The notes beneath the pieces were generated by a model that saw only the letters and a program-made list of their open reading frames with translations, ran no database searches and was not told the DNA's origin. The position numbers and the translations under genes were made by a program. From Erysipelotrichales bacterium (lineage in GTDB: Bacteria > Bacillota_I > Bacilli_A > Erysipelotrichales > Erysipelotrichaceae), in assembly GCA_017532345.1 (NCBI GenBank), contig JAFXJJ010000019.1, positions 1 to 37,831 on the forward strand: 37,831 nucleotides of DNA, written 5' to 3'. This document shows, in pieces, positions 1 through 37,831 of the stretch. Each line of letters opens with the position of its first letter. Positions within the stretch are counted from its first letter, which is position 1.

Positions 1-19
1 AATCTTGCCCCCGCAACCA
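1..19 (+). tRNA. 3' end of a tRNA, probably tRNA-fMet (partial)
   Basis: The window opens inside a tRNA. Visible are the end of a T loop (AAT), a T-stem 3' strand (CTTGC), an acceptor 3' strand (CCCCGCA), discriminator A and an encoded CCA. The CCCCCGCAACCA ending with A72 is typical of initiator tRNA, which has an unpaired 1-72 position. The 5' part lies outside the window, so the identity is inferred from the end only. It sits 6 nt before tRNA-Phe, as in a tRNA cluster. Confidence 0.6.
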
Positions 20-25
20 AGTAAT

Positions 26-101
26 GGCCCTGTAGCTCAGTCGGTAGAGCAAGGGATTGAAAATCCCTGTGTCGGCGGTTCGATTCCGCCTGGGGCCACC
101 A
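26..101 (+). tRNA. tRNA-Phe (GAA)
   Basis: A complete 76-nt cloverleaf with encoded CCA. The acceptor strands GGCCCTG and TGGGGCC pair with two G-U wobbles. The D stem is GCTC/GAGC, the anticodon stem AGGGA/TCCCT, and the T stem GGCGG/CCGCC. The anticodon loop TTGAAAA gives anticodon GAA, phenylalanine. It is the last gene of a tRNA cluster and is followed by an intrinsic terminator. Confidence 0.97.
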
Positions 102-111
102 TTTAAAAATG

Positions 112-135
112 ACATCTGGTAACAGATGTTTTTTT
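112..135 (+). terminator. Intrinsic terminator of the tRNA cluster
   Basis: A 7-bp stem, ACATCTG/CAGATGT, with a GTAA loop and a run of six or more T directly after the stem. It lies 10 nt after the CCA of tRNA-Phe. Confidence 0.85.
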
Positions 136-234
136 GTAACTTATTAGATTAATAAAGTAACTTATTGTATTTATAGTTTTAAGGAGCTTAAATATGATAC
201 AATTTTATATATCTATAGAGTGAAGGTGTATTAT

Positions 235-1062
235 ATGGGAAGAAAACTGTTTTGTGAGATTAGTCCTCTATGCTTTAAAATTTCTCAGTTTAAAGAAGCT
301 ATGATTAGGGATATTAATGATTTATTTTGTAAACAAAAGTTTGCCTCCTCAAGAAGCAATCGTAATTTAAATAATGTTATTAAAAGTCATAGCTCTGTTA
401 TAGTTCGCAAACTGCATGGAGTTGATATTAAGCTACAAGAGAATAAATTAGTAAATATAAAATTAGCTTGTGACAAGTTTAACGGCATCATAATTCGTTC
501 AGGGGAGGTTTTTTCGTTTTGGAGGATACTGGGTAACCCTACCAAGAAAAGAGGCTTCTTAGAGGGCTTAGTGATATCTAAATCAAAATTATCTTCTGGT
601 ATAGGTGGTGGACTTTGTCAGATGGCTAATATGATTCACTTATTGGTATTACATAGTCCCTTAACTGTTTGTGAGTTACATCATCATTCTGATGCGTTAT
701 TTCCTGATGAGAAAAGAACAGTGCCTTTTGGTACTGGAACATCTATAAGTTATAAGAATATAGATTATCGTTTTAAAAATACCACAAATCAAGATGTTCA
801 ATTACTTGTTTGGATTGATGAAGGAAAGTTATTTGGAGAATTAAGGAGTGAATTTCCTATTGATACAAAATATGAATTAGTAGAGGAAAATCATCATTAT
901 CGAAAAGAAAATGGTAAATACTATCGTATTTCTCAAGTATATCGAAATGTGATAGATATGAGTAGCAATCAGATGATAAGAAAGGAATTAATATTAGATA
1001 ACCATTCAGAAGTATTGTATGATTATAATTTGATTCCTAAAAACGAAATAAGAGATAAATAA
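235..1062 (+). CDS. VanW family protein
   Basis: A 275-residue protein of the VanW family, named after a gene in VanB-type vancomycin-resistance clusters whose biochemical role is unknown. The conserved core is visible: GEVFSFW, then a GIGGGLCQ segment with nearby LHHHSD, then RTVPFGTGTSI followed by YRFKN, roughly residues 85-185. The frame extends up to a GTG at 220. The ATG at 235 is preferred because GAAGGTG (222-228) lies 6 nt before it and the GTG start would overlap that SD. There is no obvious signal peptide or membrane segment. No van resistance genes lie nearby, so a resistance role is not implied. The gene stands alone between two terminators. Confidence 0.88.
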   Translation: MGRKLFCEISPLCFKISQFKEAMIRDINDLFCKQKFASSRSNRNLNNVIKSHSSVIVRKLHGVDIKLQENKLVNIKLACDKFNGIIIRSGEVFSFWRILGNPTKKRGFLEGLVISKSKLSSGIGGGLCQMANMIHLLVLHSPLTVCELHHHSDALFPDEKRTVPFGTGTSISYKNIDYRFKNTTNQDVQLLVWIDEGKLFGELRSEFPIDTKYELVEENHHYRKENGKYYRISQVYRNVIDMSSNQMIRKELILDNHSEVLYDYNLIPKNEIRDK

Positions 1063-1087
1063 AAACATATCAGCGATATGTTTTTTT
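1063..1087. terminator. Bidirectional terminator between convergent genes
   Basis: Stem AAACATATC/GATATGTTT with loop AGC. Seven T follow on the + strand and an A-rich run precedes it, which reads as a U-run on the - strand. It serves the VanW gene and the opposing YitT gene, whose stop codon overlaps it. Confidence 0.8.
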
Positions 1088-1931
1088 ATAATCGTTTTTC
1101 TAAGTTTCCTGTTACATTTAAGCCTTCAGTTACGATAATGAATGCTTTTGGATCAACTTCTAAAATACATTTCTTTAATTGGTTTATTTCGTATTTAGAA
1201 ATAACTGTGTATAGTATATTAGTTGACGAATCAGTATATCCACCTATTCCTTTCCAACAAGTAACGCCACGTTTTAAATCAAACATAATTAAATCTTGTA
1301 GATAATCAACTTTAGAAAAAATCATTACTGATACATTAATGTTTTGATGATGCGCTTTATCTACAACTAGTGAAAAGATACAGGCATAGATAATAGAATA
1401 GATAGCTGTAGGTAAATCAAATAATACAGCGCATATTGCATAGATAATACCATTGATGATACCACTTAGTTGTCCTACACTTGCATCAGGCTTTTTAGAT
1501 GTATAATATACACCAAGGATATCAATACCACCACATGAACTTCCATGTCTTAGTGTCATTCCTACACCGTGTGCTGTAATTATGCCACCAATAAGACAGG
1601 CTGCTAATCTATCTTCAATAATAGGTGCATCAAGTACTATAAATGAAAATAGTATGGTTTGTACTAAAAGCGAGTAAACTGTTCGAACAAAGAATTTTCT
1701 ACTTACACCTTTATAAGCTAAGATAAATAAAGGAATATTAATCATCAAGTTTATAATCCCGGCAATATCAAAACTTACATTTAAATTCAATAAAGTACGG
1801 ATAATCTGAGCTATCCCAATTGCTCCACCATTGTATAAATTAACTGGAACAATGAATAGATTTATACCTAAAGCACATAAAGCAGCACCTAACGTAATAT
1901 GTAGATATGTATTTAAATCGTTACGAGTCAT
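1086..1931 (-). CDS. yitT: YitT family integral membrane protein
   Basis: A 281-residue member of the YitT family (DUF161 membrane domain plus C-terminal DUF2179 domain). About five hydrophobic segments fill the first 190 residues, with the family's LYNGGAIGIAQI stretch near residue 33 and HGSSCGGIDI in the middle. The soluble tail, from about residue 195, carries the RGVTCWKGIGGY motif. Substrate and function are not established for the family, and a transport role is only presumed. The start has an AAGGAGAA SD. The GNAT gene ends 12 nt upstream, so the two are probably cotranscribed from a promoter near 2380. Confidence 0.9.
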   Translation of the reverse strand: MTRNDLNTYLHITLGAALCALGINLFIVPVNLYNGGAIGIAQIIRTLLNLNVSFDIAGIINLMINIPLFILAYKGVSRKFFVRTVYSLLVQTILFSFIVLDAPIIEDRLAACLIGGIITAHGVGMTLRHGSSCGGIDILGVYYTSKKPDASVGQLSGIINGIIYAICAVLFDLPTAIYSIIYACIFSLVVDKAHHQNINVSVMIFSKVDYLQDLIMFDLKRGVTCWKGIGGYTDSSTNILYTVISKYEINQLKKCILEVDPKAFIIVTEGLNVTGNLEKRL

Positions 1932-1943
1932 TAGTTATTCTCC

Positions 1944-2357
1944 TTACAAAATAGTTCTTGAATAATTAATTAAATCTTCTCTAGAAAAATATGAGTTATA
2001 TTTCATAAATTTACGGAAGACTTCATTAGTAGAATATGTAGATAAAGTAATATTCTTACAATTCTTCTCCTTACAAGCATTGTCTAAGGCATGTAGAAGT
2101 TTAGAGCCATATCCTAAGCGACGGAATTCATTATCAATTAGAATATGATAGATTGTGCATTTTAAACCATCATAGCTAGCAATTAGTATTCCAATAATTG
2201 TATTATTTTCAATTGCTACAAAGCATGTAGAAGGATTTAACTCAATAAATGAAGAAAAGATATCATAAGAAGTGAATAATTCTGATAAATAATTATTCCT
2301 TGTACATAAAGCGTATATTACTGCATAATCAGTATCTGATAATTTACGAATTTCCAT
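1944..2357 (-). CDS. GNAT family N-acetyltransferase
   Basis: A 137-residue single-domain GNAT protein, predicted to transfer an acetyl group from acetyl-CoA to an unknown amine. The acetyl-CoA pyrophosphate-binding motif is visible as RRLGYGSKLL (residues 79-88), after a beta strand YHILIDNEF that is typical of motif A. The reading frame reaches a GTG at 2366, but that GTG lies inside the SD (GAGGTGAG). The ATG at 2357 is therefore taken as the start. It is the first gene of a two-gene unit with the YitT-type gene. The acetylation target cannot be deduced from sequence or context. Confidence 0.85.
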   Translation of the reverse strand: MEIRKLSDTDYAVIYALCTRNNYLSELFTSYDIFSSFIELNPSTCFVAIENNTIIGILIASYDGLKCTIYHILIDNEFRRLGYGSKLLHALDNACKEKNCKNITLSTYSTNEVFRKFMKYNSYFSREDLINYSRTIL

Positions 2358-2468
2358 AAAACTCACCTCATGTTTATTATAACGTAAATAATTATAAATT
2401 CCATTTAAATTTAATTACTTTATAAATTATCTATGATACTATATAAATATAGTACGAGGAGTGAGTAT

Positions 2469-2882
2469 ATGCTAGAAAGAATTGAAAAGGCTAAGAATTT
2501 ACATAGAATGCAGGGATGCAATTGTGCACAAAGTGTAGCAGTAGCATTTCATGATAAGATGAATATAGATGAGGATACAGCTTTTAGAATATCAGAAGGA
2601 TTAGGTAAGGGCTGCGCTGTAGAAACGATATGTGGCGCATTAACTGGCTGTATTATGGTTATTAGTGCATATTATAGTGATGGCTTAAAAGGGCATGGCT
2701 CTTCTAAAATGAATACGTATGAAAAGACTAAAGCGTTCTTGGATACGTTCAAAGAAAATGAAGGAACTATTATTTGCAGTGAGTTAAAAGCAAGATTAAT
2801 GAGTAATGAATCAAAAGCTACTAATTGTACTGATTATATCGTCAGTGCAATTCGTATAATGGAAGATTTCATAAAAGAGTAA
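2469..2882 (+). CDS. C_GCAxxG_C_C family (putative redox-active) protein
   Basis: A 137-residue protein of the C_GCAxxG_C_C family, small cysteine-rich proteins thought to be redox active or to bind a metal or cofactor. Visible signatures are GCNCAQSV near residue 17, GLGKGCAVETICGALTG near residues 45-60 and a later CSELK. The frame opens at an ATG at 2433, but that codon lies in the promoter region. GAGGAGTGAG directly upstream of the ATG at 2469 decides the start. Transcribed divergently from the GNAT/YitT pair. No partner enzyme is nearby, so the function stays unknown. Confidence 0.82.
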   Translation: MLERIEKAKNLHRMQGCNCAQSVAVAFHDKMNIDEDTAFRISEGLGKGCAVETICGALTGCIMVISAYYSDGLKGHGSSKMNTYEKTKAFLDTFKENEGTIICSELKARLMSNESKATNCTDYIVSAIRIMEDFIKE

Positions 2883-2928
2883 AGTATAAATATTTCTTGG
2901 AATTAACAGTATTAAATTATCAAAAGAT

Positions 2929-2957
2929 TTGTGTTTTATGGTTGTTTCTAATATAAT
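2929..2957 (+). promoter_or_regulatory. Promoter of rimO
   Basis: TTGTGT (2929-2934), 17 nt, TATAAT (2952-2957). It lies about 40 nt before the rimO start and after the end of the preceding gene. Called by inspection against the sigma-A consensus. Confidence 0.6.
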
Positions 2958-2999
2958 AGAAATGCTTTATGCGTTTTATATAAGAAAGGTGGTAATTAT

Positions 3000-4298
3000 A
3001 TGAAAGTTGGAATGGTATCACTTGGATGTAGTAAAAACTTAATGGATAGTGAAAAAATTATGGGGATGCTTAAGAAAGGTGGACATCAAATTGTTGTCGA
3101 TCCTAAAGAAGCAGATGCCATTTTCGTAAATACATGTGGATTTATTGCACCTGCGAAGGAAGAAGCAATTAATACAGTTTTAGAAATGAGTGAATATAAA
3201 CAAGGCAATTGTAAGAAACTTTATATGTTAGGGTGTATGGCACAAAGATATAAAGCAGAGTTAGAAGAATCATTACCTGAGGTTGATCGTGTAATTAGTA
3301 TTGATGAATATGATCATATAGAAGAATATTTGAATGAAGACCTACCTGATGGTAGTATTCCAAATTGGAATGATGCTGAACGTTTAGTTTCAACAGCTAA
3401 ACACACAGCATATTTAAAAATAGCTGAAGGCTGTGGTAATTTCTGTAGCTTCTGTGCAATTCCACTTATTAGAGGTAGATTTATTTCTAAGACAATGGAA
3501 GAAATCTTAAAAGAAGCAAAAATGCTAGAAGAACGTGGTTCTAAGGAATTAGTATTAATTGCGCAAGATACGACTAGATATGGAATTGATTTGTATCGTA
3601 AATATGCATTAGCAGATTTATTAAAAGAATTAGATAAGATGAATTTTAAATGGATTCGTATACTTTATATGTATCCAGAAGCTATTACACATGAATTAGT
3701 CGATACAATTGCTGAATCTAAGCATGTTATTCCATACTTTGATATTCCATTACAAAGTGGCAATGATCGAATCTTAAAATTAATGAATCGTCGTAATACT
3801 AGCGAAGAAGCATTAGAGATTATTAATTATATTAGAGAAAAGATTCCACATGCTATCTTTAGAACAACATTTATCGCTGGTTTTCCTACCGAACGCAAGG
3901 CTGAGTTTAATGATACTATCAGATTTGCTGCTAAGGTAAGATTTGATAGATTAGGAGCATTCCCTTATAGTAAAGAAGAAGGCACTAAAGGTGCAGAATT
4001 AAAGCCGGAGGTTGCAAAAAAGGTTAGACAAGCACGATACGATCGTCTTATGCAACAACAAATGGTTATTTCAAGTGAAAAATCAGCTGAGTTAATTGGT
4101 AAAACACTTGAAGTTGTAGTAGAAGGTAAAGAAGCATTAAGTAATAAGTATAAAGGAAGAAGTATATATAATGCACCAGATGATATTGATGGTTACGTAT
4201 ACTTTAGAAGTAATGATAATCTAACAGTTGGTAGTTTTGTCAATGTGAAGATCAATAAAGCATATACTTATGATTTAGAAGGTGAACAAGTTGACTAG
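3000..4298 (+). CDS. rimO: Ribosomal protein S12 methylthiotransferase RimO
   Basis: A 432-residue radical SAM methylthiotransferase that adds a methylthio group to a conserved aspartate of ribosomal protein S12. The order is an N-terminal UPF0004 domain with cluster cysteines in SLGCSKN (Cys10), VNTCGF and MLGCMAQ, then the radical SAM domain with Cys145, Cys149 and Cys152 (CGNFCSFC), then a C-terminal TRAM domain from about residue 365. The start MKVGMVSLGCSKN and the overall length are typical of RimO rather than MiaB or MtaB. An AGAAAGGTGG SD precedes the ATG. The downstream glycosylase overlaps its 3' end by 8 nt. Confidence 0.95.
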   Translation: MKVGMVSLGCSKNLMDSEKIMGMLKKGGHQIVVDPKEADAIFVNTCGFIAPAKEEAINTVLEMSEYKQGNCKKLYMLGCMAQRYKAELEESLPEVDRVISIDEYDHIEEYLNEDLPDGSIPNWNDAERLVSTAKHTAYLKIAEGCGNFCSFCAIPLIRGRFISKTMEEILKEAKMLEERGSKELVLIAQDTTRYGIDLYRKYALADLLKELDKMNFKWIRILYMYPEAITHELVDTIAESKHVIPYFDIPLQSGNDRILKLMNRRNTSEEALEIINYIREKIPHAIFRTTFIAGFPTERKAEFNDTIRFAAKVRFDRLGAFPYSKEEGTKGAELKPEVAKKVRQARYDRLMQQQMVISSEKSAELIGKTLEVVVEGKEALSNKYKGRSIYNAPDDIDGYVYFRSNDNLTVGSFVNVKINKAYTYDLEGEQVD

Positions 4299-4761
4299 TG
4301 GATTTGAACCTATAGTATATGATAGTCCTAAGTGCTTAATATTAGGCTCCTTGCCTAGTGTTAAATCATTAGCTAAAGCAGAATACTATGGTCATCCACA
4401 AAATCGATTTTGGAAGATATTATCTGTTATTTATAATGAAAACATCGATGATTATGCAGCTAAGAAACAATTATTAGAAAAACATCATATTGCATTATGG
4501 GATGTGATCAAAGAAGCTGATAGAGAAGGTAGTAGTGACTTAAAAATTGTTAATCCTGTTCCTAATGATATTGCTGGAATAGTGTTAAAATATCCTACAA
4601 TTACTAAAATACTATGTACTGGAACTTTATCTTATACTTTATGTATGAAGTATTTTTCAGATTTAAATGTAGAAATTATAAAGCTCCCTAGTCCTTCGCC
4701 AGCCAACGCATCCTATACACTTGAGAAGTTAGTCGATGCATATAGTAAATATTTGAAGTGA
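4291..4761 (+). CDS. DNA-deoxyinosine glycosylase / uracil-DNA glycosylase family 6
   Basis: A 156-residue base-excision enzyme of the UDG superfamily, resembling family 6 hypoxanthine-DNA glycosylases that remove deaminated bases. Visible are the active-site region LILGSLPSVKSL, the YYGHPQNRFWKIL motif and LWDVIKEADREGSSD, plus a late LPSPSPANA motif matching the family's C-terminal loop. The frame extends to a GTG at 4282, but this lies within the SD GAAGGTG (4278-4284). TTG at 4291, 6 nt downstream, is the better start. It overlaps the rimO stop and is probably translationally coupled to it. Confidence 0.86.
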   Translation: MTSGFEPIVYDSPKCLILGSLPSVKSLAKAEYYGHPQNRFWKILSVIYNENIDDYAAKKQLLEKHHIALWDVIKEADREGSSDLKIVNPVPNDIAGIVLKYPTITKILCTGTLSYTLCMKYFSDLNVEIIKLPSPSPANASYTLEKLVDAYSKYLK

Positions 4762-4778
4762 GAAATCACTTCTTTTTT
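4755..4778 (+). terminator. Terminator of rimO/glycosylase operon
   Basis: Stem GAAGTGA/TCACTTC, loop GAAA, followed by six T. The stem overlaps the glycosylase stop codon. Confidence 0.88.
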
Positions 4779-4781
4779 ATA

Positions 4782-4807
4782 TAATAAAAGCTACCTTTGG
4801 GTAGCTT
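4782..4807 (-). terminator. Terminator of MBL hydrolase gene
   Basis: Stem AAGCTACC/GGTAGCTT, loop TTTG. On the - strand it is followed by TTATTAT, so the stem itself ends in a T-rich run. It overlaps the stop codon of the - strand gene. Confidence 0.7.
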
Positions 4808-5411
4808 ATCGTAATGGATTATATTTTCTTTCATGCTCGATAGATGTTACGTTACCATGTCCTGGATAGACCTTGATTTTCTCATCTAATTGTAATAGCT
4901 TTTTAATAGATTTTCTTAAATCACTTAAGCTTCCTGTAGGGAAATCATATCTACCATAGCTTTCTTCAAATAGTGTGTCACCAGAGAATAGGCAATCTTC
5001 GATTAAATAGCACATTGAACCAGAAGTGTGACCGGGCGTTAGTATACAACGAATATCTAATCCAATTAAGTTTAATAATTCATCATCTTCAATAGTCTTG
5101 TTTACTTCAATTGAATAATGTCCATTTACCATTTGTGAAAGGTTTAAAGAAGAATCTAATAGTAGAGGTATTTCAACTTCTGATGCGTAGACTGGAATAC
5201 TATAGTGTTCTCGCAACTTGATAACCGCACCAATATGGTCAAAATGTCCATGAGTAAGTAAGATTGCTTTAGGAGTTAACTTAAATTCTGAGATGATGTT
5301 AATAATGCTACCAGCTGTTAGTTCTGGGTCGATAATTAAACATTCATCATTATTCATTACTAAATATGTGTTAGTAGAAATAGGACCTTGAGTAATTATT
5401 TTTATATTCAT
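4806..5411 (-). CDS. MBL-fold metal-dependent hydrolase
   Basis: A 201-residue metallo-beta-lactamase-fold hydrolase of the glyoxalase-II-like (YcbL/GloB) size class. The di-metal site is visible: THGHFDH (His54, His56, Asp58, His59), TPGHTSGS for the next histidine, SGDTLF for the bridging aspartate, and YPGHG for the last histidine. It is probably a cytosolic thioester or lactoyl-type hydrolase, but the substrate is unknown. It lacks the C-terminal extension of true glyoxalase II. A GAGGTA SD precedes the ATG. It is monocistronic and convergent with the glycosylase. Confidence 0.88.
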   Translation of the reverse strand: MNIKIITQGPISTNTYLVMNNDECLIIDPELTAGSIINIISEFKLTPKAILLTHGHFDHIGAVIKLREHYSIPVYASEVEIPLLLDSSLNLSQMVNGHYSIEVNKTIEDDELLNLIGLDIRCILTPGHTSGSMCYLIEDCLFSGDTLFEESYGRYDFPTGSLSDLRKSIKKLLQLDEKIKVYPGHGNVTSIEHERKYNPLR

Positions 5412-5479
5412 TTTAATACCTCATTACTTTCTTATACGTTTATTATAACTGAAATTTGTTCATATTCTATAATAATTTG

Positions 5480-5510
5480 TTGATTTATAATAATATCCTT
5501 GTGATATAAT
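5480..5510 (+). promoter_or_regulatory. Promoter of the radical SAM/kinase operon (extended -10)
   Basis: TGATATAAT (5502-5510) is a perfect extended -10. A TTGATT lies 19 nt upstream at 5480-5485. The SD of the radical SAM gene follows at about 5520-5525. Confidence 0.6.
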
Positions 5511-5530
5511 TTGTTTATTGAGGTGGTTTT

Positions 5531-6547
5531 ATGATAGAGGATATTAGATTGTCTTTAGTTGTAGATATGTGTGGATGTCCTAATCGCTGTAAGCATTGTT
5601 GGTTGGGGCATATGCCAAACACCAAAATGAAAGATGATATTGATGAATGGATAATTAATTATTTCAAACCATATTTTAAGCATATCGCATATTATAGCTG
5701 GTTAAGAGAGCCAGATTTTATAGAGAATTATAGAGAAAGATGGATTAAAGACAAAAAACTTTCTGTTGAATCTACCCCTATGCGCTTTGAATTGGCTTCC
5801 TTTTACCGTTTAGTTAGAGATCCTGAATATGTTGAATTTTTAAAAGAAGTTGGAACAAAGATTGTGCAACTCACATTTTTTGGACTAGAACAATTATCTG
5901 ATAAATATATTGGTAGAAAAGGGGCTTTTAATGAATTATTAGAAGCAAGTGAGATATTAATTGAAAATGGGATTGCTCCTAGATGGCAATGTTTTATTAA
6001 TGAAGAAAACAAAAATGAAATTATTGATGTTTTGAAGCTTTCTGAAAAATTAAAGCTTTCTGAAAGATGTAGAGAATTTGGAGAAGAGTTTAAGTTCTTT
6101 GTTCATCCTGGAAGTTGTGACGGCGAAAACTACAAGCTATATGATATAAGATTAAATAAGATGAATATTCCAAATGAATTAAGACCATATATGCTTGATA
6201 TTGATGAGTATTATTCGGAATCTGAATTAGTGGAAATGCTGAAGAATGATGAATCTATAGTAGATTTTGATTATGGTAATGATTTAGTATTAAATATCTC
6301 AAATAATCTTGACGTTTATTATAACTTCACACATATGAAGAAATCATGGTGCATTGGTAATTTAGAAAATGAAGAACCTGAGGATTTAATTAGAAAGGTT
6401 ATAAATTATGATGTAGATGCAATTAATAAGGCTAAGAATATATCTATTGCTGAGTTAGTTAAACAATTTGGTAATGCAACATCAGATAGAATGTTTGCAA
6501 TAGATGATTATAAAATGTATTTACTATTAAAATATTTAAGTGATTAA
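5531..6547 (+). CDS. Radical SAM protein of unknown function
   Basis: A 338-residue protein with an N-terminal radical SAM motif CPNRCKHC (Cys16, Cys20, Cys23), preceded by two further cysteines (Cys14 and the paired Gly-Cys). A conserved-looking WLGHMPN follows. Residues 100-165 contain the strand/helix pattern of a TIM-barrel core. A C-terminal WCIGNLENEEPE segment (Cys274) resembles the tail of SPASM-type proteins, but the full set of SPASM cysteines is absent. The substrate is unknown. The kinase gene starts 2 nt after its stop, so both are probably made together. The pairing suggests a small-molecule modification, which is inference only. Confidence 0.82.
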   Translation: MIEDIRLSLVVDMCGCPNRCKHCWLGHMPNTKMKDDIDEWIINYFKPYFKHIAYYSWLREPDFIENYRERWIKDKKLSVESTPMRFELASFYRLVRDPEYVEFLKEVGTKIVQLTFFGLEQLSDKYIGRKGAFNELLEASEILIENGIAPRWQCFINEENKNEIIDVLKLSEKLKLSERCREFGEEFKFFVHPGSCDGENYKLYDIRLNKMNIPNELRPYMLDIDEYYSESELVEMLKNDESIVDFDYGNDLVLNISNNLDVYYNFTHMKKSWCIGNLENEEPEDLIRKVINYDVDAINKAKNISIAELVKQFGNATSDRMFAIDDYKMYLLLKYLSD

Positions 6548-6549
6548 TT

Positions 6550-7368
6550 ATGTTGAATAAAGCTATTAATAAATGGGAATTATCTAATTTGAAATGCATT
6601 AATTGTAGTGAGAGTAAATTGGTTTATTCTGTGTATTCAAATATTTATGGTAATTGTATTTTAAAAATTGATTTAAATAATAATTTAGAAACTGAGTTTA
6701 GTTATCTTAATTGCTTCAAAGATACATGTGTATGTAAAGTATATGGATATGATAAAGAGATAAATGCATTACTATTAGAAAAAATTATTCCAGGCACTAC
6801 ATTAAGAAGTGAAATGCCATTAGATAAGCGTCTTAATGTGTATTATCATTTGCTATGTTATCTTCATAAATCAACAGATACTCAATTTGATTGCCCAACT
6901 TATCAAGATTGGTTCAAAGATGTTTTAAAAAATATTACTGAAATAAATAAGGAGTTTGAATTAAAATTAATAGAAGCAAATAGCATTTGTAATATGATGT
7001 TTGAAAAGTATAAGAATCATATGGTACTTCATGGCGACTTACATCATGATAATATCTTGCTTAATGATAAAGGCGACTATGTAATTATTGATCCTAAAGG
7101 TGTCACAGGACCTCCAATTCTTGAATTAGGGCGTTTTATCTTGAATGAATTAGATCTTGGGAATAATGTTAAGTCTATTGAACACGTAAAAGAAGTCGTA
7201 ATTGAAATTAGTAAGTTATTTAATTATGAATTTAAAGATGTTGTGAAAGTATTTTATATAGAAACAGTACTTGCAAATGCTTGGAATATTGAAGATGGAT
7301 TGAGCGTAAATTATTTACAACTACAAGTTGTTGATGAGTTATTAGAATGGATTAATGAGTATAAATAA
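6550..7368 (+). CDS. APH-like phosphotransferase (aminoglycoside/choline kinase superfamily)
   Basis: A 272-residue protein kinase-like-fold phosphotransferase. The catalytic loop HGDLHHDNIL (His161-Asp163, Asn168) and the metal-binding IDPKGVTGPP (Asp181) are intact, as in the APH(6)/hydroxyurea-kinase branch (Pfam APH_6_hur type). The N-terminal lobe has the pattern expected for ATP binding (LKID, then LLEKIIPG as hinge). It probably phosphorylates a small molecule. Antibiotic resistance should not be assumed, as many such kinases are metabolic. No clear SD precedes the ATG, which follows the radical SAM stop by 2 nt and so suggests translational coupling. Confidence 0.84.
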   Translation: MLNKAINKWELSNLKCINCSESKLVYSVYSNIYGNCILKIDLNNNLETEFSYLNCFKDTCVCKVYGYDKEINALLLEKIIPGTTLRSEMPLDKRLNVYYHLLCYLHKSTDTQFDCPTYQDWFKDVLKNITEINKEFELKLIEANSICNMMFEKYKNHMVLHGDLHHDNILLNDKGDYVIIDPKGVTGPPILELGRFILNELDLGNNVKSIEHVKEVVIEISKLFNYEFKDVVKVFYIETVLANAWNIEDGLSVNYLQLQVVDELLEWINEYK

Positions 7369-7393
7369 AAAACACCGAATTAATCGGTGTTTT
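7369..7393. terminator. Terminator of the radical SAM/kinase operon (bidirectional)
   Basis: Stem AAAACACCGA/TCGGTGTTTT, loop ATTAA, continuing into TTTTC on the + strand. The A-rich 5' flank would act as a U-run for the opposing tRNA-Leu transcript. Confidence 0.8.
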
Positions 7394-7403
7394 CTTTATA
7401 AAA

Positions 7404-7489
7404 TGGTCCCCAAGGTCGGACTTGAACCGACATGGTATCACTACCGAACGATTTTGAGTCGTTTGCGTCTGCCATTTCGCCACTCGGGG
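7404..7489 (-). tRNA. tRNA-Leu (CAA)
   Basis: A class II tRNA of 86 nt with encoded CCA. The acceptor strands CCCCGAG and CTTGGGG pair, the anticodon stem is AACGA/TCGTT, and loop CTCAAAA gives anticodon CAA (leucine, UUG codons). A long variable arm and T stem GTCGG/CCGAC are present. Confidence 0.96.
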
Positions 7490-7501
7490 AGGTACTTGTA
7501 T

Positions 7502-7530
7502 ATTATAACGAATTTGATGTTGTTAATCAA
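7502..7530 (-). promoter_or_regulatory. Promoter of tRNA-Leu
   Basis: On the - strand, TTGATT (7530-7525), 17 nt, TATAAT (7507-7502). The -10 lies 13 nt before the mature tRNA 5' end. Confidence 0.75.
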
Positions 7531-7560
7531 GAATTATTTGTTGATTTTGAGTATTTAACA

Positions 7561-7587
7561 CAAAAATAAAAGGCTATTAAGCCTTTT
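7561..7587 (-). terminator. Terminator of asnA
   Basis: Stem AAAAGGCT/AGCCTTTT with a 4-nt loop. On the - strand the stem runs into TTTTATTTTTG. It overlaps the asnA stop codon. Confidence 0.8.
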
Positions 7588-8599
7588 ATAATAAATGAAT
7601 ATTGTTTGCTTTGCAAATATCAAACATTTCTTTGCTCCATGCACTAGCTTGTACTTCACCAATATGTGCTTTATGAAGAAGCAGCATGCATAAACGAGAT
7701 TGTCCAATACCTCCACCCATTGTTAGTGGTAATTGATTACTTAGTAACATAGAATGGAATGGTAATGATGTACGATCCATACAATTTGCTTTTTCTAATT
7801 GCTCTAAAAGAACATTCTTATTAACTCTAATACCCATGCTTGAGATTTCCATTGCTTGGTCCAATACATGATCATAAATTAGAATATCACCATTTAATGA
7901 CCAATCATCATAGTCTGGAGCTCTTCCATCATGTTTATTTCCACTTTCTAGTACATCACCAATTTGCATGATAAAGACACTTTCGTATTCTTTACAAATA
8001 GCATTTTCTCTTTGCTTAGGTGTAAGACTAGGATATTTATTTTCTAATTCTTGAGTAGTAATAAATTTGATGTTTTCCTCGATGAATGGTGTAATTGAAG
8101 GGAATTGTTGAACTAAAAGGTTTTCTGTTTCCTTTACTGTTTTCATAATTGAACGAACAGTATTCTTCAATGTTTCAACATTACGTTCTTCATCTAAAAT
8201 AATTTTTTCCCAATCCCATTGGTCTACGTAAATAGAATGTAAGTTATCTAAATCTTCATCTCTACGAATGGCATTCATATCAGTATATAAACCTTCACCA
8301 AAGTTGAAATCATATTTCTTTAATGCCATACGTTTCCATTTAGCTAGACTATGAACAATTTCAAATTCATCATTAACTTCTTTGATATCAAAATGAACTG
8401 GACGTTCAACTCCATTTAAGTTATCATTTAAACCACTATTTTGCGAAACAAATAGAGGTGCAGAAACTCTTATTAATTTTAAATTCTCAGCCAAACGATT
8501 TTCAAATGTATCCTTAATTAGCTTAATAGCTACTTGAGTATCAATTAAAGATAGTTCAGAAGAATAATCTTTAGGGAGAATTAATTTACTTATAGGCAT
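7586..8599 (-). CDS. asnA: Aspartate--ammonia ligase (asparagine synthetase A)
   Basis: A 337-residue AsnA, making asparagine from aspartate, ammonia and ATP, with a class II aminoacyl-tRNA-synthetase fold. Recognisable family segments include LIRVSAPLF and [14 protein letters not shown] near the N-terminus, [22 protein letters not shown] with YVDQWDWE, and the C-terminal [17 protein letters not shown] motif-3-like stretch. Length is typical. AAGGAGTGA precedes the ATG. No T-box leader fits in the roughly 110 nt to the divergent chromate transporter gene, so regulation by tRNA-Asn is not supported here. Confidence 0.96.
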
Positions 8600-8708
8600 A
8601 CTAAATCACTCCTTAAATACATACTATTATATTTTATAATAATTTTACAAAAAAATAAATGATTTTATAAATAGTTAGTGTATAATATACGAGATTGAGA
8701 GGTATTAT

Positions 8709-9248
8709 ATGAATAGTTACTTAGATTTGTTTTTAACTTTCGCTAGAATAGGAGGTCTAACATTTGGTGGAGGATATGCGATGTTACCTATGTTAGAGAG
8801 AGAGTTAGTAGAAAATAAAAAATGGATTGCAGAAGAAGACTTAACAGATTATTTTGCAATTGGACAATGCACGCCTGGTGTTATTGCTGTTAATGTTGCT
8901 ACTTTTGTTGGAATAAAACAATTAGGTACATTAGGTGGTATAGTAGCGACACTTGGTGTAGTATTTCCTAGTGTTGTGATTATCACTGTCATTGCAGCAT
9001 TCTTATCTAACTTTGCAGAGTTAGAGGTAGTAAATCATGCTTTTGCTGGATTACGTGTATGTGTTTGTGTTTTGATATTTAATGCGGTTTCTAAACTGTT
9101 TAAGAAGTCTATTGTAGATCGATATACGATAGGTATTTTCTTATGTGTACTTGGATTAAGTGTTTTTACTAATCTTTCACCAATTGTATTTGTTGTTTGT
9201 TCTGGTATAGCTGGTGTAGTTATTAAAGTGAAGGGAGGAATAAACTAA
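8709..9248 (+). CDS. chrA: Chromate transporter, half-size subunit 1
   Basis: A 179-residue CHR-family membrane protein with about five or six hydrophobic segments. The conserved N-terminal FGGGYAMLPMLERELV motif and GQCTPGVIAVNVATFVG match the CHR domain. In many Bacillota the transporter is split into two half-size proteins encoded side by side, as here. The family exports chromate in characterised members, but the natural substrate in this organism is not known. A TATAAT at 8681-8686 is a probable -10. The next gene overlaps by one base (TAATG), indicating coupled translation. Confidence 0.9.
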   Translation: MNSYLDLFLTFARIGGLTFGGGYAMLPMLERELVENKKWIAEEDLTDYFAIGQCTPGVIAVNVATFVGIKQLGTLGGIVATLGVVFPSVVIITVIAAFLSNFAELEVVNHAFAGLRVCVCVLIFNAVSKLFKKSIVDRYTIGIFLCVLGLSVFTNLSPIVFVVCSGIAGVVIKVKGGIN

Positions 9249-9811
9249 TGTTGTATTTACGTTTATTTTTCGAATTCTTTAAAACTGGTTTATTTGCTGT
9301 TGGAGGTGGATTAGCTACCTTACCTTTCTTATCAGCAATGGGGGAAAAGACAGGCTGGTTTACTCAAGCTCAATTAGCTAACATGATTGCGATTAGTGAA
9401 TCTACACCAGGACCAATTGGTGTTAATATGGCTACATATGTTGGTTTTGAAACAGGTGGTGCTTTAGGCTCGGTAGTTGCAACGATAGGCTTAATTACTC
9501 CTAGTGTAATGGTAATTATGGTTGTTTCTTCATTTTTAAAGAAATATAAAGATAATAAATATGTACAAGCTGTATTCTATGGGTTACGCGCTGCCTCAGT
9601 GGCATTAATTGCTTCCTCACTATTATCAGTTGTTGAAATGTCTTTACTAAGTGTTGATGTATATAATACAACAGGTAATATTTTAGATATCTTTAATTTT
9701 CTAAATATTATGATTGCCATTGCATTATATGCAGCAATAAAAAAATACAATGCTCATCCTGCTGTTTTCTTATTAGTTTCTGCCATTTTAGGAATCGTTT
9801 TAGGGTTATAA
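9248..9811 (+). CDS. chrA: Chromate transporter, half-size subunit 2
   Basis: A 187-residue partner of the preceding gene, with the same CHR signatures: FAVGGGLATLPFL near the N-terminus and SESTPGPIGVNMATYVG. Hydrophobic segments run to the C-terminus. It probably forms a heterodimer with subunit 1, replacing the two-domain ChrA of proteobacteria. An AAGGGAGG SD lies inside the end of the upstream gene. The operon ends in a strong terminator. Confidence 0.9.
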   Translation: MLYLRLFFEFFKTGLFAVGGGLATLPFLSAMGEKTGWFTQAQLANMIAISESTPGPIGVNMATYVGFETGGALGSVVATIGLITPSVMVIMVVSSFLKKYKDNKYVQAVFYGLRAASVALIASSLLSVVEMSLLSVDVYNTTGNILDIFNFLNIMIAIALYAAIKKYNAHPAVFLLVSAILGIVLGL

Positions 9812-9817
9812 TTAGTT

Positions 9818-9850
9818 AAAAAGAATATGATTATTTCATATTCTTTTTTA
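9818..9850 (+). terminator. Terminator of chromate transporter operon
   Basis: A 13-bp stem, AAAAAGAATATGA/TCATATTCTTTTT, with a 5-nt loop and further T. A long, A/T-rich but perfect hairpin. Confidence 0.85.
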
Positions 9851-9856
9851 GTTAAT

Positions 9857-9885
9857 TTGAATGTTGAAAAGTGAAGTGCTATAAT
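9857..9885 (+). promoter_or_regulatory. Promoter of lipoprotein gene
   Basis: TTGAAT (9857-9862), 17 nt, TATAAT (9880-9885). Predicted transcription starts near 9892, only a few bases before the SD AAGGGAG (9896-9902). This limits where translation can begin. Confidence 0.78.
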
Positions 9886-9910
9886 ATTAAAAAGTAAGGG
9901 AGTATTTACT

Positions 9911-10927
9911 ATTAAGCGTAAGTTATGTTTAGTACTTTCTATAATGCTAGTTTTAATGTGTTTTTTAGGATGTAGTGATAGTGGGGATAATGATGTAGAA
10001 AATAATGATGATAGTGTTGTTCAAGAATCTACTGATAACACATCTAATGATGAAGGTGAAAAGGTAGAGAATGAAGAGCAAATTACTACTATACAAACTA
10101 CAGTAGATACAACCACTACGAAAGTTACTACAACTAAGAGTACAACAACGACAACTAAAGCCACGACTACTACGAAAGCTACAACAACAACTAAAAAGCC
10201 AGTTACAACAAAGAAAGTAACTGCTGCTAGTATTCCTGACAATGCTATCCCAGATTTATATACATGGGCGGGAAGTCATTATGTTAAGAAATCTGTTGGT
10301 GAATTATTTATTACATATAGAACAGATCCAGAGATTATGTATGAATATGTGGAATTACTTAAAAAGTATGGGTTTAATTTAATAGATACTTTCAGTGGTT
10401 CTAAAAATCGTGAAGCATGGGGCTTAGTGAAACCAGGATATCCAGATTGGGCTCTGAGTGGTACAAAATGGATTGATGGTGAATATCACTTGACAATACG
10501 TCGTGTGGATGAAGGTAAGAGCTATTGGATGACATTTGATGAAGAGGCCTTCCAATTGTATGATACTGGTGAACGGAGAGATGGTTCTAGTGCAACACCT
10601 GGGGCAGTAACGACTATGCAAAAGGATGATTCTAATGCTTCAGTTACGATGAATTTAAGGGTAGGAGAGACAGCTGGGGTTACGTATACTTGGACACAAT
10701 TTGGTTCTGCATATAATACTTATGATTGGAGTGTTGTCAGTGGAGCTAGTCATATTAGTATTGAATCATCAGTTGGAGATACATGTAGATTTAAGGCGCT
10801 ATCTAAAGGTACTGCAGTACTAGAAGTTAAGTATCATTATACAGTAGATGGAGAAGATGTTCTTACTGGTAATGATAGAACTGTAGCGAAAACAAAAACT
10901 AAACGATTCAATATAGTGGTTGAATAA
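9911..10927 (+). CDS. Secreted lipoprotein with Thr-rich linker (probable AUU start)
   Basis: No ATG, GTG or TTG lies in frame near the SD AAGGGAG (9896-9902). An ATT at 9911, 8 nt after it, would begin a complete lipoprotein signal: Lys-Arg-Lys, a hydrophobic core and lipobox FLGC with Cys21. The first in-frame ATG (9944) would remove all the positive charges. From ATT the product is 338 residues. After an acidic Asp/Glu/Asn-rich stretch comes a Thr/Lys linker (about residues 60-100), typical of cell-wall-spanning spacers. Two globular parts follow: an unidentified region with several tryptophans (WAGSHY, WGLVKPGYPDW), then a C-terminal part (about 245-338) that looks Ig-like (Big2-type). 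The function is unknown. It is monocistronic with its own promoter and terminator. Confidence 0.75.
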   Translation: MKRKLCLVLSIMLVLMCFLGCSDSGDNDVENNDDSVVQESTDNTSNDEGEKVENEEQITTIQTTVDTTTTKVTTTKSTTTTTKATTTTKATTTTKKPVTTKKVTAASIPDNAIPDLYTWAGSHYVKKSVGELFITYRTDPEIMYEYVELLKKYGFNLIDTFSGSKNREAWGLVKPGYPDWALSGTKWIDGEYHLTIRRVDEGKSYWMTFDEEAFQLYDTGERRDGSSATPGAVTTMQKDDSNASVTMNLRVGETAGVTYTWTQFGSAYNTYDWSVVSGASHISIESSVGDTCRFKALSKGTAVLEVKYHYTVDGEDVLTGNDRTVAKTKTKRFNIVVE

Positions 10928-10931
10928 AGAT

Positions 10932-10961
10932 AAAAGAGAAATCGGCTGATTTCTCTTTTTT
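10932..10961. terminator. Bidirectional terminator (lipoprotein gene / purC-like gene)
   Basis: A 12-bp stem, AAAAGAGAAATC/GATTTCTCTTTT, loop GGCT, followed by T on the + strand. The A-run on the 5' side gives a U-run for the - strand purC-like transcript that ends here. Confidence 0.88.
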
Positions 10962-10966
10962 AGTTA

Positions 10967-11353
10967 TTATCTATTAAGAATTAATTTAGTTAATTCTACA
11001 GGTTCAATAATTTTGTCACCTCTATATACACGCATATTACCAGATGCTACTAAGCGACATATAACTTCTAATCCATGACCAAAAACTGTAGCTGGAAGTA
11101 CCTCCATTGTTGCATTCTCAATATCTGCATTTACATAGTGTGTTTTGATACCTGCTTCTTTTAATAGTTTAAAATAATAAATGGAAGTCTCAAGGTTAGC
11201 TTTACCAATACCTTCAATTGTTAGACCAACGGTATTTTCACCTGGATCAAATATACCATCTTTACCTGTGCAATCATCTTTAAATTTCAACATTACATTG
11301 CCATTATCTAAACTGTAGACATCTTTAGTTTTGCCTTCATATATTTTCTTCAT
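10967..11353 (-). CDS. purC: Truncated SAICAR synthase (PurC-like N-terminal half)
   Basis: A 128-residue protein matching the N-terminal half of phosphoribosylaminoimidazole-succinocarboxamide synthase, which is normally about 230-240 residues. Visible are YEGKTKDVY for ATP binding, [38 protein letters not shown] and a short divergent tail ending LILNR. The catalytic and substrate-binding C-terminal half is absent. The stop lies 6 nt before a terminator, so no frameshifted remainder exists. The start at ATG 11353 follows GGGAGG; an upstream TTG lies within this SD. No other de novo purine genes are adjacent. It is probably a decaying gene, though a shortened protein with another role cannot be excluded. 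Confidence 0.78.
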
Positions 11354-11430
11354 ATGTTGACCTCCCAAATACTAATATATTGCTGCTCGTACTTTACCAT
11401 AATTTATGAAGATATTAAATCATTTTTATT

Positions 11431-11468
11431 CAAAAAATAAAATCTGAGGATATTGCAGTCCTCAGATT
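11431..11468 (-). terminator. Terminator of xpt
   Basis: Stem AATCTGAGGA/TCCTCAGATT with an 8-nt loop. On the - strand it is followed by TTTATTTTTTG. It separates xpt from the downstream purC-like gene. Confidence 0.85.
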
Positions 11469-11476
11469 AATAAATA

Positions 11477-12046
11477 TTATTCAAATTCAATTTTATTGGC
11501 ATATAGCTTTTTAATCTTAGCTAATGAATATACTTCAATACCTAATTCTTCAGCATGTGCTACACCAGCTTGGAATGATTTCTCAATAACAATACCAGCA
11601 CCAGCAATCTTAGCGTTACAATCAGTGACAATTTTATGAATTGCTAGTAATGATTGGCCGTTAGCTAGGAAATCATCGATAAATAAAATATTATCATTTT
11701 CATTTAAATATTCTTTTGCGATAGTTACTGTATATTTATGTTCTTTAGTATAGGAATAAACTGCACTTTGAGCAATATCATTATTTAAAATGATACTAGT
11801 TCCTTTTCTAGCGAATACAACCGGTACATTAAGATGTAATCCCGCAAATACAGCAGGAGCTATACCACTTGATTCAATTGTAACAATTTTTGTGATATTG
11901 TGATTTTTAAAGTGTTCTGCAAATTCTTTACCAATTTCATCCATTAAAACAGGATCAATTTGATGATTCATAAAACTGTCTACTTTTAGTAATGAAGCAT
12001 TAATAATAATACCTTTCTCATTAATATACTGCTTTAGCTTTTCCAT
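11477..12046 (-). CDS. xpt: Xanthine phosphoribosyltransferase
   Basis: A 189-residue purine-salvage enzyme converting xanthine and PRPP to XMP. Family landmarks are LKVDSFMNHQIDP near the N-terminus, TIESSGIAPAV, VVFARKGTS, the PRPP-binding loop ILFIDDFLANGQS and GAGIVIEKSFQ. The frame begins at ATG 12067, but that codon sits almost on the predicted transcription start with no SD. The ATG at 12046 is preceded by AAAGAGAG and matches the usual MxxLK start of Xpt. The short leader leaves no room for the guanine riboswitch that controls xpt in many relatives. Confidence 0.94.
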   Translation of the reverse strand: MEKLKQYINEKGIIINASLLKVDSFMNHQIDPVLMDEIGKEFAEHFKNHNITKIVTIESSGIAPAVFAGLHLNVPVVFARKGTSIILNNDIAQSAVYSYTKEHKYTVTIAKEYLNENDNILFIDDFLANGQSLLAIHKIVTDCNAKIAGAGIVIEKSFQAGVAHAEELGIEVYSLAKIKKLYANKIEFE

Positions 12047-12078
12047 ACTTAATAATCTCTCTTTCATTTCTACAATTC

Positions 12079-12087
12079 ATTATAGCA
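12079..12087 (-). promoter_or_regulatory. Extended -10 promoter of xpt
   Basis: TGCTATAAT on the - strand, an extended -10 element. No convincing -35. Transcription would start near 12072. Confidence 0.6.
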
Positions 12088-12101
12088 TGTTTTCATAAAA
12101 A

Positions 12102-12110
12102 TGGTATAAT
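12102..12110 (+). promoter_or_regulatory. Extended -10 promoter of the 5'-nucleotidase gene
   Basis: TGGTATAAT on the + strand, a perfect extended -10. It lies only 15 bp from the divergent xpt -10, so the two promoters share one short region. Confidence 0.65.
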
Positions 12111-12136
12111 ATAAAGGTAAAAGAAAGAGTGGTTTT

Positions 12137-13039
12137 ATGGCAGTTAGATTAGACAAAAAATTAGTAATAGGTATTTCTTCTCGAGCATTATTTGATTTAA
12201 GCTATGAAAATGAATTATTCGAGAGGGAAGGTTATAAATCGTACAGTAAGTATCAGATTGAGCACGAAAATGATGTTTTAAAACCAGGAAGTGGGTTTGC
12301 GTTAGTTAAGGCTTTATTGAAGCTTAATAATTATGAAGAAACCAAAGATTTAGTTGAAGTAATTGTTATGAGTAGAAATAGTGCAGATGCTTCATTACGT
12401 GTGTTTAATTCAATTAAACATTATGGATTAGATATTACTAGAGGTGTGCTTACTAGTGGAAGACATTTAAGTGATTATCTTTCAGCATTTAATATTGATT
12501 TATTTTTAAGTGCTTATGAGGATGACGTACAAAAGGCAATTGATTCGAATTTTGCTGCAGGATTAATATATACTGATTCTAATGTTGAATATGATACTGA
12601 TAATATTGACCAAATTAGAATTGCATTTGATGGTGATGCGGTTTTATTCTCAGATGAATCAGAAATGATTTTTAAATCACAAGGTATGCAAGCATTTGTT
12701 GATAATGAAGTAGCTAATGCCAACAAGGAATTACCAGAGGGACCATTTGCGAATTTATTAAAGACTATTGCGGGTATTCAACAACGATTTGATTTAGATG
12801 ATTGTCCGATTCGTACAGCTATCGTAACAGCTCGCAGTGCGCCTGCACATGAACGTGTTATTCGTACTTTAAGAGCTTGGAATGTACGTGTTGATGAAGC
12901 GTTCTTCCTTGGTGGAATGCGTAAGAAGGAATTCCTACAAGCATTTGGTGCTAACATTTTCTTTGATGACCAAGCTACACATTTAGACCCTGCGTCAAAG
13001 GCTGTACCATCAGCACAAGTGCCATATCGCAGTAAATAA
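12137..13039 (+). CDS. 5'-nucleotidase (cytosolic NT5C1-like family)
   Basis: A 300-residue protein of the 5_nucleotid family (Pfam PF06189, related to cytosolic 5'-nucleotidase I), which dephosphorylates nucleoside monophosphates such as AMP or IMP. Family segments are LVIGISSRALFDL at residues 9-21, SRNSADASLRVFNSI, GLDITRGVLTSGR, IAFDGDAVLFSDE for the HAD-like Asp-x-Asp site, and IRTAIVTARSAPAHERVIRTLR followed by FFDDQATHLD. Divergent from xpt, so salvage and breakdown of purines are placed back to back. An AAAGAGTGG SD precedes the ATG. No clear T-tailed terminator follows. Confidence 0.9.
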   Translation: MAVRLDKKLVIGISSRALFDLSYENELFEREGYKSYSKYQIEHENDVLKPGSGFALVKALLKLNNYEETKDLVEVIVMSRNSADASLRVFNSIKHYGLDITRGVLTSGRHLSDYLSAFNIDLFLSAYEDDVQKAIDSNFAAGLIYTDSNVEYDTDNIDQIRIAFDGDAVLFSDESEMIFKSQGMQAFVDNEVANANKELPEGPFANLLKTIAGIQQRFDLDDCPIRTAIVTARSAPAHERVIRTLRAWNVRVDEAFFLGGMRKKEFLQAFGANIFFDDQATHLDPASKAVPSAQVPYRSK

Positions 13040-13091
13040 TTCAAAATGGACTAATAATAATTAAATTTATTATTATCCTAAGGCGTTTTAA

Positions 13092-13120
13092 TTGAATATA
13101 TAAAAATTATCGTATATAAT
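13092..13120 (+). promoter_or_regulatory. Promoter of cheV
   Basis: TTGAAT (13092-13097), 17 nt, TATAAT (13115-13120). A near-consensus sigma-A promoter rather than a sigma-D-type motility promoter. It lies about 34 nt before the cheV start. Confidence 0.78.
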
Positions 13121-13153
13121 AGAGATAACTAAATAATGATAGAGGTGTTTATT

Positions 13154-14074
13154 ATGGAAGAGAATAAAACAGGTATATTACTTGAATCCGGAACTAATGA
13201 ATTAGAAGTTATGGAATTTACTATTGCCGGTGAAGTATTTGGTATTAATGTAGCTAAGGTTACTGAAATCATGATTCCATCAGATGTTAAACCTATGCAA
13301 CATGCACATCCATGTGTTGAAGGTGTATTCAAACCACGTGGTAATGTTATTACAGTTATTGATTTACCTAAATATTTAGGCTTAGAAATTCCTGAAGATG
13401 ATCGTTCATTATTTATCATCACAAATTTCAATAAAATGGACGTAGCATTCCGTGTACAACGTGTAGTTGGTATTGCACGTATTAGTTGGACTGCAATTCA
13501 AAAACCAGATAAGATTATTTATGGAGGATCTGATGGTGTAGCAACTGGTCTAGCAGAATTTGAAGATCGTTTAATTACTATCTTAGACTTTGAAAAGATT
13601 GTTGCTGAAATTTCTCCTGAAACTTCAATTAAAGAAAGTGAAATTGATGAATTAGGTGAAAGACAAATTAGCAATGAGCCTATCGTTATTGCAGAAGACT
13701 CTGTATTATTAGCTAAGATGATTGTTGAATGCTTACATAAAGCAGGATATAGAAATATTAATCAATTTGATAATGGACAAGAAGCTTGGGATTATTTAAG
13801 TAGTTTACGTGAAGATCCTGACTTAAGAAATAAGGTGTCTTTAGTTATCACAGATATCGAAATGCCTAAGATGGATGGGCATCGCTTAACTAAGTTAATT
13901 AAAGATGATACTAAACTAAGAAATATTCCAGTAGTTATTTTCTCTTCTTTAATTAATGAAGAAACATATATTAAAGGTAAGAGTTTAGGCGCTGATGAAC
14001 AATTATCTAAACCAGAAATTGGTCATTTAGTAGAAGTTATTGACCATTTATTAAGAATTAGAAATGAAGCATAA
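13154..14074 (+). CDS. cheV: Chemotaxis coupling/response-regulator protein CheV
   Basis: A 306-residue two-domain protein that couples chemoreceptors to CheA and adapts through phosphorylation. The CheW-like domain spans about residues 8-160 (LEVMEFTIAGEVFGINVAKVTEI, GNVITVIDLPKYLG). The receiver domain spans about 175-305, with acidic pocket AEDS, phospho-acceptor aspartate in TDIEMPKMDG, and conserved Ser/Lys in FSS and SKPE. The upstream ATG at 13136 is out of reach of any SD, whereas AGAGGTG (13141-13147) is 6 nt from the ATG at 13154. It is monocistronic with its own promoter and terminator, and no other che genes are in the window. Confidence 0.95.
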   Translation: MEENKTGILLESGTNELEVMEFTIAGEVFGINVAKVTEIMIPSDVKPMQHAHPCVEGVFKPRGNVITVIDLPKYLGLEIPEDDRSLFIITNFNKMDVAFRVQRVVGIARISWTAIQKPDKIIYGGSDGVATGLAEFEDRLITILDFEKIVAEISPETSIKESEIDELGERQISNEPIVIAEDSVLLAKMIVECLHKAGYRNINQFDNGQEAWDYLSSLREDPDLRNKVSLVITDIEMPKMDGHRLTKLIKDDTKLRNIPVVIFSSLINEETYIKGKSLGADEQLSKPEIGHLVEVIDHLLRIRNEA

Positions 14075-14098
14075 AACCCAGCAATGGGTTTTTGTTTT
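14073..14098 (+). terminator. Terminator of cheV
   Basis: Stem AAAACCCA/TGGGTTTT, loop GCAA, followed by TGTTTTATTTTTTTT. It starts at the cheV stop codon. Confidence 0.88.
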
Positions 14099-14147
14099 AT
14101 TTTTTTTAGTTCTGTGTTAGAATAGTAAAGCATGGAAGGAGAATTAT

Positions 14148-14498
14148 ATGAGTAAAAAGGAAATTAAAATCGTAGGGATTCTATTTCTAGTACTTTTACT
14201 AGTTTCTGGGGGATTATATGGCTATCGTTATTATAAGATGATGAAAGAACGTAGCGAAATAGTTTATATAAATGTACAACATCGTGATGATATTATTGCG
14301 CAAATTGATATATCAGTAGATGGTATATACGAATTTACAGGGGATTATGGTAAATTATATTTAGAAGTACGTGATGAAAGATACCATGTATTTGATGTAG
14401 AATGTCCAGATCATACTTGTGAAGGATTTGGATGGGTAGGTAAGGATTCAATAGTTACTATTAGTTGCTTACCAAATAGTATTTTTATATTCCAATAG
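14148..14498 (+). CDS. NusG domain II-containing membrane-anchored protein
   Basis: A 116-residue protein with one N-terminal membrane segment (about residues 7-26) and an outer NusG-domain-II-like module (Pfam NusG_II). The family's cysteine signature is present: VECPDHTCEGFGWV followed by ISCLPN. Such proteins often sit near electron-transport or vitamin-transporter genes, but their role is not established and they are not transcription factors. GGAAGGAG precedes the ATG. A terminator separates it from the folT riboswitch downstream, so cotranscription with folT is unlikely. Confidence 0.85.
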   Translation: MSKKEIKIVGILFLVLLLVSGGLYGYRYYKMMKERSEIVYINVQHRDDIIAQIDISVDGIYEFTGDYGKLYLEVRDERYHVFDVECPDHTCEGFGWVGKDSIVTISCLPNSIFIFQ

Positions 14499-14518
14499 CA
14501 GTTAATCTGCTATTTTTT
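14494..14518 (+). terminator. Terminator of NusG-II gene
   Basis: Stem AATAGCAG/CTGCTATT with loop TTAAT, then four or more T. It overlaps the stop codon. Confidence 0.85.
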
Positions 14519-14523
14519 GTATC

Positions 14524-14551
14524 TTGCGTTAAATTTATATTGAAGTATAAT
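14524..14551 (+). promoter_or_regulatory. Promoter of the folT riboswitch transcript
   Basis: TTGCGT (14524-14529), 16 nt, TATAAT (14546-14551). Predicted start near 14558, just before the first riboswitch helix. Confidence 0.72.
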
Positions 14552-14561
14552 AAAGATGTAT

Positions 14562-14660
14562 TCAGATTTAGATTATGATGCGTAAAGTGCCAAGTAAACA
14601 GGGAATTGTTACTGGACGAAAAAGCGTTGCCTTTGCGGTGTCATAGTCGATTCCCGCTGA
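14562..14660 (+). promoter_or_regulatory. Tetrahydrofolate (THF) riboswitch upstream of folT
   Basis: The sequence and pairing match the THF aptamer. P1 is TCAG/CTGA at the ends. P2 is TATGA (14574-14578) with TCATA (14641-14645), flanked by the conserved GCGTAAAGTG and GCGGTG. P3 is CCAAGTAA/TTACTGG with one bulge. The pseudoknot GGGAAT (14601-14606) with ATTCCC (14650-14655) is perfect. The downstream platform has a hairpin (14660-14667 with 14686-14693) whose loop carries CCTCC (14679-14683), complementary to the folT SD GGAGG (14712-14716). Control of translation is therefore likely, with weak termination also possible. Confidence 0.88.
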
Positions 14661-14723
14661 TCATAAATAGTCGCTTAACCTCCTTTTTATGATTAGTTTT
14701 AATTATAGAATGGAGGATTTATT

Positions 14724-15248
14724 ATGTGGAAGGATAGTTTATTAGAATTGCGCAAAACGAAGTCGATAGTAACGGCTGGATTATTATCGGCATTAAATGT
14801 AGTACTAGGGATGTTTCAGATTATTGTGATACCTCAAGTATTAATATTTTCATTTAATTTTTTAAGTGTTTCTGCATTAGGGTTCTTATGTGGTCCATTT
14901 GTTTGTGGAATAGCAGGAGCTATTTGTGATATTTTAAAGTTTCTATTTAATCCTACTGGAGAGTTTTTCCTAGGGTTTACATTAAATGAATTCTTGGGTG
15001 GTTTCATTTATGGTCTAGTGCTTTATAAAAAGAAGGTATCCTTAACAAGATGTTTCTTTGCGAAAGCTATCGTTAATATAGTCATTAATATACTATTAAC
15101 ACCATTATGGTTAAATATCTTGTATGGTAAGGCATGGATTGCATATGCTTCAACACGTTTAATTAAGAACATTGTAGGACTTCCAATTGAAAGTTTTGTG
15201 ATGTATTATATCTTAAAATTGGTGTCTAGAATAAGACAAAAAAACTAA
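14724..15248 (+). CDS. folT: Folate ECF transporter S component FolT
   Basis: A 174-residue membrane protein with about six hydrophobic segments, the substrate-binding subunit of an energy-coupling-factor (ECF) vitamin transporter. The start LRKTKSIVTAGLLSALNVVLG, the LNEFLGGFIYGLVLYKK loop and the C-terminal ASTRLIKNIVGLPIES helix match the FolT branch. It needs the shared EcfA/EcfA'/EcfT module, which is not in this window. The preceding THF riboswitch independently supports folate as the substrate. SD GGAGG (14712-14716) lies 7 nt before the ATG. A weak hairpin (AACTAAT/ATTAGTT) overlaps the stop. Confidence 0.92.
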   Translation: MWKDSLLELRKTKSIVTAGLLSALNVVLGMFQIIVIPQVLIFSFNFLSVSALGFLCGPFVCGIAGAICDILKFLFNPTGEFFLGFTLNEFLGGFIYGLVLYKKKVSLTRCFFAKAIVNIVINILLTPLWLNILYGKAWIAYASTRLIKNIVGLPIESFVMYYILKLVSRIRQKN

Positions 15249-15260
15249 TGGGCATATTAG

Positions 15261-15289
15261 TTGTTGGATAAATTATACTATGTTATTAT
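15261..15289 (+). promoter_or_regulatory. Promoter of the intergenic structured RNA
   Basis: TTGTTG (15261-15266), 17 nt, TATTAT (15284-15289). The predicted start near 15296 falls exactly at the first base-paired position of the RNA described in the next entry. Confidence 0.62.
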
Positions 15290-15295
15290 GTAGTC

Positions 15296-15515
15296 AACCA
15301 AAAGATGATGGAGGTTCATACACTCCAATAACAGAAGCTATCTAAATGTAGTTTCTATATCTCCATAATAAATGCCATCCTTTGGGCAATTACAAATAGC
15401 AAAAGCGTAAATTTGTTAATTTGTTCCCTAAGCAACCATACATTTTATTCAGTAAGTCCCTAACTACTGTTGCTATTTGTAAAGAAAGAGGAGGATAATC
15501 TATCCTCCTTTTATT
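15296..15515 (+). ncRNA. Putative structured small RNA between folT and sigK
   Basis: A noncoding unit of about 220 nt with its own promoter and an intrinsic terminator. The 5' domain has CCAAA/TTTGG plus GATG/CATC (15298-15307 with 15376-15385), ATGGAG/CTCCAT (15308-15313 with 15361-15366) and an 8-bp hairpin AGAAGCTA/TAGTTTCT (15333-15356). The 3' domain is closed by a perfect 13-bp helix, TTACAAATAGCAA/TTGCTATTTGTAA (15390-15402 with 15470-15482), enclosing hairpin CAGTA/TACTG. The motif TCCCTAA occurs twice in predicted unpaired positions (15425, 15457), which resembles C-rich target-binding motifs of small RNAs. There is no open frame longer than eight codons with an SD. It does not match 6S, SRP, tmRNA or known riboswitches by eye. 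The function is unknown. Confidence 0.6.
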
Positions 15516-15518
15516 TTG
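15490..15518. terminator. Terminator shared by the structured RNA and sigK
   Basis: Stem GGAGGATA/TATCCTCC, loop ATC, followed by TTTTATTTT on the + strand. On the - strand the tail is CTTTCTTT, a weaker U-run. It lies at the stop codon of the opposing sigK gene. Confidence 0.85.
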
Positions 15519-16197
15519 TATTAAATAGCTTTAATAATTTAACGAATGCTCTTTTCTCTAACTTAGATACATAACTACGCGATATATTCTTTTCTTTAGC
15601 GATTTGTCTTTGAGTAAGAGGTTGTTGATTATTTAAACCATATCGCATAATAATTATTTCCTTTTCCTTATCTTCCAGTGTGTCTATATACTCATATAGT
15701 TTCTGATACTGTTCTTTTTTATACAGCATATCAGTAACATCAACTGTAGTTTCAGCATCAATTACATCTACTAAACTAATCTCATTACCATCTTTATCAT
15801 AGCCAATTGGATCTTGAAGCGAAATATCATTTAAGGTCTTTTTATTTGATCTTAAATGCATTAATATCTCGTTCTCAATACAGCGTGCAGCATAAGTTGT
15901 AAGTTTATTTTGTTTGGTGTTATCATACGTATCAACAGCTTTAATTAAGCCAATTGTACCTATACTAATTAAATCATCACTAGTATAATGATTATTCTCA
16001 TATTTCTTAACAATATGTGCAATTAATCTAAGATTATGCTCGATTAGAATTCTTCTAGCTTCCTTGTCTCCTTTAGATAGTCTTTCAAGCATTTCCTTTT
16101 CTTCTTCATCATTTAGAGGAGTTGGAAAGCTTTGTGATTTTAAATATCCTAATAAAGGGAAAAATGATGTCAATAACATAATAAATGTTGTAAACAT
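15511..16197 (-). CDS. sigK: RNA polymerase sporulation sigma factor SigK (pro-form)
   Basis: A 228-residue sigma-70 family factor closely resembling pro-sigma-K, the late mother-cell sporulation factor. The hydrophobic N-terminus (about 1-20) is the expected pro-sequence. Region 2 carries ARRILIEHNLRLIAHIVKKYEN, SIGTIGLIKAVDTY and TYAARCIENEILMHLRS. Region 4 has an RMYGL-like turn followed by an HTH (QRQIAKEKNISRSYVSKLEKRA). The gene is uninterrupted, with no skin-type element. The SD AGGTGA is 5 nt before the ATG. A CATATAAT on the - strand (16220-16213) could be a sigma-E-type -10, which would fit known sigK control but has no clear -35. Confidence 0.92.
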   Translation of the reverse strand: MFTTFIMLLTSFFPLLGYLKSQSFPTPLNDEEEKEMLERLSKGDKEARRILIEHNLRLIAHIVKKYENNHYTSDDLISIGTIGLIKAVDTYDNTKQNKLTTYAARCIENEILMHLRSNKKTLNDISLQDPIGYDKDGNEISLVDVIDAETTVDVTDMLYKKEQYQKLYEYIDTLEDKEKEIIIMRYGLNNQQPLTQRQIAKEKNISRSYVSKLEKRAFVKLLKLFNTK

Positions 16198-16381
16198 TTA
16201 ATCACCTAATGTATTATATGAAGATTAAGATGTTTTAAGACTATAAACATTGTTTAGTTACGATATTAAATATAAATTATAAAAATATATGTTGTAACGA
16301 TGATTTTTTTAAATAAGTGTTGTATAATATATATTATAAGTTAAGAATAATGTATTATAAATAAGCTATAGGAGAATATTT

Positions 16382-16882
16382 ATGAAGAAACATGATATTT
16401 TATTATTAAATTACAAAAAGAATGAATGGGAGAAAAATCTTAATGAATTGAATGAAACTTGTCAGAAATTAATAAAAGCTTATTCAGTTGATCCGAGTGA
16501 TTATCGTGATTTAAATGTGTTCTTTGATTGTGACATGTTTATAGGAGAGCAATTTGGAATATCAATTGTAGATAGTAATTGTATGATCTTTGATTTTCCA
16601 AAATTGTTAGCTGATTTATTTAGTGCTTCAGCATATACAGATAAATCTTTTCAAACTTTTATGAGTTCATTTGTATCTAAAAGAAGTATTTTATTTACAA
16701 TAGATTCAAAACATTTTAAGAAACATGTTAGAAGTAATGAGGTGTTAGCTGAATATGTAGGAGAAGATATAGATAAATTCTTTGATGATTTATTAGAACT
16801 AGATAAATTAATTAGAAAAGCCATTTTTAATAACTACAATATCTTTTACTTTGAAAAGGATATTGACGAATTAGCAAAATAG
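16382..16882 (+). CDS. Hypothetical protein
   Basis: A 166-residue, mostly helical soluble protein that I do not recognise. There is no signal peptide, membrane segment or known motif. It is rich in Asp, Lys and Phe, with an acidic C-terminal region (YVGEDIDKFFDDLLELDK). A TATAAT at 16323-16328 lies a suitable distance upstream, and AGGAGAA precedes the ATG. ridA follows 34 nt later with no terminator between, so they may share a transcript. It lies next to sigK but divergently, so a link to sporulation is not shown. Confidence 0.7.
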   Translation: MKKHDILLLNYKKNEWEKNLNELNETCQKLIKAYSVDPSDYRDLNVFFDCDMFIGEQFGISIVDSNCMIFDFPKLLADLFSASAYTDKSFQTFMSSFVSKRSILFTIDSKHFKKHVRSNEVLAEYVGEDIDKFFDDLLELDKLIRKAIFNNYNIFYFEKDIDELAK

Positions 16883-16916
16883 TGACAAAATTCTATATAG
16901 AATTGGAGGAGTTACT

Positions 16917-17291
16917 ATGAACATCATTTCAACAAGCAAGGCACCAGCAGCTATTGGTCCTTATTCACAAGCAATTATGGTAGGAGATATTCTTTATACA
17001 TCAGGTCAAATTCCTGTTAATCCAGAAACTGGTAATGTAGATGGTACTACAATTACTGAGCAAGCAGAACAAGTTATGAAGAACTTGGAAGCTGTTTTAA
17101 ATGAAGCTGGTATGACATTTGAGAATGTTGTAAAGACTACATGTTTCTTATCAGATATGAAGAATTTTGCTGCATTTAATGAAGTCTATGCAAAGTATTT
17201 CACAGGTAAACCTGCACGTTCATGTGTTGCAGTATTAGAAATTCCTAAAGGAGTACTTTGTGAAGTAGAGTGTGTTGCTTATAAAAAATAG
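16917..17291 (+). CDS. ridA: RidA family enamine/imine deaminase
   Basis: A 124-residue member of the YjgF/YER057c/UK114 (Rid) family, which hydrolyses reactive enamine/imine intermediates made by PLP enzymes and so protects those enzymes. Family landmarks are APAAIGPYSQAI near the N-terminus, YTSGQIP, the VVKTTCFLSDMKNFAAFNEVYAKYF core and PARSCVAVLEIPKG. The arginine in this last segment is the one that binds the substrate carboxylate in RidA proper. Length is typical and GGAGG precedes the ATG. It ends in a strong terminator shared with the opposing LysR gene. Confidence 0.95.
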   Translation: MNIISTSKAPAAIGPYSQAIMVGDILYTSGQIPVNPETGNVDGTTITEQAEQVMKNLEAVLNEAGMTFENVVKTTCFLSDMKNFAAFNEVYAKYFTGKPARSCVAVLEIPKGVLCEVECVAYKK

Positions 17292-17315
17292 GTTGTCTTA
17301 GACAACCTTTTATTT
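17290..17315. terminator. Bidirectional terminator between ridA and LysR gene
   Basis: Stem AGGTTGTC/GACAACCT, loop TTA, followed by TTTATTTTA. It spans the ridA stop and the opposing gene's stop. A-rich sequence on the other side allows - strand use. Confidence 0.82.
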
Positions 17316-18164
17316 TACATTGAAATTTAGTGATGCAAGTAAGTTTTTTACTACATTAGGAGCATCATTTTTATATACTAATCCATAACTATAATTAAAT
17401 CTATCATCATTAAGTGGTAGTGTTTTTATAGTAGCATATGGATAAGTAATTATTGGTTCTTGAATATAGAGTGTATCTCGTTCACATACCTTGAATATTG
17501 AACGGTCATTACCATCAATTAGTTCATATTTGATGTGATCTTTGTCTAATTGATTTATGAAATGATGAAGAACAACTGAGTCATTATTAGATACATATAT
17601 TTTATAATCCTTTAGATCATCTAAACGAATGGATTTATTCGTAAATAAGTCATTAGTAGATGAAATATAAACTTGAAGTGGTAATTCTTGTATTTCAGTG
17701 AATGATAGCTCATTTGGTAATACTTTTTTCTCACATTCTAAAATATCAATTTCATCGTTTATTACCATATCTAAACTAGGATTATCAATAGAAACATAGT
17801 TAATATTTAAACCAGGATGTTGAGTTTTATAGTTGTTGTATAGACTGTATTGTTTTGCTGGTAAAGTAGAACCAATCTTTATGTCTAATTTACCATCAGC
17901 ATTCTTTAAGTCTTCTAGCATATAAAGCATCGTTTGTTTTAACTTTAATATTCTAGCAGAAGTATCTACCACTTCTTCACCGTACATAGTTAGTGATATT
18001 ATTCCATCACTATTTTCATTAACTAATGGATATCCCAATTCATTCTCAAGAGTGGAGATAGCTTTATGTATATCTTTGGATGTTAGATGCAGTTGTTTAG
18101 CAGTTTTACGATAGTTTTTAGTTGCTGTTAGTGTAGTTAGTATTTGTAATTGTTCAAAATTCAT
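17310..18164 (-). CDS. LysR family transcriptional regulator
   Basis: A 284-residue LysR-type regulator. The N-terminal winged HTH is clear (NFEQLQILTTLTATKNYRKTAKQLHLTSKDIHKAISTLENELG, residues 2-44, with the usual VS..I replaced by DIHKAI), followed by a linker helix to about residue 90 and a periplasmic-binding-like effector domain with beta-strand pattern (LDIKIGSTL onwards). The effector and targets are unknown. It is not divergent from an obvious target gene: ridA is convergent and the CpXC gene on the other side starts about 195 nt away divergently. A GGAGAA SD precedes the ATG. Confidence 0.88.
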   Translation of the reverse strand: MNFEQLQILTTLTATKNYRKTAKQLHLTSKDIHKAISTLENELGYPLVNENSDGIISLTMYGEEVVDTSARILKLKQTMLYMLEDLKNADGKLDIKIGSTLPAKQYSLYNNYKTQHPGLNINYVSIDNPSLDMVINDEIDILECEKKVLPNELSFTEIQELPLQVYISSTNDLFTNKSIRLDDLKDYKIYVSNNDSVVLHHFINQLDKDHIKYELIDGNDRSIFKVCERDTLYIQEPIITYPYATIKTLPLNDDRFNYSYGLVYKNDAPNVVKNLLASLNFNVK

Positions 18165-18306
18165 ATATATTCTCCATATTATTTTAACTATAGTTTAATT
18201 TTAAACCGATTTATATCATAATGCAATGAATAAGATAAACAATAATATCATTTATTAATATTTTTCATTTATGTAAGCTTATAAAGTAGTGATTTGTGTT
18301 AAAATA

Positions 18307-18335
18307 TTGATATATTAATAGAATATTAGTATAAT
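18307..18335 (+). promoter_or_regulatory. Promoter of the CpXC gene
   Basis: TTGATA (18307-18312), 17 nt, TATAAT (18330-18335). SD GTGAGG follows about 10 nt later. Confidence 0.78.
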
Positions 18336-18359
18336 TATTATCGAAGTGAGGTAATACAA

Positions 18360-19325
18360 ATGAAAAAGTATACTATTGAATGTACAAAATGTAATAATGT
18401 AATTACGCAAACTGCAGAAGAAGCTGTAAATGCGACTAGAAATGAAGACGTAAAAAAACGTGTAATAATGAAACGTGTATTTGAAGCGAGATGTCCAAAA
18501 TGTCAAAATATCCATTTTGTTACAAGACCTTTCTTATACCAAGATGATGAAAGACGTGCTTTATATGTATTAGCAAGTGAAGGTATGGATGTTGATCGTT
18601 TTGTAAAGAAACAAAACTTAAAGGGAAATTATAAAAAGCAATATTCATTACGTGTAGTGCGTAGTATCAATCAATTAGTTGAAAAGATTTTATTAGTCGA
18701 AAATAATATCAATGATAAGGCTATTGAAGTATTAAAGCTATTCTTTGTAATGGGTGAAAAGAATTCTAATATTCGCAATGTATATTTTGAAGAATTAGAA
18801 GGAAATCGTATTAGATTAGCTGTTATTATGGCTGATGGTCGTCAATTGACTGCATATGCTGATGTAAAAGGATTAGAACGTATTGTTTCAATTAATAAGA
18901 AAGCTCTAAATGAAAAGAAGCATGAGTGGGAAGAAGTTAATGTTAAGTGGGCTATGGACTTCTATAATGCAAATGAGGCTGAAATCAATCGTATTGGTGC
19001 ATTAGTTGAAGAACAAACTAAACGTGAAAACGAAGCTTTAAAGAAACTTTTAGAAGAAAGAAAAGCTAAGGTTGAAGAAAAGAAACCTACTGCTAAGAAA
19101 ACTACTACAAAGAAGACTGAAACTAAGAAAACTGAAAAGAAAGAACCTAAAAAGACAACAAAGAAAACAGCTGAGAAGAAAGTAGCAGAGAAGAAAGTAG
19201 CAGAGAAGAAAGTAGCAGAGAAGAAAGTAGCAGAGAAGGAAACTAAAAAGACTACTGAAAAGAAGTCTACAAAGAAAGCTACAATCACAGAAACGAAAAA
19301 GACAACTAAAAAGACTGACAAATAA
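18360..19325 (+). CDS. CpXC domain protein with lysine/threonine-rich tail
   Basis: A 321-residue cytosolic protein. The N-terminus is a CpXC-type domain with two Cys-x-x-Cys knuckles (Cys8/Cys11 and Cys45/Cys48, the second in CPKC) likely to bind zinc. A folded middle part reaches about residue 215, then a charged helix (EEQTKRENEALKKLLEERKAKVEEKK). From about residue 240 to the end the chain is almost only Lys, Thr, Glu and Ala, with the pentapeptide AEKKV repeated four times. Such tails resemble histone H1-like or AlgP-like nucleic-acid-binding extensions. The biological role of CpXC proteins is unknown, and DNA or RNA binding is inference. It is monocistronic. Confidence 0.85.
   Translation: MKKYTIECTKCNNVITQTAEEAVNATRNEDVKKRVIMKRVFEARCPKCQNIHFVTRPFLYQDDERRALYVLASEGMDVDRFVKKQNLKGNYKKQYSLRVVRSINQLVEKILLVENNINDKAIEVLKLFFVMGEKNSNIRNVYFEELEGNRIRLAVIMADGRQLTAYADVKGLERIVSINKKALNEKKHEWEEVNVKWAMDFYNANEAEINRIGALVEEQTKRENEALKKLLEERKAKVEEKKPTAKKTTTKKTETKKTEKKEPKKTTKKTAEKKVAEKKVAEKKVAEKKVAEKETKKTTEKKSTKKATITETKKTTKKTDK
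19170..19238 (+). repeat. 15-bp tandem repeat encoding AEKKV
   Basis: Four consecutive 15-bp units (GCWGAGAAGAAAGTA) at 19170-19229, identical except for one base in the first, plus a partial fifth copy that turns into AEKET. Length variation here would stay in frame. Confidence 0.92.
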
Positions 19326-19332
19326 TAGTGGG

Positions 19333-19363
19333 AGAAGCATCAATTTAATTGATGTTTCTTTTA
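19333..19363 (+). terminator. Terminator of the CpXC gene
   Basis: Stem AGAAGCATCAAT/ATTGATGTTTCT with one G-U pair and loop TTA, followed by TTTTA. Confidence 0.78.
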
Positions 19364-19433
19364 ATAAATTAACATTTACTTAATGATTTGTTAGTATACT
19401 AATAGAGTAATAGATATAAGAAGGTGTTTGAAT

Positions 19434-20546
19434 ATGTTAATTGGTAATATATTAGATTATTTAGATTGGAGAGGTGACTTATCTCTTAATGAATCTCCAT
19501 TCAATGAAATTGATAGTTTAGTTTTGTCAATGTTAAGTTATGTTAGTATAGATGAATTAGTACCTAATATTGATTCTAATGACTATATATCTGTATATAC
19601 TTTAGGAAGAAAGTTCTTTGAGAAAAATACACCAGAAATATTGGCGCAAGATAAAAGTTTATTAGCTGACTCATATTTAGTATTGAAGCATATGCAGAAT
19701 ACAGTACGCTTTAAAAATGCGAAATTAGGTAAGTTCTATAGTAACACTGATGCTGAGAAAGAGATGCAATTTGCAGCAGTTCATATACTTTTAGATGACG
19801 GTACAACATACATCGCATATAGAGGTACAGATGATAGCTTAGTGGGATGGAAAGAAGATTTCAATATGGCGTATAAAGCGCCAGTACCATCTCAAATAGC
19901 AGCTAGGGAATATTTGAATACGACAGTTAAATTTGGCTTTAGAAAGTATCGTTTAGGAGGCCACTCAAAAGGTGGCAATCTTGCTGTATATGCAGCAGTA
20001 GAGTGTGATGATCGTATAAAGAATCGTATTATTAATGTCTATAGTAATGATGGACCTGGATTTAGAAAAGGTATGATTGAAAGTCCTAAATATCAAAAAA
20101 TGAAATCTAAAATAATATCAATAATCCCTGAATCAAGTATTATTGGTTTATTACTAGAACACCATGAGGAACATGTAGTTGTGAAGAGTAATCAAGTTGG
20201 ATTACTTCAACATGATGCATTAACATGGGAAGTTTTAGGCACTAACTTTATCACAATCGATAAGTTATCAGCTGAATCTGTTATTATAAGTCAAACAGTA
20301 TCGAATTGGTTGAATGAAATAGATGATGAGCGACGTGAAAAGTTTGTAGACACAGTATATGATGTCATTACTAAAACTGGCATGAGCAAATTATCTGATT
20401 TCAATAATGTATCACTTAAGCAGATGAATGCCTTTGTTAAGGGGATAACTGAATTAGATAATGAAAGTAGAAATATGATATTTGAAATTCTAAAAGCGCT
20501 AACTAGTGAATATGGTAGAGTAGTGAAAAATCAATTTATGAAGTAA
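19434..20546 (+). CDS. Mbeg1-like (DUF2974) alpha/beta hydrolase-like protein
   Basis: A 370-residue cytosolic protein resembling the Mbeg1-like/DUF2974 family, with a lipase-like alpha/beta hydrolase core. Residues 110-140 contain VHILLDDGTTYIAYRGTDDSLVGWKEDF, a class-3-lipase-like strand. The nucleophile elbow is GHSKG with Ser178, in GGHSKGGNLAVYAA. A later acidic residue (SNDGPGF) and histidine (LQHDAL) could complete a triad. The natural substrate is unknown. The frame starts at a TTG at 19428, but AAGGTG (19421-19426) spaced 7 nt from the ATG at 19434 decides the start. It is a single gene with no close partner. Confidence 0.85.
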   Translation: MLIGNILDYLDWRGDLSLNESPFNEIDSLVLSMLSYVSIDELVPNIDSNDYISVYTLGRKFFEKNTPEILAQDKSLLADSYLVLKHMQNTVRFKNAKLGKFYSNTDAEKEMQFAAVHILLDDGTTYIAYRGTDDSLVGWKEDFNMAYKAPVPSQIAAREYLNTTVKFGFRKYRLGGHSKGGNLAVYAAVECDDRIKNRIINVYSNDGPGFRKGMIESPKYQKMKSKIISIIPESSIIGLLLEHHEEHVVVKSNQVGLLQHDALTWEVLGTNFITIDKLSAESVIISQTVSNWLNEIDDERREKFVDTVYDVITKTGMSKLSDFNNVSLKQMNAFVKGITELDNESRNMIFEILKALTSEYGRVVKNQFMK

Positions 20547-20624
20547 ATGATTCTATAGTATATGTCTTTATATTGTGATGTATTCTCAATATAATAATTA
20601 ATTAGAAGCTGTAGAGGTATTAAA

Positions 20625-20954
20625 ATGGATGAACAAGTAAAAGCATACATAGATAAGTATCCGAAGGAAATTATTGATATGTTTAATATATTACGGAATA
20701 TTATCTATGAGAATATGGTATCTAAACCAGAGGAAATATTATGGGCGAGGTTACCAAGTTATTATGTTGGAGAGTCTTTTGTAAGATTCATTCCTTTTAA
20801 AAATCATATTAATATTGAAGCTAAAGTAATAATTAAATATAAGGAGCAATTATCTAATTATAAAATAACACCTAAAGGAATGTTGCAAATTTATCTAAAG
20901 CAAGATATTCCAGTAGATGTATTGAAACAAGTGTTTATTGAAAAATTAAACTAA
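20625..20954 (+). CDS. DUF1801 domain protein
   Basis: A 109-residue protein resembling the DUF1801/YdhG family. The start has the usual pattern (DEQVKAYIDKYPKEIIDMFNILRNII), followed by EEILWARLPSYYVGESFVRFIPFKNHINIEA. Family members have been linked to iron handling or DNA-repair-like folds, but none of this is established and I assign no function. AGAGGT lies 8 nt before the ATG. It lies between the Mbeg1-like gene and a convergent HAD gene. Confidence 0.75.
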   Translation: MDEQVKAYIDKYPKEIIDMFNILRNIIYENMVSKPEEILWARLPSYYVGESFVRFIPFKNHINIEAKVIIKYKEQLSNYKITPKGMLQIYLKQDIPVDVLKQVFIEKLN

Positions 20955-21015
20955 AGTACAAAAGTAAAGAATAGTTAATTTCAAAATAACGACAAATGAA
21001 CTTTATTTGTAAAGC

Positions 21016-21046
21016 AATAGCCCAGAAGTATAATCTGGGCTATTTT
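21016..21046. terminator. Hairpin terminator between convergent DUF1801 and HAD genes
   Basis: An 11-bp G+C-containing stem, AATAGCCCAGA/TCTGGGCTATT, with a 7-nt loop and TTTTAC on the + strand. The - strand tail is poor in T (GCTTTAC). It overlaps the HAD stop codon. Confidence 0.7.
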
Positions 21047-21777
21047 ACTATATTCATATGCTTAGGGTCTATATTATAAATTACATCTTTTCTTTCGACG
21101 ATAATTTGCATTTTATCTAATAAGTCATTATTTGAGGAGATTTTATCTAATAATTCTCTAGTAGGATTAATTGCTGTAGGATGTCCAGTATATTTAAACA
21201 TCGTTAAATCACCTGTAGTATCACCATATGCATAGCTATTGTCTAAATCAATATTATATTTTTCTGCTAGCTCTAGAATGGCTTTTTCTTTACTTCTAGA
21301 ATCCCACATAGGAACAATTCCACCTGTATATATACCGTAATTATCAGTTTCATAAATTGTACCACGCCAATCATCAAAGCGATATTTAAGTGCCATTTCA
21401 TTTACTAATTCAAAAGGTGAACCACTAATGGCAATCACTATGTGGCCTTGATTTTGATGGTATTTAATACGATCACGTGTATAAATATATACACGATCAC
21501 CTTTTTGTTCAATTACTTTTCTAGCAATGTGCTCTACATGTTCTTTACTAATACCAATTGTTGTTTCTTTGAAGATATCAGTCATTTTAAGTAAATAATC
21601 ATCATATTCACCCTGACGTCTATCCCATTTCATATATGCTGGACGAACATCATCAAACCATTTGCTTTCACTAATGATTTCATGAGTTATAAATTTTTTA
21701 AATAATTCTGTGATTAAACCTTCACGATAGATTGTACCATCGATATCAAAAAATGCAGCAATTTTCTTTTCTTCCAT
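21040..21777 (-). CDS. HAD-IB family phosphatase (phosphoserine phosphatase-like)
   Basis: A 245-residue HAD phosphohydrolase of the IB subfamily. Motif I is FFDIDGTI (nucleophile Asp11, Asp13), motif II is IAISGSPFELV, the lysine of motif III is in SKEKAILELAEKYN, and motif IV is YGDTTGDLTMF. The substrate is unknown: IB members include phosphoserine phosphatases, and the helical cap of about 80 residues fits this. An AAGGAGGA SD precedes the ATG. Its - strand promoter (TTGTTT-N16-TATAAT) lies in the region shared with the divergent phoP/phoR genes, near a PHO-box-like array, so phosphate control is possible. Confidence 0.88.
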   Translation of the reverse strand: MEEKKIAAFFDIDGTIYREGLITELFKKFITHEIISESKWFDDVRPAYMKWDRRQGEYDDYLLKMTDIFKETTIGISKEHVEHIARKVIEQKGDRVYIYTRDRIKYHQNQGHIVIAISGSPFELVNEMALKYRFDDWRGTIYETDNYGIYTGGIVPMWDSRSKEKAILELAEKYNIDLDNSYAYGDTTGDLTMFKYTGHPTAINPTRELLDKISSNNDLLDKMQIIVERKDVIYNIDPKHMNIVK

Positions 21778-21805
21778 ATATGTCCTCCTTAAACGTATTT
21801 TTATG

Positions 21806-21833
21806 ATTATAGCACAACATAGTAAAAAAACAA
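21806..21833 (-). promoter_or_regulatory. Promoter of the HAD phosphatase gene
   Basis: On the - strand, TTGTTT (21833-21828), 16 nt, TATAAT (21811-21806). Transcription would start about 20 nt before the start codon. Confidence 0.65.
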
Positions 21834-21893
21834 TGAAAAAGTTAGATGAACATGTTACAAGTTTTTAGTGATAAATGAATATTTTATATATAA

Positions 21894-21933
21894 TTTACAT
21901 AGATTTTACATTTCCCATTACATATACTTTACA
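21894..21933 (+). promoter_or_regulatory. PHO-box-like repeat array upstream of phoP
   Basis: TTTACA (21894), TTTACA (21905), ATTACA (21917) and TTTACA (21928) start 11, 12 and 11 nt apart, on one face of the helix. This is the layout of Bacillus PhoP boxes (TTHACA repeats). A TATAAT at 21969-21974 is the likely -10 of phoP, about 36 nt further on. The spacing to the promoter is longer than in typical activated B. subtilis promoters. Autoregulation of phoPR is the natural reading, and the divergent phosphatase gene could also be controlled. Confidence 0.68.
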
Positions 21934-22069
21934 ACAAAAAGGTAACATAATTACGTAGATTTATATTATATAATGACTGTTTTAAAGTCTAATAATTATA
22001 TATCTACTTACAAAGAAAATTTCCAATTACTAAACTTATGATTTATAATAATAGAGGAGGAGTGATATC

Positions 22070-22741
22070 ATGTCATTGATTTATATCGTTGAGGATGATC
22101 AAAATATTTCAGAAATAGAAACGTATGCGTTAAAGAGTGGTGGATTTGAAGTTGCTCCATTTTCAAGTGCGAAAGATTTCTATACTGCAGTAAATTCGAA
22201 AAAGCCAACATTGGTTATTCTTGATATTATGCTTCCAGATGATGATGGGCTAACAATCCTAAAACAATTAAAGAGTAATCCTGATACTATGAGTATCCCT
22301 GTTATTATGGTAAGTGCAAAAGATAGTGAAATGGACAAGGTTCGTGGCTTAGATAATGGTGCAGATGACTATCTAACTAAGCCATTTGGGGTTATGGAGT
22401 TAATAGCGAGAGTAAAAGCATTGATTAGAAGAATGGCACCAGTTGATACAGAAAAGTTCTTGCGCTACGAGAGTATTGTTATTGATGATGAAAAGCATCG
22501 TGTTTATGTTGAAGATATCAATATTGAATTAACATTTAAAGAATATGAGCTATTAAAAATACTAGTGTTAAATGCTGGAATTGTATTAACTAGAGATGTT
22601 CTTATGAATAAAGTATGGGGAACTGATTATCAAGGTGAAAGTCGAACTGTAGATATGCACATAAAGACCTTACGACAAAAGCTTAAAGATGCTGGACAGT
22701 TAATTAAGACAGTTCGTAATGTAGGGTATATGGTTGAGTAA
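22070..22741 (+). CDS. phoP: PhoP-type OmpR-family response regulator
   Basis: A 223-residue response regulator. The receiver domain (1-120) has acidic pocket Glu8-Asp9-Asp10, phospho-acceptor Asp52 in LVILDIMLPDDDG, and TKPF for the conserved lysine. The C-terminal OmpR/PhoB winged helix (about 130-223) has LTFKEYELLKILVLN and the recognition-helix region SRTVDMHIKTLRQKLKD. A GAGGAGGAG SD precedes the ATG. The upstream PHO-box-like repeats and the PhoR-like partner kinase are the reason for calling it PhoP rather than a generic regulator. Its stop overlaps the kinase start by one base. Confidence 0.82.
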   Translation: MSLIYIVEDDQNISEIETYALKSGGFEVAPFSSAKDFYTAVNSKKPTLVILDIMLPDDDGLTILKQLKSNPDTMSIPVIMVSAKDSEMDKVRGLDNGADDYLTKPFGVMELIARVKALIRRMAPVDTEKFLRYESIVIDDEKHRVYVEDINIELTFKEYELLKILVLNAGIVLTRDVLMNKVWGTDYQGESRTVDMHIKTLRQKLKDAGQLIKTVRNVGYMVE

Positions 22742-24042
22742 TGAAACAGAAGATTAGTAAAAGTTTATGGATTGTTGCGATTATTGTTGCGGTGTTTTCA
22801 ATAGGAATCACTTCCTATGCAAGTAATGAAGTTTATGATGAACAAATATATGATGACTTAGTTACTACTGCTTCTGCGTTGTCAGATAATTTATCTTATG
22901 AAGAAATTAGTAAAATGAATTTGGCTGGTAAGGCATTACGTATTACTGTTATTGAATATGATGGTGAAGTTATATTTGATAGTGATGTTGATATTAGTCA
23001 ACTAGATAATCATATGAGTAGACCAGAGGTTCAAGAGGCAATTGAGAATGGTGTAGGTCGTGCTGTTCGTACTTCGGATACTCTTATGAAGAACACATAC
23101 TATGCTGCGATACGATGTGAAGACTATATACTTCGTGTGTCTAAAATGGCACATAGTATATTTGCAGTTTATATAACTGTTTTACCATTTATCGTTATAA
23201 TGCTGATATTGATGTTTGTTTTGATATTAGCAATTAGTCGTATTTTAACGAGAAGTATTATTGCACCTATAAACCAATTAGGTGATAATTTTAATACATC
23301 AAATGTAGAAGTATATGAAGAATTATCGCCGTTCGTAAATAAAATACGAGAACAACATGAACGTATTTTAATGAATGCGAATATGAGACAAGAGTTCACT
23401 GCTAATGTATCGCACGAATTAAAGACTCCTTTAACTGCGATTACTGGATATGCTGAACTAATTAAAAGTGGTATTTCTAATATTGATGACTCTCGTAAGT
23501 TTGCAGGTGAAATACACACCAACGCAACTAGATTATTATCATTAATTACCGATATTATTCGACTATCTGAATTAGATAGTGAAGGAACTACGATTACATA
23601 TGAGGAAGTCAATTTATACGAAATCGCGAAGACTGTCGCAAATAGTTTAAAGCTACTAGCTAATAAATTAAATGTAGAAATTAAGGTTGTTGGTAAGGAT
23701 TCATATGTATATGGCAATCGAGAAATGATGCATGAACTAGTCTATAATTTATGCGATAATGCGATTAAATATAATCGTGAAAATGGTTCAGTTACCATTT
23801 ATATTGAAGAGGAAAGTGGAAGAACAGTATTGAAGGTGTGTGATACTGGTATTGGCATTTCATTAGAAAATCAAGAACGTGTATTTGAGCGATTCTATCG
23901 AGTAGATAAATCGCGCTCTAAAAAGATTGGTGGTACTGGCTTAGGTTTAGCAATCGTTAAGCATATTGTACTTCAGCATAATGCTGAGATAAGTATTGAA
24001 AGTATTTTGAATAGAGGAACAGAATTTACAGTACGTTTTTAA
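22741..24042 (+). CDS. phoR: PhoR-type sensor histidine kinase
   Basis: A 433-residue membrane histidine kinase. One N-terminal membrane segment (about 8-26), an extracellular part to about residue 135, then a second segment (about 140-172) and a HAMP-like linker precede the HisKA domain with FTANVSHELKTPL (phospho-acceptor His225). The ATPase domain has N box NLCDNAIKYN, G1 DTGIG, F box FERFYRVDKSRS and G2 GGTGLGLAIVKH. The extracytoplasmic domain is short, smaller than a full sensor PAS pair, and there is no clear intracellular PAS before HisKA. Translationally coupled to phoP (TAATG). Ends in a strong terminator. Confidence 0.84.
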   Translation: MKQKISKSLWIVAIIVAVFSIGITSYASNEVYDEQIYDDLVTTASALSDNLSYEEISKMNLAGKALRITVIEYDGEVIFDSDVDISQLDNHMSRPEVQEAIENGVGRAVRTSDTLMKNTYYAAIRCEDYILRVSKMAHSIFAVYITVLPFIVIMLILMFVLILAISRILTRSIIAPINQLGDNFNTSNVEVYEELSPFVNKIREQHERILMNANMRQEFTANVSHELKTPLTAITGYAELIKSGISNIDDSRKFAGEIHTNATRLLSLITDIIRLSELDSEGTTITYEEVNLYEIAKTVANSLKLLANKLNVEIKVVGKDSYVYGNREMMHELVYNLCDNAIKYNRENGSVTIYIEEESGRTVLKVCDTGIGISLENQERVFERFYRVDKSRSKKIGGTGLGLAIVKHIVLQHNAEISIESILNRGTEFTVRF

Positions 24043-24068
24043 CTCTTAGTTATCTAAGAGTTTTTATT
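24041..24068 (+). terminator. Terminator of phoPR
   Basis: Stem AACTCTTAG/CTAAGAGTT, loop TTAT, followed by TTTATTTG. It starts at the stop codon. Confidence 0.88.
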
Positions 24069-24095
24069 TGTTTTAAATAGGTTATATGGTATAAT
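24068..24095 (+). promoter_or_regulatory. Promoter of the yqeG-mtnN operon
   Basis: TTGTTT (24068-24073), 16 nt, TATAAT (24090-24095). Predicted start near 24102, just before SD TAGGAGGT (24107-24114). The ATG at 24094 lies inside the -10 and cannot be the start of yqeG. Confidence 0.72.
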
Positions 24096-24120
24096 GTTAA
24101 GTGGATTAGGAGGTATTTTT

Positions 24121-24645
24121 TTGATTAAATTATTTTTACCTAAAATGTATATTAAGAATTTCCAATGCTTAAATCTTGAAAGCTTAAAAGCGAAAGGAAT
24201 TAAAGTATTGATTTGTGATATAGACAATACGTTAGCACCTCATGATGAAGCTAAGCCAACTGAAACTGCAGTTGCATTTATTGAAAAAGCTAAAAGTATG
24301 GGGTTTAAAATTGCTGTTGTTAGTAATAATACCAAGGCAAGAGTATCGACATTCTGTGATGGATTAGATGTATTTTACGTAAATTCAGCTAAGAAACCAT
24401 TGCCTTTTGGTTTTATAAAAATACGCAAGCATTTTGGTGTTGAGAAGCATCAAATTGCGATGTTAGGTGACCAATTACTTACAGATATGTTTGGGGCTAA
24501 TTTTTATGGGGTTTTTCCAGTATTAACTAGTCCTCTTGTAATTCGTGATATTGCGATAACTAAATTCAATCGTAAATTAGAAAATAAGGTATTTGATGCA
24601 TTAGCTAAGAAAAAGATGCTTGTAAGAGGTGAATACTATGAGTAA
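24121..24645 (+). CDS. yqeG: YqeG family HAD-IIIA phosphatase
   Basis: A 174-residue HAD subfamily IIIA phosphatase of the YqeG family, found at the head of this conserved ribosome/NAD operon; substrate unknown. Motif I is ICDIDNTLAPHD, motif II AVVSNNTKARV, then KKPLPFGFIKI for the lysine and MLGDQLLTDMFGAN for motif IV. TTG at 24121 is chosen as start. It lies 7 nt after GGAGG and gives the usual N-terminus (LIKLFLPKMYIKNF). The ATG at 24094 is part of the promoter. The next gene overlaps its end by 8 nt. Confidence 0.9.
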   Translation: MIKLFLPKMYIKNFQCLNLESLKAKGIKVLICDIDNTLAPHDEAKPTETAVAFIEKAKSMGFKIAVVSNNTKARVSTFCDGLDVFYVNSAKKPLPFGFIKIRKHFGVEKHQIAMLGDQLLTDMFGANFYGVFPVLTSPLVIRDIAITKFNRKLENKVFDALAKKKMLVRGEYYE

Positions 24646-25705
24646 ATGTGTTGGTTGTGGTGTTGAACTACAAAATGAAGATCCTAAGCAAATAGGCTAT
24701 ACTCCTAAATTAGATGGTGAGTATTGTCAAAGATGCTTCCGTCTAAGAAACTATGATGATGTGACATTATTAGTCAAGCAAGGAGAAACAGATTCTAGAA
24801 TTTATGAAGAGATTCGTAAAATGGATTGTTTAGTATGTCTAGTTGCTGATTTATTTGATTTTGAAGGATCAATGATTCCTGGACTTCAAAGACATATTGG
24901 TAATAAAGATGTACTTTTAATTGGTACGAAAAGAGATTTATTACCTTTAACTTTATCAGGTAATAAATTATACAATTGGATTAGAAGCAAATTAAAAGAA
25001 GAAAATCTATATGTAAAAGGTATATGTGTAAGTGCTTATAAAGGTAAAGATGGAGTTGATGAAATCTGTGATGCCATCACTACATTAGCTAATGGCAGAC
25101 CGGTCGTATTTATGGGTGTTGCTAATGCTGGTAAGAGTACATTAATCAATGCTATCTTACGCAAAGAAAGTATCACTACTTCACGTTATCCAGGTACTAC
25201 CATTGATATGATGAAGCTTGATACTGAAATAGGCACAATTTATGATACACCTGGTGTAATGCGTAAGGATAATGTAGTACATTATGTTGATGCTAATGAT
25301 TTGAAGAAGATTATTCCATCAAAGACACTTAAGCCAAGAAATTATCAGTTATATGAACCTCAAAGCTTAGCGATTGGTGGTGTAGCACGATTGGATTTTC
25401 CTGATGGTAAAGATGTAACAGTGACATGTTATTTCAATGATGCTATTGATATCCATCGTGGTAAACATGAAAAAGCCGATGAATTATGGAGTCGTCATTA
25501 CGGTGAATTATTAAAACCTATTTGTAATACGGCAGAAAGCTTTACAGATTTCAGACGTTATGATTTCTCATTAGCTGAAAATGAAAAGTGTGATGTAATG
25601 ATTCATGGATTTGGATGGGTATGTATAAATACAACTAAGAAGCAAAGACTAACTGTATATTTACCTGCTTCAATCGGTGTATCAAAAGGAATTAGTAGAG
25701 TGTGA
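24638..25705 (+). CDS. yqeH: Ribosome biogenesis GTPase YqeH
   Basis: A 355-residue circularly permuted GTPase needed for 30S subunit assembly. An N-terminal zinc finger has CVGC and YCQRC (residues 4-35). The G motifs come in permuted order G4 (GTKRDLLP), G5, G1 (GVANAGKST), G2, G3 (YDTPG). A C-terminal region follows that binds rRNA. The frame starts at a GTG at 24629, but this is inside the SD AGAGGTG (24625-24631), so the ATG at 24638 is used. It overlaps yqeG by 8 nt. In many Bacilli aroE comes next; here yhbY follows directly. Confidence 0.95.
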   Translation: MSKCVGCGVELQNEDPKQIGYTPKLDGEYCQRCFRLRNYDDVTLLVKQGETDSRIYEEIRKMDCLVCLVADLFDFEGSMIPGLQRHIGNKDVLLIGTKRDLLPLTLSGNKLYNWIRSKLKEENLYVKGICVSAYKGKDGVDEICDAITTLANGRPVVFMGVANAGKSTLINAILRKESITTSRYPGTTIDMMKLDTEIGTIYDTPGVMRKDNVVHYVDANDLKKIIPSKTLKPRNYQLYEPQSLAIGGVARLDFPDGKDVTVTCYFNDAIDIHRGKHEKADELWSRHYGELLKPICNTAESFTDFRRYDFSLAENEKCDVMIHGFGWVCINTTKKQRLTVYLPASIGVSKGISRV

Positions 25706-25714
25706 GGATAATTT

Positions 25715-26008
25715 ATGTTAACAAATAAACAAAAAGCATATTTAAAAGGCTTAGCTAATAGCTTAAGTCCAGTAACTCAAATTGGTAAGGATGGAGTTAC
25801 ATATAATGTTATTGAGAGTGTAGATAATGCGCTTGAAGCTAAAGAATTAATTAAGTTAAGTGTACTAAAAACTTGTCCACAAGAAGTTAATGAAGTTGCG
25901 ATTGAACTTGCAAGTGAAACACATAGTGATGTAGTTCAAATGATTGGTAGAGTAATTGTATTATTCCGTGTTAATCGTAAGAAAGGCAAAATTGAATTAC
26001 CACGATGA
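25715..26008 (+). CDS. yhbY: YhbY (YqeI) CRM-domain RNA-binding protein
   Basis: A 97-residue protein consisting of one CRM domain. The fold signature is visible in LTNKQKAYLKGLANSLSPVTQIGKDGV at the N-terminus and the conserved Gly-Arg-Val-Ile-Val-Leu-Phe-Arg near the C-terminus. It associates with pre-50S particles in characterised bacteria and is thought to help ribosome assembly. GAGGAT lies just before the ATG. The 3' end overlaps the next start (ATGA), so translation is coupled. Confidence 0.93.
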   Translation: MLTNKQKAYLKGLANSLSPVTQIGKDGVTYNVIESVDNALEAKELIKLSVLKTCPQEVNEVAIELASETHSDVVQMIGRVIVLFRVNRKKGKIELPR

Positions 26009-27027
26009 AAAAGATAGGGATACTAGGAGGCACATTCAATCCAATTCATGAAGGGCATATTTACTTGGCGAAACAGGCGATTACAAAATTAGGATTAGAT
26101 GAAGTATTATTAATCCCTAATAGGGTTTCACCATTTCGTACAAGCGAAGAAATCGTTGATTATGATAAGCGTTTTAAGATGTGTGAGATTGCTGTAGCGA
26201 ATGAAAAACAAATCTTTGTATCAGATGTAGAGAAAAATCTTCCAATGCCTTCATATACAATAAATACGATTGAAGAATTAAAGAAGGGTAATGATAATTC
26301 TTATTATCTTTTAATTGGTGATGATCAAGCTACTAAGTTTACTGAATGGAAGGATTATGATAAAATCCTTGAATTAGTAGAAGTTGCTGTATTTTTAAGA
26401 AATGAATCAACATTAGATTTAGACTATAACTATACAAAAGTACAATGTGATTTACATCCAGCAAGTGCTACTGATATTAGAAATGGTAACTTTCTATATC
26501 TAAACAATAACGTAAAAGATTATATACTACAAAATGAATTATATATTCATGAAATTGTACGTTCACATATGTCCCAAAGAAGATATGAACATTCTTTGAG
26601 TGTACAAAAGGTATCAATCGAATTAGCGAAGCTACATAATCTTAGTGTTTATAAAGCTTCCTTAGCTGCCTTACTTCATGATATATGCAAAGAAATGGAT
26701 AAAGAGCTTACTGCTCAGTATATGGAATTAGAAGATGAAACTGCTAGAAGTCTTCATCCTAATGTTCATCATCAGTTTGTGGGTGCGAGATATGTAGAAG
26801 AAAAACTACAAATTCAAGATACTGATATATTAGATGCAATCAGATATCATACGACAGGTGGATTAGATAATCCATATGTATATATTTTATTTATTGCTGA
26901 TAAGATAGAACCATCAAGAGGCTATGATGCAACTCAAGAGATGGAACTAGCAAAGATAGATTTAAAAACAGCTTATGATTTTGTTAAATGTAAACAACAA
27001 GCATTTATAGGAAAGGAAAGTAAATAA
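26005..27027 (+). CDS. nadD: Fusion of NadD (nicotinate-nucleotide adenylyltransferase) and YqeK HD phosphohydrolase
   Basis: A 340-residue fused protein. Residues 1-185 are NadD, which makes deamido-NAD from NaMN and ATP: LGGTFNPIHEGH carries the HxGH-type nucleotidyltransferase site (His15, His18), and SATDIRNG the C-terminal ISSTxIR-like motif. Residues 190-340 are YqeK: RRYEHSLSVQKVSIELA, LAALLHDICKEM for the HD pair, and HH/HTTG metal ligands. YqeK-type enzymes hydrolyse Ap4A or related dinucleotides. In Bacillus these are two adjacent genes. The start overlaps yhbY by 4 nt, and rsfS overlaps the end by 1 nt. Confidence 0.93.
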   Translation: MKKIGILGGTFNPIHEGHIYLAKQAITKLGLDEVLLIPNRVSPFRTSEEIVDYDKRFKMCEIAVANEKQIFVSDVEKNLPMPSYTINTIEELKKGNDNSYYLLIGDDQATKFTEWKDYDKILELVEVAVFLRNESTLDLDYNYTKVQCDLHPASATDIRNGNFLYLNNNVKDYILQNELYIHEIVRSHMSQRRYEHSLSVQKVSIELAKLHNLSVYKASLAALLHDICKEMDKELTAQYMELEDETARSLHPNVHHQFVGARYVEEKLQIQDTDILDAIRYHTTGGLDNPYVYILFIADKIEPSRGYDATQEMELAKIDLKTAYDFVKCKQQAFIGKESK

Positions 27028-27350
27028 TGGAGTTAATTGATATTTTAATTAAAGCAATTGATGATAAGAAAGGAGAGAATATTGCTCGTATAAACTTTCA
27101 AGGTACACATGCAATTATGGACGATATGCTTATTTGTGATGTATCGAATAATCGTTTGATGATGGCTATCGTTGATGAGCTAGAAGATGTATGTGCACAA
27201 AATGGATATTATGAGTGCCGTAAAGAAGGTAATGAACATAGTGATTGGGTACTGTTCTATTGTAACCATATTGCTGTCTCAGTATTCTTAAAGGATGCTC
27301 GTGAATTCTATAATATTGAACGTTTGTGGCAAGATTTCTTAGTGAAGTAA
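27027..27350 (+). CDS. rsfS: Ribosomal silencing factor RsfS
   Basis: A 107-residue protein of the RsfS/Iojap family that binds L14 on the 50S subunit and blocks subunit joining in poor nutrient conditions. The pattern ARINFQGTHAIMDDMLICDVSNNRLMMAIVDELED is diagnostic, and the C-terminal half has SDWVLFYCNHIAVSVFLKDAREFYNIERLW. Length is normal. It starts on the stop codon of the nadD/yqeK fusion (TAATG) and is followed by the methyltransferase gene after one base. Confidence 0.94.
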   Translation: MELIDILIKAIDDKKGENIARINFQGTHAIMDDMLICDVSNNRLMMAIVDELEDVCAQNGYYECRKEGNEHSDWVLFYCNHIAVSVFLKDAREFYNIERLWQDFLVK

Positions 27351-27351
27351 A

Positions 27352-28077
27352 ATGGATAGTTATACAAATTTGGCGTCATATTATGATATGTTAATTAGTG
27401 ATGATGATGCACAAGAATTGTATCTAGAATTCACTAGAAAATATATGTATGGTAGTGATGTATTAGAATTAGGGTGTGGTAGTGGAATATTAGCTGATAA
27501 GTTATATACTAATAATCCTGGTTTAAAAATCGTTGCAACTGACTTATCGAAGGATATGATTAATGTCGCAAGCGAAAACTATGGCACTGACAATATCGTA
27601 TTTGAAGTAATGGATATGTGTGAAAATAAGTATCATAATGAGTTTGATAGTGTATTATGCTATTGTGACTCTTTAAATTATGTGTTGGGAATTGAAAATA
27701 TTCGTAAAGTATTTGAAGGTGCATACGATGCTTTAAAGGATAATGGTGTCTTTATTTTTGATGCACATAGTACTACACGTTTAGATGAGTTTAAAGAAGG
27801 GTATGATGAAAGTTTCATTTTTGACGAATTGGAATACTCTTGGCATATAAGTACTGAGAATAACTACATCAAACAAATATTACGTGTATGGGATGACAGT
27901 ATTGTACCAACTTACTTTTTTGAAGAACATCATTTACAAGAAATCTATGAGCCAAGTCAATTAATTGATTTATTAAAAGAAATAGGCTTTACAGTTGATG
28001 TTTATACAGATTTTAATTATCATGGAATAAAAGATGGAGAAAAGCAATTTTATATTTGCAAGAAGGAGAACATATGA
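27352..28077 (+). CDS. Class I SAM-dependent methyltransferase (YqeM-like)
   Basis: A 241-residue methyltransferase in the position of yqeM. Motif I is VLELGCGSGILADKL (about residues 40-54), the acidic residue after strand 2 is in ATDLSKDMI, motif II/post-II FDSVLCYCDSLNYV, and a later beta strand DNGVFIFDAHST. The C-terminal half is an insertion typical of YqeM proteins. The substrate is unknown. It starts 1 nt after the rsfS stop, with a weak SD in the end of rsfS. The stop overlaps the mtnN start as ATGA. Confidence 0.88.
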   Translation: MDSYTNLASYYDMLISDDDAQELYLEFTRKYMYGSDVLELGCGSGILADKLYTNNPGLKIVATDLSKDMINVASENYGTDNIVFEVMDMCENKYHNEFDSVLCYCDSLNYVLGIENIRKVFEGAYDALKDNGVFIFDAHSTTRLDEFKEGYDESFIFDELEYSWHISTENNYIKQILRVWDDSIVPTYFFEEHHLQEIYEPSQLIDLLKEIGFTVDVYTDFNYHGIKDGEKQFYICKKENI

Positions 28078-28739
28078 TTGGAATTATCGCTGCAATGAAA
28101 GAAGAATTAGCTGAAATCGAAGCATTAATGACTGAAACAAAAGAAGAGATTATTCATAATACATGCTTCGTTACTGGGAAAATGGAAGGTAAGGAAGTAG
28201 TTGCTGTTTTAAGTCGTGTGGGTAAGATTAATGCAACTGTATCTACAATGTTGTTACTAGAAAGATTTAATATTGATAAGATTATTAATGTTGGTAGTGC
28301 AGGTGGTCTAAAACATGATATGCGTTTAAAGGATGTTGTTATTTCTACTAAGGTTAAACAACATGATATGAACATCGAATTATCTGGACAACCAATGTAT
28401 TTTGATGCAGATGAAGAGTTAGTAAAGAAGGCTTTTGAGGCAAGTAAGTTAATTCCTAATATTACTGTTAGTAAAGGGTTAATTGTATCTGGAGATCAAT
28501 TTGTAATGGCTAATGAAGCAACTCATATTGTTGAGAAATTCCCAGATGCATTATGTAGTGAAATGGAAGCAGCAGCTGTTGCAAATACTTGTTGGAGAAT
28601 GGAAGTACCATTTGTAGTTATTCGTTCAATTTCAGATTTCCCTCATACTGGAGAAAATGAAATGACATTTGAAGAATATTTAGTATACGCTGCTAGAAAT
28701 TCAGCAATCGTTACGCAAGCATTAGTTAAAAGCTTATAA
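28074..28739 (+). CDS. mtnN: 5'-methylthioadenosine/S-adenosylhomocysteine nucleosidase
   Basis: A 221-residue MTA/SAH nucleosidase (Pfs). It hydrolyses MTA and SAH to adenine and the thio sugar, recycling methionine and starting autoinducer-2 precursor formation. MIGIIAAMKEEL at the N-terminus, INVGSAGGL in the purine/ribose site, SEMEAAAVA and ISDFP (catalytic aspartate) are all present. The frame starts at a TTG at 28056, but AGAAGGAG lies just before the ATG at 28074, which is used here. It removes the SAH left by methyltransferases such as its upstream neighbour. Ends the operon. Confidence 0.96.
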   Translation: MIGIIAAMKEELAEIEALMTETKEEIIHNTCFVTGKMEGKEVVAVLSRVGKINATVSTMLLLERFNIDKIINVGSAGGLKHDMRLKDVVISTKVKQHDMNIELSGQPMYFDADEELVKKAFEASKLIPNITVSKGLIVSGDQFVMANEATHIVEKFPDALCSEMEAAAVANTCWRMEVPFVVIRSISDFPHTGENEMTFEEYLVYAARNSAIVTQALVKSL

Positions 28740-28745
28740 GAAAAC

Positions 28746-28776
28746 AAGGTCATATCAAATTAGATATGACCTTTTT
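28746..28776 (+). terminator. Terminator of the yqeG-mtnN operon
   Basis: An 11-bp stem, AAGGTCATATC/GATATGACCTT, loop AAATTA, followed by TTT. It lies 6 nt after the mtnN stop. Confidence 0.85.
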
Positions 28777-28804
28777 ATAAAAAGAAAAGAAGCTTTCGCT
28801 TCTT
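28777..28804 (-). terminator. Terminator of the thioredoxin-like gene
   Basis: Stem AAGAAGC/GCTTCTT, loop GAAA on the - strand, followed by TTCTTTTTATA. It touches the stop codon of the - strand gene. Confidence 0.78.
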
Positions 28805-29309
28805 ATTCAAATTCTACACTTGTGTTTGTTTCTAACCAAGATTTAACTTCACTTCTAGTAAATGGTTTTTCAACATCATATTCTAAAGCAGATACAGGAT
28901 GTAGAACACCTTCATCATCAGCTTCATAAGCAACGAAAGCAGGGAACGAAGAGAATCCATATTCGCTCTTTAATTTAGAAGCAGTTACGTATTCTAATTC
29001 AGATACAACCATAAACTTAAATGGTAATTCATATGTACTTGATAAACCTAAATCTCTAGCAACTAAACATAAGATTTGGTCAATAACATAATCACTGTCT
29101 TCATCGTTATCATAATAGAAAACAATGTTTTCAGCTTCAGGATTAGGCATTGCTCTTGCATTTAGCATTTGAGAAGTAGTAATAAATTCTTCCATTGAAG
29201 CAACATTAGTGCTAGGCTCTTCAGTAGGCGCAAACATTTTAAATGTAGCATAACTCCATGACATTACTGTACTGACTAACATCAGTGAAATAATAGTTTT
29301 CTTTAACAT
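28803..29309 (-). CDS. Membrane-anchored protein with a possible thioredoxin-like fold
   Basis: A 168-residue protein with an N-terminal signal anchor (KK followed by IISLMLVSTVMSWSYA, residues 3-20) and an outer domain. Residues 60-150 read like a thioredoxin fold: a first strand NIVFYYDNDEDSDYV, a long helix, a strand FKFMVVSE and a Phe-Pro-Ala-Phe motif that could be the cis-proline loop (SSFPAFVAYE). The active-site Cys-x-x-Cys is missing: the position after the first strand is acidic instead. The function is unknown, and fold and location are inferred. An AAGGAG SD precedes the ATG. It is monocistronic with its own promoter and terminator. Confidence 0.72.
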   Translation of the reverse strand: MLKKTIISLMLVSTVMSWSYATFKMFAPTEEPSTNVASMEEFITTSQMLNARAMPNPEAENIVFYYDNDEDSDYVIDQILCLVARDLGLSSTYELPFKFMVVSELEYVTASKLKSEYGFSSFPAFVAYEADDEGVLHPVSALEYDVEKPFTRSEVKSWLETNTSVEFE

Positions 29310-29338
29310 AAAGTTCTCCTTTTTTACTAGGCTTTACC

Positions 29339-29367
29339 ATAATATCACAGTTTATAGAGAATTGCAA
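29339..29367 (-). promoter_or_regulatory. Promoter of the thioredoxin-like gene
   Basis: On the - strand, TTGCAA (29367-29362), 17 nt, TATTAT (29344-29339). Confidence 0.7.
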
Positions 29368-29542
29368 ATGATTTAATATGTAAATGTTTAAAAGTAACAC
29401 TAATTATAGGAAAATGTGTCATATTTTTACGAGAATTGACAATAATTATGAATTATACTTAAAACAGAAAATTTATGATGTATTAGAGTTAAATAAGAGG
29501 ACATTATATTTTCATTTACGACTTTAATTTTATATGAAATCT

Positions 29543-29551
29543 TGGTAGAAT
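29543..29551 (+). promoter_or_regulatory. Extended -10 promoter of the membrane protein/dnaD/nth operon
   Basis: TGGTAGAAT, an extended -10. A weak TTTAAT lies 17 nt upstream. If correct, the mRNA would start near 29558, just before the SD. In the remaining intergenic stretch (29370-29540) I see nothing beyond A/T-rich DNA with an isolated TTGACA near 29436 lacking a -10. Confidence 0.5.
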
Positions 29552-29567
29552 AATACTGGTGATAGTA

Positions 29568-30032
29568 ATGAAAAAGAGAATATTTGAAATTTTATTTATA
29601 GTAGCAATGATAATTACTATTATTGGAATGCTTTCTTTTATAGTATTTTATTATGTAGGATCATATGACATGTATGATGAAAGTGTTGGGATGAAATATT
29701 GTGAAGTGATTGCTGATAAGAGTGGTTCTGAAGTAAATACTGTTTTAAATGACTTTATGTATAATAGTGATAAGTATTATTCATGTGTAATTGGTGATAC
29801 TATTCCATTAATTTATATTATCGATTCTGAAGGGAAAGTAGTACTTTATAAGAATTATACTAAGTATAAAGAAGTGGCAGATAAATTAGATGGAAAAGTA
29901 AGTTATGGATTATATGAAGATAAGATTGTTGTAGTTGAAAAGATTATACGTAAAGATTCATTAGATATTTATTATTATGATGAACAGGGTAATCTTATAT
30001 TTGATTTGAAGGGAATGGATAGTAATGAGTAA
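29568..30032 (+). CDS. Small single-span membrane protein of unknown function
   Basis: A 154-residue protein with one N-terminal membrane segment (about residues 6-30, after Lys-Lys-Arg) and an outer domain of about 120 residues with repeated Tyr/Asp and Lys/Val strands. This pattern is compatible with an extracellular beta-rich sensor domain of the PAS/Cache type (PLIYIIDSEGKVVLYKNY resembles one). I do not recognise the family. The ORF extends to a GTG at 29559 lying in the SD GGTGA, so the ATG at 29568 is used. It overlaps dnaD by 8 nt (ATGAGTAA), so the two are cotranslated. Confidence 0.7.
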   Translation: MKKRIFEILFIVAMIITIIGMLSFIVFYYVGSYDMYDESVGMKYCEVIADKSGSEVNTVLNDFMYNSDKYYSCVIGDTIPLIYIIDSEGKVVLYKNYTKYKEVADKLDGKVSYGLYEDKIVVVEKIIRKDSLDIYYYDEQGNLIFDLKGMDSNE

Positions 30033-30582
30033 ACAAGCTTGGTGGAAGAAAAGTTATATTGATAGAAGGACATATTTATTAGAAATATTTGAAAATACAA
30101 CATTTTCTGATAGTGATATGATGCTTATATTAATGATGGATTTATTAAATGAGAAAAGTGATAATGTGACTATTGAAGATTTGGCAAAAGTTTTAAAACG
30201 TACTGTCACTGAGATATTAGAGTCTTTAAATCGATTGGCAACAGAAGGTTGGATTATCATTAATGTTACTAGTAAAAGTTTTACGTTTTCATTAGATCCA
30301 ATTTTTGAACTTAAACCGGTTAAGGATATTTCTCAGACATTATTTGATAAGTTTGAAGAACAAATGGCTAGACCGTTAACTTCAACAGAGATGAATAAAT
30401 TAGGTGAGTGGATGCAATTATATGATGAAGATATGATTGAAGCTGCATTAAGAGAAGCAGTTATTTACCAAAAGCTAAGTTTCCCATATATCAATAAAAT
30501 ATTAGAAACATGGCGCTTACAAAATAGAACGACTGAGGACAACAACGATGAGAAGCAAGAAAGATATACAAGACATATATAA
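30025..30582 (+). CDS. dnaD: DnaD family primosome protein
   Basis: A 185-residue DnaD-like replication protein. The N-terminal winged-helix domain spans about residues 20-95 (MLILMMDLLNEKSDNVTIEDLAKVLKRT followed by EGWIIINV), and the C-terminal DnaD/DnaB2 domain about 110-170 (MARPLTSTEMNKLGEWMQLYDEDMIEAALREAV, ending in the YINKILETWRLQN motif, matching the YxxxILxxW signature). It remodels DNA at oriC and restart sites with DnaB/DnaI. Overlaps both its upstream neighbour (8 nt) and nth (35 nt), the same dnaD-nth order as in Bacillus. Confidence 0.92.
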   Translation: MSKQAWWKKSYIDRRTYLLEIFENTTFSDSDMMLILMMDLLNEKSDNVTIEDLAKVLKRTVTEILESLNRLATEGWIIINVTSKSFTFSLDPIFELKPVKDISQTLFDKFEEQMARPLTSTEMNKLGEWMQLYDEDMIEAALREAVIYQKLSFPYINKILETWRLQNRTTEDNNDEKQERYTRHI

Positions 30583-31183
30583 TATTCTTGGAGAGCTTTA
30601 TCCTAATGCTTATTGCGAATTAATTCATGAAAGTGCATTTCAATTAACCATTGCTGTGATGCTTAGTGCACAAACGACTGATGCTGCTGTTAATAAATGC
30701 ACTAGTGTATTATTTAGTAAATATGATGACGTATATAAAATGAATAATGCATCAGAGGAAGAAATTTACGATATTATTAAAAGATTGGGATTGGCCAAAA
30801 CAAAAGCACATAATATTAAACTACTATGTGCTAAGCTGATTGCTGAATTTGATGGTAATGTACCCAATGATTTTGATGCACTAGTAACTTTACCTGGTGT
30901 AGGAAGAAAGTCTGCTAACGTTATTTTAAGTTGTTGGTTTAAAGTACCTGCATTTCCTGTTGATACACATGTTGAAAGAACGTGTAAAAGATTACGTATT
31001 GCTAGTAAAGATGATACGGTCTTAGCAGTTGAGAAGAGAGTTTGTAAGGCATTAATGCCTGAGCAATATTATTATATGCATCATCGCTTAATCTTCTTTG
31101 GTAGATATATGTGTAAAGCGCAAAAGCCTGAGTGTGATAAGTGTCCATTAACCAAATATTGTACTTTAATCAAATCAAAATAA
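30548..31183 (+). CDS. nth: Endonuclease III
   Basis: A 211-residue DNA glycosylase/AP lyase that removes oxidised pyrimidines. The helix-hairpin-helix is LPGVGRKSANVI with catalytic Lys121, and the catalytic aspartate is Asp139 in VDTHVER, the same positions as E. coli Lys120/Asp138. The 4Fe-4S ligands follow the canonical C-x6-C-x2-C-x5-C spacing at the C-terminus. GAGG lies 9 nt before the ATG, inside dnaD, whose last 35 nt are shared in another frame. Ends in a strong terminator shared with the PBP gene. Confidence 0.97.
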   Translation: MRSKKDIQDIYNILGELYPNAYCELIHESAFQLTIAVMLSAQTTDAAVNKCTSVLFSKYDDVYKMNNASEEEIYDIIKRLGLAKTKAHNIKLLCAKLIAEFDGNVPNDFDALVTLPGVGRKSANVILSCWFKVPAFPVDTHVERTCKRLRIASKDDTVLAVEKRVCKALMPEQYYYMHHRLIFFGRYMCKAQKPECDKCPLTKYCTLIKSK

Positions 31184-31184
31184 A

Positions 31185-31217
31185 AGCTTATATCAGTTCG
31201 ATATAAGCTCTTTTTTT
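31185..31217. terminator. Bidirectional terminator between nth and the PBP gene
   Basis: Stem AGCTTATATC/GATATAAGCT, loop AGTTC, then C and seven T on the + strand. AAAA on the other side supports - strand use. Confidence 0.87.
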
Positions 31218-31220
31218 GTA

Positions 31221-33962
31221 TTAATTGAAGTAGTCCCAAATACCTTCCCATTCAGGATCAGATTCAATTTGAGAAGAAAATGGAACAATTACATCGTGAC
31301 AAATAGAATTACTTACTACATCAGTAGCAACTGTAAGACCATAATAACCACATACTTGAATTGTATTTGATTCTAATACTGGTAATGGATATGCAGTAAC
31401 TGCATCAGTAGATTGATATGATGTTAATAACTCTCCATTTTCATATACATCTACAAAGTAATTTACATTACCATAATATAATTTCTCATCATAAATTAGA
31501 TTAGCTTCAACACCTAATGTTACCGCAGAGGCTCCAGCTTCATTTACTAATGGACCATCAAATACATAACCTTGAGGACCTGTTTCTTCAACAACTGGAC
31601 CTTCAATTTCAGGAACCTCGATTGATGGTCCTTCGATTGGATTTCCTTCTTCATCAACGGCACCTTCGACTCCAAGTGATAAAGTAGGAACAATATAACT
31701 TGTTGGAATTTTTGAACCTTCTTCAGGGTAGTAAGTTAAATAATACATCTTAGTTCCTGTAGGTTCTTTAACTCTTTCTAAATCAGGGTATTCAGCAAAT
31801 GTAACTACTAATGAATTAGTTTCTTCCATGAAATCTGCTTCAAATGATTGTAGTGTATCTACTGGCGTAGGTGCCATACCAACAACTTCATTGAATTCTG
31901 ATTTAATTAAGCCAGTAACTAACATTTCAGGAGCAACACCTTCACTAATAGCATAAGGATAAGTTCCTAATACATGAGTAATACTATCAATTCCTTCTTC
32001 AGGCATATCGACATCAGCAGGGTATGTTTCAGCAGTTTCAGCTAGTTTAAACAACATTTCTTTTGCGATTGTTACAGGAATATTTAATTGGTTCTTAGCG
32101 TTTGTGAAGTATGTTTCAGCACCCTTTACAGGTGAATCATAACCTGTCCATACAGCAACTGAATAATCTCCAGTATATGCAGCTACCCATTTATCTTTGA
32201 TAGCACCAACTGGGATACCATACTCTTCGGCTTCTGAACCATAGTCAGTAGTACCAGTTTTCGCATATGCTTTAAATTTATCACTCTTAAGTATTTGCAT
32301 GTAGTTATACCAAGGTGAGTTAACACACTTATTAAGCATTTCACTTGTTAGATATGCAGCTTGTTCTGAAATAACTGTAGTAGGTAAGTATTCAGGTTCA
32401 ATTGGAGCAACATCGCTATCAATATATTCAATACGTGCGATTGTAGTTGGTTTAATATAATCACCACCACGAGCAATTGTTGAATATGCAGAAGCTAATT
32501 GAGTAGGTGTAACTTCAAATGTTGATGAACCAATAACATAACCTAATGTAAATTCATTTGGATCAACTTCAAATCCTAAATTACGAATATGATTAACAAT
32601 ATAATCTGTACCTAATTCATCTACTAATTGTTCAAAGGTAATCATTGCAGATGTATTACGAGAACGAGAAATAGCTTCTTCTAATGTGATTTGTCCTAAG
32701 TATACACCATCAACATTAGGTAATAAGATATCTGTTCCTCGATATACAATTGGAATATCTTCGACAACATGAGTTGTAGACCAGCCTAATTCTTCAAATG
32801 CTAATGCATAAGCAAGAATTGGTTTTGCTGTAGAACCAGGTTGTTTATACATTGAAGTAGCACGGTTGAATTGGCGTTGACCAGAGTAATCTCTACCTCC
32901 ACCAATAGCTACCATATGACCTGTATCATTTTCAATTACAGTAAATGCAGCTTGGAAATAACTATCGTTTGCTGGAAATTTAGCTGATGTCTTACCAGCT
33001 AATACATTTTCAGCATGTTCTTGTGCAGCTCTATCCATATATGTATAAATAACCATTTGTGTATCATATGGGTTATCACCAGTTAAACTAATACATTCTT
33101 CTACAACCGCATCTAAATATGCTTGATAAGGATATGTAGTACCACTAACTGGTTCATAAGATAATAAATCTTCTAAGCGAGTTGATTTAGCTAAGGCACA
33201 TTCTTCTTCGGTAATATAACCATGGTGTAGCATTAAGTTTAAAACAACATTACGACGCTCAGTTGCTAATGAAAGATTAACATAAGGATTATAAGAATAT
33301 GGAGCATTTACAACACCAGCTAACATAGCTGCTTCTGGTAATGTTAATTCAGTAGCGTCTTTACCGAAGTAATATTCTGCACCTTTTTGAATACCATAGC
33401 TGTTACCCCCAAATAAGATTTTATTGATATAGTATTCAAAAATATCTTCTTTAGAAACAGCACGTTCAGTTTGTAGTGCTAAATAAATTTCTTTAATCTT
33501 ACGTGGAATTGATTTTTCAGCAACAGATTCTTTAGTTGTAAAGTATGAGTTCTTTACTACCTGCATTGTGATTGTTGAACCACCTTGAGAGAAGTTTCTA
33601 GTTTTTAAGTTCTCAATTGCAGCTTTTATAAAACGAGGTAAATCGAAGCCATTGTGTTCAAAGTAACGTGAATCTTCAACTGCAATGAATGCATCGATTA
33701 CTACTTGAGGTAAGTCTTCATAATCTACATTCTCACGACTTTGTTCTCCTAAGTCTACAATTAATTGTCCTTCACTATCATAGATACGTGAAGATTCAGC
33801 TGAGCCAAATCTAGATACATCTAATTCAGGAGCATCCTGTAAGATAGAGGCAACATAGTAAATACCAGCACCACCTACAATAAAGAATGCACTTAGGAAT
33901 AATACTAGTAGGGCATAGAATATACTACTAGCACGTAATTTCTTTTTCTTTTTATTCGCCAT
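31221..33962 (-). CDS. Class A penicillin-binding protein (PBP1)
   Basis: A 913-residue bifunctional peptidoglycan synthase. A short cytoplasmic Lys-rich tail and one membrane segment (about 14-40) are followed by the GT51 glycosyltransferase domain (catalytic Glu96 in AVEDSRYFEHNG, then GGSTITMQVVKNSYF and KEIYLALQTER). The transpeptidase domain has the SxxK motif with Ser377/Lys380 (PGSTAKP), SRN and KTGTTD. After about residue 660 comes an extension with a Pro/Glu/Gly-rich acidic segment (EEGNPIEGPSIEVPEIEGP) and a last beta-rich part of unknown role. Follows recU by 3 nt, the recU-ponA arrangement of Bacillus. AAAGGAG precedes the ATG. Confidence 0.95.
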   Translation of the reverse strand: MANKKKKKLRASSIFYALLVLFLSAFFIVGGAGIYYVASILQDAPELDVSRFGSAESSRIYDSEGQLIVDLGEQSRENVDYEDLPQVVIDAFIAVEDSRYFEHNGFDLPRFIKAAIENLKTRNFSQGGSTITMQVVKNSYFTTKESVAEKSIPRKIKEIYLALQTERAVSKEDIFEYYINKILFGGNSYGIQKGAEYYFGKDATELTLPEAAMLAGVVNAPYSYNPYVNLSLATERRNVVLNLMLHHGYITEEECALAKSTRLEDLLSYEPVSGTTYPYQAYLDAVVEECISLTGDNPYDTQMVIYTYMDRAAQEHAENVLAGKTSAKFPANDSYFQAAFTVIENDTGHMVAIGGGRDYSGQRQFNRATSMYKQPGSTAKPILAYALAFEELGWSTTHVVEDIPIVYRGTDILLPNVDGVYLGQITLEEAISRSRNTSAMITFEQLVDELGTDYIVNHIRNLGFEVDPNEFTLGYVIGSSTFEVTPTQLASAYSTIARGGDYIKPTTIARIEYIDSDVAPIEPEYLPTTVISEQAAYLTSEMLNKCVNSPWYNYMQILKSDKFKAYAKTGTTDYGSEAEEYGIPVGAIKDKWVAAYTGDYSVAVWTGYDSPVKGAETYFTNAKNQLNIPVTIAKEMLFKLAETAETYPADVDMPEEGIDSITHVLGTYPYAISEGVAPEMLVTGLIKSEFNEVVGMAPTPVDTLQSFEADFMEETNSLVVTFAEYPDLERVKEPTGTKMYYLTYYPEEGSKIPTSYIVPTLSLGVEGAVDEEGNPIEGPSIEVPEIEGPVVEETGPQGYVFDGPLVNEAGASAVTLGVEANLIYDEKLYYGNVNYFVDVYENGELLTSYQSTDAVTAYPLPVLESNTIQVCGYYGLTVATDVVSNSICHDVIVPFSSQIESDPEWEGIWDYFN

Positions 33963-33965
33963 AAA

Positions 33966-34538
33966 TTACTCTCCTTTAAAATATACTTTATCAACTACAT
34001 CTAAATAATTAAGACGTGGTTGATAACCATCTTTTACTTGATATCCTGCTTCTTTAACCCATTCATAAGTTAATGACTTAGTCTTAGGATCATCATATTT
34101 CTCGATAACATCTTTCGCATCAATTAAATATGTTTCTTGATAAGCAGTAAAACGTAGTAAAACAAAACCAATTCCACCATGCTTCAACACTCTTCTTAAA
34201 TGTTCAACCTGATGGGCGTGTATAAACTGTAAAGGGAAGGATACTTTAGATTGAATTTGTTTGGCTTCAAAATCAATCGGTCTTCCTTTGTATATACCAT
34301 TGTAATCGGTTGTGGATGGAGTTCTGAAATAAGCTTCAACAATCTTGGCTTTATTTCTTGAAGGATAATTAACCTTAACGATTTGTATCGGAGTAGGCTT
34401 TTTGTGTATTAAAGCTTTCTCGTGTGCAATATAATATTCGTTACTTTCATTAATTTCGTCTTCAAAACTCATTCCTCTATTACCAATATAAACATTTGGA
34501 TTAGAGTGAACTGTCTTCTTTGTTGGATAACCTACCAT
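33966..34538 (-). CDS. recU: Holliday junction resolvase RecU
   Basis: A 190-residue junction resolvase of Bacillota. Landmarks: GNRGMSFEDEINESNEYY with the first conserved Glu, STTDYNGIYKGRPIDFEAKQ with the metal-binding Asp and Glu/Lys of a PD-(D/E)xK-type site, then FPLQFIHAHQVEHLRRVLKHGGIGFVLLRF. Length and domain order are normal. First gene of an operon with the class A PBP, linking recombination and cell-wall synthesis as in B. subtilis. AAGGTGATG carries the SD. A clear promoter lies at 34556-34584. Confidence 0.95.
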   Translation of the reverse strand: MVGYPTKKTVHSNPNVYIGNRGMSFEDEINESNEYYIAHEKALIHKKPTPIQIVKVNYPSRNKAKIVEAYFRTPSTTDYNGIYKGRPIDFEAKQIQSKVSFPLQFIHAHQVEHLRRVLKHGGIGFVLLRFTAYQETYLIDAKDVIEKYDDPKTKSLTYEWVKEAGYQVKDGYQPRLNYLDVVDKVYFKGE

Positions 34539-34555
34539 TCTTCATCACCTTAATT

Positions 34556-34584
34556 ATTATAATAGATTTTCCTTTTTTAGACAA
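34556..34584 (-). promoter_or_regulatory. Promoter of recU-PBP operon
   Basis: On the - strand, TTGTCT (34584-34579), 17 nt, TATAAT (34561-34556). Confidence 0.78.
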
Positions 34585-34690
34585 CATTACATAACTTTAA
34601 ATCGGATAAGTTACATTATTATTATGATAAATAGCATAAATAATATAAGGATTTATTTAGAAAATAGAGTATATATCAATATTAGATATC

Positions 34691-34719
34691 TTGAATTACA
34701 TGAGGAAATCATTTAAAAT
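34691..34719 (+). promoter_or_regulatory. Promoter of gpsB-rnpB
   Basis: TTGAAT (34691-34696), 17 nt, TAAAAT (34714-34719). SD GGAGAGGTG of gpsB follows at 34725-34733, so the leader would be very short. Confidence 0.65.
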
Positions 34720-34739
34720 ACTATGGAGAGGTGTTAGGT

Positions 34740-35057
34740 ATGGAACTAAAGCTAGATGCAAGAAAAATTTTAGAAAATGAATTTCATGTAGATTTTAAAG
34801 GATATCGTGCAATTGAAGTAGATGAATTTTTAGATGTAGTTATTGCTGATTATCAAAAGTTTGATGAAATTATTAAAACTTTAAATAACAAAATTAATCA
34901 ATTAGAGTTACAAAACTCTTCATTAAAGGCGCAAGTGATGGATTTAGAAAATCGTCAAGCACTTCAAAATGTTGGTAATGAAGAAAATATCACGCAAGTT
35001 GATATTATAAAAAGACTTGTCAAATTGGAAAATGAAGTGTATAGTAAATTACGTTAA
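34740..35057 (+). CDS. gpsB: Cell-division protein GpsB (DivIVA family)
   Basis: A 105-residue GpsB, the small DivIVA-like adaptor that brings class A PBPs to the division site in Bacillota. The N-terminal membrane-binding domain is typical (LDARKILENEFHVDFKGYRAIEVDEFLDVVIADY), followed by a coiled coil (KTLNNKINQLELQNSSLKAQVMDLE) and a C-terminal trimer helix (TQVDIIKRLVKLENEVY). The frame starts at a GTG at 34731, which is inside the SD GGAGAGGTG, so the ATG at 34740 is used. It lies divergent to the recU-PBP1 operon, whose product is its expected partner. Its stop is immediately followed by RNase P RNA. Confidence 0.93.
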   Translation: MELKLDARKILENEFHVDFKGYRAIEVDEFLDVVIADYQKFDEIIKTLNNKINQLELQNSSLKAQVMDLENRQALQNVGNEENITQVDIIKRLVKLENEVYSKLR

Positions 35058-35414
35058 ATTTTATACACCGCAATCGCTGCCAATATAGATTGGTAGAGGA
35101 AAGTCCATGCTCGCATAATCTGTGATGATTATAGTGTTTGTGCTAGGCCAATAAATAAGCCTAGGTAAGTATAACTTAACGGCTGAAAGAAACCTAAGGC
35201 GCAAGCTATGGTGTATTTCTATAAAAGTGCCACAGTGACGTAGTCCTATTGGAAACGATAGGGGTGGAACGCGGTAAACCCCACAAGCGAGAAACCCAAA
35301 TTTTGGTCGGGGAACTTTACAAGGCGAAACGAAGCTAAGTGAAGACATAGCAATATGTAGATAAATGGTTGCACTCAGTAATGAGAACAGAACATGGCTT
35401 ATGTAGTATAAAAT
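35058..35414 (+). ncRNA. rnpB: RNase P RNA component (type B)
   Basis: The catalytic RNA that cuts tRNA 5' leaders. The universal blocks are present: GAGGAAAGTCCATGCTCG near 35096, GTGCCACAGTGACG, GGAACGCGGTAAACCCC, GAGAAACCCAAATTTTGG and ACAGAACATGGCTTATG near the 3' end. P1 closes the molecule as ATTTTATAC (35058-35066) with GTATAAAAT (35406-35414). The overall arrangement follows the Bacillus (type B) RNA, with a shorter P12-like region. It begins on the base after the gpsB stop codon, so it may be processed from a shared transcript. The 5' and 3' ends given are those of P1. Confidence 0.96.
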
Positions 35415-35416
35415 AG

Positions 35417-35443
35417 AAAAAGGTAACGAAAGTTACCTTTTTT
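35417..35443 (+). terminator. Terminator of rnpB
   Basis: An 11-bp stem, AAAAAGGTAAC/GTTACCTTTTT, loop GAAA, followed by T. It lies 2 nt after the end of P1. Confidence 0.9.
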
Positions 35444-35468
35444 GCTTATTTTGATAGGAAAAATGTGA

Positions 35469-35497
35469 TTGATTTATATAAATAACTTAGGTATAAT
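35469..35497 (+). promoter_or_regulatory. Promoter of the rodZ-like/pgsA/cinA/recA operon
   Basis: TTGATT (35469-35474), 17 nt, TATAAT (35492-35497). The first ATG of the longer reading frame (35469) would lie inside this promoter, so the start at 35529 is used for the gene. Confidence 0.82.
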
Positions 35498-35528
35498 TAA
35501 TATGGTATCTTGTGTAGGTGGTGAAAGA

Positions 35529-36416
35529 ATGCTTGAAGTTGGAAGAATACTGAAGGAAGAAAGAGAGAGACAGGGATTAACTGTTGAAGATATATCAGCT
35601 CGTACACGTTTTAATACTTCACAAATTGAAGCTATTGAACGAGGCGATTTGGACTATTTCAGAGATGACTTATCGTATGTTAAGTTTTTTGTGCAGTTTT
35701 ATTGTAAAACTTTAGGTATAGATTTCTCACAATTTAAGGATGAATTTGATGAAAACATGGTAACTTACACTACTATGTTAACTCAACAAGAAGTTGAATC
35801 ACTACGAAAAGCTAATGAAAAGCTTAAGAAAAAGGTACAAGGGCAACATAAAAAGAAAAGAAAAAAATTACGTTTACGCATGGATGCTTCCGTAATATCA
35901 ATGCTTATTATTGCTTTTGTTATGATTGCTGCACTAAGTTTTGCGTTTGGTCGTTATATCTTCCCAGATTTAATGAACAATCAAAACAATGAAGAGCCAG
36001 CAATTACAACACCTAAGATTACGATTACTGAAAATACAACTACTTCAACAAGTAATGTTATTGTGAAAGAAGCTTGTGAACTAGAATTCAAACAAGAAAG
36101 CTACAATACATACAATATTGTATATAGTGGTAACTGTGAAGATATCGTTGTGAAGGTGAAATTTGCTCATCGAACATGGGTAGATGCATCTATTAATGGA
36201 GAACGTACAAATACTCCTAAATCAAATTATACTTATGGTACAGGTGAAGAAATTGAATACCATATGCCAGTTAGTACTGGTTCAAAATTGACTCTTAATA
36301 TGGGATATTTTAAGGGAAATCAATTCTATGTTAATGATGAAATGGTTGAATTAGATAGTTCTATTAGAAACAGTGCTAGTGGTAATACTGTTTATTTTAC
36401 ATTAAAAGGAGAGTAA
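35529..36416 (+). CDS. RodZ-like HTH membrane protein
   Basis: A 295-residue RodZ/YmfM-type protein of the cell-shape machinery. Its N-terminal xenobiotic-response HTH (LEVGRILKEERERQGLTVEDISARTRFNTSQIEAIERGD, residues 2-40) contacts MreB in characterised RodZ. Then come a Lys/Arg-rich stretch, one membrane segment (about 120-145), a Thr/Asn-rich linker and an extracytoplasmic DUF4115-like beta domain (about 175-295) with VKVKFAHRTWVDASINGE. The ATG at 35529 is preceded by AGGTGGTG; the longer frame from 35469 overlaps the promoter. First gene of the operon leading to pgsA, as ymfM-pgsA in Bacillus. Confidence 0.9.
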   Translation: MLEVGRILKEERERQGLTVEDISARTRFNTSQIEAIERGDLDYFRDDLSYVKFFVQFYCKTLGIDFSQFKDEFDENMVTYTTMLTQQEVESLRKANEKLKKKVQGQHKKKRKKLRLRMDASVISMLIIAFVMIAALSFAFGRYIFPDLMNNQNNEEPAITTPKITITENTTTSTSNVIVKEACELEFKQESYNTYNIVYSGNCEDIVVKVKFAHRTWVDASINGERTNTPKSNYTYGTGEEIEYHMPVSTGSKLTLNMGYFKGNQFYVNDEMVELDSSIRNSASGNTVYFTLKGE

Positions 36417-36419
36417 TTT

Positions 36420-37013
36420 ATGAATTTACCTAATATATTAACAGTTATTAGAATGTTATTAGTTCCAGTAATTGTGTTAGTATTTTATTTCCCATACTCA
36501 TATTTCAATATTGATTTAATGAGTTTTCAATTTGGGAATGTTTCATTATCAATCGTAAATATTGTAGCTGTTGTGATATTTGCAGTAGCTTCATTTACTG
36601 ATTTCTTAGATGGATATATTGCACGTAAAAATAACTTGGTAACAACATTTGGAAAATTTATGGATCCAATTGCTGATAAATTATTAGTTAATACATTATT
36701 TATCGTATTAGCAACACGTGGTATTGTACCTGCTATACCAGTAATTGTAATGGTATGGCGTGATACTATTGTTGATGCACTACGCTTAACAGCAGCTGAA
36801 AAAGGTAAAGTAGTTTCGGCTGGATTCTTAGGTAAGCTTAAAACTGTACTACAAATGGTTGCGTTAATTTTTATTTTAATTAATAATTTACCATTTGAAT
36901 TATATGGCTTACCAGTATCAGACTTCTTATTATGGAGTGCTATGATTGCTAGTGTATTAAGTGGTGTATACTATTTTGTTCAATTAAAGGATTATGTATT
37001 GGAGAGTATGTAA
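36420..37013 (+). CDS. pgsA: CDP-diacylglycerol--glycerol-3-phosphate 3-phosphatidyltransferase
   Basis: A 197-residue membrane enzyme that makes phosphatidylglycerol phosphate, the first committed step to phosphatidylglycerol. The CDP-alcohol phosphotransferase motif DG-x2-AR-x8-G-x3-D-x3-D is complete (DFLDGYIARKNNLVTTFGKFMDPIADKLL). MNLPNILTVIRMLLVP at the N-terminus is typical of PgsA. About four to six hydrophobic segments. An AAAGGAG SD lies in the end of the upstream gene, and cinA follows after 3 nt. Confidence 0.96.
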   Translation: MNLPNILTVIRMLLVPVIVLVFYFPYSYFNIDLMSFQFGNVSLSIVNIVAVVIFAVASFTDFLDGYIARKNNLVTTFGKFMDPIADKLLVNTLFIVLATRGIVPAIPVIVMVWRDTIVDALRLTAAEKGKVVSAGFLGKLKTVLQMVALIFILINNLPFELYGLPVSDFLLWSAMIASVLSGVYYFVQLKDYVLESM

Positions 37014-37016
37014 TTA

Positions 37017-37490
37017 ATGAAAGAATTAGTTACTTTACTTCGTGAATGTAATCTTACAATTGCGAGTTGTGAAAGTTTAAGTGGTGGTTTATTTGCTGCC
37101 AAATTAGTTGAAATACCTGGTGTTAGTAGTGTGTTTGTGGGGAGTGTAGTAACCTATGCAACTAGAATTAAACATGAGGTTGTATACGTTAAACAAAACA
37201 CTATTGATGAAAAAGGTGTAGTTAGTGCAGAAGTTGCTAATGAAATGGCTGAGAATATTGCCGCACTTATGAAAAGTGATATAGGGGTATCCTTTACTGG
37301 CAACGCAGGACCTGATGTTATGGAGGGGAAACCTGCTGGCCTAGTATACTCAAGTATATTTTATAAAGGTAAAATAGTTTCTTATGAAGATATGATTTCA
37401 GGTACACGAAATGAAGTTAGAAATCAAATCGTTGATTTAATGACTCAACGTTTAATAACGCTTATAAGCAAGGAGAAACAAAATGGCTAA
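37017..37490 (+). CDS. cinA: CinA C-terminal domain protein (nicotinamide-nucleotide amidase)
   Basis: A 157-residue protein containing only the C-terminal amidase domain of CinA (PncC), which deamidates nicotinamide mononucleotide. Visible are the [34 protein letters not shown] core with the catalytic Ser/Lys region, AEVANEMA, and VSFTGNAGP. The N-terminal molybdopterin-binding-like domain (COG1058) found in most Bacillota CinA is absent. The gene keeps the pgsA-cinA-recA order. It overlaps recA by 8 nt, with the recA SD inside cinA. NMN recycling is a role known for the family. Confidence 0.92.
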
Positions 37491-37831
37491 AGAAAAAGAA
37501 GTTAAAGATGAAAGAGATGAGCTTTTAAATGAAGCGTTGAAACAAATTGAAAAGCAATTTGGTAAAGGCGCTGTCATGTGTTTAGGTGATAGAGCTAATG
37601 TTGATGTAGATGTAATTCCTACTGGTTCATTAACATTAGATTATGCACTAGGTATTGGTGGTTATCCTAAAGGACGTATTATTGAAATTTATGGTCCTGA
37701 ATCAAGTGGTAAGACTACTGTAACTTTACATGCAATTGCTGAAGTACAAAGAAAAGGTGGACGTTGTGCATTTATTGATGCTGAACATGCTATTGATCCG
37801 ATGTATGCTAAGAAATTAGGTGTAAAGATTG
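37483..37831 (+). CDS. recA: Recombinase RecA (N-terminal part, cut by window end)
   Basis: The first 116 codons of RecA are open to the end of the window. Recognisable are [56 protein letters not shown] with the Walker A, and [11 protein letters not shown] with the conserved glutamate. AAGGAG lies 8 nt before the ATG at 37483 in cinA. It is the last gene of the pgsA-cinA-recA order. The rest of the gene and its terminator are outside the window. The frame has no stop here, so a complete product of about 345 residues is expected but not seen. Confidence 0.95.

Follow-up and report, generated by a model that had tools for sequence, protein, structure and literature searches.

A predicted structured small RNA with two open C-rich loops between folT and sigK in an Erysipelotrichales bacterium

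The window, the whole stretch of 37,831 nt (37.8 kb) that was analysed, contains a small-RNA unit in the gap between folT and the convergent gene sigK. The folT gene (14724-15248, plus strand) encodes a folate-family ECF transporter S component (NCBIfam TIGR04518, 127.5 bits) and has a THF riboswitch on its 5' side (14561-14661, plus strand; Rfam RF01831, 59.5 bits where the gathering score is 36). Its convergent neighbour, sigK, occupies 15511-16197 on the minus strand (NCBIfam TIGR02846, 306.8 bits, over its cut-off). The predicted small RNA itself, about 217 nt, spans 15296-15512 on the plus strand, with a likely start 48 nt past the folT stop codon. Both strands of this region were searched for open reading frames, and the longest with a start codon had 26 aa, while none had a Shine-Dalgarno sequence; an earlier reading of the sequence only had likewise seen no credible ORF here. 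A hidden small protein or type I toxin was rejected, as neither strand has an ORF with a ribosome-binding site. Elsewhere in the window, a class B RNase P RNA was observed at 35061-35405 (plus strand, 292 bits), and a listed minus-strand ORF that overlaps it (35061-35348) is probably spurious.

Directly ahead of the unit we observed a promoter-like sequence (15261-15289, plus strand) with the layout that had been proposed, TTGTTG (-35, 15261-15266), a 17-nt spacer and TATTAT (-10, 15284-15289). The -35 element is weak, with 3 of 6 consensus positions. A TG at 15281-15282, one base 5' of the -10, was overlooked in the sequence-only reading and makes this an extended -10 promoter. A generic promoter scan omits it. 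The 103 kb of non-coding strand contained 10 matches to the class TTGN3-N14-TGNTATNAT, eight of them upstream of genes, and the 736 kb of coding strand contained 5. Since the density of the class in non-coding DNA is approximately 14 times that in coding DNA (419 kb of the genome), we consider the small-RNA promoter credible. Position 15296 lies 7 nt past the -10 and is a plausible start; it had also been taken for the first paired base, which is actually 15298. At the other end, a terminator scan of both strands recovered the claimed strong intrinsic terminator at 15486-15512 (plus strand), with 12 bp, a 3-nt loop and a U tract, and readable in reverse for sigK.

The full RNA had a predicted folding energy of -58.9 kcal/mol (z -6.5), and none of 200 shuffled sequences was equally stable. 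The body without its terminator (15296-15482) gave a z of -4.0 with 300 shuffles or -5.1 with 40 shuffles, within about the top 1-2% of 538 segments tiled across the 37.8 kb. Several other segments gave comparable z, and structure alone is therefore not proof of a functional RNA. These other strongly folding segments included 20861-21048 (both strands) and 28701-28888 (plus strand), with z of about -5.4, and their folds probably include intergenic terminators.

Two domains, a branched 5' domain and a 3' domain with a perfect 13-bp helix, were both present in the predicted fold as the sequence-only reading had described them. From the pair probabilities, the 5' domain (15298-15385, plus strand) is closed by nine pairs, CCAAA/UUUGG and GAUG/CAUC, and holds a 9-bp hairpin at 15333-15356. 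Within it, GGAG at 15310-15313 pairs with CUCC at 15323-15326 in the best fold or with CUCC at 15361-15364 in an alternative (-23.5 and -22.7 kcal/mol), so that the suggested choice between two CUCC copies is real in the energy model, with a gap of 0.8 kcal/mol. A linker in this domain, AUAUCUCCAUAAUAAAUGC (15357-15375, plus strand), is unpaired in the minimum-energy fold and complementary to the starts of neighbouring genes, and may be a pairing site. The 3' domain (15390-15482, plus strand) is closed by 13 Watson-Crick pairs between 15390-15402 and 15470-15482, again judged from pair probabilities. It carries two plus-strand hairpins, at 15421-15435 and 15450-15469, that contain the first (15425-15431) and second (15457-15463) copies of UCCCUAA, and both present an identical CCCUA pentaloop closed by a U-A pair and open with a probability of at least 0.99. 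The statement that TCCCTAA occurs twice in unpaired positions thus held for the inner CCCUA of each copy but not for the outer U and A, which mostly pair together. Taken as a structured non-coding transcript with a promoter and a terminator, the unit is well supported by its sequence.

In the small RNAs LhrC and RsaE, Shine-Dalgarno regions are bound by duplicated UCCC motifs that lie in a loop or a linker (PMC4132741, PMC9217828). LhrC uses three UCCC sites to bind a G-rich stretch ahead of the start codon of lapB (PMC4132741), and RsaE has two UCCCC seeds (PMC9217828). Our small RNA resembles LhrC of Listeria monocytogenes (PMC4132741) in having redundant UCCC motifs in hairpin loops together with a single-stranded stretch, whereas LhrC is multicopy, unrelated in sequence and carries the motif in its terminator loop as well, and the small RNA is single copy with about 217 nt. 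Each LhrC site can bind a G-rich ribosome-binding site (PMC4132741), while the targets of the small RNA are only candidates. With RsaE/RoxS of staphylococci and bacilli (PMC9217828) it shares a sequence duplication that yields two C-rich seeds, but the RsaE/RoxS seeds are UCCCC, used against Shine-Dalgarno sequences (PMC9217828), compared to a CCCUA motif in pentaloops here. RsaE/RoxS are also widely conserved, in contrast to the small RNA, which has no detected relative or Rfam match. The likeness to C-rich-seed small RNAs drawn in the sequence-only reading was a fair analogy in form, and independent support did not extend it to function.

The Shine-Dalgarno targets envisaged in that reading did not stand out, as UCCCUAA targets were not enriched genome-wide over controls. 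TTAGGGA with an ATG 2-14 nt further on was counted 55 times versus 42 for a reversed-pattern control, which is not clearly above it, and the enrichment of TTAGGGA at gene starts was no greater than that of a scrambled G-rich motif. Six genes with UUAGGGAG at their ribosome-binding sites are target candidates only: csrA, moaC, parA, and those for an OYE-like oxidoreductase, an amino-acid permease and a small membrane protein. The csrA gene was matched to the NCBIfam csrA model slightly under its cut-off (E 4.6e-18), and the other five were identified by eye. The ribosome-binding site of csrA (80 aa; about 231-490 of L347, G000:C10:43000-45000), UUAGGGAGG, complements the whole UCCCUAA heptad.

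Our preferred reading, to which we assign about an even chance, is a lineage-specific trans-acting regulatory sRNA of about 217 nt, produced from its own promoter and by read-through from folT, and acting by antisense pairing at ribosome-binding sites. Computation provided the promoter-like and terminator signals, the stable fold, the open loops and linker, the lack of an ORF, the single copy and the absence of a family match; transcription, the pairing mechanism and any target are inferred. A SigA-type extended -10 promoter would drive the RNA, and G-rich Shine-Dalgarno regions would be contacted by the CCCUA loops on the two hairpins of the 3' domain. A second pairing site would be the open CU/AU linker at 15357-15375 in the 5' domain, which the alternative GGAG:CUCC pairing could partly close. 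The reading also draws on there being no co-directional gene immediately 3' of the unit, on UUAGGGAG at the ribosome-binding sites of real genes such as csrA and moaC, and on the linker match to the starts of three of the five nearest genes. Two of the features expected of a trans-acting sRNA with C-rich loops were observed in the sequence, namely an own promoter, an intrinsic terminator and no ORF, along with a duplicated unpaired C-rich seed in the form of the two CCCUA loops (at least 0.99 open). The small RNA is probably of a known functional kind, an ordinary regulatory sRNA. Against the sRNA reading stand the searches of all genomes covered, which gave no homologue, the UCCCUAA targets, which were not enriched, and the linker pairing, which is post hoc, AU-rich and energetically unremarkable except for cheV. 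In addition, the folT mRNA could be the sole user of the terminator and of some of the structure. If the RNA is expressed, it would be a compact and easily tested species-restricted sRNA in an Erysipelotrichaceae-like lineage, combining the C-rich-loop strategy of Listeria and Staphylococcus with a terminator shared with a riboswitch-controlled vitamin transporter. By itself it leaves general knowledge of sRNAs unchanged.

A terminator scan from the folT stop codon (15248) to 15296 found no terminator, and because none separates the two, the small RNA is not transcriptionally isolated from folT. A read-through transcript would carry the small RNA at its 3' end, and the folT mRNA controlled by the THF riboswitch probably has this sequence as its 3'UTR as well. 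The unit had been called stand-alone, and this was borne out as far as its own promoter and terminator are concerned, but it probably doubles as the folT 3'UTR. Bacterial sRNAs that derive from or overlap 3'UTRs share a terminator with the coding gene ahead of them. The small RNA is like them in this respect, and differs in its likely start 48 nt past the stop codon and in having a promoter-like sequence of its own. We think it possible, though on the unlikely side, that the element is mainly a structured folT 3'UTR, either a stability or 3'-end element or the source of a 3'UTR-derived RNA under THF-riboswitch control, with an internal promoter that is weak or inactive and a terminator that serves folT and sigK. 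The uninterrupted path from the folT stop to the RNA and the THF riboswitch ahead of folT are consistent with this, as is the need of folT for a terminator, of which 15486-15512 is the first. However, a credible extended -10 promoter precedes the fold at exactly the right spacing, and the structured body goes far beyond what a terminator needs (z of about -4 to -5 without it).

We searched for relatives of the small RNA by BLAST in 60 related genomes and then in the family (273 genomes), and also in phages and plasmids, with no credible relative observed in any of these sets; the short family-wide matches mostly cover the terminator hairpin. A covariance model (R1) built from one sequence, the small RNA itself, also gave no credible relative across the family, the order (316 genomes), the class (395 genomes) or the downstream flanks of approximately 90 sigK genes, with the larger scans run under Infernal's stricter filters, which a very diverged relative could escape. 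Two weak R1 matches (L166 and L168) were antisense to genes and were rejected as chance, and others (L165, L167 and the class-level G382, E 0.029 in 395 genomes) were low-scoring. In the one other same-genus genome examined, the RNA was missing both between folT and sigK and across the remaining sequence. Between the folT-like ORF and sigK, that genome has two ORFs, one methyltransferase-like, the other short (about 100 aa), sigma-factor-like and adjoining sigK (L003, G001, oriented about 1181-1489). Four of the 273 genomes contained the two-motif pattern, with unrelated spacers in all but this one, and viral contigs showed it too often for it to be informative. The searches gave no homologue through which conservation or covariation could support a function, which is the chief limit of the case, and the unit is a probable, lineage-restricted small RNA.

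The element could instead be a functionless intergenic relic or a chance fold, transcribed or not, which we consider rather improbable. The order- and class-wide searches that returned no relative point in this direction, as do its absence from the same-genus species and the several segments of the region with a similar z. Speaking against it are the alignment of promoter, fold and terminator as one unit, the 0 of 200 shuffles that matched the stability of the fold, and the duplication of the loop heptad.

A search of Rfam with 15230-15540 gave no match at gathering score (RsaE/RoxS and LhrC included where represented), and up to E 10 only sub-threshold matches, mostly to the terminator hairpin. 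That the element belongs to no recognised family was hence upheld even at permissive thresholds. A 6S RNA (RF00013) was rejected, as the sole 6S match of the genome, C26:12947-13113, lies on another contig (41.4 bits, under the cut-off); the small RNA also has two separate domains compared to the long rod with a central bubble of 6S. A mobile repeat or MITE was rejected on the basis of the single copy. The branched 5' domain with its two nearly isoenergetic folds, and a genome that encodes CsrA, would suit an RNA that binds a ligand or a protein, be it an orphan riboswitch-like aptamer that ends in a terminator, a sponge for CsrA or some other structured class, but we regard this as very unlikely, given that no relevant Rfam match appears up to E 10, no co-directional gene lies immediately 3', 6S is located elsewhere in the genome, and the GGA motifs lie in predicted stems and not in loops. 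As for a riboswitch in particular, Rfam returned no aptamer match and the next gene is convergent.

Within the complement of the linker (15357-15375) lies CATTTATTATGGA, a sequence also present at the start of three of the five nearest genes. The matches, all made by linker positions 15364-15374, comprised 11 nt at the cheV start (13148-13158), 10 nt at the folT start (14717-14726, start codon included) and 11 nt in codons 4-7 of sigK (16177-16187). Elsewhere in the genome, 1 of 356 gene starts attains 10 nt of complementarity to the linker, which makes the match to three neighbours unusual. About 380 kb of genome stretches served as background. Among 403 duplex energies the linker pairings ranked 3 (cheV), 25 (folT) and 44 (sigK), which is unremarkable except for cheV, and the folT duplex energy was not significant compared to shuffles. 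The pairing is AU-rich and the segment was picked post hoc, and we treat pairing to cheV, folT and sigK as a suggestive post hoc lead. That the orphan RNA belongs to a new family and regulates translation of its neighbours folT, cheV and sigK through one switchable linker seems to us highly improbable; if true, folate uptake, chemotaxis and sporulation would be linked together. A control that tiled segments across 419 kb gave at least three such neighbours at few other places, for example L342 and L343, the latter with many repeated hits. Segments of L343 (G000:C58:1-15200, about 5900-9100, minus strand) complement up to four of five neighbouring gene starts, which suggests that this stretch has repeated or paralogous gene starts.
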